From a virus, in the IMG/VR virus record IMGVR_UViG_3300024518_000876, positions 1 to 64,000 of that record: 64,000 nt of DNA; one strand, 5' to 3'. The notes under the pieces are model-generated. The model was given only the letters and a program-made list of their open reading frames with translations, was not told the origin of the DNA and did not search any database. This document shows, piece by piece, positions 1-64,000 of the stretch. The first letter of the stretch is position 1; every line of letters begins with the position of its first letter. The translations under genes were made by a program, and so were the position numbers.

Positions 1-701
1 CCGTTAACGGCTAAATAAACATTATTAGAGGTTAATACACCACCGTTATAAGTGTTATTTACTTCTATATCTACAAATACACTTTGAGTAACTAAAGTAC
101 CGTTATAAGTGTTATTTATAAAATCATTTACTTGCCTACTAATATCTATGTAAATATTATTATCATTTAAAAATCTTGGTTTTTTTGTATAGGTGTAAGT
201 TGGTGTACTTGGTTTACTAACATTTAAAACACCCTCATAAATAAATACTTTGTATTCTGTACTGATACTACTAACTAAATTAGAGCCATCAAATACGGGT
301 GAAGATATAAAAAATGGACTTCTAACATTTATACGTCTAACTGAAACACTTAAATCAAACTCCACCTCAAAAGTTATCCCTGTAAATGTAGATACTCCAC
401 CACTAAATGCTATACTTTCATTTAAAGCCGTTATAGTTACAACATTGTCAAATCTACTAACTGAATACAAAGCTGGGTTTAAATCTCTATTACCAGCAAA
501 TTCAAATAATTGAGCGTTAAGAATACCTTGTTGAGTTGGGTCAGCTAATTGTACTGCAATTTCAAAAGATTGTGGGAATATATTTACATAATCCCAAACA
601 ACTTGAGTTGTAACACCTAATGTATCTTCTTGAGTTAATGTTATATTTTGCCCTACATTGGGTTGTGTATTATCAAATGTTAATTTTATAAAGTTGCTCA
701 T
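1..701 (-). CDS. Partial phage structural-type protein, C-terminus outside window
   Basis: Open frame of 233 residues with no stop before the window edge. It begins MSNFIKLTFDN, and its ATG overlaps the TGA of the gp10-like gene as ATGA, which supports translational coupling and fixes the start. The sequence is rich in N, T, V and I with alternating hydrophobic residues, suggesting a beta-rich structural protein. The segment NNTYNG occurs twice about 25 residues apart near the visible end. Position directly after tail-completion genes suggests a tail or baseplate-type protein, but I do not recognise the family. Confidence 0.8.
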   Translation of the reverse strand, partial: MSNFIKLTFDNTQPNVGQNITLTQEDTLGVTTQVVWDYVNIFPQSFEIAVQLADPTQQGILNAQLFEFAGNRDLNPALYSVSRFDNVVTITALNESIAFSGGVSTFTGITFEVEFDLSVSVRRINVRSPFFISSPVFDGSNLVSSISTEYKVFIYEGVLNVSKPSTPTYTYTKKPRFLNDNNIYIDISRQVNDFINNTYNGTLVTQSVFVDIEVNNTYNGGVLTSNNVYLAVN

Positions 702-1210
702 GTTGTAAAGTCTAAAAAGTTATCTAAATCTAGGTTAAATGCCTTAACTATTTCGTCTGGTAGTTTCTTAAATTGTTGTTCAAAAGATAAACTAAAAAAT
801 TTTGTAGGTTTTTGTCCTTTTGAAAATATATGCCTACTCATTATAAAACCAAATTGTTTTGCAGTAATAAACTTACCTGTTTTTTTATCTCTTGGTTTAA
901 TCCCTTTAGCCTTTGCCCATTTACCAAATACACTTGGTGGTGGTGGTTTAGTTGTATAAGAGTATGGTGTATCATATTTTTGGTCAACACCACTAACACC
1001 TTTATCTACATACTCACCATAATCTAACATTTCAAAACTAAATGAAACTATATTACCATTGTTAGATATTTTAGCGGGTGTAAAACTTAAAGAATTATAT
1101 AAATCACTTGTTGCATTCTTTTTTTCTTTTGTAAGTCTACTTCTTGACTGTTGTACAACTGCTTTACCAAACTTATTTAATGCTCTTTCTGTGTTTATGG
1201 GTTTACGCAT
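698..1210 (-). CDS. HK97 gp10-like tail component
   Basis: 170 aa. The basic N-terminal helix followed by a central 'LDYGEYVDKG' segment is typical of HK97 gp10-like tail-completion proteins, which bind at the head-tail interface or tail terminator ring of siphophages. The start overlaps the end of the upstream tail-completion gene by 16 bp and the stop overlaps the next ATG, so the genes form one leftward unit. Family call rests on this motif, length and context; the exact role is inferred. Confidence 0.65.
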   Translation of the reverse strand: MRKPINTERALNKFGKAVVQQSRSRLTKEKKNATSDLYNSLSFTPAKISNNGNIVSFSFEMLDYGEYVDKGVSGVDQKYDTPYSYTTKPPPPSVFGKWAKAKGIKPRDKKTGKFITAKQFGFIMSRHIFSKGQKPTKFFSLSFEQQFKKLPDEIVKAFNLDLDNFLDFTT

Positions 1211-1659
1211 ACGTCAATCTCTGGACTTGGTACTCCAATATTAAAAGTTAAATCCCATCCCGCTAATCTGTTTTGTGTTTCAGTATCTAAAACTTTATCA
1301 AATGTTGGTTGTCCATCAATATAAATACTTTCTCCTACTGAATTTCTTCTCATTAGCATAAAGAACCTCCTAATAATATTATCTGTATTATTATAAACCT
1401 CTTGTAAATTGTCATTACCTAAAAACTTCTCTTGTGTAATGTTGTTATTTTCTGTAACAATATCTAATACAGAAACAACCACAGTATAAATATTTAGATT
1501 TTCTTCTACTGTACCATTATTAACCACAATATGCGCCATAATAGGTATGTTTTGCCTGTATGCGTCTAAATCATCAATATCACCCTCAGTGATAGTAATA
1601 ACCCTTGCATCTGTCCTTAAAGTATCTTTTATGCCGTTTATTAATTTAAAGTAACTCAT
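1195..1659 (-). CDS. Probable tail completion/terminator protein
   Basis: 154 aa, beginning MSYFKLINGIKDTL. Size, position between the chaperone-like gene and the gp10-like gene, and the pattern of an N-terminal helix followed by beta strands (IPIMAHIVVNNGTV, NIYTVVVSVLDIV) fit siphophage tail-terminator proteins. No catalytic motif is visible. It starts 3 bp after the stop of the frameshifted reading frame upstream. Function is inferred from synteny. Confidence 0.5.
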   Translation of the reverse strand: MSYFKLINGIKDTLRTDARVITITEGDIDDLDAYRQNIPIMAHIVVNNGTVEENLNIYTVVVSVLDIVTENNNITQEKFLGNDNLQEVYNNTDNIIRRFFMLMRRNSVGESIYIDGQPTFDKVLDTETQNRLAGWDLTFNIGVPSPEIDVCVNP

Positions 1660-1661
1660 GT

Positions 1662-1910
1662 TTATTTTTTTATAGGTCGCATTAATTTAGCCTTATCACT
1701 CTCAAAGGCTAATCTAAATAATACTTTATTGATAGGGATGTATTGTACTTCTTCAATTCTGATACGCTCTGCGCTAGCGTATGTATCATAAGTCTGATAC
1801 CATCCCCATTTTTTACTGAATCTAATTGCTCTATCGTCTGCACTTGTTCCGCTTGACTCATAAAGTTCTGGGTATCGTTTACTAATTCGCTCCCTAAATT
1901 CAAAAAAAAA
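1662..1910 (-). CDS. Minus-1 frame extension of the tail-assembly-chaperone-like gene
   Basis: 82 codons in the -1 frame relative to the 239-aa product, entered through the T10 run and ending at TAA 1662-1664, three bases before the next ATG. The sequence is clearly protein-like (FEFRERISKRYPELYE, then KKWGWYQTYDTYAS and VLFRLAFESDKAKL) and has no start codon of its own near its beginning. A G/GT-type programmed frameshift would give a fusion of about 255 aa. A homopolymer sequencing error joining one continuous gene is the alternative. Confidence 0.65.
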   Translation of the reverse strand, partial: FFFEFRERISKRYPELYESSGTSADDRAIRFSKKWGWYQTYDTYASAERIRIEEVQYIPINKVLFRLAFESDKAKLMRPIKK

Positions 1911-2428
1911 AGCAATGCGCTCTCATAAATCTCATAAGGCGCATCTTTAAAAATATCAGTATTATTTTTGTGGTTGTAGGCTTGTATTTTATAAGTTCCT
2001 TTTTTGTTCTTAGAAAACAAACTTTTGTAAAACTTCTCTTTTATTACGGGACGATAAAGTACGTTTAAAATACTGTAAGCATTTGCGTCAGCATTCCCCA
2101 ATAATTTATCTAACGTACCATATTCGCCCGTACTCATGTTTTCAATATCGGGAATAAACCCATATTTAACACCGTTTAAATCAAATGTTAAATGTAATGT
2201 ACTTTCAGTATTTAAAGCCTCTGTAACAACTTTTAATGCGTGTTGGTATTCTTTAAATGGTAACTTATCTACTAAAGAAATAGGTATATTTAAACACTCA
2301 GCTAATAATTGTGTTTCTGTAACTTCTGACTCTCTATCTTCTGCTATTTTATAAAGCCGACTAATACTTAAAAACCTTTCGACTGTTATATCTTTTTTAG
2401 TTTCTGGTATTGTGTAAGTTAAATTCAT
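1709..2428 (-). CDS. Tail-assembly-chaperone-like protein, unshifted product
   Basis: 239 aa when read without frameshift, starting MNLTYTIPETKKDITVERF. It resembles the 'G' half of tail assembly chaperones: a compact helical N-terminal domain, no catalytic residues, and a slippery run late in the gene. The frame meets ten T in a row (positions 1911-1902) at about codon 173. Beyond that point a second, more protein-like frame is open to 1662. A TATATTTA box lies upstream at 2451-2458 and may give this module its own promoter downstream of the terminase gene. Confidence 0.65.
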   Translation of the reverse strand: MNLTYTIPETKKDITVERFLSISRLYKIAEDRESEVTETQLLAECLNIPISLVDKLPFKEYQHALKVVTEALNTESTLHLTFDLNGVKYGFIPDIENMSTGEYGTLDKLLGNADANAYSILNVLYRPVIKEKFYKSLFSKNKKGTYKIQAYNHKNNTDIFKDAPYEIYESALLFFLNLGSELVNDTQNFMSQAEQVQTIEQLDSVKNGDGIRLMIHTLAQSVSELKKYNTSLSIKYYLD

Positions 2429-2466
2429 TATAGATTTAGTTTATTAATTGTAAATATACAATAAAT

Positions 2467-3627
2467 TTACCTTATATCTACACCGCTTTTTTTGTTACTT
2501 AAAGTCATTACTGCAAAGTATCTCATTGCATCTATACAATGATTGAAATTATCAATAGGTTTATTTAGTTTGTTTCCCTCTCGGTCTGTGTCCCAAGTGT
2601 AATTTCTTAATTCCTTAATTAAATTTGTACTTTGTTTAGTAACCTTAAAAGAGTTTTCTTGTAATAACGATATACCATAATTAATACTGTCTTTTCCTTT
2701 CTTAGCACCCTTTATAATAACTCCAGAACGTCTAATTTCTTCTATACTTTTTGGCTCGGCACTATCTGCAAAAATAAACCTCCTTAAATCTTTCTTGCAA
2801 AGTTTAGCAATATCATTATTTAATAAACCTGTTCTATAAACTGACTCATGAAAAATTATTTCATTGTTATATTTGTAAGCATCAATTAATGTTGTAGGGT
2901 CATTTGTATAACCAAAATCCATACCGCTACCTAAATACTTGGCATCTGTTGGTAAACTGTCAATCTGTTGCCAATTCTCAAACACTACACCGTCTAAATT
3001 ACCAACGTGACCAAGTCCATAAACATTATACCAATTTTTCCAAAAGTTAGATTTAACTGCTTTCTCTTTTGCTTTGAGTATAAAATCTATTGCCGACTGC
3101 GGGCAAGCCTCATTATCTTCATAAGTTAGTATTATAAAGTCAGTATCTTTATCCCCCTCTAATTCGTTATGAAACCAAAACTTTGCAGTAGGGTTCCAAT
3201 CTAAAAACACTTCTTTTTTTGTCCTACTTGCTAATTCTGTATATGCATGAAATGTCATATTGTTACATTCATTCATGTATAGAATATCTCTCCTTGCCCC
3301 TCTTAACTTTGCATCATTATCAGCACTAAAAAATTCTATGTAACTACCATTAGGAAACTGAAACTTTGAGTCTGTTCTGTTAAAATAATTATCATACCAA
3401 CGATTAGTTAATAGCATTATCTTTTTAAAGTCTTTTAACGCACCCCTTTTTAAATGTGGTATTGACTCAGCAACTATACTAATTTCTAAGTTAGGTGTTT
3501 GTATTGCCCTATTAATAAGAACAGGTAGAATACCGAAAGTTTTACCCGCAGATGTTCCACCTTGTATTCCCTTAATCCTTTTTTTTAAGGATAGTATTTT
3601 ATTTATTGCAGTTGTTCTTTTAAACAT
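2467..3627 (-). CDS. Terminase large subunit (small siphophage type)
   Basis: 386 aa. Packaging ATPase/nuclease that pumps phage DNA into proheads. The Walker A GGTSAGKT is at residues 23-30, a Walker B-like 'ILYMNECN' follows, and the RNase H-like nuclease domain shows three acidic positions in 'GSGMDFGYTND', 'FIFADSAEP' and 'NFNHCIDAMRYF'. It follows the small subunit without a gap (the stop of one abuts the ATG of the other). It is unrelated in length and motifs to the second large terminase at 50.5 kb on the opposite strand. Confidence 0.92.
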   Translation of the reverse strand: MFKRTTAINKILSLKKRIKGIQGGTSAGKTFGILPVLINRAIQTPNLEISIVAESIPHLKRGALKDFKKIMLLTNRWYDNYFNRTDSKFQFPNGSYIEFFSADNDAKLRGARRDILYMNECNNMTFHAYTELASRTKKEVFLDWNPTAKFWFHNELEGDKDTDFIILTYEDNEACPQSAIDFILKAKEKAVKSNFWKNWYNVYGLGHVGNLDGVVFENWQQIDSLPTDAKYLGSGMDFGYTNDPTTLIDAYKYNNEIIFHESVYRTGLLNNDIAKLCKKDLRRFIFADSAEPKSIEEIRRSGVIIKGAKKGKDSINYGISLLQENSFKVTKQSTNLIKELRNYTWDTDREGNKLNKPIDNFNHCIDAMRYFAVMTLSNKKSGVDIR

Positions 3628-3891
3628 TTATAGTTCATCTGGAAACAATGGTTGTATCTCGTTAATTGTTATGTCTTTTGTTTCTGTCGGTTTACCTAAA
3701 GAATACTCTAAAAGTAATTTACTAGCTGGTATATCTTGCTCATCAATCGCTTTACCTAATAGCATAGTCAAAACCTCTGCAAGTTTCTCAACTGTAACAA
3801 CACTTTTAACAACGTCTTTATATTCGTTCTTTCGTTTGTCTGCTCCTTTTGTTTTGGTGCTATGTCCTCCGTTTTGTTTTCGTTTATCCAT
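3628..3891 (-). CDS. Probable terminase small subunit
   Basis: 87 aa, starting MDKRKQNGGHSTKTKGADK. A basic N-terminal stretch is followed by helices and an acidic C-terminal tail ending PLFPDEL. Size and position immediately upstream of the large terminase support a DNA-recognition small subunit. It is shorter than many small terminases (usually 120-180 aa), so the assignment is by synteny. Confidence 0.55.
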   Translation of the reverse strand: MDKRKQNGGHSTKTKGADKRKNEYKDVVKSVVTVEKLAEVLTMLLGKAIDEQDIPASKLLLEYSLGKPTETKDITINEIQPLFPDEL

Positions 3892-3932
3892 GATTAATAG
3901 AAATTAACTATTAATTTATTTATTAAATTTTT

Positions 3933-4283
3933 TTACTCTCTTTCGTACACCTTATTAATTTTGTTAATCCAAGTTTTCCAAGTAGATACCCCACAAGTGT
4001 AACAAGGTTTAACGCTCATTGCTAAACAGTCTTTTAATAGCCTCACAATTAGCTTAGTTTCTTCTAACTCTATTTTGTTTTGATTCGGTCTATTAATAAA
4101 TGTTTCCCACTCTAAACGCTCTGATTCGTTTAAGTTTCTTTTGTAAGGGAATAACTTATTTAACTTCTCTTGTCGTTTGTTGCAACCCTCGCATTCTCCT
4201 ACAAGTTTTTTGATACCTGTTACTTCTGTTATCTTTGCAACTGTGTCTCCTAATCCTTTTTTTGTTTTTCTTTTTCTTGCCAT
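3933..4283 (-). CDS. Small Cys-pair protein upstream of the terminase genes
   Basis: 116 aa from MARKRKTKKGLGD. I chose this ATG over one 15 bp upstream because a TATATTTA promoter box at 4288-4295 ends only 4 nt before it. Two cysteine pairs, 'GECEGCNKRQEKLNKLFP' and 'KPCYTCG', suggest one zinc site. Genes of this kind are, to my knowledge, frequent just ahead of terminases in Bacteroidota prophages; the function is unknown. Confidence 0.7.
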   Translation of the reverse strand: MARKRKTKKGLGDTVAKITEVTGIKKLVGECEGCNKRQEKLNKLFPYKRNLNESERLEWETFINRPNQNKIELEETKLIVRLLKDCLAMSVKPCYTCGVSTWKTWINKINKVYERE

Positions 4284-4295
4284 AGTGTAAATATA
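4281..4295 (-). promoter_or_regulatory. Bacteroidota-type -7 box with immediate ATG
   Basis: TATATTTA (4295-4288 on the minus strand) resembles the Bacteroidota -7 consensus TAnnTTTG. It is followed after four bases (CACT) by ATG. The predicted transcript would start at or next to the ATG, so the mRNA may be leaderless. The same geometry is seen at 44202. Confidence 0.45.
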
Positions 4296-4302
4296 CAAAA
4301 TT

Positions 4303-4343
4303 TAAAAATACGCCATTAAAACGGCTCATAACACGTAATATAA
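4303..4343 (-). repeat. attC-like intergenic inverted repeat 1 (reduced)
   Basis: Read on the minus strand: GTTATGA, then GCC-GTTTTAAT-GGC. The hairpin arms are only 3 bp, but the GTTTTAAT centre is shared with three other sites of the array. It lies between the 81-aa cassette gene and the Cys-pair gene and marks the downstream end of the array. Confidence 0.5.
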
Positions 4344-4589
4344 TTAATACTCTATTTCGTGCTTATCAATAACATATTTGGTAAACTCGTCAGCGGTTAA
4401 GTAGTGCTTCAATACATCATCAAAGTGCTTCATATCCCTTCGGGCGTTTACATCAGAGTTTCTAATTCTAATTAGTGCACTAACTACAATTCTATCTTCT
4501 TCATCTCTTGGTATCTTAACTAACACCCTCATACTTCTTTCGGTTTCTCTAACACTATCTAAAACCGCTTCATGCATTTTCATATCCAT
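4344..4589 (-). CDS. Cassette gene, unknown 81-aa protein
   Basis: 81 aa starting MDMKMHEAVLDSVRE; a start at the second Met (MKMHEA) is also possible. Charged, helical, no known motif. It sits alone between inverted repeats 1 and 2 in the manner of an integron cassette. No function can be assigned. Confidence 0.6.
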   Translation of the reverse strand: MDMKMHEAVLDSVRETERSMRVLVKIPRDEEDRIVVSALIRIRNSDVNARRDMKHFDDVLKHYLTADEFTKYVIDKHEIEY

Positions 4590-4622
4590 AATATTCTATT
4601 TTTTAAATACGTACTAATCATA

Positions 4623-4640
4623 TTACCATTCATTAGGTAA
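4623..4640 (-). repeat. attC-like intergenic inverted repeat 2 (weak)
   Basis: TTACC and GGTAA arms around an 8-nt loop, overlapping the stop codon of the 68-aa gene. The outer GTT/AAC elements seen at the other sites are not clear here, so this is the weakest member of the array. Confidence 0.3.
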
Positions 4641-4839
4641 CATTTACCCATTCGTCATTTTTAAATACTTCTACTTGCCACCATCTAAGCTCTGTTACCT
4701 CACCATTCATAGAGCTATCAATTTCATCACACCAAAGTATATTTATTATCCTATATTTTAATGGATTTAATCCTACCACAATACCTTCGTAGTAGCAATC
4801 ACCATCTTCTATATCTCTTATTTTATCTCCTATTTTCAT
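4633..4839 (-). CDS. Cassette gene, unknown 68-aa protein
   Basis: 68 aa, starting MKIGDKIRDIEDGDCYYEG. Beta-rich pattern with a KIGDKIR start resembles small SH3-like barrels, but this is a fold guess only. Single gene between inverted repeats 2 and 3; the leader to the next repeat is short and A/T-rich without a Shine-Dalgarno sequence. Confidence 0.6.
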   Translation of the reverse strand: MKIGDKIRDIEDGDCYYEGIVVGLNPLKYRIINILWCDEIDSSMNGEVTELRWWQVEVFKNDEWVNVT

Positions 4840-4854
4840 ATTACTTAATTTAAA

Positions 4855-4912
4855 CGTTACCTAACAAAGTATAAAGTCCATTAAAACGCACCTTATACAA
4901 TGCGTTGTAAGT
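4855..4912 (-). repeat. attC-like intergenic inverted repeat 3
   Basis: Minus strand: TTACAAC-gcatt-GTATAAGG, then the GTTTTAAT region, then CTTTATAC-ttt-GTTAGGT. The inner arms (4890-4898 and 4869-4877) pair over 8 of 9 bp. The spacers between inner arm and AAC/GTT box differ (5 versus 3 nt), the asymmetry expected of folded attC sites. GTTAGGT fits the integron GTTRRRY core. Confidence 0.7.
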
Positions 4913-4916
4913 AATA

Positions 4917-5129
4917 CTATCCTTCGTCTTCAAATTGATATATTGGGTGTAAAATAGATTTAGGGTTCTTCCTTTTTAATCCATTTTCGGTTATCTTTTT
5001 AATAGCATTGTTTATCACTTTTGCACCACCTTTGCTTATCCAAGTATCTCTACTATTTAAGTGGCTTTCAAAAGCAAGTGCTACATAATAAAGTTCTTTG
5101 TCTGTAAAATCTATTTTTTCTCGTCCCAT
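4917..5129 (-). CDS. Cassette gene, unknown 70-aa protein
   Basis: 70 aa, starting MGREKIDFTDKELYYVALA. Likely helical; the end is acidic (YQFEDEG). No family recognised. Flanked by inverted repeats 3 and 4 with no partner gene, consistent with an independently mobilised cassette. Confidence 0.6.
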   Translation of the reverse strand: MGREKIDFTDKELYYVALAFESHLNSRDTWISKGGAKVINNAIKKITENGLKRKNPKSILHPIYQFEDEG

Positions 5130-5159
5130 ATTTAAGTTTTGTTATTAATTATCCGTACT

Positions 5160-5210
5160 ACTTACAACTAATATTAAACAACATTAAAACGTTGTTTACT
5201 CTTTAGTTAT
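5160..5210 (-). repeat. attC-like intergenic inverted repeat 4
   Basis: Long arms: AACTAA...TAAACAAC (5208-5191) and GTTGTTTA...TTAGTT (5182-5166) around the GTTTTAAT centre. Inner 8 bp pair perfectly, outer 6 bp pair perfectly, and the two arms are separated by unequal spacers (4 versus 3 nt). It overlaps the stop codon of the 84-aa gene. Confidence 0.65.
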
Positions 5211-5461
5211 GTGCAATTTAATTTTAAAATATTTTTTGCACTGCTTTCTTTATACGCTCGCCACAAGCTACGTCTTTGCCAATAGTTAAAATGTATTACA
5301 GTTGGTGTCTGTATTTTAATTGACCTTCTGCCGTTTGCTATCCATAGGTGTATTCCCCAAGTATCATTCATATATCTACATTCACCTAATTCCCATTGCT
5401 CGCTATTTTCATCCATAGAAGCAATTATTTTGTTTACTAATTCTTTCTTGTTTTCCATCAA
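5207..5461 (-). CDS. Cassette gene, unknown 84-aa protein
   Basis: 84 aa, or 83 if the second Met (MENKKELVNKI) is used. Contains a Trp-rich segment (DTWGIHLWIANGRRSIKI, YWQRRSLWRAY). No known motif. Its stop codon lies within repeat 4, so gene and repeat form one unit as in integron cassettes. Confidence 0.6.
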   Translation of the reverse strand: MMENKKELVNKIIASMDENSEQWELGECRYMNDTWGIHLWIANGRRSIKIQTPTVIHFNYWQRRSLWRAYKESSAKNILKLNCT

Positions 5462-5489
5462 AAATATTTTAAAATTAAACTGTTCACTT

Positions 5490-5555
5490 CGTCACATAAC
5501 AATGTATATAATTAACTCCATTTCATTCCGCAAATCATATACGGAACGTTATAAA
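5490..5555 (-). repeat. attC-like intergenic inverted repeat 5
   Basis: Minus strand: TTATAAC-gttcc-GTATATGATT (5552-5533), a 19-nt centre different from the GTTTTAAT type, then AATTATATAC-att-GTTATGT (5513-5496). Inner arms pair over 9 of 10 bp, with the same 5-versus-3 spacer asymmetry as repeat 3. Confidence 0.65.
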
Positions 5556-5558
5556 TAA

Positions 5559-5765
5559 TTAAATTACTTCATTCGCTCCTTTTGGTAATTCAGCCCAATG
5601 CGTTATTGGGTTGTCCGTTACAAAATCACCGCCCCAATTTTGCCAAAAACCTCTATCACTTAAATTTGAGTAATTAGCTATAAATATTCCGTTATTTTTT
5701 AAGCAAACAAGGTAAATACCAATTGTTTTTTTTGGCAAACTTTCTTTTATATCAATCCATTCCAT
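5559..5765 (-). CDS. DUF551-like cassette protein
   Basis: 68 aa from MEWIDIKESLP. The start was chosen because DUF551 proteins begin with W-x-x-x-x-x-x-LP and end with a THW-x-x-LP motif; here 'MEWIDIKESLP' and 'ITHWAELPKG' match. DUF551 proteins are common phage and prophage accessory proteins of unknown function. An upstream in-frame Met would add 20 residues that do not fit the family. Confidence 0.75.
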   Translation of the reverse strand: MEWIDIKESLPKKTIGIYLVCLKNNGIFIANYSNLSDRGFWQNWGGDFVTDNPITHWAELPKGANEVI

Positions 5766-5842
5766 AATTAAACTATTAATAACATTGTTTATATTCCATT
5801 TTCGTACCTCAAACGGTACATACACTAACCGTTATGGTGCAA

Positions 5843-5938
5843 TTAAAAAAGACACATAACACCGTATAAAAACAATGCTATACTTATCCCTATTAAAACT
5901 GCTTTTGTTGCACTTGGATAATTTGGTAATTTTCTCAT
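5843..5938 (-). CDS. 31-aa single-pass membrane micropeptide inside a repeat
   Basis: ATG at 5938-5936, TAA at 5845-5843. Starts MRKLPNYPSATKAVLIG; residues 12-31 form one hydrophobic segment (AVLIGISIALFLYGVMCLF). The coding sequence spans the centre of repeat 6 and its end uses one repeat arm. It may be a true small membrane protein, such as a toxin- or regulator-like peptide, or chance translation of repeat DNA. Confidence 0.45.
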   Translation of the reverse strand: MRKLPNYPSATKAVLIGISIALFLYGVMCLF

Positions 5939-5985
5939 AGTTTTATCTTTTTAATTCGCACTTTTCTTATACAATCACGTTATAA
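5843..5985 (-). repeat. attC-like inverted repeat 6, arms separated by a micro-ORF
   Basis: Arms TTATAAC-gtgatt-GTATAAG (5985-5965) and TTTATAC-ggt-GTTATGT (about 5870-5853) pair as in the other sites but are about 95 nt apart. The space between holds the coding part of a 31-aa peptide. A further GTTATG/CATAAC pair lies at 5831-5860. Confidence 0.55.
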
Positions 5986-6186
5986 TTAATCAATCCATAA
6001 TACCGACCTTGTAGAAGTGTAACTATCTCCACTAATATACCCAATCGGTAATAAAACATACTCTTCTTCTAAGTAAGCATCTCCATCTTCAAATTTTATA
6101 TCTTTAATTGTAGTACTTGGTTTTATCCAACCTTTTTTAATGTACTCTTTTAATTTATTTTTTCTGTTCTCTATTATTTTATTCAT
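5986..6186 (-). CDS. Cassette gene, unknown 66-aa protein
   Basis: 66 aa, starting MNKIIENRKNKLKEYIKKG. Basic helical N-terminus, then a mixed segment ending STRSVLWID. No family recognised. Sits between repeats 6 and 7. Confidence 0.6.
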   Translation of the reverse strand: MNKIIENRKNKLKEYIKKGWIKPSTTIKDIKFEDGDAYLEEEYVLLPIGYISGDSYTSTRSVLWID

Positions 6187-6199
6187 ATTTTTAAATTTA

Positions 6200-6256
6200 A
6201 TTATAACACTATGTATAGCACATTAAAACGATGCCATACACAATACGTTGTAAGTA
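6200..6256 (-). repeat. attC-like intergenic inverted repeat 7
   Basis: Minus strand: TTACAAC-gtattgt-GTATGGCA, the GTTTTAAT centre, TGCTATAC-atagt-GTTATAA. Inner arms (6239-6232 and 6220-6213) pair over 7 of 8 bp. The same boxes and centre as repeats 3 and 4. Confidence 0.7.
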
Positions 6257-6262
6257 ATTGTA

Positions 6263-6643
6263 CTAAACCTTGTTAATTGTATCTTCACATGGTCTGCAAA
6301 TATTGTAAGTCACTTTAGCCTTGTTTTCATTGCATACTTCGCACAACTGTTCGCTTTGCCGTACAACACTGGGTATAGCAAATGATTCTTTGGCTTCATA
6401 TTTAGCTACTATTTCAGCCTTATCTATAAATTCATTACCTCCATCTTTTTCAAGCATTGTAAGTAAGCCAATTAACAGTTCACTTCGTTTGCTAATATTT
6501 TGTATAGTTAAATTTTTAACCTTACATTTTAGCTCCTTTATATCTTCCTTGTACTTGTCACAGTATTTACTTAGCCCTGCAACTGCTTGCCTACTCATCT
6601 TTAGGTCTTCCTGCAATTCTCTTATTTTTCCTTTTTGTGCCAT
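6263..6643 (-). CDS. Coiled-coil protein with C-terminal zinc-type Cys motif
   Basis: 126 aa. Residues 1-60 are charged and helical (coiled-coil-like). The C-terminus holds two cysteine pairs, 'CEVCNENKAKVTYNICRPC', expected to bind zinc. It lies at the upstream end of the cassette array, directly after repeat 7. Function unknown. Confidence 0.65.
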   Translation of the reverse strand: MAQKGKIRELQEDLKMSRQAVAGLSKYCDKYKEDIKELKCKVKNLTIQNISKRSELLIGLLTMLEKDGGNEFIDKAEIVAKYEAKESFAIPSVVRQSEQLCEVCNENKAKVTYNICRPCEDTINKV

Positions 6644-6726
6644 TTTTGTTTATTTAATCGGTTAAAAATCAAACCATACAATTTACCGTTATAAACAATT
6701 AGTTTGTCCATATCTTCTAAATTCAT
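6622..6726 (-). CDS. Possible 34-aa peptide overlapping the coiled-coil gene
   Basis: ATG 6726-6724, TAA 6624-6622. Starts MNLEDMDKLIVYNGKLYG; codon use is normal for the region. It overlaps the next start by 22 bp in another frame. Only the open frame supports it. Confidence 0.35.
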   Translation of the reverse strand: MNLEDMDKLIVYNGKLYGLIFNRLNKQKWHKKEK

Positions 6727-6749
6727 AATTTTAAAAGTTTATACCATTA

Positions 6750-6947
6750 TTACAAAAGTTGCACTTTAGTCCAAGCTGCAATGTAGATTTTATTACCATC
6801 TTTATCTATACCATTACAATACATTCCATCAAGTCTATGTATAGTAATTTCATCTCCTTTTTTTATTGACACTGACTCAGGTGGGGTCTTTACATTTTCA
6901 TCAATTACTACTACTTTGGTTCCATATTTAACATTATGTGCTTCCAT
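6750..6947 (-). CDS. Unknown 65-aa protein
   Basis: 65 aa, starting MEAHNVKYGTKVVVIDENV. Beta-type pattern with a VSIKKGDEITIHRL segment suggests a small SH3-like barrel. It lies 6 bp from the end of the SF2 helicase gene. It is close to the boundary between the cassette array and the large phage genome, and could belong to either. Confidence 0.6.
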   Translation of the reverse strand: MEAHNVKYGTKVVVIDENVKTPPESVSIKKGDEITIHRLDGMYCNGIDKDGNKIYIAAWTKVQLL

Positions 6948-6953
6948 ATTTTT

Positions 6954-8204
6954 TTAATTTAATTTATTTAGGCAATCTTGAACATCTGTACAATATATAA
7001 AATTATAATTTTGCACTTGTTCAAACATTTTATTTACCCATACTTTTTCTTGAGTATCTGCTGTCATAATGATAAATACTTTACCAATCTGACCGTTCTC
7101 TCTTAATCTTCCTAATCTTTGTATTAAATCTTTTTGTTTAGAGTAATAAGACATTAATATACAAGCATCTAAATCCTTTAAATTAGCACCTTGTTTTAGC
7201 TTTTTAAACGACCCAATGACTCTTATATAATTATTATCAAATGCAGTTCTTATTTGGCTGTTTTTAGCCTCAGAATTACGAGATGATACTGTATTCTTTG
7301 TCACTTGTAATAAAGAATCTATAGAGTTACCAAATATTATAACTTTACCAGTTAATTTTCTGATTATTTGTTTAGTAACTTCTATTTTAGAAGGTAAATC
7401 ATACAGAATTTTACTTCTTCTACCTGCTGCACTAGTAATTTTAATGCTTTTTTGATTCTCTAATTTTTCAATTCTTTTTAGATATGTTTTGTGGTCCTCC
7501 CCTTCTTTTTTATTATAATTAATTTCAGCATTTATATTATCTTTAAATACTTTATCCCAATATGTATATGCTTTAGCTTCAGTTTGCATAAAAGGCTTTC
7601 TAGCACTTCCTGCTTTAATACTTTTAACTGAGTCATCTAACTTATGATTAATTATATAGATGTCTAAATTTCTAGCTGTACCTTCCTCTAAACCCTGATT
7701 TAAATGATACTGATAACATATAGGCGCTACTTTAGATAAATAGTAACCTTTTGTTTTATTTTCTTCTTCATAATAAGTTTCAACATCTATTAAGGCTGAT
7801 AAACCTATAATAGCAGAAAAATCATTATTTTTATAGAATTGAGAATAGGCAGGTGTTAAGCTATCATGTATTTCATCAGCTATAACTAATCCTATTCTTC
7901 TTCCTTTCCACTTATAAACAGTCTGATAACATTCAAACTGTAGATTGTAATCTACTAATACGTTTCTATTAAATATTTCATTATATTTATTTATCTGCGC
8001 TAGTAAATCACGTTGTCTGTCAACTACTTCTGCCAAAAAGTAATGTACTACATTTTTATCTTTAGGCATTGTATATAGGGCATGTAGCCCAACAAAGGTT
8101 TTACCTAACCCGGTTATAATTTCACATGTACCATGCTTATCACTGTTTAACCAGGCAGATATAGCCTTTTGTTGAACTTCATCCTTTTTCTTAATACTAA
8201 TCAA
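6954..8204 (-). CDS. SF2 DEAD/DEAH-type helicase
   Basis: 416 aa. Walker A 'IITGLGKTF' near residue 35, a DEIH box in 'LVIADEIHDSL', and motif VI 'QRLGRLRENGQ' near residue 375 define an SF2 helicase or DNA translocase, comparable in architecture to phage UvsW-type recombination and branch-migration helicases. ATP hydrolysis on DNA is expected; the exact substrate is not visible. It ends the leftward replication operon. Confidence 0.85.
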   Translation of the reverse strand: MISIKKKDEVQQKAISAWLNSDKHGTCEIITGLGKTFVGLHALYTMPKDKNVVHYFLAEVVDRQRDLLAQINKYNEIFNRNVLVDYNLQFECYQTVYKWKGRRIGLVIADEIHDSLTPAYSQFYKNNDFSAIIGLSALIDVETYYEEENKTKGYYLSKVAPICYQYHLNQGLEEGTARNLDIYIINHKLDDSVKSIKAGSARKPFMQTEAKAYTYWDKVFKDNINAEINYNKKEGEDHKTYLKRIEKLENQKSIKITSAAGRRSKILYDLPSKIEVTKQIIRKLTGKVIIFGNSIDSLLQVTKNTVSSRNSEAKNSQIRTAFDNNYIRVIGSFKKLKQGANLKDLDACILMSYYSKQKDLIQRLGRLRENGQIGKVFIIMTADTQEKVWVNKMFEQVQNYNFIYCTDVQDCLNKLN

Positions 8205-8206
8205 TA

Positions 8207-8320
8207 CTAATTATTTTTTAATAGTAATATAACATTTTGTATTTCTGCTATTTCATCAGATCCAAGTCTATCACTCCAATCTAACATTTGTTGTAATTTT
8301 TGAATTGCTTTTTTATTCAT
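8207..8320 (-). CDS. Unknown 37-aa protein
   Basis: ATG 8320-8318, TAG 8209-8207. Starts MNKKAIQKLQQMLDWSDRLG, a likely single helix. It fills the space between nrdA and the helicase exactly, with 2-bp gaps on either side, which supports it being a real gene. No function known. Confidence 0.55.
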   Translation of the reverse strand: MNKKAIQKLQQMLDWSDRLGSDEIAEIQNVILLLKNN

Positions 8321-8322
8321 AA

Positions 8323-10047
8323 TTATCCTTCGCACATCTGACACTCAGAGTATAAGTCTCTTTGTTCAGAATCCGCTCTTAAAATACTTTCACTTCTAAA
8401 ATAGTATAGAGCTTTTAACCCTACTTCCCATGCAGCTATATGTACTTGATTAATAAATTTAGCAGGAGCATCTTGTTGAAATGCTAAGTTAATACTTTGA
8501 CCTTGGTCAATATATTTTTGTCTCAACCCTGCTTGTTTAACTAGTTCAAGTTGATTAATTTCCTTAAAGGTTTTAAATACATCCTTTTCTTCTTCAGATA
8601 GGCATCTAATATTTGCTACTGAACCTTTATCTGCAATAATTTGATCCCACACTTGGTGAATATCTCTTTCTTTACTTTGTAATAACTTAACTAACTCTGG
8701 ATTTCTTCTAATATGCAAACCCTTAGCATCATCATCTACATAGATATTAGCTGCTAATGGTTCTACACCCTGCGAAATACCTCCGGCAAGCTTAGCAGAG
8801 CTCCTATTAGGTGCAATAGCCATTAAAGTAAGGTTTCTACGACCTGTTCCTTTACACCATTCTGGTTCTCCTAATACTTCTCCTAATTCTAATGTAGCTG
8901 CTTCTGATTTAGCTTGTATATCTCCAAATATTTTATTAGTTAATCCATTAGCATATATAGAAACAAATGGTATATTTTTAGATTGTAAATAAGAATGCCA
9001 TCCTAATGTACCTAAACCTAGTGCTCTAGATTTTATAGCAAATCTTGTAGCATCTTCTATACCTTTTATATGCCTACTTCTATTTATGAAATCTTCTATT
9101 ACTGCGTCTAAAAAGTAAATAGCTAATTTAACAGTATTAGTATCTTTCCATTCGTCACACTTGTGCAAATTTAAAGAAGATAAACAACATACTAAGGTAT
9201 GATTAGGATCAGTTGGTAACATAATCTCACTACATAAATTACTATGATGTATTGTTAAATTATTCTTTTGCCAAAATCCTGGTAAGTTTTTATTTGCATT
9301 ATCTTTAAAGAATACATAAGGTTCACCTGTTTTAACTCTTTTCTTTAATGTTTCAGTCCAAAGTTTACGTTCTTTACCATTAGAAGCAATTACTTTGTGC
9401 ATAAAAGAGTCTTCTACTACTGCTCCTTGATGTATATTATGACATTGTCTATTAATATCTCCTTTAGGTTCTCTTATTTCTAAGAAATCTTCATAATCAC
9501 CATGATTTGTATTTAGGTACATTGCTACTGCACCTCTTCTGGTATCTCCTTGTTTTGAGGCTAATATTGTACTATCATAAGATTTAATCTGAGGAATAAC
9601 TCCATCTGCTTTACCTAATTCTCCATTTCTAATAAGAGCACCTGTAGGACGTACTAATGAAAAATCATAAGCAGTACCTCCACCACATTTAGATAACATT
9701 CTTAATTCAGTCTGTTTACGACCTAATTCAAACATATCATCTCCTACTTGTCCTGAAAAACAACTAATAGGTAATCCTTTATTTGTACCAAAATTAACCA
9801 TAACAGGAGTGGATGGTATTAACCACCCATTCCATAGTATGTTGAAAAATTCACTCTCTAACGATGCATCTTTTAAATAATAAGCTGCCGTAACTGCAAG
9901 TCTTTGATAACCTTGCTTAGGTGTTTCATTCTCCTGTAAATAACCACCTTTAATAGTAGTTAAATATAAAGGGTTATTACCCCATTCTGGATAGTCTTTA
10001 CCTGCTACCCATCCCATATCGCTCGCTAATTTATGAGTTTCTATCAT
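8323..10047 (-). CDS. nrdA: Ribonucleotide reductase class I, large subunit
   Basis: 574 aa, shorter than the bacterial protein (about 760) because the N-terminal ATP-cone is missing, so dATP feedback at that site is probably absent. Catalytic residues are visible: the redox Cys in 'LPISCFSGQ', the radical-site 'NLCSEIML', the paired tyrosines in 'ALYYFRS' and the C-terminal 'ECQMCEG' cysteine pair. With nrdB it reduces ribonucleotides to deoxyribonucleotides for phage replication. Confidence 0.95.
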   Translation of the reverse strand: MIETHKLASDMGWVAGKDYPEWGNNPLYLTTIKGGYLQENETPKQGYQRLAVTAAYYLKDASLESEFFNILWNGWLIPSTPVMVNFGTNKGLPISCFSGQVGDDMFELGRKQTELRMLSKCGGGTAYDFSLVRPTGALIRNGELGKADGVIPQIKSYDSTILASKQGDTRRGAVAMYLNTNHGDYEDFLEIREPKGDINRQCHNIHQGAVVEDSFMHKVIASNGKERKLWTETLKKRVKTGEPYVFFKDNANKNLPGFWQKNNLTIHHSNLCSEIMLPTDPNHTLVCCLSSLNLHKCDEWKDTNTVKLAIYFLDAVIEDFINRSRHIKGIEDATRFAIKSRALGLGTLGWHSYLQSKNIPFVSIYANGLTNKIFGDIQAKSEAATLELGEVLGEPEWCKGTGRRNLTLMAIAPNRSSAKLAGGISQGVEPLAANIYVDDDAKGLHIRRNPELVKLLQSKERDIHQVWDQIIADKGSVANIRCLSEEEKDVFKTFKEINQLELVKQAGLRQKYIDQGQSINLAFQQDAPAKFINQVHIAAWEVGLKALYYFRSESILRADSEQRDLYSECQMCEG

Positions 10048-10050
10048 ATA

Positions 10051-10251
10051 TTAGTATAAATTTGTTATAAAGTTAGTACGCATCCTTACTGCTTCTGCAG
10101 TGGTTGTAGCTAATCCAACATAGTAACTATTAGACTTTGAATTGTTTCTAACATTTACTCTTACTTCAAATTTTCCTGTAGCTTTATGCTTACTTATTCC
10201 TTTTAAGCCCGTATTAGTTGAGCGTATTTTTCTTGTTTTTTCCATCTTCAT
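10051..10251 (-). CDS. AP2-domain-like small protein between nrdA and nrdB
   Basis: 66 aa. 'GLKGISKHKATGKFEVRV' and a following 'YVGLATTTAEAVRMR' match the pattern of the AP2 DNA-binding fold, often attached to phage homing endonucleases. No nuclease motif remains here. Its place between nrdA and nrdB, a frequent site for homing elements, suggests a remnant or a stand-alone DNA-binding protein. Confidence 0.65.
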   Translation of the reverse strand: MKMEKTRKIRSTNTGLKGISKHKATGKFEVRVNVRNNSKSNSYYVGLATTTAEAVRMRTNFITNLY

Positions 10252-10264
10252 GTATTATTTTTTA

Positions 10265-11224
10265 TTAAAATAAATCCTCTTCCCAATCTTCATTTGGTTT
10301 ACTATAATTAGTTTCTCTGTTAACAAAGAAATCAGTCTGTTGTTCTCCAGACACTAATATGTAAAACCATTTCATTTCTTTAAATAGTTCATCGTCTACT
10401 TGATATATAGGTTCTAAATTCAACTCTACTAATTTCCTGTTAGCTCTATCAAGCATAAAATTTTTAAGTTGTTCTTTAGAAATGGTCTCTAGACCTTTAC
10501 CAGTAAATACACTGTCTATGTAATGAAATTCATTTTGTATAGCTAAATCTATACCTTGATATATTGAGTCTTTTAACTCTTTATCCCATATATCTGGGTT
10601 TTCTTCTATAATAGTTCTAAAAATCTTACACCCTGCTTCAGAATGCAATGATTCATCTCTAACTGAAAATATCATTTGTTGACCTACTCCAGTTAATCTA
10701 TTGCTTTTTCTAAATGAAAGCAATATAGCAAAGCTACTAAATAATTGTATACCTTCAGCTGCTGCACTGAATAAAGCTATAGATCTTGCTTTATCTCTTA
10801 ATGTACCAGTATTAGGTTCTACTTTCATTAGTATTCCTAACTTACGCATTGTAGCTTCGTCTTCTAAAAATTCTTCAAAATTATCTAGTCCTAATGAATC
10901 ATTTAAATAACTATAAGCTACTGCATGAATAGTCTCAAAAGCACCAAAAGTTTGTCCCATCATTTTAATTTCAGGAACAGGAAACCATTGTGGAATATAA
11001 GAACTCCAATAGTTACCTACTTGTGTTTCAGTTTGGGTAAATCCTTTTAGAATATTACCAATTGTTTGTTTTTCATCTTCATTTAAGTTTTCATTCCAAT
11101 CCTTAATATCTTGTGCCATGTTGATTTCAGTATGCAACCAATGTGCATTCTGTTGTTTAAACCAATAATCATAAGCCCATTGATATTGAAATGGTTTAAA
11201 AGCTATCCTTTCTTTATTTATCAT
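10265..11224 (-). CDS. nrdB: Ribonucleotide reductase class I, small subunit
   Basis: 319 aa. Di-iron ligands are seen in 'TQTETQVG', 'FETIHAVAYSYL' and 'VRDESLHSEAG' (ExxH). The tyrosine of AYSYL is a candidate radical carrier, but I cannot assign it with certainty. Pairs with nrdA just upstream; the C-terminal end WEEDLF is the usual type of tail that docks in the large subunit. Confidence 0.95.
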   Translation of the reverse strand: MINKERIAFKPFQYQWAYDYWFKQQNAHWLHTEINMAQDIKDWNENLNEDEKQTIGNILKGFTQTETQVGNYWSSYIPQWFPVPEIKMMGQTFGAFETIHAVAYSYLNDSLGLDNFEEFLEDEATMRKLGILMKVEPNTGTLRDKARSIALFSAAAEGIQLFSSFAILLSFRKSNRLTGVGQQMIFSVRDESLHSEAGCKIFRTIIEENPDIWDKELKDSIYQGIDLAIQNEFHYIDSVFTGKGLETISKEQLKNFMLDRANRKLVELNLEPIYQVDDELFKEMKWFYILVSGEQQTDFFVNRETNYSKPNEDWEEDLF

Positions 11225-11228
11225 TTAT

Positions 11229-11732
11229 TTATTTGTTTGTGCTACCAAACCCATTACTACCTCGCTCAGTAGTATCTAAGGCTTCTTCTAGCCATTCGCA
11301 TTGTTCTACTTTGTTTAGTACTCCTTGTGCTATTCTTTCTCCTAATTTCAATTTAACATTAAAGTTACCATGATTTACTAAGATTATATCCACTTCTCCT
11401 CTAAAATCTGAATCTATAGTTCCAGGAGAATTCATAATAGTAATACCTTGATTCCAAGCCATACCACTTCTAGGACGTACTTGTAATTCGTATCCTTTAG
11501 GAATCTCCATTTTAATTCCTGTACCTATTTTAAGCCTGTATCCAGGTTTAAATTCTACTTCAGTATTATCATGTGCAGAGATTAATTCTTCTCCCATTCC
11601 CATTCCTTCTATGTACCTACCTACTGCAATTATTTTAAAATTATTAATTATAAAATCAAAACCTGCAGATCCAGTGGTCTGATATGAAGGTAACTCTACT
11701 TTATCATTACATCTTAATACTTTTACTTTCAT
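11229..11732 (-). CDS. dut: dUTP diphosphatase
   Basis: 167 aa trimeric dUTPase. All motifs are present: 'GSAGFDF', 'RPRSGMAW', 'GTIDSDFRGEV', 'GERIAQGV' and the C-terminal 'GSNGFGS' flap. It hydrolyses dUTP to dUMP and pyrophosphate, supplying ThyA and keeping uracil out of DNA. An insertion near residues 35-55 makes it slightly longer than usual. Confidence 0.95.
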   Translation of the reverse strand: MKVKVLRCNDKVELPSYQTTGSAGFDFIINNFKIIAVGRYIEGMGMGEELISAHDNTEVEFKPGYRLKIGTGIKMEIPKGYELQVRPRSGMAWNQGITIMNSPGTIDSDFRGEVDIILVNHGNFNVKLKLGERIAQGVLNKVEQCEWLEEALDTTERGSNGFGSTNK

Positions 11733-12282
11733 TGTTTTTTTCTTTTAATTCAAAGGATTCATTAGATTTATAAACATAATCCCCTAATTCTGCATTACTA
11801 TTTATTTTGACTTTTAAATTCTTTTCTAATTCTTTCCTTAATGATTGCTCTTTATATAAAATTTGCTTAAGTTTCCTTAAAAACCCAATCGCGGCAGGTT
11901 TGTCTCCGTAGACATCTGTCCAAAATTCTAGTATTAACTCTTTGGCATCTTCCCCAAATTCTGAGTACTTACTTTCAATTAACTTATTATACTCTGTCAA
12001 GTATTCTTCTGGAAATTTAAATACATAAAGTACTTTATTACCAATATCTATTAACTCTACAAATAATTCATTTTTTGTAAACTTATGTTCATACTTAGTA
12101 AACTCAGGATTTTTAAAATCAAAGTCATGTAAAAGAAGTAAACAATTTGGATATTTATCATCCATATCAAACATAAATGTATTCTCTAAAAAAGGAAGAA
12201 AATCTTTATCAAACTCTAAAATTTCACTAAGTAGAGGTAACAAATATGTTTTTGATTTATTATATTTTATTTTTTTACTCAT
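11707..12282 (-). CDS. Unknown 191-aa protein
   Basis: 191 aa, starting MSKKIKYNKSKTYLLPLLS. The N-terminal half is rich in aromatic and acidic residues (FDMDDKYPNCLLLLHDFDF), the C-terminal half charged and helical. It overlaps dut by 26 bp and the nuclease gene by 8 bp, so translation is coupled in the operon. I do not recognise the family. Confidence 0.75.
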   Translation of the reverse strand: MSKKIKYNKSKTYLLPLLSEILEFDKDFLPFLENTFMFDMDDKYPNCLLLLHDFDFKNPEFTKYEHKFTKNELFVELIDIGNKVLYVFKFPEEYLTEYNKLIESKYSEFGEDAKELILEFWTDVYGDKPAAIGFLRKLKQILYKEQSLRKELEKNLKVKINSNAELGDYVYKSNESFELKEKNNESKSIKM

Positions 12283-13342
12283 CTACTACATTTATAAAGT
12301 TATCATTTAGTTCTTTATGTCCGTTAGATTCGTGAGTTAATTTACTTGTACTAAATACTTTATTAATCCAATGCCAAGCAATTAAATCTATAGTTTCATC
12401 TAATCCTGGGAAATAAATTCCTCTGTCAGTTGTAAACCCATTTAAAGCTGCTTTTTCCCACTTCTCTGTAAAAGTATATATAGCGGGTATTTTGTCAAAC
12501 CTAGATATATACACAAAATCAAATGGTAATACTGTATAACCTTCTATTTGTAACAACTTCATAACTTTATTAGCTGCAATTTGGTACAATTTAGCTTGTA
12601 TATAGTAGTTAAACGCTAATACACTGCTTAGAAATTGTCCTTCATTTTTAGCTCCAGTCTTTAAATCTTTAATAGCTATAGTTTTATTTTCATGGTCTAC
12701 TTGTACCATATCTAGATATGCTAAAAAGTCAAATCCACGGTAATTAAAAGTAACTTCAAATTGATAATGATTCTCTAAATCCGTATCAAATAAATGCTTA
12801 GTATGAGAATGTGTTCTCAGTGCATTTACAGTTAAATCTGCGTTATCTTTCTCTACTACTGTTATAACTTCTTTTCCTTCAGATAGTGCTGTATTATATA
12901 CATACGTTACAAATTCTTCAGTAAGTATTTTTTCAAGTCTTTTAGCAGGGTCTGTAGTTCTAACCCAGAGTCCTTCAGATGCATACAGTAATGCTTGTAA
13001 AAAGTTTTCATTTATATCTGTAATTTCTTCATCTACAATTGCTAATGAACTAATAATCTCTTTTGCAGATAAACTATTTAATACGTTATCTGCCACTACT
13101 CCTAAAGAAGCTGTTGGTTTTTTAAAATCATTAATAACATACTCGTCATTAAATCTTTCTTTTTCAAATAATAATAAATCTATTAATTTACCCATTTTAA
13201 TACCTTCATTAGAGATTTTCTTACGTTTCTCTAACACTGAAGGTCCGTTTTGTATAAATGAGGATACTCTACTTGCTGATAGTCTTAAATCAGAATTAGT
13301 TGAGTCCGATAGTAAATTTTCTAGTGTGCTTGCTTCTCCCAT
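12275..13342 (-). CDS. PD-(D/E)XK-family nuclease (RecB/Cas4-like)
   Basis: 355 aa. The active-site pattern is visible as 'FLAYLDMVQVD' followed by 'TIAIKDLKTGA' (D...D-x-K), with a later 'YYIQAKLYQIAA' helix characteristic of RecB-like nucleases. In phages such proteins act as recombination exonucleases. A RusA-like gene nearby and the RecA-fold ATPase at 23.7 kb fit a recombination role. Confidence 0.75.
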   Translation of the reverse strand: MGEASTLENLLSDSTNSDLRLSASRVSSFIQNGPSVLEKRKKISNEGIKMGKLIDLLLFEKERFNDEYVINDFKKPTASLGVVADNVLNSLSAKEIISSLAIVDEEITDINENFLQALLYASEGLWVRTTDPAKRLEKILTEEFVTYVYNTALSEGKEVITVVEKDNADLTVNALRTHSHTKHLFDTDLENHYQFEVTFNYRGFDFLAYLDMVQVDHENKTIAIKDLKTGAKNEGQFLSSVLAFNYYIQAKLYQIAANKVMKLLQIEGYTVLPFDFVYISRFDKIPAIYTFTEKWEKAALNGFTTDRGIYFPGLDETIDLIAWHWINKVFSTSKLTHESNGHKELNDNFINVVDE

Positions 13343-13613
13343 TCGCCCTTGTTTTATTTGTAATTGAACTCTCTATTGCATTAATTGTGTAATCATATAA
13401 CTTATTACATTCTTTAATTTGAGTATCAACTACTGGGTCTTTTAACCCATTAATTTTTAATTCTGTTTGTTGCCTATCTAGTTCCATTAACGTATTGTCT
13501 ATAACTAACCTAGCTGAGTTGTATTCATTACTATTTAAATAATTTACAAATTTCTCACAACGTTCATTTGTTAATATTTGCTTCGCAGCAGTTTCTATTT
13601 TTTTGTTTATCAT
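13296..13613 (-). CDS. Unknown 105-aa protein
   Basis: 105 aa from MINKKIETAAKQILTNE; the 15 upstream in-frame residues lie within the end of the RusA-like gene, so I prefer this Met. Helical, basic C-terminus (NGRSKHTRKFTIGLN). Overlaps the nuclease gene by 47 bp. No known function. Confidence 0.6.
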   Translation of the reverse strand: MINKKIETAAKQILTNERCEKFVNYLNSNEYNSARLVIDNTLMELDRQQTELKINGLKDPVVDTQIKECNKLYDYTINAIESSITNKTRANGRSKHTRKFTIGLN

Positions 13614-13614
13614 A

Positions 13615-14082
13615 TTAAAATATTTTAAGATAAACACCGGGAGCTTCCTTGTCCACACTGTACCATTTTACAGTTCTAATGTTATCTTCTGTTGGTAATT
13701 CGCCATCTATTGACATTGGTACAGGGTATATTCTACTAACATCATCATCTTCAATAAAATCATGTGCTGTTAATAAATCAAATATAATCTCTGTACTATT
13801 TCCAAAATCAAATAGTCGCTTACTCTTTCTTACTTGGTGAAATCCTAAGAAAATAGGGTTTCCCTTATCTCCTCTCATTTCATCCCATTCCGCCCTTAAT
13901 TGTTCAAATTTATTGGGTCTAGTCTTATCTACGTAGCCTTTTACTGTCTTTCTAGTAGAACTAAACGCTTGTATTCCTAAACTCCTAATAAACCTATTAA
14001 CAGTAGGGGAACTGAATATTCCCCTAGCTGTTTTTACTTTTGAATTCTTTAGAGAAGGTACATTTCCTTCTATAAATATCAT
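13615..14082 (-). CDS. RusA-like Holliday junction resolvase
   Basis: 155 aa from MIFIEGNVPSLKNSKV. RusA-type enzymes start with an 'IxGxxPSxKNS' strand and carry clustered aspartates; here 'LLTAHDFIEDDDVSRI' matches the metal-binding DxxxxDD part. It would cut branched DNA during replication or before packaging. The longer upstream reading (29 more residues) overlaps the radical SAM gene and lacks family similarity. Confidence 0.7.
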   Translation of the reverse strand: MIFIEGNVPSLKNSKVKTARGIFSSPTVNRFIRSLGIQAFSSTRKTVKGYVDKTRPNKFEQLRAEWDEMRGDKGNPIFLGFHQVRKSKRLFDFGNSTEIIFDLLTAHDFIEDDDVSRIYPVPMSIDGELPTEDNIRTVKWYSVDKEAPGVYLKIF

Positions 14083-14107
14083 TAATTTATTCTTCTCATA
14101 GTTTTTA

Positions 14108-14941
14108 TTAAAATATGTATCTAATAGTATTATAATCAAAGAAATCTGTGTATTCACTCTTAAATACATAAATTGCTTTTGCTTTGTATTCTAAAGGGTA
14201 TCTCATAACACCCATTTTATTTTTAACTTGATTAGCTTTAAACATCATTTCTGAAGCCAAGCCATTTACTCTTTTCATCTGCATAGGATGATTAGTTAAA
14301 AATATTACCTCACATTTATTTTCTCCCGCTATTTTATTTACTTGTTTAAAAAGCTTTCTATACTCTTTTCTAAAGTCTTTATAAATAATAACTGGTGAGT
14401 AATTAATGTGTACTTCCCAACCTAAATCTTTAAGTCTGTTTATATCGTGTATCCTAGACTTTATACTTTGCATTCTAGGTTCTAATATGTTTGAGTATGT
14501 TTGTGGCATAATACTAACCCTAACTCTAGGTTTCTTAATGAAATGATTTACATCTAACTTTAACAAGCTAGGATACTTTGTAGCCATAGTTGTGTTAATT
14601 TCAGGATGATCATCATACATTTTAAGATAGTCTATTAAAGGTATAGGACAATGCTTCTGCATAAGTATTAAATCTGTATTACATGCAACATCTACCATTT
14701 TGTAAACAGGATCTTGTTGGTCTGGTAGTTTTACGTAAGTTTTTGCCCACTCAAACACAGAAGATACAATATCCATTACATTAGTATTTACAAACACTCT
14801 TTTTCCATTATACCTAGACATATAACAATAAGTGTTAACACAACCTCCAAAACAACCATAGATTAGATTTGGAGCAATTGAGTTAGCACTATTGTTATTA
14901 GGTTTGGTAACTAAACTTTTTGTTACTTGGTATTTAATCAT
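14108..14941 (-). CDS. Radical SAM protein (spore photoproduct lyase-like)
   Basis: 277 aa. 'LIYGCFGGCVNTYCYMSR' near residue 30 supplies three cysteines for a 4Fe-4S cluster, but spaced CX3CX4C rather than the usual CX3CX2C. The rest (RVSIMPQTYSNILEP, GWEVHINYSPVI) is consistent with the TIM-barrel of SPL-type radical SAM proteins. It directly follows the UDG-like gene in the operon. Substrate unknown; DNA repair or base modification are possibilities. Confidence 0.7.
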   Translation of the reverse strand: MIKYQVTKSLVTKPNNNSANSIAPNLIYGCFGGCVNTYCYMSRYNGKRVFVNTNVMDIVSSVFEWAKTYVKLPDQQDPVYKMVDVACNTDLILMQKHCPIPLIDYLKMYDDHPEINTTMATKYPSLLKLDVNHFIKKPRVRVSIMPQTYSNILEPRMQSIKSRIHDINRLKDLGWEVHINYSPVIIYKDFRKEYRKLFKQVNKIAGENKCEVIFLTNHPMQMKRVNGLASEMMFKANQVKNKMGVMRYPLEYKAKAIYVFKSEYTDFFDYNTIRYIF

Positions 14942-15636
14942 TACCAGTTAATAATATACTCTTTTCCATTATTTTTTTCTATTATTTTGTTAATAGTGTT
15001 AAAATGAGGACAATTCCAATCTCTACCCTTTCTTTTAGCTGTAGCAGGTTTTTCATACTTTAAAACATAATGATTGTTAGTATTTACCATTTCTACAAAA
15101 GGTTGCAAAGACCTCCCAATAAACAAAAAAATTACACCTGTACTGTACATATTTATAACTTCAAATACTTTTTCAGTAAAGTGTCTCCAATGTTTATTGT
15201 GGCTATTAGGCTTGTCTTTTTCTACGGTCAAAGCAGTATTTAAAAGTAATACACCTTGACTTGCCCATTTTTCTAAATCATAATCCATAAAGTATAAACC
15301 ATCTTTACATTTTTTCTCAATACAATGCTCTATATCTATTAATGTAGGATGTATTTCTTTATTGACACTCTCATTATTAGCAAATGCTAATCCGGTAGCT
15401 GACCCATCTGTATAAGGATGAGAATTTACTATAACTACCTTTAGGTCATTGAACTGAGTAAGCTTAAATGCTTTAAACATGTCTGACTTATTAGGATATA
15501 CATGAAAAAATGCATATCTTTTTTGTAAAAAATTAGACATATTATTAACCCAATTTTCTCTGAGAGAGACTTGAGCTAATTTTTTAGCCCAATCTCCCAT
15601 TTCTAGTGTGTTTATAAAATTATAAGACTTCTTCAT
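14941..15636 (-). CDS. Uracil-DNA glycosylase homologue without catalytic residues
   Basis: 231 aa, family 1 UDG fold. 'VVIVNSHPYTDGSATGLAF' aligns with the water-activating loop GQDPYHGPGQAHGLAF, and 'GVLLLNTALTV' with LLLNTVLTV. The catalytic Asp of GQDPYH is replaced by His, and the HPSPLS loop is replaced by KPATAK, removing the catalytic His. 'NCPHF' matches the end of the motif. It may bind uracil or a modified base without excision, or use a changed mechanism. Confidence 0.8.
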   Translation of the reverse strand: MKKSYNFINTLEMGDWAKKLAQVSLRENWVNNMSNFLQKRYAFFHVYPNKSDMFKAFKLTQFNDLKVVIVNSHPYTDGSATGLAFANNESVNKEIHPTLIDIEHCIEKKCKDGLYFMDYDLEKWASQGVLLLNTALTVEKDKPNSHNKHWRHFTEKVFEVINMYSTGVIFLFIGRSLQPFVEMVNTNNHYVLKYEKPATAKRKGRDWNCPHFNTINKIIEKNNGKEYIINW

Positions 15637-17308
15637 CTGGTTCTACTTCATTTACTTCTTCTGGTTCTAGTGGATTTACTTCGTGATTTACTGGCTCGGG
15701 TCCTCCTACGTTAATTGGAATTTCTCCATATCTACCGGCTAAAGGATGTTGACCAAGTATTTGATCCAGCAGTTCTCTTCTATTTTGTAACTTTGTTATA
15801 TTGAAGATTTCATCAGAATTACTGTTATCAGATTTTGCCCAATTAAATCTACCAGTAGGAATACGTAGTTCATCACCTGTAATGTTACCGTCTCTAAGTT
15901 GATGACTAGTGCATCTACATCTATTAGCAAAATAGTTTTTAAGTCCATCCACTAATCTTAAATCACTAGCATATTCACTATTAATTATTTTTGAAATACT
16001 TAATCCATAAAAGGCACTAGTATCTGCTAAAATAACATTTTGTTTACGTTTAGTATATTTTAAAATTGCTGCGCAAATGAACATAAAATTTATTACTTTA
16101 TTTGGATCATCTGTTGCAGTATGAATTCTGAATTCTACTGTTTTTTTATTACCAAATATAATAGGTATTAAATTTACCCAGTGGTATCTACTTCGTACAT
16201 TCCATTTACTTCTTCCTTCTGGATCTGCCGGGTGACTAGTTACATTTCCTAAATTAGAAAACTGCTCATAATCTTGACCCATAGAAAGGTATTTAAATAA
16301 ATACCCAAAACTTTTTTTTACTTCTTTTGCATTCTTTGCTTTTCTACCCATTTCTGAAAACACTTTAAATACAGGTAAAGGTGCAGTATAGCACTTTTTC
16401 TTAACCCCATGATTTTCTTTTTTATAAATAGGAAACGCACTGAACATTTCATCTTGGACTATTGTTAACACTTTGTACAATGCAACTAAATACTCTTCTG
16501 TTCTTGGTACTCCTCCAAAGTGAATATGTAAAGAACAGTCGTCATTATGAGACGTTCTTTTTTGTAATTCCTTACAAGTTTCTACTATTGTTTGTAAACC
16601 TTTCTTTCCTGATAAAGGTATGGTTACAAATTCTAATCCTGAAATACTACCATCTCTTAAAGGTAGTACTCCTAGTCTAGAAGAAATACGTGGGGGAATA
16701 TATCCCTGTGTAGTTTCAAATTCTAATCCAAAAGATAATCCATCTAACTTAGAACCGTGCTTTTCAATTAGTAGGCTGTTAGGAGTATTAAAGTTTTCTT
16801 TATGAATATCAATAACTGCACCCATGTTTCCATTAGCATCGTAAGGTAATCTTCTTTTTGCTTCCTGTGAAATATTTTTTGAAATAAGTTGCTTAGCGTC
16901 TATTATATTGATGTGATAAAATTTTCCCGATTTTAACTCTTCTCTATAGTAGGTGTTTGTGAATAAATCTGCAAATAAAGCTATAGTTTTTTTTCCTTTT
17001 TTACATAAGACTTCAACATTAAAAAATTGATTATATGTAAAATAACCATATATAAAAGTTTCTAAATCAGGTTTTAAGTTTATTACTCCATAAATAAGAG
17101 AGTCTACTTTTTTTACATACTTTTCTAATCCGTGGTCATAAACAATATAACCTGTGTCTGCTCTGCAGAATTTTCCATCCACTTCATAGCACTGTCCTGA
17201 GCCTTCTATAGAAGAATCTCCTATTTTATAAAAGTTACCTTTGATGTATCTACACTCGTCTCTTAATGCTTCCGTACCATCTATGGTAATTACAAGTTTT
17301 TTGTCCAT
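15620..17308 (-). CDS. Putative amidoligase (amidoligase_2-type)
   Basis: 562 aa. Residues about 190-430 carry the glutamine-synthetase-fold amidoligase pattern: 'GLSFGLEFETT', 'LRDGSISGLEFVTIPLSG', 'CSLHIHFGG' and 'TVEFRIHTATDDP'. Such enzymes form amide bonds between a carboxylate and an amine using ATP. The first 180 residues and the acidic, Pro/Glu-rich tail are extra. It belongs to an operon with a second COOH-NH2 ligase, ATP-grasp, amidotransferases and GGCT, so the group probably builds or trims a peptide-like product. Confidence 0.8.
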   Translation of the reverse strand: MDKKLVITIDGTEALRDECRYIKGNFYKIGDSSIEGSGQCYEVDGKFCRADTGYIVYDHGLEKYVKKVDSLIYGVINLKPDLETFIYGYFTYNQFFNVEVLCKKGKKTIALFADLFTNTYYREELKSGKFYHINIIDAKQLISKNISQEAKRRLPYDANGNMGAVIDIHKENFNTPNSLLIEKHGSKLDGLSFGLEFETTQGYIPPRISSRLGVLPLRDGSISGLEFVTIPLSGKKGLQTIVETCKELQKRTSHNDDCSLHIHFGGVPRTEEYLVALYKVLTIVQDEMFSAFPIYKKENHGVKKKCYTAPLPVFKVFSEMGRKAKNAKEVKKSFGYLFKYLSMGQDYEQFSNLGNVTSHPADPEGRSKWNVRSRYHWVNLIPIIFGNKKTVEFRIHTATDDPNKVINFMFICAAILKYTKRKQNVILADTSAFYGLSISKIINSEYASDLRLVDGLKNYFANRCRCTSHQLRDGNITGDELRIPTGRFNWAKSDNSNSDEIFNITKLQNRRELLDQILGQHPLAGRYGEIPINVGGPEPVNHEVNPLEPEEVNEVEPDEEVL

Positions 17309-17318
17309 TTTTATTTTT

Positions 17319-19187
17319 TTAATTAATTTCTAAAGTACTATCTATTAATGTATTGATTATCTTTATTGCCTTTTCAGCATTTTTATTAGGCAGATACTTT
17401 TTTAATGCTTCTTTACCTACAGGTAATTTTGTTAATGCATCTTCAAAAATTTCATCTATAGTATCTAATACTAATGCATTATCTGCTTCTTCATTATCAC
17501 GGTTAGGACCAAGATATGAATTACCTAAATTATTCCATTCATCTTCAACTTGACAAGTAATACATGTATTATCTCCACATACACAATCATGTAGTTGGTT
17601 AGTTGGGTTTACTTCTGCTTTAGGAAGTGGTAATTCTATAATTGGTTTCTTTGGTTTTAAAACTAGATTTGAAGGAGTACGTAAGTTATTAGTATCTACT
17701 AAGTTTCCGTTAATAAACTTATAGGTTTTATAAGCACCTAATCCTCCCCACCATCCTGTGTATAAGTCACCATTAAACATCACATTTTGAGCAGTGTAAT
17801 GCATATTTGTCAGTATATTACAAACTGGATGTTTAGACATATGACTTAACTGCTTCCAAGTAAATTCATTTGTTTGTCCTACCCTTGCTTTAACTGTTAA
17901 ATAATCTAATTCAGTACGTAAGTTTACACCTTGAACAAAGTAACTAAATTTAATTTCTGATCCCAGGAAAAAAGCCACTTTTTTATTTTCAGCGATGCTT
18001 GCTGCATAAGTATCAAACTCTCCGTCTTCATAATTAAATATTTTACCTTTTACAGAATCAGCTACTTTAGCCGCTTCGTCACGAGTGTGTCCTAAAAAGT
18101 AAAAACCATAGTCACTTATAAAAGTATAAATACCATTTATTAAATGACCGTTTCTAAAATAACGTAGTTTGTGAAAAATAGGTCTTTTACCTACTTGTAT
18201 AGTTGCGAACCTAGGCGTTTCTTTATATATGTTTTGGTCAGGAGATAATTCTATAATCTTTTCCGAAGTATTAAACGCACTATTAGCTTTAGTTATTTTT
18301 TCTGCTTTCTTTTTAAATTGTTGTCTTTTATTAATACCATATTTCCCATTGTTACTGCTAAAATGCGAATTATTATTAAAACTTGAGCCATAAGTTTGCT
18401 TTTGAGTCTGATTTGATCTATCTATTTTATATTTAATTGCTTTAGATATATCTCCATTTGTAATTTTATAAACAATATTAGTATCAAATTCTCCAATATT
18501 TGTGTCATCTCCTCCAGCTAATACTTGTAAAGAAGATTTTAAAGAAGAAATATATAAACTATTTTTACTTTCTTTAAAGAAAAACAAAGGTCTTTCTCCT
18601 TCAGTAGTAGCAGAATGTTCGTAATGTTTACTTTCTCCACGATAACAGTATATTACATTAGGTTCTTCTGTATTAGTAAACACTAAAGCAGCTCCTCCTG
18701 TGTAATCTTCAAGTACATTAAAAGAAGTTGAATGATAAATACATTCTAAGAGTATTTCACTATCAATTTTTACTCTATTTGTTACATAATGTAGCCCTTT
18801 TTCCTCTTCTGAAATTTTTACATCATAAGTATTTGCAATTTCTGTTTTATTGTATAAAGTACCATTATGTACTCCTATAAACTTATAAATGTTATTTTTT
18901 AATCCAAACCCAAACGGATGGGCATTTTCTATAGAAGCGTCTCCATTAGATGCTTGTCTAGTATGCCCTATAACAGTTGGCATTTTTACAGGGTTTGCTA
19001 AAGGTTCACCAGACACTAGGTAATCTTTAAACAGTCTAGTAGCTTTTAAACCTATTCTTATAGTCCCGTCAATAGTTTCTCCACATGAAGTTTTACCTCT
19101 AGATTCGTTATATAACCCTAGTATATTAAAAGAACTTCTGTTAAACTTAGTTGGGTTTTTTCCAGCCCATGCAAATATTCCACACAT
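17319..19187 (-). CDS. Class II glutamine amidotransferase, extended
   Basis: 622 aa. The N-terminal nucleophile Cys2 (MCGIFAWAG), 'GHTRQASNG' and 'GVHNGTLYN' are the signature of class II (Ntn) glutamine amidotransferases, which release ammonia from glutamine. The domain ends near residue 250. The remaining ~370 residues include an SN-rich linker and a Cys cluster (CVCGDNTCITC) that may bind metal. It likely supplies ammonia to, or acts on products of, the neighbouring ligases. Confidence 0.85.
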   Translation of the reverse strand: MCGIFAWAGKNPTKFNRSSFNILGLYNESRGKTSCGETIDGTIRIGLKATRLFKDYLVSGEPLANPVKMPTVIGHTRQASNGDASIENAHPFGFGLKNNIYKFIGVHNGTLYNKTEIANTYDVKISEEEKGLHYVTNRVKIDSEILLECIYHSTSFNVLEDYTGGAALVFTNTEEPNVIYCYRGESKHYEHSATTEGERPLFFFKESKNSLYISSLKSSLQVLAGGDDTNIGEFDTNIVYKITNGDISKAIKYKIDRSNQTQKQTYGSSFNNNSHFSSNNGKYGINKRQQFKKKAEKITKANSAFNTSEKIIELSPDQNIYKETPRFATIQVGKRPIFHKLRYFRNGHLINGIYTFISDYGFYFLGHTRDEAAKVADSVKGKIFNYEDGEFDTYAASIAENKKVAFFLGSEIKFSYFVQGVNLRTELDYLTVKARVGQTNEFTWKQLSHMSKHPVCNILTNMHYTAQNVMFNGDLYTGWWGGLGAYKTYKFINGNLVDTNNLRTPSNLVLKPKKPIIELPLPKAEVNPTNQLHDCVCGDNTCITCQVEDEWNNLGNSYLGPNRDNEEADNALVLDTIDEIFEDALTKLPVGKEALKKYLPNKNAEKAIKIINTLIDSTLEIN

Positions 19188-19188
19188 A

Positions 19189-20001
19189 TTATACTTTTTC
19201 TTTTAAATTAATCATTTTTATTTCTCTTACACTAGCTATTATAGAAATAGCTAATTCTTTATTGTTACTATTAATAGCTTCTACAATCTTGTCTTGCATA
19301 GCCATTAACTTCGTTACATTTTCTTTATTTTGTACAAATTTTATTGCGTTAATAGTAGAGTTAAAAGCCCATGCTTTTAGTTCATCTGTGTAAATCCAAA
19401 AATTAGATAAAGTTCTGTACTCTAATCCATAATCTTTAAATCTAAACGCACCTGCTTTACCGTACATTGTTTTTCTTCTATCGTCTTGATCCAGTATAAC
19501 TGATGGAACACCTAAAAACAAATCCATTGCTCTTACTATGTCTTCCACTTGTCCTACATCTCCTGCATTTGGATATCCTACATGTATATGACCACCTGCT
19601 GTTCTTAATTTAGAACTTGATTCTGGTGGAGTATTTGCACATCTTAAATAAGCATTGTAATCTGGTTCGCAACCAAATTCTCTTGCTTGTTTAGTTTGTA
19701 AATACTTAGGATCCAACACTTCGCTCGCAGAATAATGTAGTCTTAAATCTTGTAAGCCTAAAGTAGCTTCTAAATAAGTTAACACTACATTTATTTCTTT
19801 TGTGAACTCCTCTGGAGATGAACAAGGCGGAGTATTAAACTCTACCATTACATTGTCCTCCTGTACAGCATGTCCTTCATCAGTTATATATTTAGGGGCT
19901 TTTTTAGTTCCACCTATTAAACCTTCAGCTGATACTACTTCTGTATCATTTGCTATAAATAATTCTGGGTCAGTTCCTAATTTTATTTTTGTAATATCCA
20001 T
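19189..20001 (-). CDS. phiEco32-like COOH-NH2 ligase
   Basis: 270 aa. 'KLGTDPELFI', 'VQEDNVMVEFNTPPCSS', 'GGHIHVGYPN' and 'LEYRTLSNFWI' are the conserved blocks of the type-2 COOH-NH2 ligase family named after phage phiEco32. Fold is glutamine-synthetase-like; metal and ATP ligands are the Glu and His of these blocks. It lies one base from the class II amidotransferase gene. Confidence 0.88.
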   Translation of the reverse strand: MDITKIKLGTDPELFIANDTEVVSAEGLIGGTKKAPKYITDEGHAVQEDNVMVEFNTPPCSSPEEFTKEINVVLTYLEATLGLQDLRLHYSASEVLDPKYLQTKQAREFGCEPDYNAYLRCANTPPESSSKLRTAGGHIHVGYPNAGDVGQVEDIVRAMDLFLGVPSVILDQDDRRKTMYGKAGAFRFKDYGLEYRTLSNFWIYTDELKAWAFNSTINAIKFVQNKENVTKLMAMQDKIVEAINSNNKELAISIIASVREIKMINLKEKV

Positions 20002-20028
20002 TTTTTTAAATTTTAAATATTGTTTATA

Positions 20029-20745
20029 TTAACGTAATAAGTACTCTTCTATTAAGTCAAGGCACAGCTCTTTTGTATCAAGGGGACAACTCCTCATTTC
20101 TGGATGACCTTGAATAGCTAAACTTTTACTTTTTTTATAAAATACTATCTCTGGTTCTAGAAAGTCATCTTTTAATTTAATTTCTGAATTTAGACCATTT
20201 AAGTAAGAAGGTGATAAAAAACATGTAGAAAAAGCTATTAATTGAAATGCTTCTTTGTTTAAACAAAAAGGGTTCATCATTTGATGATGAGTAGAAGTAA
20301 TTTCATACTTATAATCATACATATCCCATTTTTCAACTGTTATATTCATTGAATGTGTTTTACCTATAGCGTGATTTTTTACGTCTTGAATAAGCTTTGC
20401 TCCATTAGCTACTGTTAAAAATTGAGCACCTCTACATATACCTAGTTTAGGAACATTTTGAAATTTTTCAAATGTAGTGAAGTCTTTTCTGTCTCTTGGA
20501 ATGTTTACTTGTGTAAATTCACCAACTTCTTCACCATAATATGATGGAGAAACATCTGCACCTCCTGTAAATAGAATTAAATCTATTGATTGTGTAGGGT
20601 CTTTTAAAATGTCTACTAATTTAACATTCCATCTCTTACTTAAAAATGCAACATAGTCTGAATTGCAAGGACCAGGAGAATAAACAAATAAAATAGGTTT
20701 TTTATTTTCTTTTTCTTTCGCTTTTTTCATATCAAATATACTCAT
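20029..20745 (-). CDS. Class I glutamine amidotransferase-like protein
   Basis: 238 aa. Catalytic triad visible: nucleophile Cys in 'PKLGICRGAQFL' and His-x-Glu in 'AIQGHPEMRS'. Related to peptidase C26/gamma-glutamyl hydrolases. Second copy type at 26.4 kb differs in sequence. In this operon it may cleave gamma-glutamyl bonds or deliver ammonia. Confidence 0.85.
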   Translation of the reverse strand: MSIFDMKKAKEKENKKPILFVYSPGPCNSDYVAFLSKRWNVKLVDILKDPTQSIDLILFTGGADVSPSYYGEEVGEFTQVNIPRDRKDFTTFEKFQNVPKLGICRGAQFLTVANGAKLIQDVKNHAIGKTHSMNITVEKWDMYDYKYEITSTHHQMMNPFCLNKEAFQLIAFSTCFLSPSYLNGLNSEIKLKDDFLEPEIVFYKKSKSLAIQGHPEMRSCPLDTKELCLDLIEEYLLR

Positions 20746-20746
20746 C

Positions 20747-21592
20747 TTATTTATTAAATTTTTTTGTTAATAATTTTGGTAACACTTCTAAGTATTTAGA
20801 AGCAGTAACTTCTCCAAAAGAAGGCGCTGAATTAATTTCTACTACAATAAAATCTGGATTTTCTCGTACTTCTCCATTTTTCTTAGTTGCAGATTGTACT
20901 CTTAAATCTATCGCACCAAAGTCTAATCCTACTGCTTTAAGTGCTTTAACACATTCTTGCTCTATTTCTGCCCAATTGCTAGGTTTATCAAAAAGTTCAT
21001 TTTCTTCTAATACCCATACACAATTTGCATCATTTCTGAACCATTTGTGTTCATCAGGTGTATCTTTCTTTAACATTTTTCTACAAGTGTAGAAACAACC
21101 TTCTTCAGATACATGTAATCTGTACTCACGTACATAGTTGTAATACTTTTCAAAGATATATTTATCTAAATTGTTAATCATTTTAAGAAAAGTCATTAAT
21201 TCTTCTTTGCTACCAATTTTAGTATTACCTTCACCTCTACTACCATAGTGTTTTTTAGCTATAATAGGGTAAGGTAATTCTTCTATTACACGAGTTACAT
21301 CGTCTAAAGTAGGTAGTTCCCACCATTGTGCAGTTTTAACACCTTGCTCATTAAAACAACGTTTCATTAACAACTTGTTACTACTATTTTTAATAGCTGC
21401 AACAGTGTTTAACTCTACTCTATTTCCACCATTTGTTATAGTATCTGTTACTTCTGTACTAGACCCTAATCTAATTACAGATTTAAATGGTAACAATGGG
21501 AACTTCCCATATTTAGCACGTAAAACAGTGTGTGATGGATGCCTACTTTTAATTCTTGGGCGAAATTGTGTATATTTTTTTTTATTTATCAT
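20747..21592 (-). CDS. ATP-grasp ligase (RimK-like)
   Basis: 281 aa. 'PIIAKKHYGSRGEGNTKI' is the glycine-rich ATP-binding loop and Lys; 'GAIDLRV' and 'FIVVEINSAPSF' supply the Mg-binding Asp, Glu and Asn. ATP-grasp enzymes activate a carboxylate as acyl phosphate and join an amine or amino acid. Overlaps the GGCT gene by 11 bp. Confidence 0.88.
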   Translation of the reverse strand: MINKKKYTQFRPRIKSRHPSHTVLRAKYGKFPLLPFKSVIRLGSSTEVTDTITNGGNRVELNTVAAIKNSSNKLLMKRCFNEQGVKTAQWWELPTLDDVTRVIEELPYPIIAKKHYGSRGEGNTKIGSKEELMTFLKMINNLDKYIFEKYYNYVREYRLHVSEEGCFYTCRKMLKKDTPDEHKWFRNDANCVWVLEENELFDKPSNWAEIEQECVKALKAVGLDFGAIDLRVQSATKKNGEVRENPDFIVVEINSAPSFGEVTASKYLEVLPKLLTKKFNK

Positions 21593-22016
21593 GTCTTGTT
21601 TTTGCTGTTAAAATGTAATCAATCCAATCTCCTGATTCAATGTTTTTTAAACCTTGCTTATTATTTTGATTCCAAAAATATATAAATGCTGGTCCTAAAG
21701 GAGTATTAATTATATCTTTTTGGTAGTAATTTTGGTCTTCTTCTCTATCTGCAGAATACCCTTCTAATTGATCTAATTTACTTTCTACACCTTTACATTT
21801 TATATCGTATATTTCCATTACTACTGAAGTATTGCCTTTTTTAAGTAAGGCTGGGAAATTATCTAATACTGATTTTAAAGTATATACAGGATCTGAGTCA
21901 ACTCTTCCTATAAAGTCTACCTTGTCTTCATTATCTAATAAGCGATGATTAGAACCTGTTTTTCTTAAAGTACCATATACTGCATAAAGTGTACCTTCTT
22001 TTTCTTTATTTTTCAT
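21582..22016 (-). CDS. Gamma-glutamylcyclotransferase-like protein
   Basis: 144 aa. 'YAVYGTLRKTGSNHRLL' is the substrate-binding YGTLR loop of GGCT/AIG2 proteins and the Glu in 'LDQLEGYS' matches the catalytic acid. GGCTs release an amine from gamma-glutamyl amides as 5-oxoproline. First gene of the amidoligase cluster, overlapping the ATP-grasp gene. Confidence 0.82.
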   Translation of the reverse strand: MKNKEKEGTLYAVYGTLRKTGSNHRLLDNEDKVDFIGRVDSDPVYTLKSVLDNFPALLKKGNTSVVMEIYDIKCKGVESKLDQLEGYSADREEDQNYYQKDIINTPLGPAFIYFWNQNNKQGLKNIESGDWIDYILTAKTRHDK

Positions 22017-22025
22017 ATATTTTTT

Positions 22026-23063
22026 TTAAAACGGGGCTTCATGTGCCCACATTAAATTTCTAAGTTGTTCTTGTGCTACTTTTGCACCATGATTCTTAAC
22101 TAAATCTGAAAAATCTTTAGATTTTAGTATAGATTTAATTTCTATTCTAGGTAAGTTTAATTTTGTAGCTAATTTTGTAGAAAATTGCCTACCCCAGTTA
22201 ACATCTGAATCAAAATCATTGTCATATAATATATATATTTTGTCAAATCTTGACTTTAATTCTTCTATTATTTTTTCTTTGGGTTTTACATTCTCTGCTT
22301 GTAAGCTAATTGCAGGTAATCCTGTACACTCATAAATAGACATAACATCTTTTAATGATTTAGTTATAATTAATGTTTCACCTGTTTTAGGTAATTGGGT
22401 CCATCCTTGCCATACAGAGTCATTATGATTATTTACCCATTTATAATTTTCATTATAAGGTTGGTAAACTTTATAAGTTTCTAAATTGTCTTTTTGCTCT
22501 ATAAAACAATATGAATACTTATCTGCACTAACTATTTTATCATTAAAAAACAAATAAGCAATTGGCTCTACATTAAATTTTTTTAAAGTAGGGTAAGTAA
22601 TACCAAATTCTTTCCAGAATCTAAAATCAGCTATTTTCCAACTTCTTGATTTTTTACCTAATTTAAATTTACTTACTTTTGAGATAGCTTTGTCTTTATC
22701 AAATACTTTTATTTTCTTTTTACCAGTATTAATCCTTAAAGGTTTACATGCATACTTTTCTTCTAAATTAAAATCGTAACCAATTTTACTTAATGCTTCA
22801 AAATAAGTTAATCCAAAAAGTAACTCTACTAGTTTTACAAAGTCTCCTCCACCTAATTTAAAATCATTAAAGCACAACTCATTATTTTCTCCTATAAAGA
22901 CTCCAAATGAAGGAGTACTTTCTTTTCTTAGTGGGGATATAAAAGCTCGGTGTATTTCAAAGTCGCCACAATAATGCCTAAATATTGTATAGTCATCTAC
23001 TTCTTTTAATATGTCTTCTTTGTTAATTAATCTTTTATAACCCATTTTGTTTACATTAATCAT
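22026..23063 (-). CDS. DnaG-type primase with TOPRIM domain
   Basis: 345 aa. The N-terminal 110 residues (ISPLRKESTPSFGVFI, FNDFKLGGGDFVKLVELLFG) match the CHC2 zinc-binding domain of DnaG, yet the usual zinc cysteines are not present. The TOPRIM part follows: 'LIITKSLKDVMSIYE' (Glu replaced by Lys at the usual acidic site) and 'IYILYDNDFDSD'. It synthesises primers with the DnaB-like helicase. A hairpin terminator lies just before its start. Confidence 0.8.
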   Translation of the reverse strand: MINVNKMGYKRLINKEDILKEVDDYTIFRHYCGDFEIHRAFISPLRKESTPSFGVFIGENNELCFNDFKLGGGDFVKLVELLFGLTYFEALSKIGYDFNLEEKYACKPLRINTGKKKIKVFDKDKAISKVSKFKLGKKSRSWKIADFRFWKEFGITYPTLKKFNVEPIAYLFFNDKIVSADKYSYCFIEQKDNLETYKVYQPYNENYKWVNNHNDSVWQGWTQLPKTGETLIITKSLKDVMSIYECTGLPAISLQAENVKPKEKIIEELKSRFDKIYILYDNDFDSDVNWGRQFSTKLATKLNLPRIEIKSILKSKDFSDLVKNHGAKVAQEQLRNLMWAHEAPF

Positions 23064-23066
23064 AAG

Positions 23067-23089
23067 AAAAAGGGGCTAATTAAAGCCCC
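23067..23089 (-). terminator. Intrinsic terminator between SSB-like gene and primase
   Basis: GGGGCT-TTAATT-AGCCCC followed by TTTTT on the minus strand. It would cut most transcripts after the SSB-like gene and lower expression of primase and the amidoligase cluster. Confidence 0.75.
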
Positions 23090-23105
23090 ATTATTTAGTT
23101 AATAA

Positions 23106-23678
23106 TTACAACCATTCATCATCACTGTCAGTAGTGGAAGTAGTTCCTTCTACACTGCTAGGTAATGATGGAACGTCCTCTGTGATACGCTCAAGTAAAT
23201 CATTTTTCTTCTTAAACAATCTAGATACAGCTTCATCTGTATCAGCTGCTTCTAAGAAGTCAAAATATCTAACTCTTAAATACTTAGATGGGTATCCTAC
23301 ATTTCCGTAGGTAACATAGATGTTGAATTTCTTCTCATCTGCATTCTTATTAATAAGTTTAAATAACCCATCAATAACTGCCTTGTAATCAGCATACTCT
23401 GGAAACTCATAGTCAGCTCCTAACACTGCTCTTGCAATGTGTAATACACGGTTAATAGATAACTGTTGCTTTGTTTCCTCAGCATAGTAAAATCCATCAT
23501 TAACTTCTCCTCCATTTTCATCTGTAACAACTAATTTGTAATCAGGTAAATTATCTGCATCTGCTGCAGTTTTCTTAGTAACTGCAATAGTTACATTGTT
23601 TACTTTTCCAGCTTTACCACCGTTAAAAATTGTTGCGTACTCTTTCTCTTTAAAGTTTTCTCCGTTTAAATTTATCAT
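23106..23678 (-). CDS. Probable single-stranded DNA-binding protein
   Basis: 190 aa. No OB-fold signature can be proven by eye, but the protein is mixed alpha/beta with a Ser/Thr-rich linker and a strongly acidic C-terminal tail ending DSDDEWL, as in phage SSBs such as T7 gp2.5. It sits between the RecA-like ATPase and primase and is followed by its own terminator, fitting high expression. Confidence 0.55.
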   Translation of the reverse strand: MINLNGENFKEKEYATIFNGGKAGKVNNVTIAVTKKTAADADNLPDYKLVVTDENGGEVNDGFYYAEETKQQLSINRVLHIARAVLGADYEFPEYADYKAVIDGLFKLINKNADEKKFNIYVTYGNVGYPSKYLRVRYFDFLEAADTDEAVSRLFKKKNDLLERITEDVPSLPSSVEGTTSTTDSDDEWL

Positions 23679-23740
23679 ATTTATTTTTTTATTATTTATT
23701 ATTTTAATTTTTTAATGTTGTATAGTAGTATCTTTTACTA

Positions 23741-24508
23741 CTATATAAAAATCTTAGTCCAATCTATCGTCAAATCGCCTGTATTTTCGTCTGATACAGC
23801 TACTACAATTTTCTGACCCTTCAGATGGGTACTTCTGGCTCCCGCCGTTAAACTTTCAGAAGGTTGAAAGTTGATGATAGTTTCATTATCATCTCTATAG
23901 ATATAACCTATAGCATCTACTTGTGAACATAAAATACTTGAACTTTTACCTGTCAAATCTAAACCTCTCTCTGGCATCTCTTTACCATCTTTTTCTACGA
24001 GTTTATCTTTTAGATGTCCTATAATAATAAAAGTATCACATAAATCCTCAAGTTCATTTAAAACCATTTGTAAAGCCATTCTAGTGTATCTATAACCAGC
24101 ACCTTGAGGTAAATCCCTCACATCTTCGCCAGTCCAATTTCTACCCATAGAAGTCTTTCTATACAACTTTCCTGCTAATCCTAAAACAATATCTTCTAAA
24201 GCTGTCACTGTGTCTAAAGCGATGTAATTATATACAAACCCTCCCTTTTCTTTATTAGCTTCTTTGATTTTATTTATTACTTGTTTTAAAATAACAATAG
24301 GTTCTACTTCTTCTTTAGTTGCTATTGCTTTAACATTAATTTTTAAAGCATCTACAAATTCAGAACCTGATTCTAAATCAATTATTAAGCAGTTATCTAA
24401 CTCACTTAATATAGTAGTTTTTCCAGTCTTAGGTTTTCCATATATAACCATAGTCTTAGGGTTTACTCTCCCTGCTTTAACTTTTTTATTTGGTAATTCC
24501 AACATCAT
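23741..24508 (-). CDS. RecA-fold ATPase (Sak4/AAA_24-like)
   Basis: 255 aa. Walker A 'IYGKPKTGKTTIL' near residue 30, 'CLIIDLESGSEF' just after it, and a Walker B in 'YNYIALDTVTALED'. 'IIIGHLKDKL' is typical of Sak4-like ATPases used in single-strand annealing recombination with a phage SSB. A 10-bp hairpin (TATAGTAGTA arms) follows the stop codon. Confidence 0.82.
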   Translation of the reverse strand: MMLELPNKKVKAGRVNPKTMVIYGKPKTGKTTILSELDNCLIIDLESGSEFVDALKINVKAIATKEEVEPIVILKQVINKIKEANKEKGGFVYNYIALDTVTALEDIVLGLAGKLYRKTSMGRNWTGEDVRDLPQGAGYRYTRMALQMVLNELEDLCDTFIIIGHLKDKLVEKDGKEMPERGLDLTGKSSSILCSQVDAIGYIYRDDNETIINFQPSESLTAGARSTHLKGQKIVVAVSDENTGDLTIDWTKIFI

Positions 24509-24538
24509 CTTCCTGTACCATCATCTTCCTACCTTTAA

Positions 24539-25189
24539 TTAATTTAATTTATTTTTTAATTTTTTTAATTCATGGCTATCACACTTAAAAAAGTGCATAA
24601 CGCCTATGTTTTGATTGCACTTATTAAACTTAACATACTTTTTAAACTCTTCTAAAGTCCTTTCTTCTACATGAGAAGGCTTTAATGCAATATGATGATT
24701 ATTCCAGTATCCATTTGGTAAAGTTTTCCATGCTTTACAAAATTCAGGTAAAAGCGTTGATTTAGGTACACTACCTTTTTTAAATTTACCATTAGGAACT
24801 AAAGATTTAAATAATTTTAAAGTAGCAGTTAATATAGAAGGTGCTCCTTCCCATAAAAGCCTAACTAATGTACAAACTATTAAATCAGCGCTTCTGTCTC
24901 GTAAACTTTCAAACATAAAAGTATCATCAGTTAACACATACTTTAAATCAAACATTTCACCTAAATAAGTCAACCATGCTTTTTGCCATAATTCAGTTTC
25001 TTCGCACTTTACTTCTTTTATTATAATATATTTTAATCTTTTTTTAGAAGTAATAGGTAAATGCTTTTGCTCATCATATACATTGTTTAAACCACTAAAA
25101 CAAATCGTATGTGTACCATCTTGAATTGTTTTTAAGTTACTATCTAGAAGCACATAACTTGTACTATTGTTTGAACTATATTTTCTCAT
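24539..25189 (-). CDS. Unknown 216-aa protein
   Basis: 216 aa, starting MRKYSSNNSTSYVLLDSN. Contains a Trp-rich central part (WQKAWLTYLGEMFDL) and a basic C-terminus. Encoded between the 99-aa protein and the RecA-like ATPase. No motif recognised. Confidence 0.75.
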   Translation of the reverse strand: MRKYSSNNSTSYVLLDSNLKTIQDGTHTICFSGLNNVYDEQKHLPITSKKRLKYIIIKEVKCEETELWQKAWLTYLGEMFDLKYVLTDDTFMFESLRDRSADLIVCTLVRLLWEGAPSILTATLKLFKSLVPNGKFKKGSVPKSTLLPEFCKAWKTLPNGYWNNHHIALKPSHVEERTLEEFKKYVKFNKCNQNIGVMHFFKCDSHELKKLKNKLN

Positions 25190-25190
25190 A

Positions 25191-25490
25191 TTATAAATTT
25201 TTAATAAACATTTTTAAATCACCTGTATTTGGATAACCTTTTCTTCTTTCAAATTGATGTTTATTTTTAAACCCTAATTTTTCAAGATTACTCTCTAATA
25301 TATTTTCACCTGGAGAAACAATTACAAAAACTGCAGTTTGACCTCCGCCTGTAGTGATCCCTACTTCAGTATTTTCTTCTTTTTGTTTAGTTAATACTCT
25401 AATAGCACTTTTTAAGTGCTGTAAAGGTGTGTCATTACTCACACCATTAATTTGACACATTGCGCAGCACGCTGTAGTTGTTTTTTCCAT
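25191..25490 (-). CDS. Unknown 99-aa protein
   Basis: 99 aa. The N-terminus has clustered cysteines (ACCAMCQING); the middle is Gly-rich (GITTGGGQTAVFVIV). Could bind metal. Adjacent by 1 bp to the 216-aa gene. Function unknown. Confidence 0.7.
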   Translation of the reverse strand: MEKTTTACCAMCQINGVSNDTPLQHLKSAIRVLTKQKEENTEVGITTGGGQTAVFVIVSPGENILESNLEKLGFKNKHQFERRKGYPNTGDLKMFIKNL

Positions 25491-25507
25491 TATTTATTTA
25501 TTTTTAA

Positions 25508-26437
25508 TTATTTATTATACGCTAACATTTCAGCAGGTATTCTTGGGTATGATTTGTAATTAAATAATTCAAAATCTAATATGTCTAAATCATTTATAGT
25601 ATCATTTAAAGATTTACCTTTATTATAATGATATTCTATATTAGAATTACAAACTAATTCACATTCTCTATACATATCAACATCTCTACTCAACTGCTCT
25701 TTAACAGCATCTAAATGAGGTTCATATATGTGTACATTACTTAAATCTCCAATTATACCTTTAGGTTTCATATTAGTTAACTTACCAATAATCTGTGCTA
25801 ATAATGCATAAGAAGCTATGTTAAAAGGTAAACCTAAAAAAGTATCTACACTTCTTTGATGCCATTTGATAGTGAATTGGTATTCTGGTTTTTTTAAACC
25901 TAAGTTTGAAGATTCATTATACCTTTTATTTTGATAGATAGGCTCAACCAATATTTCAAAACTCCAATGACAAGGTGGTAAAGCCATATCATTTAATTCT
26001 GCAGGATTCCAAGCAGTTACTATATGTCTAGTTCCCATTGGGTTTTCTTTTAACCCTTTGATAAGATTTGATATTTGGTCTAAGCCTTTTATCGAGTAAG
26101 GTCTATTAAAGTCTCTCCATTGAGCACCATATACTCTACCTAAATCTCCATCTTTATCATAATTAATAGCATCTTTATCCCATATATGAATATTATTATC
26201 TGTTAAATATTTAATGTTTGTATCACCTCTTAAAAACCAAAGCAGCTCTCCTACGACACCTTTCCAATACAATTTCTTTGTAGTAATTGCAGGAAAACCA
26301 TCTATAAAGTCATGCTTAATTGTATAACTTGGTATTTGTATTCTCTGTACTCCTTTTCTGTTGGGGTCTTCGTACTTTGTACCCTTCTTTAGTATCTTAC
26401 GCAGTAGCTTGTGATACTTCTTGTCTATTTTGCTCAT
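25508..26437 (-). CDS. thyA: Thymidylate synthase
   Basis: 309 aa. Nucleophile Cys in 'LPPCHWSFEI', dUMP-binding 'QRSVDTFLGLPFNIASYA' and 'GDLSNVHIY' are all present, with the conserved Arg loop 'DPNRKGVQRIQI' near the N-terminus. Converts dUMP to dTMP with methylene-THF, after the dUTPase. The 3' end is normal (YPRIPAEMLAYNK). Confidence 0.96.
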   Translation of the reverse strand: MSKIDKKYHKLLRKILKKGTKYEDPNRKGVQRIQIPSYTIKHDFIDGFPAITTKKLYWKGVVGELLWFLRGDTNIKYLTDNNIHIWDKDAINYDKDGDLGRVYGAQWRDFNRPYSIKGLDQISNLIKGLKENPMGTRHIVTAWNPAELNDMALPPCHWSFEILVEPIYQNKRYNESSNLGLKKPEYQFTIKWHQRSVDTFLGLPFNIASYALLAQIIGKLTNMKPKGIIGDLSNVHIYEPHLDAVKEQLSRDVDMYRECELVCNSNIEYHYNKGKSLNDTINDLDILDFELFNYKSYPRIPAEMLAYNK

Positions 26438-27140
26438 CTACAGGATTTAATAAATTATTAATCATACTAATTGCTAATGGGCAGTTAAACTCTTCTGGGT
26501 GATACTGAAATCCTACAACAGGTAAAGTCTTATGGGTAAATACTTCTACAAAACTAACATACTCTTTAGCTTTTTTACCTTGTCCTGTTGAAATAGTAGT
26601 TAGAAACTCAGGTTGTAATAAACTATTACAGCCTTGAAATACTTTTGTACCTCCTACTTTTACTAAATCTTTACCTAATACTTTTACTGCCTGGTGATGG
26701 ATAGTATTAATTTTAAATTCTCCACCTCCTACTGTGTACAGTGTTTGATCTGTTGCTGTTCTATCACTTCCTTGAGTGTGCCCTGTAACGTGTTGATATA
26801 AACTACCACCAAACATTACATTTAAAGATTGCATTCCTCTACAAATCCCTACAACAGGTTTTTTAGCCTCTATAAATTTAGGTGCTAACATAGCATCCAT
26901 ATACTCGTAATGAGCATTAGATCTACCTGTTTTTGGATGAGGTGCTTCTCCATATCTTAATGGATTCACATCTGCACCACCTGGAATTATTAATGCATCG
27001 CAAGAATCAACAATATCTTGTGGGTCATCTTGTGGTGTAACCAGTCTAGGAATTCCAAATAATCCTACAAAATTCATGTAAGCTAATGATTGTCCTACTT
27101 TACCATTAAAACTGTCTGCGTATATTGCTATTCTTTTCAT
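26397..27140 (-). CDS. Class I glutamine amidotransferase / gamma-glutamyl hydrolase-like
   Basis: 247 aa peptidase C26-like. 'PVVGICRGMQSLNVMFG' carries the Cys nucleophile, 'VGFQYHPEEF' the His and Glu. Overlaps thyA by 41 bp. The neighbouring folate-dependent thyA makes folylpolyglutamate hydrolysis one possible role; a link with the amidoligase cluster is the other. Confidence 0.85.
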   Translation of the reverse strand: MKRIAIYADSFNGKVGQSLAYMNFVGLFGIPRLVTPQDDPQDIVDSCDALIIPGGADVNPLRYGEAPHPKTGRSNAHYEYMDAMLAPKFIEAKKPVVGICRGMQSLNVMFGGSLYQHVTGHTQGSDRTATDQTLYTVGGGEFKINTIHHQAVKVLGKDLVKVGGTKVFQGCNSLLQPEFLTTISTGQGKKAKEYVSFVEVFTHKTLPVVGFQYHPEEFNCPLAISMINNLLNPVDEQNRQEVSQATA

Positions 27141-27157
27141 CTTTATTATTTTATTAT

Positions 27158-27194
27158 ATTAATTTTAATTGTTTAACTTTTTCTACTAATTCTT
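27158..27194. repeat. 37-bp direct repeat, copy 1
   Basis: 36 of 37 bases identical with 27608-27644, exactly 450 bp away. This copy follows the 138-aa gene and supplies its stop codon; the other copy is the 3' end of the dNMP kinase gene. Confidence 0.85.
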
Positions 27195-27602
27195 TTCTTT
27201 AATAGAATCTTTTGCTTGTTTTATTATAGCTTTAACTCTTTCTAACTTAGATTTTGCAGAATTAAGTTCTCTTTGGCATCTATCTACTCTGCTTACTACT
27301 AGTAATTCTTGTTGTCTATAAAATTCAATTTTAGCCTTATCCTTATTAGTATAATAGTTACCTTCTATGAAATCCTGTAATCCAGATTCATACTCATAAT
27401 CATACATTAATCCTATAAATCTAAATTGACCTTTCTTTTCGCCTACTAAAACTTCTACTCTGCCACAAGCACCTATATCATAAACAGCTTTTAAACAATA
27501 TTGATTATGGTCTTCAAATTCTCTAATACTAGTAACTTTATGTTCTATAATATCCATATTGCATGGATGCCATAGTTTGTCTCCTATTCTTAATTTCTCC
27601 AT
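27186..27602 (-). CDS. Unknown 138-aa protein, probable insertion
   Basis: 138 aa, starting MEKLRIGDKLWHPCNMDII. SH3-like start, then a charged coiled-coil region. The gene lies in a 450-bp unit bounded by the 37-bp repeat, which suggests it was inserted after the dNMP kinase gene with duplication of that gene's end. Function unknown. Confidence 0.7.
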   Translation of the reverse strand: MEKLRIGDKLWHPCNMDIIEHKVTSIREFEDHNQYCLKAVYDIGACGRVEVLVGEKKGQFRFIGLMYDYEYESGLQDFIEGNYYTNKDKAKIEFYRQQELLVVSRVDRCQRELNSAKSKLERVKAIIKQAKDSIKEKN

Positions 27603-27603
27603 A

Positions 27604-28416
27604 TCAAATTAATTTTAATTGTTTAACTTTTTCTATTAATTCTTCTATGCTACCCTCATTGTTGAGGACAGCATCAAACTCATAATCATCTAAAGCTGTT
27701 TCTGAAGGATGTTCTTGAAAGTTATCTTCGTCAAAAGACCATTTTTGAAGTGTTTCAGACCACCTGAAACCTTCATTTATTGCTTCTTCTGAAAAATCAT
27801 CATCAATATCCTCGTACCCCATGCCAGTTAACATCTCTAAAGCATCTTTATCAGTATGTTTGTATTCTAATTCTGAATCTCTATTAACCCTAATAACAAT
27901 ACCTCCTCTATCTTTAATAGCTTGAGCCTCATTAGGGAATCTAACATCTGTTATTATCCAATTAGGATAAAATTCTTTTGAATCATGTATATAACCTTTT
28001 ATACCATTGTTTTCATAATAATTTGAAATTAATTTTACATTAGTTTTTTTATAATCTACAAACAAAGCATTTACAAAATAATCAGAATGTATAGCTCTAC
28101 AGGTGTCACCTCTTTTAAGCAAGAAATCTCTTCTACTAATACCTAAAGATGGCATTACTTCATCTCTATAACTTCTATCTCCTGTTTCCCATTCTTTTAC
28201 AGAAAATTCATTTGGAAAGTCATACTCACACCCACCTTTAAGTTTATCTGCATACTTTTTGATTTGGTAATCAAATCCTGTAATGTTTGCACCATTTATA
28301 TAGTCTATTATTTGTTTATCAGAATCTATACCTTGGTTTAACATTTGTAATATCTTACCTACAGTATCTTTACCTGAACCTATTTTTCCTGATATTCCTA
28401 TTAAATTATTTTTCAT
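27604..28416 (-). CDS. Deoxynucleoside monophosphate kinase-like
   Basis: 270 aa. P-loop 'GISGKIGSGKDTVGK' at the N-terminus and 'WIITDVRFPNEAQAI' with 'IVIRVNRD' match phage dNMP kinases (T4 gene 1 type). Phosphorylates dNMPs to dNDPs for phage DNA synthesis. The central acidic segment is longer than in T4. Its last 12 codons are duplicated 450 bp downstream. Confidence 0.8.
   Translation of the reverse strand: MKNNLIGISGKIGSGKDTVGKILQMLNQGIDSDKQIIDYINGANITGFDYQIKKYADKLKGGCEYDFPNEFSVKEWETGDRSYRDEVMPSLGISRRDFLLKRGDTCRAIHSDYFVNALFVDYKKTNVKLISNYYENNGIKGYIHDSKEFYPNWIITDVRFPNEAQAIKDRGGIVIRVNRDSELEYKHTDKDALEMLTGMGYEDIDDDFSEEAINEGFRWSETLQKWSFDEDNFQEHPSETALDDYEFDAVLNNEGSIEELIEKVKQLKLI
27608..27644. 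repeat. 37-bp direct repeat, copy 2
   Basis: Original location, coding for the C-terminal EELIEKVKQLKLI of the dNMP kinase-like protein. One base differs from copy 1. Confidence 0.85.
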
Positions 28417-28930
28417 CTAACAGCTCTTTTAATGTTCTAGGCGTGTACTCTACTTGTTCACATGATACACAAATGTACCTCTTGTCATCAACTAGACCAA
28501 ACCATTTCTTTACTTTATACTCATGGATATGTCCATGAATATTAATATTTATTCTACCTCTACCAAATTCTCTAGTATGTATCGGCGCGTGTGTAAGAAA
28601 GGCTGTTAGCTTTTCAGTTCTAAATCTTTTCTTTAACATACCTAAAACTCCATCTACATGCTCTAATAGAGTCGGTACATGTTGTCTTTTGTCATGGTTT
28701 CCTAGTATTACGTAAATTTTACCATTTAGTTTACTTAAAATAGGATATACAGCAGATTTTTCCATACTTACATCTCCTAGTATATAAGTAGTATCGTTTT
28801 TACCTACAGTAGTATTCCATTTTTTTACTATAAATGCATCTTGTTCTGATGCATCTCTAAAACCTCTGTGTTTAGCCATGTTTTCATGCCCAAAATGGAG
28901 ATCTGCAATAAATCTTGTTGTGTTACTCAT
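28406..28930 (-). CDS. Calcineurin-like metallophosphoesterase
   Basis: 174 aa. All blocks are present: 'FIADLHFGHEN' (DxH), 'ILGDVSM' (GDxx), 'VILGNHDKR' (GNHD), 'FLTHAPI' and 'INIHGHIHE' (GHxH). A di-metal hydrolase acting on phosphoesters; phage substrates vary (nucleotides, RNA ends, protein). Overlaps the dNMP kinase and helicase genes. Confidence 0.9.
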   Translation of the reverse strand: MSNTTRFIADLHFGHENMAKHRGFRDASEQDAFIVKKWNTTVGKNDTTYILGDVSMEKSAVYPILSKLNGKIYVILGNHDKRQHVPTLLEHVDGVLGMLKKRFRTEKLTAFLTHAPIHTREFGRGRININIHGHIHEYKVKKWFGLVDDKRYICVSCEQVEYTPRTLKELLDEK

Positions 28931-29861
28931 TTCCTCTTATTTTATTAATAAATTTAGTTACTCCTTTTAAAGCGGCAGCATCTTTAGGTTTAGGTAATTC
29001 TTTAAAATAGTTCACTGCACCATCAAAGTACAATGGACATATAGTACCACCCCCACCTTCTCTACCACCTAGTATCTCTAGAAACCTAATATTATCTTTA
29101 AAATACTTAATGTCATAACCTTTATAATCTGGTATTTCATGCCTATAAGGACTAAATAATCCTAATATGACATTAGCATCCCTCTGAGTACTTTTGTTGT
29201 CACCTAAGCCATCCATTGTAGGTTTTAACCTGTTGGCTTTAGCATTTTCAACACTTTCTTGAGCTGATGCTTGTTGTTGTATAGCTACTGGTATGTAATT
29301 ATACATATTTCTTAATTTTACAAAATAATCTGAAGATAATTTACTTATACAATCACGTAAGTTAAGTCGTTTGCCTTCTAAGCTTTCAGTACTTAATAAA
29401 CCTATATGATCTACAATACACATTACGTATTCTTCTGGATTATTTGGTTCATAGTAATCAAACAATTCTGTGTCTTTACCATGAATTTTTACAGTTTTAT
29501 AAATTTTAGTACCATGCGTTTCTGCATAGCCCCTCATAAATTTATATATACCTGTAGGATTTCTAATATCATCAATAAATGTAACTATTTTTTCTACCTG
29601 TTTAAAATACTCTTCATATTTTAAGATAAGTTCTAATTTATCTTTTGATAATACTTTATCTGCTTTAGTACTCCTTAAATCTTTAGGTGCAATTCTCACA
29701 CCTTCTTTAATATAAAGTAAATTACTAAAAGCAGATCTCATCTTCTCTTCTTTAGACATTTCTAAAGAGAAATAAAAGATTTTTAATTTAATATTTAATT
29801 TCTTATCTAACACTTGTTGTATAGCATTATATAAGAATAACCAATCAGTTATTTGCGTTTT
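28923..29861 (-). CDS. DnaB-like replicative helicase, exon 2
   Basis: 312 aa of the helicase after splicing, starting KTQITDWLFLYNA. It supplies the Lys-Thr of Walker A, 'KIFYFSLEMSKEEK', Walker B 'MCIVDHIGLL' and the motif 'QRDANVILGLF' of DnaB. The upstream frame is closed by a TAA inside the intron and has no good start. Joining to exon 1 (31019-31192) gives a 370-aa RecA-fold helicase without the DnaB N-terminal domain. Confidence 0.88.
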   Translation of the reverse strand, partial: KTQITDWLFLYNAIQQVLDKKLNIKLKIFYFSLEMSKEEKMRSAFSNLLYIKEGVRIAPKDLRSTKADKVLSKDKLELILKYEEYFKQVEKIVTFIDDIRNPTGIYKFMRGYAETHGTKIYKTVKIHGKDTELFDYYEPNNPEEYVMCIVDHIGLLSTESLEGKRLNLRDCISKLSSDYFVKLRNMYNYIPVAIQQQASAQESVENAKANRLKPTMDGLGDNKSTQRDANVILGLFSPYRHEIPDYKGYDIKYFKDNIRFLEILGGREGGGGTICPLYFDGAVNYFKELPKPKDAAALKGVTKFINKIRGNE

Positions 29862-29889
29862 CAGCGTTTGTTACTACAAAATTATAAAT

Positions 29890-30456
29890 TTAAAAAGGAA
29901 TACATTCGTCGCGTTGTAATTCCTCTTGTAAAGCAGCTAGTTGTTCAGTAAGTCTTTCTTTTTTTAATCCTATATATGACATTACTGTAAAAAAGTCAAA
30001 CTCATCGGCGTAACTAATATTATTTCTAACAATATAATCATTGTAGTCATAAAAAAGATAATCTACTAATACTCTACGCTGAGGTTCTTCGCTAAGTCTG
30101 TGTTTTGTAGTTCTCCAACCATTTGTATGAAATACTATTTTACGTACATCAGGACAATATATAAGCATTTTTCCTGTTTGTTTCAATCCAATAATACTAT
30201 AAATCACTCTTAGTAATTGTTGTGGAGAAACATTTTCAAAATAAGTGTTACTGATTTTTAATAAATCACCAAAAGATCTTGCTTTACCCGCTTTACATTG
30301 CATTCTTTTTAAATGGTAGTTTTTTGCAGAGTAGGTAGGAGGAAACTGTGTCCAACCTTCTACTTCTCTATTATAAAGAGCAGTTATAAAAGTTTTTAAG
30401 TTTGCCCTATCTTCTTCGCTAGGCAAATCTGCCGGTCTAATATATATTTTTTCCAT
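29890..30456 (-). CDS. Intron-encoded 188-aa protein
   Basis: 188 aa, starting MEKIYIRPADLPSEEDRAN. Located between P9 and the 3' splice site. It shows no LAGLIDADG, GIY-YIG or HNH motif. Regions such as 'KMLIYCPDVRKIVFHTNGW' and 'VLVDYLFYDYNDYIV' look like an ordinary globular protein. Could be a divergent homing nuclease or a cargo gene. Confidence 0.75.
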   Translation of the reverse strand: MEKIYIRPADLPSEEDRANLKTFITALYNREVEGWTQFPPTYSAKNYHLKRMQCKAGKARSFGDLLKISNTYFENVSPQQLLRVIYSIIGLKQTGKMLIYCPDVRKIVFHTNGWRTTKHRLSEEPQRRVLVDYLFYDYNDYIVRNNISYADEFDFFTVMSYIGLKKERLTEQLAALQEELQRDECIPF

Positions 30457-30524
30457 TTTTATTTTTTATAATTTTGTGATTAAGTCATTTCTGCTTAATT
30501 CTACATGTCACCATGTAGCTCGGA

Positions 30525-30914
30525 CTATCTCATCAACCTATTCCAATATGCATCATCTTTTATACCATTACAATCTGTACAGACGTCAATAGTTTTAAAC
30601 CCATAATGAGGGTCTTTACATACACATTTTGATTTTATAGGTTGCTCCTTGTTAGTCTCTACACCGTTTTGTTCAAATAGTTCATAAATTAAATTAGAAG
30701 CTCTAACACATAAATCAGGACTTGCTCCATAATATTTTGCATTAGCTAATTCTAATGTAATTTCATCTACTTCTTTCTCAATTGACGGCACGGGATTGTC
30801 TTTAAGCTTAACAATTTTGTTAGCTACTCTAGTAGCTTCATCTACCTTAGATGCTTCTGTCATTCTAGTACAGTTGTCTAAGGACTGTTTAATAATTTCA
30901 TAAACTTCTGTCAT
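30525..30914 (-). CDS. Intron-encoded 129-aa protein overlapping the intron core
   Basis: 129 aa, starting MTEVYEIIKQSLDNCTRM. C-terminal cysteines (KCVCKDPHYG, VCTDCNG) suggest zinc binding. The same bases encode P5/P4 (GACAATCCCGTGC) and the two P7 strands; the stop codon TAG is part of the P7 3' strand. Codon use is regular, so both roles are plausible. Confidence 0.55.
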   Translation of the reverse strand: MTEVYEIIKQSLDNCTRMTEASKVDEATRVANKIVKLKDNPVPSIEKEVDEITLELANAKYYGASPDLCVRASNLIYELFEQNGVETNKEQPIKSKCVCKDPHYGFKTIDVCTDCNGIKDDAYWNRLMR

Positions 30915-31018
30915 TTTGTTCGTATTAAAGGGTTTCCCCGTTAGCTATTATTTTAATAACCCCCTTGTTAGGGATTCAGAGTTTTCTGTACATATCTCTA
31001 CATACAGGGGCAAATTCT

Positions 31019-31192
31019 ACCCACTTTACTGTTGGCTGTTATTAGATAGTATTTACCTTGTTCTATACCTGGAATTTCATTCTCAAATCTAGGTAATCCC
31101 CAAGGTAAGCAGTTGATTTTACCAGAAAGGATTCGTTCCCTTCTTTCTATCAAATCATCATACACTCTATTAAATAAACTATTTTCCTTCAT
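31019..31192 (-). CDS. DnaB-like replicative helicase, exon 1
   Basis: 58 codons, starting MKENSLFNRVYDDLIERRE and ending 'YYLITANSKVG', the first part of Walker A (AxxxxGKT). 'GIEQGKYYLI' matches the strand before Walker A in DnaB (GLQPGDLIVV). Without splicing the frame runs only 6 more codons (RICPCM) into the intron. Confidence 0.88.
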
Positions 31193-31209
31193 ATTATTTG
31201 TTTTTTAAA

Positions 31210-31806
31210 CTAGCTTACTTCACTAGTCCAGTCATCATCTGTAATTTCTATATCTATTTCTTCTATAAATGCAGATAATCTAGATGATTCTTCTTTACCT
31301 TCTTTTTTAAATATGAAATAATCAGCACGCTGTAAATATCTATAACTTCCATTAAATGTCTTAATATAAATATCACATGCTTTTAGTATATCTTCAAAGG
31401 TGTATTCTGGATTTTCTGCAATCCATCTTTTTAGCTTGTCTGTACAAGCTTGTTTTGCTCCCATAGCTCCGGGAGCGAGCCCTTTCCATTTATTTCTAAA
31501 TGTTTGAACATTACCTTCTAACATATTATTCACATGTCTTGCACTTACTTTCTTTACGAGTTTTTCATCTGCAGGAGGACATTGTGATTCCATGTCTTCT
31601 AATAATTGTTCACTTTTTTCACGAAGTAACATTTGTACTTCATTATTTTCTGTATAAATTTTAATAAACTGTTTTGCTTGTAATCCTTTGTAAGTGTTAC
31701 TTACATCATCATACTTTAATTCAGGATATTTAATTTTATACAAACATAACACTTCATTTATAGAAAGGTCTAAATCTTCAATATATTTTATATTAATACT
31801 TAGCAT
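31210..31806 (-). CDS. Unknown 198-aa replication-region protein
   Basis: 198 aa, starting MLSINIKYIEDLDLSINEV. The first 60 residues look like a small helical (winged-helix type) domain; the C-terminus is acidic (DIEITDDDWTSEVS). Between DNA polymerase and helicase genes, a position that fits a helicase loader or replication accessory protein. Not identified. Confidence 0.75.
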   Translation of the reverse strand: MLSINIKYIEDLDLSINEVLCLYKIKYPELKYDDVSNTYKGLQAKQFIKIYTENNEVQMLLREKSEQLLEDMESQCPPADEKLVKKVSARHVNNMLEGNVQTFRNKWKGLAPGAMGAKQACTDKLKRWIAENPEYTFEDILKACDIYIKTFNGSYRYLQRADYFIFKKEGKEESSRLSAFIEEIDIEITDDDWTSEVS

Positions 31807-31829
31807 TCTAATCTCTCTTCATTTTTCTA

Positions 31830-32045
31830 TTAGTATACAAAGTTAGATAATCCGTATGAAATGAATCTTTCAGCTATAGTAAAGTCTTCCTCTATGTTAA
31901 GGTAGTCTACTATATTACTGATTCTTATTTCCATTCCTAACGTTTCTTCTATCTTCTCTTGTATTTCTAATGGGTTTGTTAAATTATATGCGTCTACAAC
32001 TAAGTCAATAGCTATAGATACATCTGTTTCAATTTTTGTAGGCAT
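31830..32045 (-). CDS. Unknown 71-aa protein
   Basis: 71 aa, starting MPTKIETDVSIAIDLVVDA. Helical and acidic. Lies between the polymerase and the 198-aa gene in the same transcript. No function known. Confidence 0.65.
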   Translation of the reverse strand: MPTKIETDVSIAIDLVVDAYNLTNPLEIQEKIEETLGMEIRISNIVDYLNIEEDFTIAERFISYGLSNFVY

Positions 32046-32055
32046 ATTATCTAGA

Positions 32056-33993
32056 TTAATGTTCCCAGAATGTAGTTACTACTGCATCTGCTTTTAGTGG
32101 AACTATTTTACACCATTTTTTACCAGCTTCTTCCATTGCTTCTTCTAAAGCTCTAGCAGCTGTTTCTGCGTACTTTTCTTTTACTTCTACATTGATTTCA
32201 TCATGCACTAAGTTAGTAACTGCTACTATCTCTGTCATGTTATTATCTAGAATCCATTTTCTATAATAAATTGCAGCTAATTTAGTAATACTACCTGCTT
32301 CTCCTTGAATAGGAAAGTTTAACGCTGCTCTTTCTACAGAACCTCTTTCTTTACCATTACTAGGTTTTGCAAAGAAATTTTTTCTCCTAGTTAAAGGGTC
32401 AATTAATATATAACCTTTTCTTAAAGTTTCTTTTTGAACTTTCTTAAAATAATTCTTAAGTCCTGGAAATGCTTTAAAATAAGAGGTATATACAAAATTA
32501 CCTTCTTCTTCAGAAATACCTAGGTTCTTAGCAATAGTAAAACCTGTGCCACCATAGTTAATAGCAAAACCTGCTGCTTTAGCAATTTGCCTTTTATCTT
32601 TATGATATTTTTTAATATCCGCTAATGATACATCTGCTAATTCTGGGTATATCTTGGATGCAATATAACTATGCATATCTCCTAAACCTTGTTCATAGAA
32701 ATATAACAAATCTTTGTCTGCAGACTTATTAGCTAGTATTATTTGCTCTTGTCCGGAATAATCCGCATTAACAATTTTGTACCCATCTGGACAACTAAAT
32801 GCGCTTCTAAATCCATGTACAGCAGGTATATTCTGCAAGTTAGGTCCACTACTGCTTATCCTACCTGTATTTAATATCTGTCTGTAATTACTATGTAATC
32901 TTTTAGTAATTGGATTTATATGCTTAAAGAACTGTTCACCAAATGTAGTACAAGCTTGTTCAGTTTCTTTTAATTTCAGATAAACACCTATTATTTCTTT
33001 GTTTAAATCAGTTGTATCTTTATTAAAAGTTTTCAATGAAGCTGCCAGTACTTTACCATTAACTGTATAAGCTAATTTATTAGTAGTTTTAGAGACTTCT
33101 CTTGGACATACATCTAAGAACCTAAAGAACTCAATTACTTGTTTAGAACTTGACCATTGAATAGTACATTTCTTGTCAGTACTAAACAAATCTAATTGTT
33201 TATCTACAAATTGTGACTTAGAGAAATATTTAAAAATATACTTATCTAATTCTACTTTTAAGTTATCATATACAATTTTATTATCATTGTATGTATTTAA
33301 CCAAATAGATGTATCAAAGTGCATACCTTTGTACTCCATATCTCCTACACATAGTAGAAATAACATCTCTAATTTAAAGCACTGTAGTAAATCTTTTCTA
33401 GCTAGACTTACTAATTGTTTTTTTCTAATCTTTAATGGATACAAAATGTCTTCTGCACCATATTTAATCTGTTTAACATTGAACTGTTTGTCTTTTATAT
33501 TTAAGAACTCTAATCTAGTGTCCTTATCTACTTGAACATTTAAATACCTTAAATTTAAGGCTTTTAAGCTAGCATCAATGTTAAACCCATTAAATAAGAT
33601 TTGTTCTGAAATCATTGTGTCATACACATTACATAACCTGATTCCTTCATTATGTAATATATGTACATATTCAAACTTAATATTTTGACCTACGACGATT
33701 ATATCTGGTGAAGTTAATATACCCAACAATGGACTAATATCTACTTCTCTATAATCAATCACAAATTGAGCATTCTCATCCCCTATTTGTAACATAACAA
33801 TGTTAGTTACATAAGGATCTAATCCTTCTTTGGGATAGATACCTCCAAATTTGCGCGTGGTCTCAATATCTAAGCTGACTACTTCTTTATCTTTAAGATA
33901 ATTGACACAGTAGTCTAATGAACACGATTTTATATCCTCTACTTCATAACTATTAGCTACAAAATAAATGTTTAACTCATCTTCTTCATTCAA
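32056..33993 (-). CDS. Family A DNA polymerase with 3'-5' exonuclease
   Basis: 645 aa. Exonuclease: 'VVSLDIETTR', 'VVGQNIKFEYVHI' (Glu where Asp is usual) and 'YGAEDILYPLKI'. Polymerase: motif A 'VNADYSGQEQIIL', motif B 'RQIAKAAGFAINYGGTG' with Phe at the site that controls ddNTP use, motif C 'LVHDEINVEV'. No 5' nuclease domain, as in T7-like polymerases. The main phage replicase. Confidence 0.95.
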   Translation of the reverse strand: MNEEDELNIYFVANSYEVEDIKSCSLDYCVNYLKDKEVVSLDIETTRKFGGIYPKEGLDPYVTNIVMLQIGDENAQFVIDYREVDISPLLGILTSPDIIVVGQNIKFEYVHILHNEGIRLCNVYDTMISEQILFNGFNIDASLKALNLRYLNVQVDKDTRLEFLNIKDKQFNVKQIKYGAEDILYPLKIRKKQLVSLARKDLLQCFKLEMLFLLCVGDMEYKGMHFDTSIWLNTYNDNKIVYDNLKVELDKYIFKYFSKSQFVDKQLDLFSTDKKCTIQWSSSKQVIEFFRFLDVCPREVSKTTNKLAYTVNGKVLAASLKTFNKDTTDLNKEIIGVYLKLKETEQACTTFGEQFFKHINPITKRLHSNYRQILNTGRISSSGPNLQNIPAVHGFRSAFSCPDGYKIVNADYSGQEQIILANKSADKDLLYFYEQGLGDMHSYIASKIYPELADVSLADIKKYHKDKRQIAKAAGFAINYGGTGFTIAKNLGISEEEGNFVYTSYFKAFPGLKNYFKKVQKETLRKGYILIDPLTRRKNFFAKPSNGKERGSVERAALNFPIQGEAGSITKLAAIYYRKWILDNNMTEIVAVTNLVHDEINVEVKEKYAETAARALEEAMEEAGKKWCKIVPLKADAVVTTFWEH

Positions 33994-34005
33994 TCTCCTT
34001 CATTA

Positions 34006-34040
34006 TTAAAAACCCTTGAATATCAATGATAGTCAAGGAT
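34006..34040 (-). terminator. Intrinsic terminator upstream of DNA polymerase
   Basis: Minus strand: CCTTGACTATCA and TGATATTCAAGG pair over 11 of 12 bp, followed by GTTTTTAA. It ends the transcript of the 119-aa gene and separates it from the polymerase operon. Confidence 0.75.
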
Positions 34041-34063
34041 TACATTCTCAAATTGATCTAGGT

Positions 34064-34423
34064 TTATCCTACAAATTCTTGCAATTGTGTTTCAAAATAT
34101 TTTATAGATTCATCAGTGGCTTCTAAAGTTTCTTCTGCTGCCTCTAAAGCTTCTTGTGCACGTACTATACTTTTTATATATAGTTCAGCATCAGTAATAT
34201 TTACTGTAGGGAATTTAGCATCAGATAATGCTTCTTTTTTATTCTCTACATCAATTTCAGCTTTTACTAACGCACCTTCTAAAGCTGAAATCTGTCCTTT
34301 AGTTGCTGATATTGCTAATCTAGCATTTCTAGATGCAATTGCTTTGTCTTTATCGCCAGTTAATTTAGCCATAACTGTTTCAATAAATAATTTACCTTCT
34401 TTTACTACTGTTGACTTTGCCAT
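34064..34423 (-). CDS. Unknown coiled-coil protein, 119 aa
   Basis: 119 aa, starting MAKSTVVKEGKLFIETVMA. Ala/Glu/Lys-rich, long helix with heptad pattern from residue 35 to 115. It precedes a strong terminator, suggesting a highly expressed product. Structural or nucleoid-associated roles are possible. Confidence 0.7.
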   Translation of the reverse strand: MAKSTVVKEGKLFIETVMAKLTGDKDKAIASRNARLAISATKGQISALEGALVKAEIDVENKKEALSDAKFPTVNITDAELYIKSIVRAQEALEAAEETLEATDESIKYFETQLQEFVG

Positions 34424-34424
34424 T

Positions 34425-35144
34425 TTATTTTATTATTAATTTTATTTTAGTTTTAGCTCTTTTCTTTAACACCTGAGCTTTTTGGTGTAATTTTTTATTA
34501 TTATTTATAATAAAATCTACATTCTCTACCACTCTATCTGCGGAACACATATACCTTTCATTTTCACTACGTTGTCCAGGTACATAATGATTTAGAGGCA
34601 CAAATCCTTTCTTGATTCTTTTTAGACTTATACCAATATCTACTTCTGAAGCACAACACGGTCCTCCATTAGTCTTATAAGCTATTACTTCAGCTTCAGA
34701 AGCAGGTCTAGTATCTTCTAAGTTAATTGTAGGTACTCCATTTTGAATACCAATGTTATCCTTATACACTTGTAAATAATAATGATCTCGCCTCACCTGG
34801 TAAATATAATTAGAATTAAAACTTGTAACTCTTAGATTATTTTTAGTAATTACTACATAATGATTTGCTGTAAAGTTTCTTCTTCCACTTGTATTTAAAC
34901 TTGAGTGTAACGCAGCTGTAGCTGTAAAGTCTATAAAACTATCTAAAAGACCTGCTTCACCTCTATAAACATAACTATTAGACGACCTACCATCTATAGT
35001 TATTATCTGACCAGGTTGAAACCATGTTTCACAACCTGTTACCCATACGTATCTTTCTATTCCATTTGCAAATATTATATTAGATCCTTGTCCCGGAGTA
35101 ATATCATTTCGTATCACTACTCTATCTCCTACATTAAACCTCAT
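34425..35144 (-). CDS. Unknown 239-aa protein with SH3-like start
   Basis: 239 aa. 'MRFNVGDRVVIRNDI' and 'VTGCETWFQPGQIITI' suggest SH3/KOW-like barrels; the C-terminal 40 residues are very basic (KLHQKAQVLKKRAKTKIK). Nucleic-acid binding is a reasonable guess. No family recognised. Confidence 0.75.
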   Translation of the reverse strand: MRFNVGDRVVIRNDITPGQGSNIIFANGIERYVWVTGCETWFQPGQIITIDGRSSNSYVYRGEAGLLDSFIDFTATAALHSSLNTSGRRNFTANHYVVITKNNLRVTSFNSNYIYQVRRDHYYLQVYKDNIGIQNGVPTINLEDTRPASEAEVIAYKTNGGPCCASEVDIGISLKRIKKGFVPLNHYVPGQRSENERYMCSADRVVENVDFIINNNKKLHQKAQVLKKRAKTKIKLIIK

Positions 35145-35145
35145 A

Positions 35146-35466
35146 CTAACCTATTTCAAAGTATAAAGCTTGTAAATCATTTTGCATAGCAACAATGTTA
35201 CTATATATTTGACCAACAGTTAGTCTTTTTTTACCATAAGCATCATAGAAACCTAACTTATTGCAGTTTACTTTTCTAATACTTTCATCTGCGTAATGAA
35301 AAGTTAAAATAACGTTATTTAGTTCGGCATCCTCCATTCTTTTAATGCCATTAATAAATGTTGCATTTTTACTTTTTAACGCATTGTTCTTTTTTTTAGC
35401 AGCTGTTCTGCTTGCACTGAAGTTACTTTTGTTCACTTTTTGTGCGGGTTGTTTAGTTGTTTTCAT
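35146..35466 (-). CDS. Unknown 106-aa protein with basic N-terminus
   Basis: 106 aa, starting MKTTKQPAQKVNKSNFSAS. The first 40 residues are Lys/Ser/Ala-rich and probably disordered. Its ATG overlaps the stop of the 112-aa gene (4 bp). Confidence 0.7.
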   Translation of the reverse strand: MKTTKQPAQKVNKSNFSASRTAAKKKNNALKSKNATFINGIKRMEDAELNNVILTFHYADESIRKVNCNKLGFYDAYGKKRLTVGQIYSNIVAMQNDLQALYFEIG

Positions 35467-35801
35467 GTTAAATAATTTTGCTCAATTCTTATACACTCTG
35501 CTATCACATTATAACAAAATATTTCAAATTCAGTTAAATCTGACCCTTCATCGTTAATTCCACTATCTTCAAATAATGGATAACTTTTTGAGTACTCTCC
35601 TTTAATTTGTGCTTCAGGAAACATTAAATATATCTCAGATAAATATTTTAAAACGTAACCTACTAGATGTTCACTACTCCAGTATTTCCAAGTACTATTA
35701 TTATTATTGGCTTCAATCCATATAGCGAAGTCTTTAGTTAATTCTGGAGCATCTTCTTGTAAGCATGTAAATAAAATAGAGTTTTTTGTCGCATTACTCA
35801 T
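35463..35801 (-). CDS. Unknown 112-aa acidic protein
   Basis: 112 aa from MSNATKNSILFTCLQEDAP. The longer open frame enters the tmRNA 3' end, so this internal Met is preferred. Acidic and aromatic-rich (FEDSGINDEGSDLTEF). No function known. Confidence 0.7.
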   Translation of the reverse strand: MSNATKNSILFTCLQEDAPELTKDFAIWIEANNNNSTWKYWSSEHLVGYVLKYLSEIYLMFPEAQIKGEYSKSYPLFEDSGINDEGSDLTEFEIFCYNVIAECIRIEQNYLT

Positions 35802-35815
35802 ATTAATTTGTTTAG

Positions 35816-36190
35816 TGGAGGTGAGGGGAATCGAACCCCTGTATCTCATTGCTTCGTTGTTAATACTACATTACAGCTTAGTTATAGTTTAATGTCTTTA
35901 ACTAGACTAGGGTCAACCAGAAGGTTAACTTCCACCACCTATTTTAATCTAAATAGGAAATCTGTATCAATTTGTTGTATCAGTTTTCTTCTGCTGCACT
36001 TACTTTTAATGGTTAGGCTGCCATTGCTAATTTAGGTTCTGCTACTGCAGAGTTGATTAAAGAATAAACTTTAGCCATATTAGCTTCTACTTGAGTTTTA
36101 ATGTTTCCATTTAATTCAATTCACCTTGTTTACTGTTGTCTCAGGCTGAGTATTAAGTCGGATCACAACCAGTCAAAACCAGTCACCCCC
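35816..36190 (-). ncRNA. ssrA: tmRNA (ssrA), phage-encoded
   Basis: 5' GGGGGTG pairs with 3' CACCTCC (7 bp, one G-U). The 5' part GACTGGTTTTGACTGG and the 3' part ACTAAGC-TGTAATGTAGTA, then T-arm CAGGGG-TTCGATT-CCCC, match bacterial tmRNA. After TAGAA the resume codon is GCT; the tag of 23 codons starts ANMAKVYS and ends KLAMAA before TAA. CCA is not encoded. It would rescue ribosomes stalled on broken mRNAs. Confidence 0.92.
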
Positions 36191-36220
36191 ATAATTGTGG
36201 CATTACACCACAATATTTTA

Positions 36221-36727
36221 TTATTTAAGCATTTTTATTATTTCTGTTATAGCCATAAATTCAGGATTGATAAAACCTGTTACCATATTTGAAAAATATG
36301 ATAAGCTTCTAAATAATCCAATTACTGCAATCAATCCACCTACTCCATTTACAATAGCATCCGCTGCACCATCTTCTATATCTCCTTTTTCATTTGTGTA
36401 ATCTCCATCACTATCCATTGTTCTCATTAAGCTAAGAGCTTTACGACAACACCTAATAAAAAGAAACATAAAGGTTAGTAATAATAACAGTTCTACAACA
36501 GAATTTACAACTGCTTGTTTGACTAATATTTTATATACATATTCTGCAGGAACTGCTAAACTTTCAGCTAAACCTCCAATAGCAGTTGTAATTTTCTCAC
36601 TATATTTATCAATAACTCTTTCTGCTTCTGTAACAGTTGTAGAAACTTGTACACTGTCTTGTACTTTTTCTTGTGCAGTTGATAATAGTGTAAAACTCAT
36701 TGCTAGTAATAAGAAAATCTTTTTCAT
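36221..36727 (-). CDS. Exported/membrane protein, possible holin
   Basis: 168 aa. N-terminal signal peptide (MKKIFLLLAMSFTLLSTAQ), a strong membrane segment near residues 74-95 (SVVELLLLLTFMFLFIRCC) and a Gly-rich hydrophobic stretch near 130-155. Cysteines flank the membrane exit. Could be a holin or spanin-type lysis protein; no lysin lies next to it. A small hairpin (TTGTGG/CCACAA) separates it from the tmRNA. Confidence 0.65.
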   Translation of the reverse strand: MKKIFLLLAMSFTLLSTAQEKVQDSVQVSTTVTEAERVIDKYSEKITTAIGGLAESLAVPAEYVYKILVKQAVVNSVVELLLLLTFMFLFIRCCRKALSLMRTMDSDGDYTNEKGDIEDGAADAIVNGVGGLIAVIGLFRSLSYFSNMVTGFINPEFMAITEIIKMLK

Positions 36728-37114
36728 AATAATTTTAATTATAATTTAAATAATGATACGTATTTTTACATTTTTAAAATCTTTGATTTAAGCACTGTAA
36801 ATTATGCTAGTTGATATAGATATCCACAGCGAGAAGAACTCGTCTGTAACCTATCTCTAATTGTCTTAGAATTAATTTCTAATGGCTCTTTAACTCATAC
36901 TATCTTTCTGATTTGTTCAATTAGGCGTGAGGTCTACAAATTCTCACTTGCTACGTCAACAAAAAGATTATAAAAGAAAAAGAACCAAAAAGAAAATTAA
37001 TTAAAAATACTATAATGCGCACACGCATCATATTGCTATTTAGTTAATATTTTACTTATTACACTTAAAAGCCTCAAATCAGCTTAAAAGTATATAACAG
37101 TTATACAATATAAT
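36728..37114. other. Non-coding stretch, function not seen
   Basis: 387 bp without a convincing gene. It holds several short hairpins on the minus strand (GTGAG/CTCAC at 36929-36949, GCGAGAAGAACTCGT at about 36829-36843) and an A-rich tract at 36959-37010. It is probably the long leader of the 168-aa membrane protein. Confidence 0.5.
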
Positions 37115-37258
37115 TTAGTTTATTATATATAATACTGTTCCTTCGTGATATAACTCATCAACCTGTTCGCTGTTGGTGAAGTTAATAGATGTGAATAGTT
37201 CTTCTGCTCCATCTACAAGCATATCGTAACAAGCTTCAAACTTGGCTTTATTAAACAT
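37115..37258 (-). CDS. Unknown 47-aa protein
   Basis: ATG 37258-37256, TAA 37117-37115. Starts MFNKAKFEACYDMLVDGAEE; acidic, helical, good codon use. Separated by 2 bp from the stop of the 28-aa gene upstream, so the pair is likely translated together. Confidence 0.6.
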   Translation of the reverse strand: MFNKAKFEACYDMLVDGAEELFTSINFTNSEQVDELYHEGTVLYIIN

Positions 37259-37260
37259 TT

Positions 37261-37347
37261 TTATACATTATTTAATGTGTATGCAGATGCTTTTACTAAT
37301 TCTCTTGCTGTTCTTCTGACTTTTACTAATACTCTTTTCATTTTCAT
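37261..37347 (-). CDS. Unknown 28-aa basic peptide
   Basis: ATG 37347-37345 (or 37341), TAA 37263-37261. Starts MKMKRVLVKVRRTARELVKA: amphipathic and basic helix. Real gene status is supported only by tight spacing with the 47-aa gene. Confidence 0.45.
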   Translation of the reverse strand: MKMKRVLVKVRRTARELVKASAYTLNNV

Positions 37348-37355
37348 TTGATTTA

Positions 37356-37844
37356 TTAATTAATTTTAAACATAAACTCTAAATTTGTAAACTGACCTGG
37401 TCCTCCACCATCATCATTATTTCTTATCTCTACTGTAAAACTAGTATTAGTTTGATTGTAATAAGAAATATTAGCATCATTATTTCCAGAATTTAATCTT
37501 CTATTTGTTAACATAATGATGTAATTTGAATCTTGTTGAGGTACTAGTAGCTCTATTAAATACCTACCTGTAGCAAATCTAGTTACAGTAGCACCATAAA
37601 TACTCGCTGCAACTCCATTTGAATTGACTTTACCCATAATAGGTGTGTCTTTAAACAATATTAATTTACCTGTAGGATCTGCATACACTTTACTTCCTGA
37701 AGCAAGAGTAGGTATTAAACTACTACTTCTAATTACACCGTTTACATCTAGTGCAGTTGTTGGGTCAGGTGTTGTTGTTCCTATACCAACTTGAGCATAT
37801 CCTAAGCTACTTAGAAATAATGCTATTAAGATTATTTTTTTCAT
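37356..37844 (-). CDS. Secreted flavobacterial-type protein
   Basis: 162 aa from MKKIILIALFLSSLGYAQ, a clear signal peptide; the frame extends 25 codons upstream but those residues precede the signal and are rejected. The mature start 'QVGIGTTTPDPTTALDVNG' is typical of surface proteins of Flavobacteriia. The rest is a beta-rich domain. Probably acquired from a host and exported from infected cells. Confidence 0.75.
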   Translation of the reverse strand: MKKIILIALFLSSLGYAQVGIGTTTPDPTTALDVNGVIRSSSLIPTLASGSKVYADPTGKLILFKDTPIMGKVNSNGVAASIYGATVTRFATGRYLIELLVPQQDSNYIIMLTNRRLNSGNNDANISYYNQTNTSFTVEIRNNDDGGGPGQFTNLEFMFKIN

Positions 37845-38156
37845 AAACTTTTTATTTGTTTTTAATTTGTTAATTAATAAAAAGAAACCATCTATAATAG
37901 CTTTATTACCCTCATTCAATCACCCTACAAAGTGACTAGAACATGTCTTGGCGAGTGTCGTAAAGTATTGTAGTTTTTACTACTATAAATGGTCAAGAGA
38001 TAACACATCCTATCAATTCCCCCTAGTGACAAATGTGCTATTGGTTCAGGTATGATTCTATCTCTTGCTGCCAACTCCTAAATGTAGTAAAGAACTTTGG
38101 TGGCTCCACTATATCCCTCTCAAATGGCATTTCAAGGGTACACTGGATAAGGTTAT

Positions 38157-38276
38157 GTGTATATGCTGGACTTGAACCAGCACAATGGTACTCTCACCAC
38201 TAGTCACTTTCACTTCAGAAGTGTTCCTTGGTATTCCAATTCCTCTACGCTATAAATAGCTTCTATCAATATACAC
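38157..38276 (-). tRNA. Class II tRNA-like gene, irregular
   Basis: Acceptor TGTATAT/ATATACA, T-arm GCTGG-TTCAAGT-CCAGC and a variable arm TGGT-GAGAGT-ACCA are present, with a possible D-arm GTA-GAGGAATTGGAA-TAC. Odd: 18 extra bases including a GCTAT/ATAGC hairpin follow the acceptor, and the anticodon arm CACTT/AAGTG has a 9-nt loop. No anticodon can be assigned safely. Confidence 0.55.
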
Positions 38277-38298
38277 TTTCCCTTATCTTTATTTTAGA

Positions 38299-38373
38299 AG
38301 AGAGTACAGGATTTGAACCTGTGCGTTCCTGTCTCACGACTGGCTGCTCTACCAAACTGAGCTCTAACTCTCT
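38299..38373 (-). tRNA. tRNA-like gene, anticodon position GTG (His?)
   Basis: 75 nt with canonical spacing: acceptor AGAGAGT/ACTCTCT, D-arm GAGC...GAGC-type, T-arm ACAGG-TTCAAAT-CCTGT. Positions 34-36 read GTG (His), but base 33 is C and the stem GCCAG/ACAGG does not pair in this register. Shifted by one, CCAGT/ACAGG pairs over 4 of 5 with a 6-nt loop. Possibly a non-standard or decoy tRNA. Confidence 0.65.
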
Positions 38374-38744
38374 TTTTTAAAGTACAACTACTGGAGTTTA
38401 GACTATACATTCCTGCAAGAGTTTCCCCACTTCTCTATCTCAGTTAGACTTGGCGTCATATTTGCCATTGTACTTTATGTTTTAAAGATTAATTATGACT
38501 TAGTAATTCTTTCCACCAATCCCAATGAGTTCTGTTTCCTACCTCATCAGTTACACCAGTTAAATCCTTATCACAATAATCTTTTACATTTTAAAAATAC
38601 AGTGTGTTGTTACACCAAAAAACCCACTATTTACCAACTGCTCTCACTCTTGTACTTTTACCATACATAAGCCTGTTTGTTCGTTGTAACGGTTTACTCT
38701 TTAAATGATGGCTACTTTAAAGCCCACATCCTATACTTTATATT

Positions 38745-38966
38745 TTAAAAACTCTTTGCTCCTTCTCTTCTTTTCTGGATGGAATACCCAGAGTCTCTAA
38801 GACTTTTAAGGTTATTTACAGCTTCTCTTAATGTACAATCAAATATAGCTGCACCACAAGTTGCGTTAAACTGTATCCATTTAGTCCAAGAATTATTTTC
38901 TTTTGTTATTACTGCTAGCATTCTAAAAGGTAATACTACTACACTATACTTTTTTCTAACTTTCAT
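38745..38966 (-). CDS. Unknown 73-aa protein
   Basis: 73 aa, starting MKVRKKYSVVVLPFRMLAV. Basic at both ends. The gene is flanked by a direct repeat AAAAACTCTTTGCTCC (38747-38762 and 38985-39000 on the plus strand), whose first copy is its own last codons. Confidence 0.65.
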   Translation of the reverse strand: MKVRKKYSVVVLPFRMLAVITKENNSWTKWIQFNATCGAAIFDCTLREAVNNLKSLRDSGYSIQKRREGAKSF

Positions 38967-39199
38967 AATAATCTTTTTAAATTAAAAAACTCTTTGCTCC
39001 ACTATTCAGTCTTTGTGGTAATCTTCATGTAAATCAACGGATTTACAAATGACTTTTCTTCCATTCTATTCTTGATTAATCCAATAAACAACAACTACTC
39101 TGAAATGTAGTTTGTAATAATACTGCAAGGCATTTAACCCGTTGTGTACTATTCTGCAGTCTGACTATTACTGTTTATCTTCAAGCAAAGAGTTTAATC
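38967..39199 (-). other. Gap with closed-stem RNA fold
   Basis: AACTCTTTGCT (minus, 39194-39184) and AGCAAAGAGTT (38998-38988) are perfect 11-bp complements closing about 205 nt. No T-arm or gene is seen inside. The closing sequence is the same as the direct repeat beside the 73-aa gene. Confidence 0.45.
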
Positions 39200-39394
39200 T
39201 TATTCTTGTATTTCTCCAAATACTATTATTTCTATATCTTGGTTTGAATAACATTCATCCAAGTCTTTGTATATTATCTCTATAGCCCTATTTATGGCTT
39301 GGTCTTTACTGTGACGCATGCCACAGTAAAAAGTAAGTATCATTAATAAGAATAATGATAAACATAAAAGTACGTTTTTTAATGCATCACTCAT
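39200..39394 (-). CDS. Small single-pass membrane protein, 64 aa
   Basis: 64 aa. Residues 8-27 form a membrane helix (VLLCLSLFLLMILTFYCG), followed by an acidic cytoplasmic or periplasmic part. Close to the next gene upstream (2 bp). Function unknown. Confidence 0.65.
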   Translation of the reverse strand: MSDALKNVLLCLSLFLLMILTFYCGMRHSKDQAINRAIEIIYKDLDECYSNQDIEIIVFGEIQE

Positions 39395-39395
39395 A

Positions 39396-39536
39396 TTATA
39401 TTGTTATTTTAAGTTCGTGATTAAAGAATGTCTTAAACATTATTCTTTTTGCTTTAAACTTAGAATGCTTCATTCTATAGTTCTTAGCTATGTTACTTGA
39501 TGCAACCTTTTCTACGATTTTTGTTCTTGGTCTCAT
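39396..39536 (-). CDS. Unknown 46-aa basic protein
   Basis: ATG 39536-39534, TAA 39398-39396. Starts MRPRTKIVEKVASSNIAKN; strongly basic throughout. Its start overlaps the upstream stop as TAATG, indicating stop-start coupling. Confidence 0.6.
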   Translation of the reverse strand: MRPRTKIVEKVASSNIAKNYRMKHSKFKAKRIMFKTFFNHELKITI

Positions 39537-39709
39537 TATTTTCCTTTTTCTATTGATTTTATTTCTTCTAAGTATCTAATAGCATCTTGTGACAGTTTTA
39601 TAATGTACTTCCAATCATGGATATGAGTAGTATTTATATTTACTGCTTTATCTCTTATCATTAGCTCTAATTTATTCACACAAGTTTCACATTCTTCTTT
39701 TCTTGTCAT
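39536..39709 (-). CDS. Unknown 57-aa protein
   Basis: 57 aa, starting MTRKEECETCVNKLELMIR. Helical, one Cys pair (CETC). Both ends overlap neighbours as TAATG, so it lies in a tight small-gene operon. Confidence 0.6.
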   Translation of the reverse strand: MTRKEECETCVNKLELMIRDKAVNINTTHIHDWKYIIKLSQDAIRYLEEIKSIEKGK

Positions 39710-39834
39710 TACTTTAATTTTAATAAGTTACTAAATAAAGAATACATTCCATAACAGAATGTTACTACTAATATTGTTAAAGTTATATAGAATATAAACT
39801 CCCATATAACTTTATAAATTTTTGATTTTCTCAT
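39709..39834 (-). CDS. Small membrane protein, 41 aa
   Basis: ATG 39834-39832, TAA 39711-39709. One membrane helix (FIFYITLTILVVTFCYGMY) between basic ends MRKSK and KLK. Coupled by TAATG to the 57-aa gene. Confidence 0.6.
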   Translation of the reverse strand: MRKSKIYKVIWEFIFYITLTILVVTFCYGMYSLFSNLLKLK

Positions 39835-39845
39835 TTTAATTAGTT

Positions 39846-39977
39846 TTAAAATGTATTCCTTACTTCTTTAGTTATATAACCACTAATAGCTTTAGAATAC
39901 ATTTGATTTACATTTGATAACCTTATCCATTTCTTAAATAAGGGTTTATAATAGTAATATTTTGGTGTATTAAGCAT
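39846..39977 (-). CDS. Unknown 43-aa protein
   Basis: ATG 39977-39975, TAA 39848-39846. Starts MLNTPKYYYYKPLFKKWIR; very Tyr/Lys-rich. Membrane-surface or nucleic-acid contact is possible. Part of the small-gene operon. Confidence 0.5.
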   Translation of the reverse strand: MLNTPKYYYYKPLFKKWIRLSNVNQMYSKAISGYITKEVRNTF

Positions 39978-40004
39978 AATGGCTATAATATATTAGATTA
40001 AATG

Positions 40005-40169
40005 TTAATACTTTCTTTCTGCGTGAATACTAGTCACTATGTTACTAATCATTCCTAAACCTAGTACTATAAATCCTGGCACTAAGTTACCTACTAGTAA
40101 TATGATTGTCATACCACTACCCATTAGCATAAATCCTATTGCTAATATTAAAAATACTCTTACTGTCAT
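40005..40169 (-). CDS. Small two-helix membrane protein, 54 aa
   Basis: ATG 40169-40167, TAA 40007-40005. Two hydrophobic helices (VRVFLILAIGFMLMGSGM and IILLVGNLVPGFIVLGLGM) with a short turn. Holin-like size and topology; function unknown. Confidence 0.6.
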   Translation of the reverse strand: MTVRVFLILAIGFMLMGSGMTIILLVGNLVPGFIVLGLGMISNIVTSIHAERKY

Positions 40170-40187
40170 AATAATTTGTTTTAATTG

Positions 40188-40580
40188 TTAATAATTCCAA
40201 GCTATTGTATAAACTGTACCATCTGCTAATCTTAATGTTGCATCTATATCTCCATGCATTTGACACCCTGTTTTAGGTATATACAATCTAGAGCCAGGAT
40301 ATCTTTGTTTTATAAATTCTATTTGTTCTGAAGAATTTAATTGTTTAAGTGTAGGTAATTCAAACAATGCGTATTTTCTATTCATTTCAATATTATGAAA
40401 ATAAACATTACGCTTGTCTATTTTCTCACAAGTAAATACCTTACCTTTAGTTGTTTTAAACTGTTTACCTACCAATTCTCCACTCTTTACTTCAGAAAGA
40501 TAAGACCTTCTCCAAGCTAATACTTCAGGATGCCAAGTTGGAACACCTAATTCTTGTAATGTTTTATATACTTTTCCCAT
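40188..40580 (-). CDS. Unknown 130-aa protein
   Basis: 130 aa, starting MGKVYKTLQELGVPTWHPE. Beta-rich middle (KTTKGKVFTCEKIDKRNVY). Leader contains the repeated motif ATTATTAACCATTAAAACA also found before the 26-aa gene. Not recognised. Confidence 0.65.
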   Translation of the reverse strand: MGKVYKTLQELGVPTWHPEVLAWRRSYLSEVKSGELVGKQFKTTKGKVFTCEKIDKRNVYFHNIEMNRKYALFELPTLKQLNSSEQIEFIKQRYPGSRLYIPKTGCQMHGDIDATLRLADGTVYTIAWNY

Positions 40581-40587
40581 CTTAATT

Positions 40588-40724
40588 TGTTTTAATGGTT
40601 AATAATTTTAATTGCAGTTACCACTCATCTTTTGTTAAAAATAGAATGATTAACATTATAAATACTACAAAGGGTAATATGTCTATTATCCTTACCATAC
40701 TTTGTGTTTTAATGGTTAATAATT
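40588..40724 (-). repeat. Repeated leader motif
   Basis: ATTATTAACCATTAAAACA occurs (minus strand) at about 40606-40588 and 40722-40704, before the 130-aa and 26-aa genes; a variant (AACAATTAAAACA) precedes the 54-aa gene near 40187. A shared 5' leader or regulatory site is possible. Confidence 0.5.
40618..40698 (-). CDS. 26-aa membrane micropeptide
   Basis: ATG 40698-40696, TAA 40620-40618. One hydrophobic helix (IDILPFVVFIMLIILFL) ending TKDEW. Supported by the repeated leader upstream. Confidence 0.5.
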   Translation of the reverse strand: MVRIIDILPFVVFIMLIILFLTKDEW

Positions 40725-40736
40725 TAGTATAGTCAA

Positions 40737-41052
40737 GTGTCTGCCCATGCTTATCACTTGTTTTCCAACTCCAATATTAATGGAAGTACCAGAGAGATTG
40801 CAATCTCTACTATATTTAATAAATCAATCTAACTAGTATTTGTTTCTCAGGCAAACACTAGTTATTTTAATACTTAGAAGGTTACACACACAGTTATTCC
40901 ATACATTGTTGAGGCAATGTAATCCACTTTGCTGCTGACTTTTAATCATGTGCACACGCAACAACCCTTCCTCTGATCCTTAGCCCTAATTTCATGGACA
41001 ACAAGCAGATTGATTTAATTAGTTCTCTCACAAGAGTTCAACCTTGTGAGAG
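40737..41052 (-). ncRNA. Structured non-coding region of unknown class
   Basis: About 315 nt without a gene but with several strong hairpins: CTCTCACAAG/CTTGTGAGAG at 41025-41052 (10 bp perfect), AACTAGT arms at 40831-40863, and a 16-bp palindrome AGAGATTGCAATCTCT at 40793-40808. CATTG/CAATG and AAGTG/CACTT stems lie between. No known RNA family recognised; it could be a regulatory RNA or processed 3' UTR. Confidence 0.45.
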
Positions 41053-41057
41053 TATTG

Positions 41058-41564
41058 TTAAAGAGCTAGCCAAATGTAGTCTAACTCCTTATTTAATGTT
41101 TTAATTGTAGCTGTTTTGTTTACTTCTTCTTTAGGTGTAATAGAAGTAGCTTTAGCTTTTTCATCTGCCTCTTTTTGAAGCCAATAAATCATACTACTTG
41201 AACCTGAAATTCCATTTATCCAACCATTTTTAACTTCAGCTTTATAAAAATGATAATCTCCAGAAGCAACTTGATATACAATATAAATCTTTTTACCTAG
41301 TAAACGAGCTCTTTTTAGTTCTCTTCTACATCCAATTGGCATATTAGCCACAGTAGCTGTAAACGCGTTGTTAGGTAGTGCAAATATTACTACATCTGCT
41401 TCATCTAACCACTTAATATCGTATACATTAGGTTTTGATCTGTCCCAATATACTGGATTAATTCTATTGTTAATTAACTTTTTTACTGCATCTTGAGTAA
41501 TAACAGTGTATCTCTCTGGTCCTACCTCTAACTCAGATCCTGGTATTGATATATATGCTTTCAT
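41058..41564 (-). CDS. Nucleoside 2-deoxyribosyltransferase-like fold protein
   Basis: 168 aa. 'DEADVVIFALPNN' followed by 'GCRRELKRARLLGKKIYIVYQ' is the pattern of DUF4406/nucleoside 2-deoxyribosyltransferase-like Rossmann proteins, which bind nucleotides. The catalytic Glu cannot be assigned. The 10-bp hairpin at 41025 follows the stop. Confidence 0.5.
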   Translation of the reverse strand: MKAYISIPGSELEVGPERYTVITQDAVKKLINNRINPVYWDRSKPNVYDIKWLDEADVVIFALPNNAFTATVANMPIGCRRELKRARLLGKKIYIVYQVASGDYHFYKAEVKNGWINGISGSSSMIYWLQKEADEKAKATSITPKEEVNKTATIKTLNKELDYIWLAL

Positions 41565-41572
41565 ATTTACTT

Positions 41573-41890
41573 TTATTTAGTGAATAATTCATCATATGCA
41601 TCTTGTGTAGCTTTTAGTTTAAGACTTAATACAGTTTTTTTTACTTGTAAGTCAATGATTTCTGCAAATCTTTTTTCACAGTCTTCTTTAGTTAATCTCT
41701 TTAAACCTTTATTTAAATCAGTTTGTAAAGAGAAATCTTGTAGGTCAAATATTTTATCATCTATTTTCTCAATCTCTTCTTCTAAGGGAACAAGCTTGTC
41801 TACCTTTATAGATTGTGCTATTCTACTAGCATACTTTTCTGCTCTTTCTTTAACAGTTTTTGACTTTTGTAATAATGATAATGCTTTCAT
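41573..41890 (-). CDS. Coiled-coil protein, 105 aa
   Basis: 105 aa, starting MKALSLLQKSKTVKERAEK. Helical with heptads over most of the length, Lys/Glu-rich. Next to the deoxyribosyltransferase-like gene (8 bp). Function unknown. Confidence 0.65.
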   Translation of the reverse strand: MKALSLLQKSKTVKERAEKYASRIAQSIKVDKLVPLEEEIEKIDDKIFDLQDFSLQTDLNKGLKRLTKEDCEKRFAEIIDLQVKKTVLSLKLKATQDAYDELFTK

Positions 41891-41927
41891 GTTATTAAGT
41901 ATTAAATGATTAAATATTTTGTTGAGC

Positions 41928-42104
41928 TTAATTAAAAGTCTCGTGTTCGTATTTCTCTAATAACTCTTTTAAATGAAATAGAGGTATTATAGATTTGTGA
42001 TCATATCTTCTGATATCAATTGTAAACTGTTCATCACCATAAGCATCAATAAAACTATCTGTTTGTGAGAATGTTCTTTCATAAGTAATAACTTTATCTG
42101 TCAT
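41928..42104 (-). CDS. Unknown 58-aa protein
   Basis: ATG 42104-42102, TAA 41930-41928. Starts MTDKVITYERTFSQTDSFI; acidic/His-containing, normal codon use. No family known. Confidence 0.6.
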   Translation of the reverse strand: MTDKVITYERTFSQTDSFIDAYGDEQFTIDIRRYDHKSIIPLFHLKELLEKYEHETFN

Positions 42105-42131
42105 AATAATGTGTGTAACTGTATTAAATGA

Positions 42132-42341
42132 TTAAAATTTATTGTATACTCTATACTCTTTCCAAGTCATATACTCTCTGTAAGGTGGAATTGACTTGTA
42201 GTAATAAATAGTGTTATTTAGTTCAGTTACTGACTTATAACAATGCTTTCCTTCTGCTTTACCAGCCATGTATCTATCTCTTTCATCTGTAGTAAATAAT
42301 ACGTATAGACAGTAGCGTAATGATTGTAATATAAATCTCAT
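42132..42341 (-). CDS. Unknown 69-aa protein
   Basis: 69 aa, starting MRFILQSLRYCLYVLFTTD. Tyr-rich, basic C-terminus. First gene downstream of the repeat-bearing region at 42.5 kb, so probably the first of its transcript. Confidence 0.65.
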   Translation of the reverse strand: MRFILQSLRYCLYVLFTTDERDRYMAGKAEGKHCYKSVTELNNTIYYYKSIPPYREYMTWKEYRVYNKF

Positions 42342-42679
42342 AATAATGTGTTATTGTATAAAACAGCTATATTAAACTGATTTATGGGTGAATTAGAATT
42401 GTGTAATTGTGTGTAAAAGGTGTGTGAGTGGATTTAGTCCTACTCTATACACATCAGTCACTTGATAGCACCACAATAGCTAAGATTATAATGATTGTAA
42501 GTGTCATACTTGTGTGTTTAAGCGGTTAATACTGGTGAGGTTAATGTGTTGAGGCGGTAGATACTGGTGCGGTTAAGTCTCACACTTTATGAGTTACTTA
42601 CCTTAGTTCTACCAAGGATATGTTAATTATGTTAGTTCTTCCAAGTAGCTAACATACTACCGTAGGTAGCTTTATTGTC
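42342..42679 (-). promoter_or_regulatory. Non-coding region with two pairs of direct repeats
   Basis: Imperfect 25-bp repeat at 42522-42547 and 42554-42578 (GCGGTTAATACTGGTG type, spacing 32 bp) and TTAGTTCTACCAAG / TTAGTTCTTCCAAG at 42603-42616 and 42632-42645 (spacing 29 bp). About three helical turns separate each pair, as for operator sites. Likely the promoter/operator of the leftward small-gene operon. Confidence 0.45.
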
Positions 42680-42712
42680 AAAAAGAATAGACAGGTCGTT
42701 AGACCTGCCTAT
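42680..42712 (-). terminator. Intrinsic terminator A
   Basis: ATAGGCAGGTC-TAAC-GACCTGTCTAT then TCTTTTT on the minus strand. Very stable. Shares flanking bases with terminator B (AAAAAGAATAG ... CCTATATCAATTA), so the two are copies. Confidence 0.85.
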
Positions 42713-42861
42713 ATCAATTATTAAAATATGTTTTTACTAAACGCTTCGTCCACAATTAATATGTATTGTAATCTACATAAACTATTCGTTTGCTCCACTT
42801 GTATATAAATATACGTGTTTAGTGTCAAAACCTTTTATGACACATATTTTAGTAATTAAGT

Positions 42862-42895
42862 AAAAAGAATAGGTAGGTTAATTACTCCTACCTAT
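42862..42895 (-). terminator. Intrinsic terminator B
   Basis: ATAGGTAGG and CCTACCTAT pair perfectly, then TCTTTTT. It lies directly after the stop of the 155-aa gene. The 150 nt between terminators B and A contain a GTGTCA/TGACAC hairpin and may be a small RNA. Confidence 0.85.
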
Positions 42896-42903
42896 ATCAA
42901 TTA

Positions 42904-43371
42904 CTAAGCCTCTACACCAGGTGCTTCTGCTTTAACAGTCTTAAATCTGTTGTTAGCAACGGCTTTCTTAACTGTATTAACTTGCATTTTACGTGCAACA
43001 ATAATGTCAATACCGTCTAGATTAACGTGGTCAACAAATTCAACAGTAGCTGTAGCTAATGAGCCAACAAGTTCTTTAGCCTCTTCAACTGATAAGTTGA
43101 TAGTAAAGTTCTCATTAGTTGCACCTTGAGCGTCACCTGCCTCTAATAATCCCATAGCCTTGTCTGCATGGTATGAAGACATAGCTTGTAAGTTTACAAT
43201 AGCATATCTGTCTCCTGACTTTTTCCACGTATGTGGTGTAACCTTGTCTTTCTTGAAGAAAGATATGTTACCAATTCTGATTCCTGAGTATACACCTGCT
43301 TCTGTGATTTCAGGTCTACTGCTTAAGATTTGTGTAGCTCTGTCGATAGTTAATTCGCGTCTCTTTTCCAT
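42904..43371 (-). CDS. Unknown 155-aa early-type protein, monocistronic
   Basis: 155 aa, starting MEKRRELTIDRATQILSSR. Mixed alpha/beta; no motif. First leftward gene from the divergent region and enclosed by strong terminators, so it has its own promoter and probably high expression. Confidence 0.75.
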   Translation of the reverse strand: MEKRRELTIDRATQILSSRPEITEAGVYSGIRIGNISFFKKDKVTPHTWKKSGDRYAIVNLQAMSSYHADKAMGLLEAGDAQGATNENFTINLSVEEAKELVGSLATATVEFVDHVNLDGIDIIVARKMQVNTVKKAVANNRFKTVKAEAPGVEA

Positions 43372-43606
43372 AATAGTACTGGACAGTTTAAGTATGTCAC
43401 TCTGTTAGATTGTTAAAATACAGTTACCTTGCTTTAGATACAAAGTAACCACGGGAATTTCCCAAACTCTTAGAAGCGTGGTATGCCCCAACCAAGCGAA
43501 GCGCAGGGGGGCTGAATCTTAGTTATATCACACACTCATCAATAAAAGTTTTTTAAAAATTACCAAAAAAAATTTAAAATAATTAGGATATGTCATAAAT
43601 AAGTTG
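43372..43606. promoter_or_regulatory. Divergent intergenic region with GC-rich folded element
   Basis: Between leftward and rightward genes. 43449-43512 is far richer in G/C than anything nearby: CCACG...CGTGG enclosing GGGAATTTCCC, then GCCCC...GGGGGC enclosing GCGAAGC. The leftward promoter must lie here; a sharp -7 match was not found. Candidate regulatory RNA, origin or protein-binding site. Confidence 0.5.
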
Positions 43607-43614
43607 TACCTTTG
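43607..43614 (+). promoter_or_regulatory. Rightward Bacteroidota-type promoter, -7 box
   Basis: TACCTTTG matches TAnnTTTG. It precedes the first rightward open frame by 25 bp and fits as the start of the plus-strand early transcript. The -33 box is not clear. Confidence 0.6.
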
Positions 43615-43639
43615 TGGAGTTATTAATAACAAAGCTACT

Positions 43640-43702
43640 ATGAATTGTGGTCCAAACGTTTCTGGGAATGGTGGTTTTATAAAGGAGGAAAACCCTCTTT
43701 AG
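43640..43702 (+). CDS. Possible 20-aa leader peptide
   Basis: ATG 43640, TAG 43700-43702. MNCGPNVSGNGGFIKEENPL. First ORF after the promoter; the stop region can form an AAAGGAGG/CCCTCTTT hairpin. May be a leader peptide or simply untranslated. Confidence 0.35.
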   Translation: MNCGPNVSGNGGFIKEENPL

Positions 43703-43722
43703 CAGTAAATAAATATAAATAT

Positions 43723-44172
43723 ATGAAAAATAAATATTACACACCAACAATAGAAGAATTTCATGTAGGGTTTGAGTTTGAAGTAAACTACACAGATGAA
43801 GGATGGGTAAAAGAAATCTTTTGTAGTGGAAAAGGAAGAAACATTGATAGTGTATCTAAATTAAAAGCGTTTCTAGGGAGGGCTAAATTTGAAGAAGCTT
43901 ATAGAGTCAAATACCTAGACAGAGAAGATATAGAAAGTTTAGGGTTTGTCGGAAGAAATCCCGAAAGGAATAATAAGTCTTCTGATTATTTTAAAATGAA
44001 AGCTCCTGGTACAATAAGTTATTGGACTGAAATAGATTTAGATTTTAGATGGGGATTTAAAGATGTAAGTATAAGAGGTGTTAGAGGTAATGAAGATGAT
44101 TATTTGTTCAGAGGAACAATCAAAAACAAATCAGAACTAAAAAAATTATTAAAAATGTTAAATATATTATAA
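43723..44172 (+). CDS. Unknown 149-aa protein
   Basis: 149 aa from MKNKYYTPTIEEFHVGFEF. A longer frame starts at 43645, but its extra residues overlap the leader ORF and look non-coding. The start 'PTIEEFHVGFEFEV' recurs in small Bacteroidota phage proteins of unknown role. First main gene of the rightward operon. Confidence 0.7.
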   Translation: MKNKYYTPTIEEFHVGFEFEVNYTDEGWVKEIFCSGKGRNIDSVSKLKAFLGRAKFEEAYRVKYLDREDIESLGFVGRNPERNNKSSDYFKMKAPGTISYWTEIDLDFRWGFKDVSIRGVRGNEDDYLFRGTIKNKSELKKLLKMLNIL

Positions 44173-44201
44173 TATTATTTGGTTATTAAAAATAATTGTC
44201 G

Positions 44202-44209
44202 TACCTTTG
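44202..44209 (+). promoter_or_regulatory. -7 box with immediate ATG (leaderless candidate)
   Basis: TACCTTTG, then TACT, then ATG at 44214. The predicted transcription start would fall at or beside the ATG, so the mRNA would have no leader. Same spacing as at 4281-4295. Confidence 0.55.
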
Positions 44210-44213
44210 TACT

Positions 44214-44414
44214 ATGAAAAATTATAAAGAACTACTTAAAGAGCTGAAGACAGGACAGCATGATATATTCAATCAACCTGAAACAAGTAAGTATATACTA
44301 AAGACTCCAAAAGGAATAGAGTATGCTTTAACAAGAAATACAGAAGAGATTAGTATTATATATATAGATAGGAGAAAAAGATTAAGATTAACAAATACTT
44401 TAAAATTTAATTAA
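44214..44414 (+). CDS. Unknown 66-aa protein
   Basis: 66 aa from MKNYKELLKELKTGQHDIF; the track-length frame begins 18 bp upstream inside the promoter box and is rejected. Basic C-terminus (YIDRRKRLRLTNTLKFN). The stop overlaps the next ATG (TAATG). Confidence 0.65.
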   Translation: MKNYKELLKELKTGQHDIFNQPETSKYILKTPKGIEYALTRNTEEISIIYIDRRKRLRLTNTLKFN

Positions 44415-44575
44415 TGGTTAGTTTAGAAATAACGTCAAGTGGAGATGATATATTAGTAGGGTTTCAGCATATACATGAAGATGCTACAGAATTAGATCCT
44501 TCTTTCAGTATGTTATCTATAGGATTTTTATTTTTTACTGTATCAATAATATTTATAGACGCAAAAGATGAATAA
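44414..44575 (+). CDS. Small membrane protein, 53 aa
   Basis: ATG 44414-44416, TAA 44573-44575. Starts MVSLEITSSGDDILVGFQH; residues 32-48 form a membrane helix (MLSIGFLFFTVSIIFI). TAATG-coupled to the gene before it. Function unknown. Confidence 0.6.
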   Translation: MVSLEITSSGDDILVGFQHIHEDATELDPSFSMLSIGFLFFTVSIIFIDAKDE

Positions 44576-44601
44576 TTATATATATTTTAACGAAGAGTGG
44601 A

Positions 44602-44901
44602 ATGATGGGAAAGATAGAGAAACTGATAAAGAATAAAGTATTTAGGATATACGATGAGATAACAGAGTTAATCCCATCAGTTAATGGTAGATTAGGAAAT
44701 GAAGACATGATAGACGTAGCAGCACTGGGAAGTATCCAAAGAGCTACGCGTAGTCTTACAGCCTTTGTAGATATAGATGAAGGATTACCTGAAGACAACC
44801 ATACGCCTGTTAAATTGAAAACAGATTTAATAGTGATGAGAACTAGTGCTTATGAACAATTATTAAAACAAATACAGATATTAGAGAATGGGAATAAATA
44901 G
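44602..44901 (+). CDS. Unknown 99-aa protein
   Basis: 99 aa (or 98 from the second Met). Starts MMGKIEKLIKNKVFRIYDE; alpha-helical ends, acidic centre. Overlaps the next gene by 14 bp. Confidence 0.65.
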   Translation: MMGKIEKLIKNKVFRIYDEITELIPSVNGRLGNEDMIDVAALGSIQRATRSLTAFVDIDEGLPEDNHTPVKLKTDLIVMRTSAYEQLLKQIQILENGNK

Positions 44902-45130
44902 ACAAGGTAAGAGAGTAGAAAGAAGAAAGAAATTAAAAGAAGTTAAACAACATAAACAAGCTTTCTTTGAAAAATTAAAGGAATTAGAAAGAGTAGCAGA
45001 GTTATTAAAGGAGGAAGAGGTAACAGAAGACAACTTAGTAGAAAAGGTAGCTATCTACTCAGATATTACCATAGGATCATTAGAGAAGTTAGTATTAAAA
45101 GGTAAATTAAAATTAGGAGCAGATGTATAA
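44888..45130 (+). CDS. Coiled-coil protein, 80 aa
   Basis: 80 aa, starting MGINRQGKRVERRKKLKEV. Very basic first 30 residues, then an acidic helix. Overlaps the metallopeptidase gene by 8 bp. Function unknown. Confidence 0.65.
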   Translation: MGINRQGKRVERRKKLKEVKQHKQAFFEKLKELERVAELLKEEEVTEDNLVEKVAIYSDITIGSLEKLVLKGKLKLGADV

Positions 45131-45692
45131 AAAAATAATAGCAAGTATAGTAATAGGGTGTGTATTATTAGTAGTAGTCCCTAAAGTTAATAAAGTTATT
45201 TATAATGAATTACCTCCTAAGTCTTATTACAAGACTAGATTATTAGAGAGGGGTGTATTAGTATTACGTAAACCTATAGGTAAAGATACTACAGCAGTTA
45301 TGGTAGATATAGCACTTGTACCAATAGTGGATAAGTTCTTAACAGAAGCAGACAGCCAAGGTGCAGATCTTAGTAACCTAACTAAGTTAGATTTTATAGG
45401 TTATGATTACCTACCAATAAATAAAGGATTGCTAGGGTTTCAACAAACTATGTTAGGAAGTAAAGATTATATAGTTATTAACTCTCATGCAGTAATGGAT
45501 AAAAGAAAACTAGAAGTAGTAGTATACCATGAGATAATGCATCAATTAAGAGAAGATAGCTTTCACTGTGTAAGTGACACCTGTTCTTTAATTATGTCGC
45601 CTTTTCTTACAGATAGAATTATAGACAGTATAAGTAAAGATAGAGACAATCAAGTTAAATTACTATTTAAAGCAATAAAGAAATGCGATTAG
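45123..45692 (+). CDS. Membrane-anchored zinc metallopeptidase-like protein
   Basis: 189 aa. N-terminal membrane anchor (IIASIVIGCVLLVVV), then a domain with the zinc motif HEIMH in 'VVVYHEIMHQLRED' near residue 138. A third ligand may be in 'FHCVSDTCSLIMSP'. It would act outside the membrane, on envelope proteins or as a lysis/exclusion factor. Overlaps the next gene by 10 bp. Confidence 0.7.
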   Translation: MYKKIIASIVIGCVLLVVVPKVNKVIYNELPPKSYYKTRLLERGVLVLRKPIGKDTTAVMVDIALVPIVDKFLTEADSQGADLSNLTKLDFIGYDYLPINKGLLGFQQTMLGSKDYIVINSHAVMDKRKLEVVVYHEIMHQLREDSFHCVSDTCSLIMSPFLTDRIIDSISKDRDNQVKLLFKAIKKCD

Positions 45693-45991
45693 ACCAGATA
45701 ACAATAAAGAATATAAAATCATTTCTAGAAGGTAATTTTAAGTTTTATTTATTTAAACTTATTAAATCTCCTGCTTACATTACGGAACAATACTTATATA
45801 GACTAAGTTTATGTAAAAAAGATTGCATACCTAATAAAAAATGTGTATATTGCGGATGTCCACCAATTAAGAAAGCTTTTGTTAAGCAATCTTGTAATAA
45901 AGGTAAAAGGTTTCCAGACTTATTAACTGAGAACCAGTGGAAAGTATATAAAGAAAAAAACAATATAAGCGTAGAAGAAGATGGAGAATAA
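45683..45991 (+). CDS. Cys-rich 102-aa protein
   Basis: 102 aa. Cysteines in 'LCKKDCIPNKKCVYCGCPP' followed by 'QSCNKGKRFPDL' suggest zinc binding. Comparable small Cys proteins occur in many phage of Bacteroidota. Overlaps the 79-aa gene. Confidence 0.65.
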   Translation: MRLDQITIKNIKSFLEGNFKFYLFKLIKSPAYITEQYLYRLSLCKKDCIPNKKCVYCGCPPIKKAFVKQSCNKGKRFPDLLTENQWKVYKEKNNISVEEDGE

Positions 45992-46220
45992 TTATATTAT
46001 AAAGAAAGATACAATACAAGAAGCAATAGATGATACAGTATTATGGGAACAAAGAATAGCGAAGTTTCAAGAACTTAAGCCTGATTATAACTGTGAAATA
46101 AAAATAAAGAAAAACAGTGACACGGAACAGAAATGGGAACTGCACGCTAAAATATGGAAAGATGAACAAGTTAACTATAAGAGAACTACAGAAATTATTA
46201 ACACATTTGCAGCATTATAA
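45981..46220 (+). CDS. Unknown 79-aa protein
   Basis: 79 aa, starting MENNYIIKKDTIQEAIDDT. Charged, helical. Followed after 4 bp by the zinc-ribbon gene. Confidence 0.6.
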   Translation: MENNYIIKKDTIQEAIDDTVLWEQRIAKFQELKPDYNCEIKIKKNSDTEQKWELHAKIWKDEQVNYKRTTEIINTFAAL

Positions 46221-46224
46221 TAAT

Positions 46225-46473
46225 ATGGCACCATTTCCTCCATATGACACTGATTATGTAAAGGAAGTAGAAAAAACAATAGAAAAGATGAAAGATAGTA
46301 AAAATAATTATGATGAACTACCAGTAGTATGTTGCAAACACTGCAAAAGCCTACATGTAAGCGTAGATGATGAGATGAATGACATATGTAATAGATGTGG
46401 ATCAGTAAACGAATTAGAGACTTTAGAAGATATTAAAGCGTACCAGAAAAAGTACGGAGATATCTGGAAGTAG
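46225..46473 (+). CDS. Zinc-ribbon protein, 82 aa
   Basis: 82 aa from MAPFPPYDTDYVKEVEK; an earlier in-frame Met lies in the middle of the preceding gene. 'VVCCKHCKSLHV' and 'DICNRCGSVN' form two CxxC knuckles of a zinc ribbon, often found in transcription or DNA-binding factors. Confidence 0.7.
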   Translation: MAPFPPYDTDYVKEVEKTIEKMKDSKNNYDELPVVCCKHCKSLHVSVDDEMNDICNRCGSVNELETLEDIKAYQKKYGDIWK

Positions 46474-46474
46474 T

Positions 46475-46777
46475 ATGATGTTCATAGCGTATGTAGATTT
46501 ATATGAGACTATTATGGATGAAGAGACTAATGAAATGTTTCAACAGTTATCTCAATCTAATTGTACAATGCCACTAGAATTAAACGCAAATGAGATACTT
46601 ACAGTATCACCAATGATTACAGCTAAAGGTAAGTTCTTCAAAAACGTTACTAAATTAACAGATAGATATGGTAATTCATATAAAGTATTAGGAAATTATA
46701 AAGATATTATTAATAAGAAAGATGATAAATCAAAAAACAAGATAGGATATACAAATTATGGGAAAACAACCAATTAA
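46475..46777 (+). CDS. Unknown 100-aa protein
   Basis: 100 aa, starting MMFIAYVDLYETIMDEETN. Beta-rich, Lys/Asn-rich C-terminus. Overlaps the PhoH gene by 20 bp. Not recognised. Confidence 0.6.
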   Translation: MMFIAYVDLYETIMDEETNEMFQQLSQSNCTMPLELNANEILTVSPMITAKGKFFKNVTKLTDRYGNSYKVLGNYKDIINKKDDKSKNKIGYTNYGKTTN

Positions 46778-47459
46778 ATTCAATATACCTCTGTCCACAG
46801 AACAGAAAGAAGCTAAAGCAGCTATTTTAACTACAGATGTTAACTTTTTATTAGGGGGAGAAGGTTCAGGTAAAACAATGTTATCAGTAAACACAGCATT
46901 AGACTTATTCTTCAGAAAAGACACACATTATGATAAAATTATAATTACAAGACCAGCTGTAGCAACTGAAGACTTTGGTTATCTTCCCGGAGATATGAAT
47001 GATAAGCTAGGACCTTACTTAGCGCCTATATATGAAACAATTACAGACATATACGGTAATACAGATGTAAAAAAGAATAAGATTGCTAGACACTTTGAAA
47101 ATAACGAAATTAGGATACTTCCTATAGCATTTACAAGAGGAGTTACTTATAGTAATGCTATTGTAATTGTAGATGAGTTTCAAAACTGTACGCAACACCA
47201 AATGGAGATGATTATAGGTAGACTAGGTAAATCTTCTAAGTTAATCTTTGCAGGTTCTAAGGTTCAAATTGATTTACCTAGAAAAAGCAGCAGTGCAGTA
47301 CATAGTGTATCAAAATTAGAGACTAATGAGTATACTTATATAAAAGAGTTACAAAGTAATCACCGACATGCTGCAGTAGTATCTATTTTAGATACATTAA
47401 GAAAAAAAGAAGAACAATATGAAGAACGGAAAGATAGCGAACATAAATACGTCAATTAA
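46758..47459 (+). CDS. phoH: PhoH-like ATPase
   Basis: 233 aa. Walker A 'LGGEGSGKTMLSVN' near residue 32 and Walker B 'AIVIVDEFQNC' define the PhoH family, a SF1-like RNA/DNA helicase-type ATPase common in phages. RNA remodelling during infection is the usual suggestion. Confidence 0.9.
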   Translation: MGKQPIKFNIPLSTEQKEAKAAILTTDVNFLLGGEGSGKTMLSVNTALDLFFRKDTHYDKIIITRPAVATEDFGYLPGDMNDKLGPYLAPIYETITDIYGNTDVKKNKIARHFENNEIRILPIAFTRGVTYSNAIVIVDEFQNCTQHQMEMIIGRLGKSSKLIFAGSKVQIDLPRKSSSAVHSVSKLETNEYTYIKELQSNHRHAAVVSILDTLRKKEEQYEERKDSEHKYVN

Positions 47460-47802
47460 GAACTTATTTTTTAAATGGTTAGATATAACTAAACCTTTTC
47501 ATAAACTAACTCCACAACAACAAAAAGTATTAGCGTTAATTCTCTATTACAATCATATTTATAAAAAAGAAGTTAGTAATGATGCACTTAGATGGAAACT
47601 GGTGTTTAGTTATGATACAAGAATGGTTATAAAAGAAGAATTAGAGTTAAAAGAAGGTGGGTTTTTAAATATATTAACTAAGTTAAGAAAAAAGAATATT
47701 ATAAAGAATAATAAAGTAGTTAGTACTTACATACCTGAAATTGAACTAGGTTCTAAGATATTTAAGGTTATATTCAACTTTAAAATAACAGACGATGCAT
47801 AA
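47419..47802 (+). CDS. Winged-helix-like 127-aa protein
   Basis: 127 aa, starting MKNGKIANINTSIKNLFFK. 'LTPQQQKVLALILYYNHI' and 'LNILTKLRKKNIIKNNKVV' resemble a winged helix DNA-binding domain. Overlaps phoH by 41 bp. Possible transcription regulator. Confidence 0.6.
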   Translation: MKNGKIANINTSIKNLFFKWLDITKPFHKLTPQQQKVLALILYYNHIYKKEVSNDALRWKLVFSYDTRMVIKEELELKEGGFLNILTKLRKKNIIKNNKVVSTYIPEIELGSKIFKVIFNFKITDDA

Positions 47803-48085
47803 TGATATAAAAATAAAAGCATTAATGCACAGAGTAGGGCTTCTAACTGGATTACCTGATGCAGAAGTAGAAAATATTATAAATTCACAGTATGCCTTTA
47901 TAAAAAGCACAATTGAAGATATAAATTTTAAAGAAGTAAAAACAAAAGAGGAATTAGACGCAGTAAAAACTAATTTTGTATTAAAATACTTAGGTAAGCT
48001 TTATACAAACTTTAATACCTTACAAAATATTAATAATAAACGCAAAATTGCAAAAAAAAGAAATAAAACAAATGGGAGCAAATAA
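47795..48085 (+). CDS. Unknown 96-aa protein
   Basis: 96 aa, starting MHNDIKIKALMHRVGLLTG. Helical with a basic end. Overlaps the neighbouring genes on both sides. No motif. Confidence 0.6.
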   Translation: MHNDIKIKALMHRVGLLTGLPDAEVENIINSQYAFIKSTIEDINFKEVKTKEELDAVKTNFVLKYLGKLYTNFNTLQNINNKRKIAKKRNKTNGSK

Positions 48086-48431
48086 AAATTACACAGTAGA
48101 TACAATTAAAGAATTAGTTAAGGATTTTCCTTTAGAACCAATGTTTACACGAGTTATTGTAACTTTAAACCAAGTAACAGAGGAAGGAGACTTAATTTTA
48201 TCTTCAAATGCACTAGATGAAGAACAATTTGTAGTAGCTGTAGGTGATACAGCGCAAGTTAAACCAGGACAGAAAATTTTGTTAGATTTACCTAAATTAA
48301 CTAAGAAAGTACCAGATCCTAATAATAGTCATACTCCAATTGAGCAAATATTCATAGAAACTTTAACTGTGGATGAGGTAGTATATGGAATTATATATGA
48401 TAACCAGATTAAATGTAAATTTACTAACTAA
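48072..48431 (+). CDS. GroES-like co-chaperonin
   Basis: 119 aa from MGANKNYTVDTIKELVKDF. 'FTRVIVTLNQVTEEGDLIL', 'QFVVAVGDTAQVKPGQKIL' and 'TVDEVVYGIIYDN' follow the GroES order (DRV..., VVAVG, VKxGD, DILAI). The mobile loop lies between them. It lies 540 bp from groEL, so the pair probably works together, like T4 gp31. Length about 20 aa more than GroES. Confidence 0.7.
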   Translation: MGANKNYTVDTIKELVKDFPLEPMFTRVIVTLNQVTEEGDLILSSNALDEEQFVVAVGDTAQVKPGQKILLDLPKLTKKVPDPNNSHTPIEQIFIETLTVDEVVYGIIYDNQIKCKFTN

Positions 48432-48988
48432 TGAAGTTATTTGAAGTAAAACAATGGCAGCTCCAAGTTAAAGAAGAAGCTTGGGGCTACAAGCCGTTTA
48501 AAAAACTATTAACTCGTGATAAATCTAAAGATAAAGATAAAGCTTTAAATGAAATGTTTTTTATATGGAATTATTGTGATATTAAGTCAGATTATATGCA
48601 TATGACTGACCTAAAGATAAGAGAAGAGCAGATAAAAAAAGATATAGGACTTCCTGCTAAATGGAAGATAGATAGTGACGTACAAGCAGCAATTGAGTTA
48701 TATGAGAGAAGTAGTATAACTGTTGTGGAACAATTATACAGAAGAACGTTAGAAGCAGCTTCGGCTATAGGAGATTACTTAGGGAACACTAAAGAATTAC
48801 TAGCAGAAAGAGATGTACAAGGTAAAGTAGTAACTGATATAGCTAAAATAACTGCATCTGTACAAAAAGTTCCTAAATTAATGTCAGACTTAAAGGCTGC
48901 GTATACAGAAGTAGTTAAAGAACAAGAAGATAAGGATAATAGACAAAAAGGAAGTAAAACATTTAATACATTTGAAGATGGACTATAA
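48431..48988 (+). CDS. Unknown 185-aa protein upstream of groEL
   Basis: 185 aa, starting MKLFEVKQWQLQVKEEAWG. Helical; a Lys/Asp-rich segment near residue 33 and a C-terminal coiled coil. By position before groEL and the large terminase it could be the small terminase subunit. This is not proven by sequence. Confidence 0.65.
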   Translation: MKLFEVKQWQLQVKEEAWGYKPFKKLLTRDKSKDKDKALNEMFFIWNYCDIKSDYMHMTDLKIREEQIKKDIGLPAKWKIDSDVQAAIELYERSSITVVEQLYRRTLEAASAIGDYLGNTKELLAERDVQGKVVTDIAKITASVQKVPKLMSDLKAAYTEVVKEQEDKDNRQKGSKTFNTFEDGL

Positions 48989-50462
48989 ACATAAAGATAT
49001 AACCTTAAAAGAAGAAGCTACTAATAAGATTGTAGCAGGTATTAATAAACTTTGTGACGCAGTTAAGATTACTATGGGTCCTGCAGGTAAAACAGTAATA
49101 TTGTTAGATGAGATTACTAGAAAACCATATGCAACTAAAGATGGAGTGTCAGTAGCTAAATACATAGAGTTACAAGACCCTATAGAAGAATTTGGGAGTA
49201 AACTAGCCAAGGAAGCAGCTATTAAGACCGCAGAACTTGCTGGAGATGGTACTACTACTGCTACTGTACTTATACAAGCATTTATTAAGGAAGGGTTAGC
49301 GTATTTGAAAAATGGAGGTACATATAATGAATTAAAAAGATCTTATGGAAACTTGATACCTTTAATTACTAAAAAGATTAAACAAAATGCGTCCCCATTA
49401 ACTAAAAAGAATGTTAAAGCTATTGCTACTACTTCATCTAATAATGATATACCTACTGCAGAGTTAATAACTAAAGCTTATAAGTATTCTAAAATAGTTA
49501 TGGTAGAAGAAGGGTATTCAGACGAAGATGAGATAGAAAAAGTAGAAGGAGTAGTGTACCCTGTTACCTATATGAATAAATTATTTATAAATAACGAAAG
49601 TACACAAAGTAGCAAGTTAGATAATCCATTAGTACTATTAATAGATGGTAAAATAACATCATGTGATAATATTAAAGACATATTAATACATGCCAACAAG
49701 AATCAACAAGGTTTAGTCATAATCGCAGAGCATATTGACACTGCACCACTAGAAATATTAGCAGAAAACGTAGAAGTACGTGCCTTAGAGATATTACCTA
49801 TAAAAACACCTGGGGTAGGTAAATATAGAGCAGAATACATAAAGGATATAGCTAAATTTACATCAGCTACCCCTGTTAAGAAATTAAATACACAAGTAGA
49901 TATAAAAGTATTAGGTAGGTTAAAGTTTATAGAAGCAACAATATCTGATACTACATTACTACCGGCAACTGATGTTTATTACACAGAGCACATTAAGAAT
50001 TTAAGTACGTTGTATGCAGAAGGAGATTTAGATGCATATTCTAAAAATATATTAGGAGAACGTATTAAAAACTTAAATGCTAAGACATCTATTATAAAAG
50101 TAGGCGGTAAATCAGATATAGAGAGAAAAGAGAAATATGATAGAATAGAAGATGCGGTTTTAGCTATTAACGCTGCGAAAGAAGAAGGAATTGTTACAGG
50201 TGGAGGAGTAATGCTATATAGTATAGCAAATGAGTTAATAGATGAGTACACTAGAATGATGTCAGATTACGCAGTACTAACAGCTATAAAAGCACCTTTT
50301 ACAGTAATACAAGAAAATGGAGTAGACTACGCAGATGTAATAAGTACTGAAGCAGTAGACCCTGCTAAGGTGACGCGATGTGCTGTTGAAAATGCTGCAT
50401 CTATCGCATTAACAGTACTAGGAACACAAGGGGTAGTATTACCTAGAGAATTATGGAGTTAA
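48978..50462 (+). CDS. groEL: GroEL chaperonin, phage-encoded
   Basis: 494 aa from MDYKHKDITLKEEATNKIV; a start at 48972 adds two residues. 'VKITMGPAGKTVILL', 'ATKDGVSVAK' and 'AGDGTTTATVL' are the ATP-binding blocks of GroEL. Shorter than bacterial GroEL (about 540) and lacking the Gly-Met tail. It folds phage proteins, with the GroES-like protein encoded upstream; the position next to terminase and capsid genes suggests the capsid protein as client. Confidence 0.93.
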   Translation: MDYKHKDITLKEEATNKIVAGINKLCDAVKITMGPAGKTVILLDEITRKPYATKDGVSVAKYIELQDPIEEFGSKLAKEAAIKTAELAGDGTTTATVLIQAFIKEGLAYLKNGGTYNELKRSYGNLIPLITKKIKQNASPLTKKNVKAIATTSSNNDIPTAELITKAYKYSKIVMVEEGYSDEDEIEKVEGVVYPVTYMNKLFINNESTQSSKLDNPLVLLIDGKITSCDNIKDILIHANKNQQGLVIIAEHIDTAPLEILAENVEVRALEILPIKTPGVGKYRAEYIKDIAKFTSATPVKKLNTQVDIKVLGRLKFIEATISDTTLLPATDVYYTEHIKNLSTLYAEGDLDAYSKNILGERIKNLNAKTSIIKVGGKSDIERKEKYDRIEDAVLAINAAKEEGIVTGGGVMLYSIANELIDEYTRMMSDYAVLTAIKAPFTVIQENGVDYADVISTEAVDPAKVTRCAVENAASIALTVLGTQGVVLPRELWS

Positions 50463-50464
50463 AA

Positions 50465-52753
50465 ATGAACAAGTTCCAATCACCTCTGTCAGATGAGTTA
50501 AAAGAAAACTTACCTAAAGAGGTGTGGGAAGATATAGTAGAATATATCGCGACTGTTCCAATGATTAAGAACTTAATTGCAGACGAATCTGTAAGAGGGT
50601 TTGCAAAAGATCGTCCTAGAAATGAAAGTGGTAAAATTGTAGTAGATGTTACAAAGCCACATATATTAGAGGATATGGACTTCTTTAGGCAACGTGCTTT
50701 ATTTTATGAAAGTACTTGTCCAGATAAAGAGCGCCTAGAAGGCGGTAGGTACACTAATCTTCCTGTTAACTCTAACCCTAAGTCAGAATACGCTGATTTT
50801 TGGAGAGAGGAGTTACGTAGGTGGAAAGAAGGACTTGTAAGAGAGTCAGATGGAGAATGGATACCTGGTCAGCTATATTTTTATTGGAACTTCTCACCTA
50901 TTTGGTTGGTAGAGAAAGTTAAGGGAGATAAGTCTACAAGTAAGAAGTCTAAAGGTAAAAGGATGAGAAAATTCCCTAAACCTTGGTTAGGTGACTATTT
51001 GTTTTATCATTATATGGAACAAGGTCGGACTAATGGGCAACACGGTAAGTTATTAAAGACAAGAGGGGTTGGGTTCTCATTTAAAATGGGATCTATATCT
51101 CCTTGTAACATGTATACATATACAGGGTCAGGAAATCCTAATTTTCACTTAGCATCTGATAAAACATTCCTTACAGGTGATAAAGGGGTATTTGGAAAGG
51201 TATTAGATGTACTGGATTGGATTGCAGATACTACTCCATTACCTAAGTTACGTATTCTTGATAGTAAAAGAGCTATGGAGATTCAACTTGGGTATATGGA
51301 TGAATATGGTGTCAGAAAGGGAATATTATCTTCTGTATTTGGTATATCTTTAAAAGATAATCCAGATAAAGCTAGGGGTATTCGTGGACCACTTATTCAC
51401 TATGAAGAGGATGGATTATTTCCTAATCTTGAAAAAGCATGGGGTGTAAATAGAAAAGCCGTGGAGGATGGAGATGTAGCCTTTGGATATATGTTAGCAG
51501 GTGGAACTGGAGGAACAGAAGGAGCTTCTTTTGAAGGATCTGAAAAGTTATTCTATAGACCAGGTGCGTACAACATTTATGGTGTACCTAACGTATATGA
51601 TAGAAATGTAAACGGAGATACACTTTGTGGATTCTTCTGGGGAGGATATTTAAATAGAAATGGGTGTTATGACGAAGATTTGGGAGAACCTGATGTTATT
51701 AAAGCTTTGACAGAGATATTGTTAGATAGACATGAAGTTAAGTATAACTCGTCTGATCCATCTGCATTAACTCAAAAGAAAGCAGAGGAACCTATTACTC
51801 CACAAGAGGCAGTAATGCGTACAGAAGGGACAGTATTTCCTGTAGCAGATTTAAAAGAGTATTTAGAAACTATTGCACCAAGAAAAGAGATATTTTTATC
51901 TGAACATTACGTAGGTGATTTAGTGTATGATGCGCAAGGAAAAGTAGTATGGAAACCTAATTTAGATAAGTATCCATTAAGAAGTTATGATAATACTTCA
52001 GGTGACAGAACTGGTGCATTAGAGATATTTGAGATGCCTAGGAAAAATAATGCAGGTGAAATACCACCAGGTAGATATATTGCAGGTATTGACCCTATTG
52101 ACGCAGATGCAGGGCAATCTTTATTTTCTATATTAGTTATGGATACATTTACAGATAGGATTGTAGCAGAGTACTCGGGACGACCTAGGACAGCAAATGA
52201 GGCGTATGAGATAGCACTTCGTACGTTAATGTTTTATAATGCTCAAGCGAATTACGAAAGTAACTTAAAAGGGCTCTTTTCTTATTTTAGTAATAAGAAC
52301 AAGTTACACTACTTATGTGATACTCCACAAGTACTTAGGGATATGGAAATGATTAAAGCCACTAACCAGTATGGTAACAGAGCTAAAGGTACACATGCAA
52401 ATCCTAAGCTAAATTCATGGGGTAGAATACTACAAGCAGATTGGCAAATTAGTAAAGCCTATTCTACTGACCCGGATGATCAGAGGTTAAATTTACACAG
52501 GTTGAGGTCATTAGCTTATATAGAAGAATGTATTTACTGGAACGCAGATGGAAACTTTGATAGAGTATCTGCAGGTATACTTTTATTTATATTAAGAGAA
52601 GATAGAGTAAGATTAACGGAGACTGTTAAAGCTAACTTAGATAAACGAACAAGTAAAGTAGCAAATGATGCTTATTTTGCAAGAAATTACAAGAAAAAAG
52701 ATGGATATAGCCAGTTGGCAAGGAATTTAAATAAAGGTTTTAAGTTTGAATAG
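50465..52753 (+). CDS. Terminase large subunit (large-phage type)
   Basis: 762 aa from MNKFQSPLSDELKENLPKE. 'KLLKTRGVGFSFKMG' stands where Walker A is expected (deviant), 'LIHYEEDGLF' is the Walker B, and 'YIAGIDPIDADAGQS' starts the nuclease domain. Long N-terminal region. Followed directly by portal, scaffold and capsid genes, so it is the packaging motor of the main phage. Confidence 0.85.
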   Translation: MNKFQSPLSDELKENLPKEVWEDIVEYIATVPMIKNLIADESVRGFAKDRPRNESGKIVVDVTKPHILEDMDFFRQRALFYESTCPDKERLEGGRYTNLPVNSNPKSEYADFWREELRRWKEGLVRESDGEWIPGQLYFYWNFSPIWLVEKVKGDKSTSKKSKGKRMRKFPKPWLGDYLFYHYMEQGRTNGQHGKLLKTRGVGFSFKMGSISPCNMYTYTGSGNPNFHLASDKTFLTGDKGVFGKVLDVLDWIADTTPLPKLRILDSKRAMEIQLGYMDEYGVRKGILSSVFGISLKDNPDKARGIRGPLIHYEEDGLFPNLEKAWGVNRKAVEDGDVAFGYMLAGGTGGTEGASFEGSEKLFYRPGAYNIYGVPNVYDRNVNGDTLCGFFWGGYLNRNGCYDEDLGEPDVIKALTEILLDRHEVKYNSSDPSALTQKKAEEPITPQEAVMRTEGTVFPVADLKEYLETIAPRKEIFLSEHYVGDLVYDAQGKVVWKPNLDKYPLRSYDNTSGDRTGALEIFEMPRKNNAGEIPPGRYIAGIDPIDADAGQSLFSILVMDTFTDRIVAEYSGRPRTANEAYEIALRTLMFYNAQANYESNLKGLFSYFSNKNKLHYLCDTPQVLRDMEMIKATNQYGNRAKGTHANPKLNSWGRILQADWQISKAYSTDPDDQRLNLHRLRSLAYIEECIYWNADGNFDRVSAGILLFILREDRVRLTETVKANLDKRTSKVANDAYFARNYKKKDGYSQLARNLNKGFKFE

Positions 52754-52783
52754 CTATATGTAAGCAATACTAATTTAGCATAT

Positions 52784-52814
52784 AATCTCATATGATTAGG
52801 TTTTATATGAGATT
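52784..52814 (+). terminator. Hairpin between terminase and portal genes
   Basis: AATCTCATAT and ATATGAGATT pair over 10 bp, followed by TGTGTTAT without a U run. Weak terminator or RNA-processing site. Confidence 0.4.
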
Positions 52815-52848
52815 TGTGTTATATTACATAGTTAATAAAAAATATAAA

Positions 52849-55251
52849 ATGGGAAGAATTAATAATTCAGGACAACCTCCACAAAGGTTGGCATATAAAA
52901 GTAAGACTAAAAAGTGGCGTAAAGATAACGTAGAATTTGCAGATAAACATAGTTTTTATCATAGTGAAAGTGTACGCCAAACTTTAAAAAATAAAATAGT
53001 TAACCTCAATTTATACAATGGAATTGTGGATGTGCAAGATATGACACATGTAGTTAACCCACATAGTATAGAAGCTGACTTTGTACCAGATAATATACCT
53101 CATCATCCAATAGCTGTACCTAAAATAGATTTACTAGTAGGAGAACAAGCTAAAAGAAGGTTTGATTGGTCTGTTATAGTAACTAATTCAGATGCTATTA
53201 GTAAAAAAGAAGAAGATAAAAAGAAAATGCTTCAAGGTAAAATTACTGAATTTTTACAAAGTAATTATGAAAATGAAGAACTAGAAGCCAAAATGAAAGG
53301 TTTGCAAAAATACATGAAGTATGAATGGCAAGACTTACGTGAAAGAATGGCTAACCAAATTTTAAAGCATTATTGGGCAGAGCAGAACTTTTCTAAGATG
53401 TTTACTAATGGGTTTAAGAATGCTTTGATAATGGCAGAAGAAACTTACCAAGTAGGTGTAGAACACGGCGAACCTTTTGCTAAAATGCTAAACCCATTAA
53501 AAGTACATGCGGTAAGAAGCGGAAATTCAGATAAAATAGAAGATTCTAATATTATAATAGTAGAAGACCACTGGAGTACAGGAAAAATCATAGATGTGTA
53601 CCACGATGAGTTAAAACCATCAGATGTAGATAAAATAATGGAATATACTACTACTTCCGGTAGTGGAAGTTACGACGATGATGATAGTAACCATACTTTG
53701 TTAAGAGATGGAGCAGATGAGTTAATAGGTTCTTATTTAAATATAGCAGAGCTAAATGGACATTACTTTTCATCTGATTACACAGATACAGATGGTAATA
53801 TGAGAGTATTACAAGTATTTTGGAAAAGTCTTAAAAAAATTAAAAAAGTAAAGTATTATGATGAAAGTGGAGAAGTACAATATAAAATACGTTCTGAAGA
53901 ATATATAGAAGATAAAGATTTAGGAGAAGAGTCTACTTCTTTATGGGTTAATGAATGGTGGGAAGGTACTATGATTGGAAAAGATATTTTCTTAAATATG
54001 AAACCTCGTAGTATTCAATACAATAAAATAAATAATCCTTCTTATTGTCATCCGGGCATAATTGGACAAATATATAACACTAATCAAGGTAGAGCTATAT
54101 CCTTAATGGATAGAATGAAAAACTATCAGTATTTATATGATGCAGTTTGGGACAGATTAAATAAAGCTATTGCTAGTAATCATGGTAAAATTCTTGAATT
54201 AGATATAGCTAAAATACCAGAAAACTGGGAAATTGATAAATGGTTACACTTTGCAGTAGTAAATAAAATTGCAGTAATGGATTCTTTTAAAGAAGGTAAT
54301 CATGGGGCAGCTACTGGTAAACTTGCAGGATCTATGAATACTGTAGGGGGGAGAGCTATTGATTTAGATACTGGTAATTACATACAACAGCACCAACAGC
54401 TTTTGGAGTTTATTAAAAATGAAATGGGTGAAATAGCTGGAGTATCTGCACAAAGACAAGGACAAATCTCAAATAGAGAAACTGTAGGAGGTGTAGAAAG
54501 ATCAGTTAATCAGTCATCTCATATTACAGAGTATTGGTTTTTACAACATGAGTCTGTTAAGGTAAGAGTACTATCTGCTTTTTTAGAAACAGCTAAGTTT
54601 GCTTTAAAAGGAAAAAACAAAAAAGCACAGTACATATTAGATGACCAATCTATCGCTATGTTAGAGATGGATGGAAATCAATTTGCTGAGTGTGATTATG
54701 GTTTAGTTGTGACTAATAGTACTAAGACAATGGAGTTAGAACAGATGTTAAAACAATCTGCACAAGCATTTATGCAAAATGGAGGTTCTATGTCTGTACT
54801 AATGGATATTATGTTTGCACCATCATTAATGGATATGCGTCGCAAGTTAGAAACTGCAGAAGAAGAAGCACATCAAAGATCTCAAGAAGCTCAACAAGCA
54901 CAAGCTAAACAAGCTGAAGCTCAGATGCAAGCTCAAATGCAAGCAGAACAAGCTAAGATGCAGTTGGAACAAGCTAAGTTACAATTAGATGAAGCTAATA
55001 ACATTAGAGACAATGAGACTAGGATTAGAATGAAAGAAATGGATGTTATGAATAGTGGAGAAGAAGTAGAAGCAACTGAAGCACCATTAGATAGAGAGAA
55101 GTTTGAGAATGATAAAAACAATTTTAATCAAGAGTTAGAGCTAAAGAAAGAAAAACAAAGAGACGATAGAAAAAAACAACAAGATGATGTAAAGTTAAAA
55201 GAAAAAGCATTAACTGTGCAAAAACAAAGTAAACAAAATAGCAATAGCTAA
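52849..55251 (+). CDS. Portal protein
   Basis: 800 aa from MGRINNSGQPPQRLAYKSK; an earlier ATG at 52792 lies in the hairpin region. Central 'DWSVIVTNSD', 'NNPSYCHPGIIGQIYNTNQG' and 'GEIAGVSAQRQGQISNRET' have the pattern of portal proteins. C-terminal 150 residues are a Gln/Ala/Glu-rich coiled coil. Size and gene order (terminase, portal, scaffold, capsid) support the call. Confidence 0.8.
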   Translation: MGRINNSGQPPQRLAYKSKTKKWRKDNVEFADKHSFYHSESVRQTLKNKIVNLNLYNGIVDVQDMTHVVNPHSIEADFVPDNIPHHPIAVPKIDLLVGEQAKRRFDWSVIVTNSDAISKKEEDKKKMLQGKITEFLQSNYENEELEAKMKGLQKYMKYEWQDLRERMANQILKHYWAEQNFSKMFTNGFKNALIMAEETYQVGVEHGEPFAKMLNPLKVHAVRSGNSDKIEDSNIIIVEDHWSTGKIIDVYHDELKPSDVDKIMEYTTTSGSGSYDDDDSNHTLLRDGADELIGSYLNIAELNGHYFSSDYTDTDGNMRVLQVFWKSLKKIKKVKYYDESGEVQYKIRSEEYIEDKDLGEESTSLWVNEWWEGTMIGKDIFLNMKPRSIQYNKINNPSYCHPGIIGQIYNTNQGRAISLMDRMKNYQYLYDAVWDRLNKAIASNHGKILELDIAKIPENWEIDKWLHFAVVNKIAVMDSFKEGNHGAATGKLAGSMNTVGGRAIDLDTGNYIQQHQQLLEFIKNEMGEIAGVSAQRQGQISNRETVGGVERSVNQSSHITEYWFLQHESVKVRVLSAFLETAKFALKGKNKKAQYILDDQSIAMLEMDGNQFAECDYGLVVTNSTKTMELEQMLKQSAQAFMQNGGSMSVLMDIMFAPSLMDMRRKLETAEEEAHQRSQEAQQAQAKQAEAQMQAQMQAEQAKMQLEQAKLQLDEANNIRDNETRIRMKEMDVMNSGEEVEATEAPLDREKFENDKNNFNQELELKKEKQRDDRKKQQDDVKLKEKALTVQKQSKQNSNS

Positions 55252-55335
55252 TAGAAGTATAACTGCAGTTAATATAAAATATCATTGACTTTAAGGATAA
55301 AAAAGTATATATTTGCTAATATTAAATAAAAAATA

Positions 55336-56442
55336 ATGGGAGAAGAAGAAAATTTAGGCATGGACCTCTTTGGTTCAGGCGAAAATCTAGAATTAAATCT
55401 AGGGAGTACACCTGAAGACTTCACAGGAAGTTTTGAGATAGGTGACGAAAATGAAAATGATAATTCTGGTGAGGATGCAGCTAATGCTGCTCCAGAGAAC
55501 GTAGCTGGAGAAGAAGACTCAAATGGAGATAATGGTCCTGACGCAGATAATGACGCAGACAATACTACTTCTCCCAGCATGTATTCTTCCTTTGCTAACT
55601 TACTGCATGAGGAAGGACTGTTATCTGATTTGGAGTCTAATACAGAAATAAAAAGTGTAGATGATTTAAAAGCTTTAGTTGAAGCAGAAATTTCTAAAAA
55701 AGTAGAAGAAAGATATAGTCCAGAAGAATTGGAAGATATAAAAGCCTTAAGAAATGGAGTAACTAGAGAACAATTAGCAGAGCACCACAAAGTGCAAAAT
55801 CAATTAGATTCTATAGGACAAGAGCATATAGAGAACAATGGTGAATTAAGAAAACAACTAATTTATCAAAACTATATTAATCAAGGTCTTTCTGAAGATA
55901 AAGCAGCTAGTCTAGTAAACAGAAGTGTAGATTCTAAGTATGACACAGAAGATGCAATTGATGCGTTAAATAGTTTAAAACAACATCAATCTTATAAATT
56001 ACAAGCACAACAAGAACAATTAAAAATTGATGCAGCTAATGCGCAAGCCGCGTATGAGGCAGAGCAAACAAAGTTAAAAGATTCTATCTATGCAAAAGAG
56101 GAAGTAATAAAGGGACAACCTTTTACTAAAGTACTTAAAGATAGAGTTTATAACAGCATGACAAATGTTATAGGAAATTCTCCAGAAGGAAATCCTGAAA
56201 ATGCCCTGATGAAAGATCGCAGGGAAAACCCTATAGAGTTTGATTCCAAACTTTACTACCTATATGAATTAACAAAAGGATTTAAAGACTTTAGTGTCTT
56301 AAATAAAAAAGCAACAAGTTCTGCAGCAAATGAACTGGAACAAGCTTTAAGGTCTAGTAATTTTATAGAAGAAAGTGGAATGCCTAACTATCTACAAGAT
56401 AATGATAGTTATGACGGTATAGGAGATGAATTTGTATTTTAA
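55336..56442 (+). CDS. Scaffold-like protein
   Basis: 368 aa. Very acidic, disordered first 110 residues (GDENENDNSGEDAANAAP), then long helices (KLQAQQEQLKIDAANAQ). Typical of capsid scaffolding proteins, which guide prohead assembly. Between portal and capsid genes. Confidence 0.75.
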   Translation: MGEEENLGMDLFGSGENLELNLGSTPEDFTGSFEIGDENENDNSGEDAANAAPENVAGEEDSNGDNGPDADNDADNTTSPSMYSSFANLLHEEGLLSDLESNTEIKSVDDLKALVEAEISKKVEERYSPEELEDIKALRNGVTREQLAEHHKVQNQLDSIGQEHIENNGELRKQLIYQNYINQGLSEDKAASLVNRSVDSKYDTEDAIDALNSLKQHQSYKLQAQQEQLKIDAANAQAAYEAEQTKLKDSIYAKEEVIKGQPFTKVLKDRVYNSMTNVIGNSPEGNPENALMKDRRENPIEFDSKLYYLYELTKGFKDFSVLNKKATSSAANELEQALRSSNFIEESGMPNYLQDNDSYDGIGDEFVF

Positions 56443-56472
56443 TAAGTATATAATAAATAAGTAAAATAAATT

Positions 56473-57975
56473 ATGAGTGTAGGAAAATTTGTAATGACTA
56501 AGGGAAAAGCCTGGTCAGGATTAACATTAAAGAACCATATTGGTGCTATTTTTGGAAGTAGACCACAATTGGTTTCTAAACTGACAACTGTTCTATTGCA
56601 ACAGTCAGGTATGAAGAACTTAGATACAATGTTATCTATGTTCCCAGAAAAAACATTAGAAACATCTGATGATTTTGTATGGAAGTTGGTAGGAAGTGAC
56701 GAAAGAAACATTCCATTAGTAGAAGCACGTTATAACGGTGCAGTAGTTGTAGAGGCTGATTCTAATATTGGACAAGGTCGTAGTAACTTTGAATTAGTAT
56801 TTGGTGAAAAATGGTTTACTGATGTGCATATTATTGCAGGTAACAGACCAGATGTGTACCAAGTACGTATATTAGATGAACCACGTGAAGAGGGTGGTAA
56901 CTACGTTTACACTTGTGAAGTGTGGGGTGGTCAAGAGTCATTAGCAGGTATCCCTGGAGATGAACTTGTAAGAGGCGTAAGATTCTCTATTGAATCTGCT
57001 TACGTTGAAGATGAACTTTCTACAAGAGGTGCAGGAATACAATTTACTTCTCCTTACTTAATGAGAAATAGTATGTCTACATTAAGAGTAGAGCATAAAG
57101 TATCTGGAGCTATGATTGACTGTAAAATTGAACCAGTTTATCATACAGGAATTGAAACTAGAGACCCTAACTCAGGTAAGGTGCATAGATCAATGACATG
57201 GATGCAAGAAGTTTACTGGCAGTTTGAAAAGTCATTATCTAGATTAAAGTCTCGTACTTGTATGTTTGGTAAGACTAACCGTGATGAAAATGGTAGATTC
57301 TTAAACAAAGGTAAATCAAATATTGAAATCAAAGCAGGTTCTGGAATTAGAGAGCAAATGGAAGTGTCTAACACTGTACATTATAATACATTCTCTATTA
57401 GATTACTAGAAGATATGCTTTATGAGCTATCTGAAGGAAAATTAGATTTCTCTGAACGTAAGTTTGTATTATACACAGGTGAAAGAGGAGCTGCTCAGTT
57501 CCATAGAGCTGTTACAGCTGAAGCATCTGGATGGTCTAACTTAACTAATACTAACCCATCTACTTATCAGAAAACTACTTCTAAATTGCATACAAATGCA
57601 TTTAAAGCTGGATTCCAGTTTACTGAATGGTTAGCACCTAACAACGTACATATTGTACTTAATGTTGACCCAGCATACGATGATAAAGTAAGAAATAAAA
57701 TTATTCATCCAGATGGAGGTGTAGCAGAGTCATACAGATATGACATTTTCTACATGGGATCTATGGAAGAGCCAAACATTCAAAAAGTTAAGGTTCGTGG
57801 AAATGATGAACTAAGAGGATACCAAGCAGGTATTAGAGATCCTTTTACAGGACGTAAAGGTGGTAGAATGGAAAGAATGGAAGATTCTGCAACTATTACT
57901 GCAATGATAGAAATCGGAGCATTAGTTAAAGATCCTTCTAGAACTGCGACATTAAAACCGTCTATCTTAGGATAA
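56473..57975 (+). CDS. Major capsid protein
   Basis: 500 aa, starting MSVGKFVMTKGKAWSGLTL. Mixed alpha/beta; 'FELVFGEKWFTDVHIIAG' and long beta-rich parts. Position after the scaffold, absence of catalytic motifs and a strong terminator immediately after the gene fit the most abundant structural protein. Confidence 0.82.
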   Translation: MSVGKFVMTKGKAWSGLTLKNHIGAIFGSRPQLVSKLTTVLLQQSGMKNLDTMLSMFPEKTLETSDDFVWKLVGSDERNIPLVEARYNGAVVVEADSNIGQGRSNFELVFGEKWFTDVHIIAGNRPDVYQVRILDEPREEGGNYVYTCEVWGGQESLAGIPGDELVRGVRFSIESAYVEDELSTRGAGIQFTSPYLMRNSMSTLRVEHKVSGAMIDCKIEPVYHTGIETRDPNSGKVHRSMTWMQEVYWQFEKSLSRLKSRTCMFGKTNRDENGRFLNKGKSNIEIKAGSGIREQMEVSNTVHYNTFSIRLLEDMLYELSEGKLDFSERKFVLYTGERGAAQFHRAVTAEASGWSNLTNTNPSTYQKTTSKLHTNAFKAGFQFTEWLAPNNVHIVLNVDPAYDDKVRNKIIHPDGGVAESYRYDIFYMGSMEEPNIQKVKVRGNDELRGYQAGIRDPFTGRKGGRMERMEDSATITAMIEIGALVKDPSRTATLKPSILG

Positions 57976-57990
57976 TATTTAAAGGGCTTT

Positions 57991-58021
57991 AAGAGGTGAG
58001 CCGCAATCACCTCTTATTTTT
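57991..58021 (+). terminator. Intrinsic terminator after the major capsid gene
   Basis: AAGAGGTGA-GCCGCAA-TCACCTCTT followed by ATTTTT. Separates capsid transcript from downstream head/neck genes. Confidence 0.85.
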
Positions 58022-58044
58022 ATTAAGGAAGAAAAAAAATTAAA

Positions 58045-58905
58045 ATGGGAGAAACAAAAGAAGTAGGTACATTTAAGTTACCTAAAAGAAGAGTAGTAGT
58101 AAAATACATTAAGAGAAAAAGAGGAATGGCAGCAGGTGAACACATCACTGAAGACCACGTAATATCCGGAGGGATGCTTACTAACTCTACTAGAAAGTTT
58201 CAAGCGCCTTTGCTTAGAAACGGATCAATTGCCAATGTTTTAACAGATGAAGAAAAGAAATTTTTAGAACAAGTAACAAGTTTAAACTTATCTACGTATG
58301 GTTCATTCTGGAAAGAGCAATTTGTAACTCTTAGAAAAGAAGACAATTCATTTGACTTATCAAATCCAATAGATTACATTTCTGTAAAAATTTTAGAAAG
58401 CTGTAAAGCATTAATAGCTCCTAATTGGGACGCTAGAAATAAAAAATTAACTTATCAATTTGTCATCACTGAACCAGGTGCTGAAATGAGAGAAGTTAAG
58501 AAAAAATATGATGCTAAAAAAGAAGCATTTAAAATGTACGGTAAGATTGAAGAAGACAAAGCGCAATTACTAGGTATTTTAAAAATACTTGAAAAGAAAC
58601 CTATCTCAGCTAATTCTGACTTAGAGTGGGTACAAGGTAAAGTAGAAGGTATTATTGATGATACCCCTAAAAGATTTGTAGAGTTAATTAAGAACCCTGC
58701 GTATCATACTATGTTATTATTAAACAAAGGATTAGATGCAGGTGTAATACAAAGACAAGGAAATAAATACGCAACTACTGATGGATTAGATTTAGCAGAT
58801 GTAGGAGAAATTGCAACTTTTGATGTAGCAATTAGGTATTTAGATGACCCTAAAAATCAAGAAGTCAGAACATTAATAGAAGCAAAGATTAATAACGCAG
58901 ACTAA
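58045..58905 (+). CDS. Unknown structural-region protein, 286 aa
   Basis: 286 aa, starting MGETKEVGTFKLPKRRVVV. Beta start with a basic strand, then helical. 'EKFLEQVTSLNL'-like and 'MREVKKKYDAKKEAFKMYG' parts show no catalytic motif. Between capsid and head-completion genes. May be a minor head or decoration protein. Confidence 0.7.
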   Translation: MGETKEVGTFKLPKRRVVVKYIKRKRGMAAGEHITEDHVISGGMLTNSTRKFQAPLLRNGSIANVLTDEEKKFLEQVTSLNLSTYGSFWKEQFVTLRKEDNSFDLSNPIDYISVKILESCKALIAPNWDARNKKLTYQFVITEPGAEMREVKKKYDAKKEAFKMYGKIEEDKAQLLGILKILEKKPISANSDLEWVQGKVEGIIDDTPKRFVELIKNPAYHTMLLLNKGLDAGVIQRQGNKYATTDGLDLADVGEIATFDVAIRYLDDPKNQEVRTLIEAKINNAD

Positions 58906-58907
58906 TT

Positions 58908-59654
58908 ATGAATATAGTAGAATTTAGTAACGAATTTGATATTCTCTATGATAATATAGCCACAAAAGGTGCTCCTGGTATAGACCAATATGAAAAATCT
59001 GTATATCTTACAACTGCTCAATTAGAGATAGTTAAAAACTATTACGACCCAAGAAGTAATAGGAAACAAGTAGGATTTGAAAGATCAGAAAAAAGAAGAG
59101 TAGACCTTAAGGAATTAATTAGAAATTACAAATCAACTGTAACTATAGATTCTACAGACAATATATCACCAGATTCACAATTCTTCAGAATCCCAAGTGA
59201 TACGTTCTTAATCATTCAAGAACAAGCAAGCCTCATCTCTGAGGATGAATGCCTAAATGGTAAGGTCGTAAGAGTAGACCCCCAAACCTACGATGAATAT
59301 AATATACAAAAAGATAATCCTTTCAGACAGCCAGATGCTAATTTTATCTGGCGGTTGGATTATTATAGTCAATTAGGAGGCACTAAAAATGTAGAACTTA
59401 TATCTCCATACAATATTCAAACATACCAAATTAGATATATTAGATTTCCAGAACCTATTATCCTCACTGACTTAAATGACGGAGAGTTTATAGGAATGGA
59501 TTTATCTATAGACGGTAAGGTTACATCCCAAACTTGCAAATTAAACGTAGAAATACATAGAGAAGTATTAAATAGAGCTGTAGAGCTAGCAGTTAGGGAT
59601 TATAGAGAGAATAGTTTACAAAGTAAAATTCAAACCAATAATAGAAACGAGTAA
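58908..59654 (+). CDS. Probable head-tail connector protein
   Basis: 248 aa, starting MNIVEFSNEFDILYDNIAT. 'YLTTAQLEIVKNYYDPRSN' and 'VEIHREVLNRAVELAVRDY' occur in head-tail adaptor proteins of crAss-like and related phages as I remember them. 2 bp after the preceding gene. Inferred from order. Confidence 0.6.
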   Translation: MNIVEFSNEFDILYDNIATKGAPGIDQYEKSVYLTTAQLEIVKNYYDPRSNRKQVGFERSEKRRVDLKELIRNYKSTVTIDSTDNISPDSQFFRIPSDTFLIIQEQASLISEDECLNGKVVRVDPQTYDEYNIQKDNPFRQPDANFIWRLDYYSQLGGTKNVELISPYNIQTYQIRYIRFPEPIILTDLNDGEFIGMDLSIDGKVTSQTCKLNVEIHREVLNRAVELAVRDYRENSLQSKIQTNNRNE

Positions 59655-59680
59655 TAATAAATAAATTAAAATAAATAAAC

Positions 59681-60700
59681 ATGAGTGTATTTGGACCGAA
59701 TCAGGTAGAAGAACTAATAATTGTAAATGGTAATGCAGCTGCAGAAGCAGATGTACCAAGTTTTATTGCTAACGCAGTTAGTGGTGATGCTCAATTACTA
59801 GGTAAAGATGGTGGAGCATTAGGATTAAACAAGCCTTTTTATGCTTTACAAAAGACAGCAGGTAATGCTGCAAGAGGATTAGATTATGAATTTTCAGATG
59901 GAGTTAGCCCTAGGTTAATAGAAAGTGTACGAGCAGTTGCTTATTCTGAAGAAATAGGAAAAAAAGTATTAGTAAGAGGATTTGGAGGAAACGTAATTCA
60001 AAACGCAACTTATGAAGTATTCATTCGTATTTATAATGACGGTGGAGCACTATCTACAGAAAACTTTAGATTTATCTATGGTAATTTTGTTACTGATGTA
60101 AACTTTGTTGGAACAGCAGAAGATATAGTAGATGGAATTATTGATAGTATGAATAAGTCGTTACGATTAAGTTACACTGATTCAGGAGCTTTTTCAGTAA
60201 CTAAATCAGCTATTCCGTTAGGTATAGAAATTGAAGGATTAATTCAACCTACGGATCGTTCTAAAATTACAGGAAGACCAATTGAATTTGATGTACAAGT
60301 AACTGTAAAAGATAACTGTAACACTTTAAATTGTTCAACACCTGCAGTTTACAACTTCTTAGAAAAAGATATTCTTTCAGAAGTATTTCCAGGAACAGGA
60401 ACAGGTAAAATTGTAGGAAACTTAGAATGGTTTACTAAAGGTTACAAATATGAGCCTTACAGAGAATCAGCTTATCCTGCAAACTTTAATACTCCGTATT
60501 ACGCAGATCTAAATGGTGAGTATAATATGATTCATATTACTTACTTTGATGAGCGTAAATATACAAATGTTGAAAGACAGTATAGAGTATTAACTATAGC
60601 AGTAGGAGACGATGCTGCATTTGCAAAAGTAAATGCTATTTTAGCAGATATTAGAATTGCATCTGGACTTACCACTGCAGAGTTACCAGATTTAGCATAA
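59681..60700 (+). CDS. Probable tail tube or sheath-type structural protein
   Basis: 339 aa, starting MSVFGPNQVEELIIVNGNA. Beta-rich, Gly/Ala-rich; 'IHITYFDERKYTNVERQYR' near the end. Followed by a terminator, so highly expressed. Which tail component it is cannot be told from sequence alone. Confidence 0.6.
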   Translation: MSVFGPNQVEELIIVNGNAAAEADVPSFIANAVSGDAQLLGKDGGALGLNKPFYALQKTAGNAARGLDYEFSDGVSPRLIESVRAVAYSEEIGKKVLVRGFGGNVIQNATYEVFIRIYNDGGALSTENFRFIYGNFVTDVNFVGTAEDIVDGIIDSMNKSLRLSYTDSGAFSVTKSAIPLGIEIEGLIQPTDRSKITGRPIEFDVQVTVKDNCNTLNCSTPAVYNFLEKDILSEVFPGTGTGKIVGNLEWFTKGYKYEPYRESAYPANFNTPYYADLNGEYNMIHITYFDERKYTNVERQYRVLTIAVGDDAAFAKVNAILADIRIASGLTTAELPDLA

Positions 60701-60722
60701 TTATTAATTAACTTATAACACC

Positions 60723-60760
60723 AAAAAGGGTTGAGTCATTCTTGATTCTACCCTTTTTTT
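60723..60760 (+). terminator. Intrinsic terminator (possibly bidirectional)
   Basis: AAAAAGGGT...ACCCTTTTTTT with inner partial pairing TGAGTCA/TTGATTC. U run on both strands. Confidence 0.75.
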
Positions 60761-60772
60761 ATATACAATAAT

Positions 60773-61411
60773 ATGATATACGTAAATATATTTAATATTA
60801 CGCCAGATCAAAAAACCATTCAAGTATCAGTAGAAACTAAAGTTGGATTTAATATTACTTCTTTAAAGTTTTGGAACCAAGATACTTATAAAGATGAAAC
60901 TTTAGCAGTAGACTTAGAGTATAAACTTCAGCAAATAAATAATAAAGAAGTTTTTCTAATTGAAGCAGAGGAATTAGGAGGAATAGATATTTTTTCAGGT
61001 ATTTACTTTTTAGAAATAGAAAGTGACACCCCTGCAGAAGAATGTGCAACATGTACAAATCCTACTATAGCTGTAACAGCTAATTTTACAAATATTCAAA
61101 ATTGTATTTTAAATGATGTATTAAACTTATCAGTTTGTGACGGAGATATATTTACAGATACAAATTGTAATGGAAATAAAGGAGTAAGTATTATAAACAA
61201 AAGCCTATTGTTAGATGCACTATGCGCAGCATTAACAGCAGGATATTACGAAGAAGCTATAGATATATATGGCTCTTTACTTAAAATGTGCAAAATAGAT
61301 ACTAATTGTCCAGAATGTAATACATGTGATACATGTGGAAACATAGGTGAAAATTCACCTTTAGCAGGATTAGGTTATGGAACATTAGGAAACACTTTAA
61401 TACTAGCATAA
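60773..61411 (+). CDS. Cys-rich structural protein, 212 aa
   Basis: 212 aa, starting MIYVNIFNITPDQKTIQVS. N-terminal beta domain, then many cysteines (CATCTN, CNTCDTCGN) near the end. Similar small Cys knots occur in tail proteins. Its stop overlaps the next ATG by one base. Confidence 0.65.
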   Translation: MIYVNIFNITPDQKTIQVSVETKVGFNITSLKFWNQDTYKDETLAVDLEYKLQQINNKEVFLIEAEELGGIDIFSGIYFLEIESDTPAEECATCTNPTIAVTANFTNIQNCILNDVLNLSVCDGDIFTDTNCNGNKGVSIINKSLLLDALCAALTAGYYEEAIDIYGSLLKMCKIDTNCPECNTCDTCGNIGENSPLAGLGYGTLGNTLILA

Positions 61412-62070
61412 TGAGTTATAAAAATTCTATAAAAGTACTATTGGGTACTACATTAAAGCAATTAAAAACGGCTAGGCTAACTGGGAATCTCTGTATGACA
61501 GAATTGTACTTATTAAATATAATTAATAAATTTATTTATGATTGTACGTCTTGTCCTATAGACTCTGAAATATTAAAGAAATTAAAAAAGTTAGCAAGAG
61601 ATTTACAAAACAAAACTTCTTATATATGTAATATACGAAGTGCACCTGAAAATAATATTTTCAAATATAAAAATAAAAACATTAATAATTTTTTTGGAGA
61701 AATGGCTACATTTAATATAAACACAGACGCAGAACAAAATTTACCTCCTAGTGAAGTAGGAGATGGACAGCGAACTACCCCATACAATACAGCAATAGTA
61801 TTTACTAGAGCTGATTTTACTACTAACACTACTCCACCTTACGCAGATCCAGAAGGGGATGCAGCAGGTTTGTTAAAGATACTTGCGTTACCTTCTACAG
61901 GGGAACTTAGGTTAAATGGTGTATTAGTAGGCTTAAATCAAATTATAGGATTTGGAGACATTGACAATGGATTATTTACATTTGTACCTGCACCAAACTT
62001 GACTACTGCTCAAACCGGGCAATTCTCATTTGCTATTGCAGATACAGGGTCTAATATATTTACATCATAA
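61411..62070 (+). CDS. Tail protein with C-terminal Ig/cadherin-like domain, 219 aa
   Basis: 219 aa. Helical, Cys-containing first half (MTELYLLNIINKFIYDCTS), then 'GDAAGLLKILALPSTGELRLNG' and 'GFGDIDNGLFTFVPAPN', a pattern of cadherin-like repeats found in adhesins. An internal Met at 61702 could start the second half alone. Confidence 0.6.
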   Translation: MSYKNSIKVLLGTTLKQLKTARLTGNLCMTELYLLNIINKFIYDCTSCPIDSEILKKLKKLARDLQNKTSYICNIRSAPENNIFKYKNKNINNFFGEMATFNINTDAEQNLPPSEVGDGQRTTPYNTAIVFTRADFTTNTTPPYADPEGDAAGLLKILALPSTGELRLNGVLVGLNQIIGFGDIDNGLFTFVPAPNLTTAQTGQFSFAIADTGSNIFTS

Positions 62071-62372
62071 TGGCAAATTTTGACTTAACTATAGACGGTC
62101 CTACTTTACCTTCTGCACAAGAAGATTTTTATAGCATTCCTCCTAATACTACAATCATATTTAATGTTTTAACAAATGATTTTTTAGGGCAGCAACCTAC
62201 TTCTTTAAGTTTAGATGTACTACCTGCAGAAGGAACAGCTACTGTAATAAACGGAGACTCTATAGAATATGTGTGTAATCCAGGTTATACGGGTGGAGAT
62301 AGTCTTTATTATAAAATAACTGATACGAACTTAGACTTTTCTGTAGCAAAAGTCAATATAACAATAGGATAA
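62070..62372 (+). CDS. Ig/cadherin-like adhesin domain protein, 100 aa
   Basis: 100 aa. 'PPNTTIIFNVLTNDF' and 'YVCNPGYTGGDSLYYKITD' are the VLxND and GxDsFxYxitD motifs of bacterial cadherin-like (tandem-95-type) domains. A single domain is encoded, likely a phage surface-binding module. The start overlaps the previous stop by one base. Confidence 0.75.
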   Translation: MANFDLTIDGPTLPSAQEDFYSIPPNTTIIFNVLTNDFLGQQPTSLSLDVLPAEGTATVINGDSIEYVCNPGYTGGDSLYYKITDTNLDFSVAKVNITIG

Positions 62373-62373
62373 T

Positions 62374-64000
62374 ATGGCAGCACCAATAGATTGCAATACA
62401 CTTGCACAAGTAGCATTAGAGCTACAAATGAAATTTGAAAACTGTACTGCTCTGAATGCAGATGATTTAGATCTTTTAGTAGATTTAATTATGTCTGTAG
62501 GTGAATGTATAACTGCAGGACAATTTAATCAAAATAATATTTTAGAACAAGTTAATTTAACTCCATACATAAATACAAATATTAAAACTGTTTCTGATAG
62601 AGTTAATGAATTACCTTTATTTACTATTAATGAAGATAGAATTTACTTTTTTAATAATCAAGAAATAGATGATAGCTCTGTAGAAAGTGAAGTATTATAC
62701 GCTTTTAAATTAGGTAAGGGTGTTTATGGAGTAGGTAGTCCTACAACTTTAACTGACTTAGATTTTATAAAACTATCTAGTGATGTACAAGGAGCATTAG
62801 CAACATTAATTACTAATATAGGATTTTCTGGGTTAGAAGTTTACAAAGGCTATAATACTGTTACAGCTAAACACGAAATTAAAAGAATAACTAATCCACC
62901 TACAGGTGCATCTTTTTTATATAATAACCCGTTAGCACCTGATAACATCTCTCAAAGAGGATTAACTTCTACTGACTTAGATATAAATGAGTTAGATGGA
63001 ATTGTACAGGTAGATACTTCTACAATAAATGAAAATGTAGGAGGTAAAGTTGAAGTTTACAAAGGGTACAGTAATAGTAATAAACATGAGTTTAGAACTT
63101 TAGAATCTACTGACAATAGTGTTGAAATAGTTAATGATTCTGACAAAATAGACTTTAAAGTTTACAACCCAGTAATTAACGTAGGGGCATTTAAAGTTTT
63201 AGACATAGGGGCAGGAAACGTAGGAGATACCTTTCAAGTAGCAGGTGATATAACAGCAGCAGAAATCACTCTTGTTGAAAATAGTAATCAAACAGAAGTA
63301 CTTGTTACTCTTAATAATCCAATGCTTAACTCTAATTATTTTGTAAGAGTACATTTTCAATCACTAGATACAAGTACTACATCTGATAGTGAAAGATTTA
63401 GTTATAAACCTATAACAAGAGATCATACAACAAATGCTTTTAAAATAGGATTAGCAAAAGAAAACAGTGTAGTAGGTACACAAGAATATTTAGTAGTTGT
63501 AGAAGTAGTACAAGGCTTTTTTGTATTTGGTACTCCACCTGCACGATTTCAAATAGCAGAAGGAGAATGTGATAATTTTGATCCAAACACAGTAGTATGG
63601 ACAGATATATACACAGATGATGCACCTAACTTACAAAATGGAGATATAATATACACAGATGAGCTTGAAACAGTTCCTTTTGATGGACAAAACTTAAGTT
63701 ATAGAATTAGACAAAATCCTAACGTAGGAAACCCTTTTATAATAGATGTAGAGTTTAGTGTAAGTAATTTAGGAGTAGTGACTTTACTAAGTAACTGTGG
63801 AGCACCTGCTGTACAATACCAAATTGCATCAGGTGACTGTAGTGATAACATTTTTTTACTTAATTGGTCAGACACTTATATCACAAGAAATGGGGTTCAA
63901 TTAACTAACGAACTACCTGAAGTAGGAGATATTGCATATACAGACGCAAGTCTTACTACACCTGTACCTAGTTATAGATTTTGTAGAATAAGAGTAGCTA
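62374..64000 (+). CDS. Long tail/adhesin gene, partial at window end
   Basis: ATG at 62374, open to the window edge (542 codons seen). Starts MAAPIDCNTLAQVALELQM. First 60 residues helical with cysteines, then 'GLEVYKGYN' and 'VEVYKGYS' repeats of about 70 residues. After about residue 380, two copies of a fibre-like repeat with 'ARFQIAEGECDN' and 'VQYQIASGDCSD', each with VWTD/LNWSD, suggest fibronectin-type or fibre domains. Receptor binding is likely. Confidence 0.8.
   Translation, partial: MAAPIDCNTLAQVALELQMKFENCTALNADDLDLLVDLIMSVGECITAGQFNQNNILEQVNLTPYINTNIKTVSDRVNELPLFTINEDRIYFFNNQEIDDSSVESEVLYAFKLGKGVYGVGSPTTLTDLDFIKLSSDVQGALATLITNIGFSGLEVYKGYNTVTAKHEIKRITNPPTGASFLYNNPLAPDNISQRGLTSTDLDINELDGIVQVDTSTINENVGGKVEVYKGYSNSNKHEFRTLESTDNSVEIVNDSDKIDFKVYNPVINVGAFKVLDIGAGNVGDTFQVAGDITAAEITLVENSNQTEVLVTLNNPMLNSNYFVRVHFQSLDTSTTSDSERFSYKPITRDHTTNAFKIGLAKENSVVGTQEYLVVVEVVQGFFVFGTPPARFQIAEGECDNFDPNTVVWTDIYTDDAPNLQNGDIIYTDELETVPFDGQNLSYRIRQNPNVGNPFIIDVEFSVSNLGVVTLLSNCGAPAVQYQIASGDCSDNIFLLNWSDTYITRNGVQLTNELPEVGDIAYTDASLTTPVPSYRFCRIRVA

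What the first reader, a model, noticed from the sequence alone, without database searches (positions are those of the whole stretch)
29862..31018. Group I intron splitting the Walker A motif of the replicative helicase
The N-terminal part ends ...ANSKVG and the C-terminal part, beginning at the AAA that follows the intron's terminal G, reads KTQITDW; joined they give AxxxxGKTQ. The insertion starts after a U that can pair with G in the intron, ends with G, and contains td-like P4/P5 sequences, P7 (GACTA/TAGTC) and a GNRA-capped P9. Introns often enter codons for essential active sites, where loss is lethal without splicing.
Basis: partly seen in the sequence, partly recalled or inferred. Interest (0 to 1): 0.8.

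Follow-up and report, generated by a model that had tools for sequence, protein, structure and literature searches.

The report
Helicase-splitting intron whose ribozyme encodes protein
A crAss-like phage carries a self-splicing intron exactly inside the ATP-binding loop of its replication helicase gene, and in this intron family the catalytic RNA core is itself read as the code of a small protein, so one stretch of RNA must fold as an enzyme and also be translated.

Summary
On the minus strand, dnaB exon 1 (31192-31019) ends ...ANSKVG. A 1157-nt insertion (31018-29862) follows, and exon 2 starts at 29861 with KTQITDW. At least 8 intronless relatives read straight through this point, and 17 relatives splice to the same ANSKVG-KTQ. 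It is a group I intron: P1, P3-P8 and P10 are supported by compensatory changes (15 of 38 pairs; 0/500 shuffles; slid controls far lower). Rfam misses the window copy because ORFs interrupt the core, but scores a compact intron at the same site in L036 at 68.8 bits.

(1) ORF129 (30914-30525) runs in frame through P5-P4-P6-P7-P3-P8. In 22 expanded copies, the P4'-P7 distance is a multiple of 3 in all, 21 are open, and no other frame is ever open, so the ribozyme core is almost certainly translated. (2) The introns carry 1-5 ORFs in many loops, mostly not endonucleases. The window has no recognisable homing endonuclease; its ORF188 sits in a 13-bp P9.2 hairpin. (3) Six relatives have a second intron, leaving a 9-nt exon, AAAGTGGGT (Lys-Val-Gly). 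The cultured phage phi14:2 has this intron unannotated, so splicing is directly testable. No RNA evidence was available here.

The parts
31019..31192 (-). dnaB exon 1 (58 codons, ends ...ITANSKVG)
   Evidence: ORF; joins to exon 2 to match intronless relatives at 59-68% identity; PHROG 19 DnaB weak hit
29862..31018 (-). group I intron, 1157 nt
28923..29861 (-). dnaB exon 2 (begins KTQITDW)
   Evidence: PHROG 19 DnaB-like helicase E=2.8e-8; tblastn to crAss-like DnaB
31008..31011 (-). IGS GCCC, pairs with exon GGGU (31022-31019) as P1; UUU just upstream pairs with the first AAA of exon 2 (P10)
   Evidence: P10 changes with the exon in phi14:2 (GAUUU/AAAUC)
30978..30981 (-). P3 5' strand CTCT (partner GGAG 30648-30645)
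   Evidence: all 4 pairs show changes on both sides across 10 introns
30937..30941 (-). P4 5' strand ACGGG (partner CCCGT 30794-30790)
   Evidence: invariant
30925..30930 (-). P5 5' strand CTTTAA (partner TTAAAG 30805-30800); ORF129 starts in L5
   Evidence: covariation
30787..30789 (-). P6 5' strand GCC (partner GGT 30665-30663); L6 is coding
   Evidence: C-G/U-A/G-C change at pair 2
30653..30657 (-). P7 5' strand GACTA (partner TAGTC 30527-30523)
   Evidence: A-U to G-C (L040, phi14:2) and U-A (L069)
30639..30644 (-). P8 5' strand CAACCT (partner AGGTTG 30539-30534); L8 codes for CxC...CxxC
   Evidence: 60/60 cells paired, 4 pairs changed on both sides
30501..30518 (-). P9 hairpin, GTGA loop
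   Evidence: direct reading; CTATATG/CATATAG in relatives
30479..30499 (-). P9.1 hairpin ATTAAG-CAGAAATGA-CTTAAT
   Evidence: different stems around the same loop in relatives
30465..30477 (-). P9.2 5' arm ACAAAATTATAAA
   Evidence: 13-bp perfect stem with 29888-29876, 0/300 shuffles
29876..29888 (-). P9.2 3' arm TTTATAATTTTGT
30525..30914 (-). ORF129, read through P5-P4-P6-P7-P3-P8; stop TAG inside the P7 3' strand; possible zinc-binding cysteines at the C terminus
   Evidence: frame kept in 22/22 related copies with expanded L6
29890..30456 (-). ORF188 in L9.2, 'RSFxDL...CxDIxK' family, function unknown
   Evidence: alignment A1; free-standing homologue phi14:2 g061

Best explanation
A self-splicing group I intron sits between codons 58 and 59 of dnaB, inside Walker A. 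Shown by comparative sequence: exact exon junctions, P1/P10 guide pairing and a covarying P3-P8 core. Inferred: guanosine-initiated two-step splicing in the infected cell restores functional helicase mRNA. The intron is also a carrier of small phage genes placed in its peripheral loops. One of these (ORF129) has grown through the catalytic core, so the core RNA is read as protein. Inferred: a given transcript is either folded and spliced (helicase made) or translated through the core (ORF129 made, splicing blocked while ribosomes are there), which would link intron-gene expression to helicase expression.
For: Intronless relatives and precise spliced products in 17 loci. L042 has the intron 4 nt upstream with matching P1/P10 changes and still splices to KVGKTQ. 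Covariation: 94.2% of cells paired, 15 pairs changed on both sides, 0/500 shuffles; slides by 1-3 drop pairing to 38-53%. Rfam Intron_gpI hit for a compact intron at the same site, L036 68.8 bits. 3' core similarity to other phage sequences. In-frame stop 19-21 nt into the intron, as usual for group I introns (PMC3073962). ORF129 frame: 22/22 multiple of 3, 21/22 open, other frames 0/22 open, summed log10 P about -42 by shuffling. L6 dN/dS below 1 in three of four pairs.
Against: No RNA data. No Rfam hit in the window. Segments for the covariation test were excised and put in register by hand. Two hairpins lie between the P3 5' strand and P4 where only a short J3/4 is usual. The window/L026 pair gives dN/dS near 1 on small counts. 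The either/or coupling of translation and splicing is not tested.
Confidence: 0.93

Rival explanations
1. The intron is a dead or dying copy: ORF expansion through the core has broken the ribozyme and the phage makes no full-length DnaB from this gene.
For: No Rfam hit in the window; core strands separated by about 120-140 nt of coding sequence.
Against: Every core pair that can be scored is kept in the window copy, and the same expanded layout persists with compensatory changes in diverged phages. dnaB exons stay intact and conserved. The 13-bp P9.2 stem is perfect.
Confidence: 0.05
2. ORF188 is an unrecognised homing endonuclease or maturase, making this an ordinary mobile intron.
For: A single ORF of this family sits in the minimal 761-nt intron L030; one intron-one endonuclease is the usual layout.
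Against: No Pfam/PHROG hit and no usable PDB fold match. Its three conserved internal residues are R, S and C. Family members occur twice in one intron (L034, L036, L041) and alongside LAGLIDADG in L035. A homologue, phi14:2 g061, is packed in an operon outside the dnaB intron.
Confidence: 0.25
3. The reading frame through the core is kept only because it must be ribosome-accessible (a translation-controlled splicing switch); the peptide itself has no function.
For: L6 and L8 peptides differ greatly between copies while the frame never breaks.
Against: L6 peptides conserved with dN below dS in three of four pairs; recurrent paired cysteines in L8.
Confidence: 0.3
4. A split gene: two separate helicase subunits, or trans-splicing.
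For: RefSeq annotates two separate ORFs at this place in phi14:2.
Against: Each half lacks part of Walker A; both halves are contiguous, same strand and phase; single-gene relatives exist.
Confidence: 0.02

Closest known systems
Phage T4 td intron / I-TevI ORF (overlap described in PMC3073962)
   Same: Group I intron in a nucleotide/replication gene of a phage, similar P4-P7 sequences, ORF overlapping core elements
   Different: I-TevI overlaps only its last 20 nt (P6a, P6.0, P7) and is a homing endonuclease; ORF129 spans P5 to P7' and is not a recognisable endonuclease
Synechococcus lividus rDNA LSU group I intron (Table 1 of PMC3073962)
   Same: ORF overlapping P6/P7/P3/P8/P9.0/P9
   Different: LAGLIDADG endonuclease, 81-nt overlap given from ORF prediction; here the frame is tested in 22 copies and the encoded protein is not a recognisable endonuclease
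Twort orf142 introns 2 and 3 (23-nt exon, PMC10136302)
   Same: Two group I introns flanking a very short exon in a phage gene
   Different: 9-nt exon in L027/L034-L036/L039/L041, encoding Walker A residues; this tandem is in relatives, not in the window
Introns of Delta/Zeta crAss-like phages (PMC7886860)
   Same: Group I introns in core genes of crAss-like phages
   Different: [quoted passage not shown] dnaB/Walker A, core-coding ORFs and non-endonuclease cargo are not described in the passages read

Membership tests
Group I self-splicing intron | 5' exon U paired with G of the IGS (P1), terminal G, P10 | tested here: met
   U.G in 10/10 introns; terminal G; P10 3-5 bp, changing with the exon in phi14:2 and L042
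Group I self-splicing intron | P3/P4/P5/P6/P7/P8 core with P3-P7 pseudoknot | tested here: met
   15 pairs with compensatory changes
Group I self-splicing intron | Match to Rfam RF00028 above gathering | tested here: inconclusive
   window: none; compact intron at the same site in L036: 68.8 bits
Group I self-splicing intron | Precise removal restores the host gene | tested here: met
Group I self-splicing intron | Guanosine-dependent splicing of RNA | not testable with these tools
   needs RNA
Mobile (homing) group I intron | Encodes a homing endonuclease of a known family | tested here: not met
   ORF129 and ORF188 have no Pfam/PHROG hit; some relatives do encode LAGLIDADG or GIY-YIG
Mobile (homing) group I intron | Present/absent at one site among related phages | tested here: met

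The most novel reading that the evidence does not exclude
A family of group I introns in which most of the 3' half of the catalytic core (P5-P4-P6-P7-P3-P8) is maintained as an in-frame coding sequence for functional non-endonuclease proteins, working as a translation/splicing switch and as a gene-carrying island across several replication genes of crAss-like and related phages.
Probability: 0.35. Interest if true: 0.75.

Novelty: new variant of a known kind. Interest (0 to 1): 0.58.

Why it matters
It is a strong comparative case that a ribozyme core can double as a conserved coding sequence, which bears on how intron ORFs invade ribozymes ('core creep') and how translation and splicing are kept apart. 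It shows phage introns used as carriers of several non-endonuclease genes, adds a 9-nt exon between two group I introns in relatives, and corrects the helicase annotation of a cultured crAss-like phage (phi14:2), where it can be tested.

Tried and rejected
Rfam on the window at gathering and permissive thresholds: no group I hit; explained by ORF inserts, since a compact intron at the same site scores. Viral-contig scans with ORF188 and ORF129 found no relatives; relatives came instead from the dnaB introns. ORF188 fold search: nothing in PDB; one viral hit, phi14:2 S0A2B8, probably g061. ORF129 fold: low confidence, pLDDT 52, not used. Rejected: loss of the 5' splice site in L027, L034-L036, L039 and L041 (N-exon seemed to end at ANS*); it is a second intron followed by the 9-nt exon. 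The 27-nt match at 17299-17324 was judged AT-rich and not a second intron. Rejected: IStron or intein; nothing encoded fits.

Full report
Setting. The window lies in a 103.5-kb virus record. The helicase is closest to crAss-like phages (uncultured phage cr108_1 50% identity; Cellulophaga phage phi14:2 56%). Genes here are on the minus strand, next to a family A DNA polymerase.

Observation. Exon 1 (31192-31019) ends ...AAC AGT AAA GTG GGT and exon 2 (from 29861) begins AAA ACG CAA. The 1157 nt between start with A and end with G. The join gives ANSKVGKTQITDW. A scan of IMG/VR found 69 loci with relatives. Many, such as L001-L024, L044, L046 and L049, have an uninterrupted gene over this point; about 20 have an insertion at exactly codon 58/59. 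Removing the insertions gives ANSKVG-KTQ in 17 of 17 loci tested, matching 8 intronless sequences read at the same place. In L042 the insertion is 4 nt upstream (AAAGGT|AGGAAAAACT) and still gives KVGKTQ.

It is a group I intron. The relatives allow the core to be read despite large inserts. Ten introns were reduced by hand to the paired strands and aligned without gaps. Of 380 cells 94.2% pair; 15 of 38 pairs have changes on both sides; no shuffle of 500 reached any measure; sliding partners by 1-3 columns leaves 37.5-53.2% paired and 2-5 such pairs. P7 changes A-U to G-C (L040, phi14:2) and U-A (L069). P3 changes CUC(A) to UUCC and CAUC with matching partners. P8 is paired in 60/60 cells. 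P10 follows the exon: AAAUC with GAUUU in phi14:2. Rfam's group I model scores 88.5 and 68.8 bits for the two introns of L036 and 88.2 for intron A of L039, but nothing in the window, as expected when L5, L6, L8 and L9.2 hold 100-600 nt each. L036 belongs to a compact core type at the same site, so that hit is for a related arrangement and not for the expanded type itself.

Core read as protein. ORF129 starts in L5 and ends with a TAG inside the P7 3' strand. Its peptides KDNPVPS and NGVETNKEQP are the translations of P5'/P4'/P6 and P6'/P7/P3'/P8. The same frame is present in relatives in dnaB and in other genes, found by an exact pattern search. In 22 distinct copies with an expanded L6, the distance between the fixed P4' and P7 motifs is divisible by 3 every time (chance about 3e-11 if copies were independent), 21 have no stop, and neither of the other two frames is ever open; the shuffle probability of being open is 0.1-3% per copy. 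Compact cores (L036, L039, L041, L043, L051, L069) have stops, so openness is not forced by the RNA. L6 pairs show pN/pS of 0.24/0.24 (window/L026), 0.07/0.17, 0.22/0.43 and 0.20/0.45. Several copies carry paired cysteines in L8. I take it as very likely that the ORF is translated; the function of the peptide is unknown. ORF overlap with group I cores ('core creep') is known (PMC3073962) but for endonucleases and shorter stretches.

Cargo. Intron copies at this site are 761-2946 nt with 1-5 ORFs. By position relative to the helices, inserts lie in a hairpin between P3 and P4, L5, L6, L8, L9 and L9.2. Only LAGLIDADG ORFs (L029, L035) and, in intron A, GIY-YIG ORFs match known families among those tested. 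ORF188 of the window is in L9.2, closed by a 13-bp perfect stem; L029, L035, L037 and L053 have different but equally paired arms. Its family (A1) has a free-standing member in phi14:2, g061, which argues for captured phage cargo, though an unknown endonuclease or maturase is not excluded.

Two introns and a 9-nt exon. In L027/L028, L034, L035, L036, L039/L045 and L041 exon 1 stops at ...AATAGT, a second intron (302-1241 nt) follows, then AAAGTGGGT, then the window-type intron. Removing both restores the gene. The shortest natural exon between group I introns given in PMC10136302 is 23 nt.

phi14:2. The cultured phage has the same intron (L072 1651-4266). RefSeq lists exon 1 as g024, the intron ORFs as g025-g028 and a DnaB (g029) without Walker A. 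A transcription study of phi14:2 is described in PMC10136315, so data may already exist to test splicing.

Limits. No RNA evidence. Registers for the covariation test were chosen by hand. The copies are related, so counts are not independent events. The two hairpins between P3 and P4 are unusual and unexplained. The literature search covered open-licence papers only.

Noticed in passing
window 35813-36190 (-): A tmRNA gene (Rfam 58.2 bits; ARAGORN tag AEPKLAMAA) in a crAss-like phage genome.
   Followed up: no
L027, L034, L035, L036, L039, L041 (e.g. L036 1872-1880): Two group I introns separated by a 9-nt exon coding Lys-Val-Gly of Walker A.
   Followed up: yes
L042 3301-4999: Same intron family inserted 4 nt upstream (AAAGGT|AGGAAAAAC), with guide pairing changed to match.
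   Followed up: yes
L034 intron B, 1075 and 1234: The P4'-P7 coding segment appears duplicated in frame (NGVETEKKEGNPVS...KDVETNNGQP); the first copy looks decayed.
   Followed up: no
L047, L050, L053, L063-L068, L091: Further insertions in dnaB at other codons (about 93, 162/163, 213, 258/259, 279/280); the helicase gene is a hotspot.
   Followed up: partly
L084, L085, L086, L088, L096: The core-coding intron family in or beside other replication genes: apparently PolA at motif A (...VCDYSG), PolB and another P-loop ATPase.
   Followed up: partly
L072/L097 12982-16707 (NC_021806.1): phi14:2 DnaB is annotated without Walker A; exon 1 is a separate hypothetical protein.
   Followed up: yes
L040 and L093 L6 segments; L086 431-595: A small domain (DWRKPKKWEQV...GNYWICKTYKFGW) found in L6 of two introns in different loci resembles a separate ORF in L086, suggesting domain capture into L6.
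   Followed up: no
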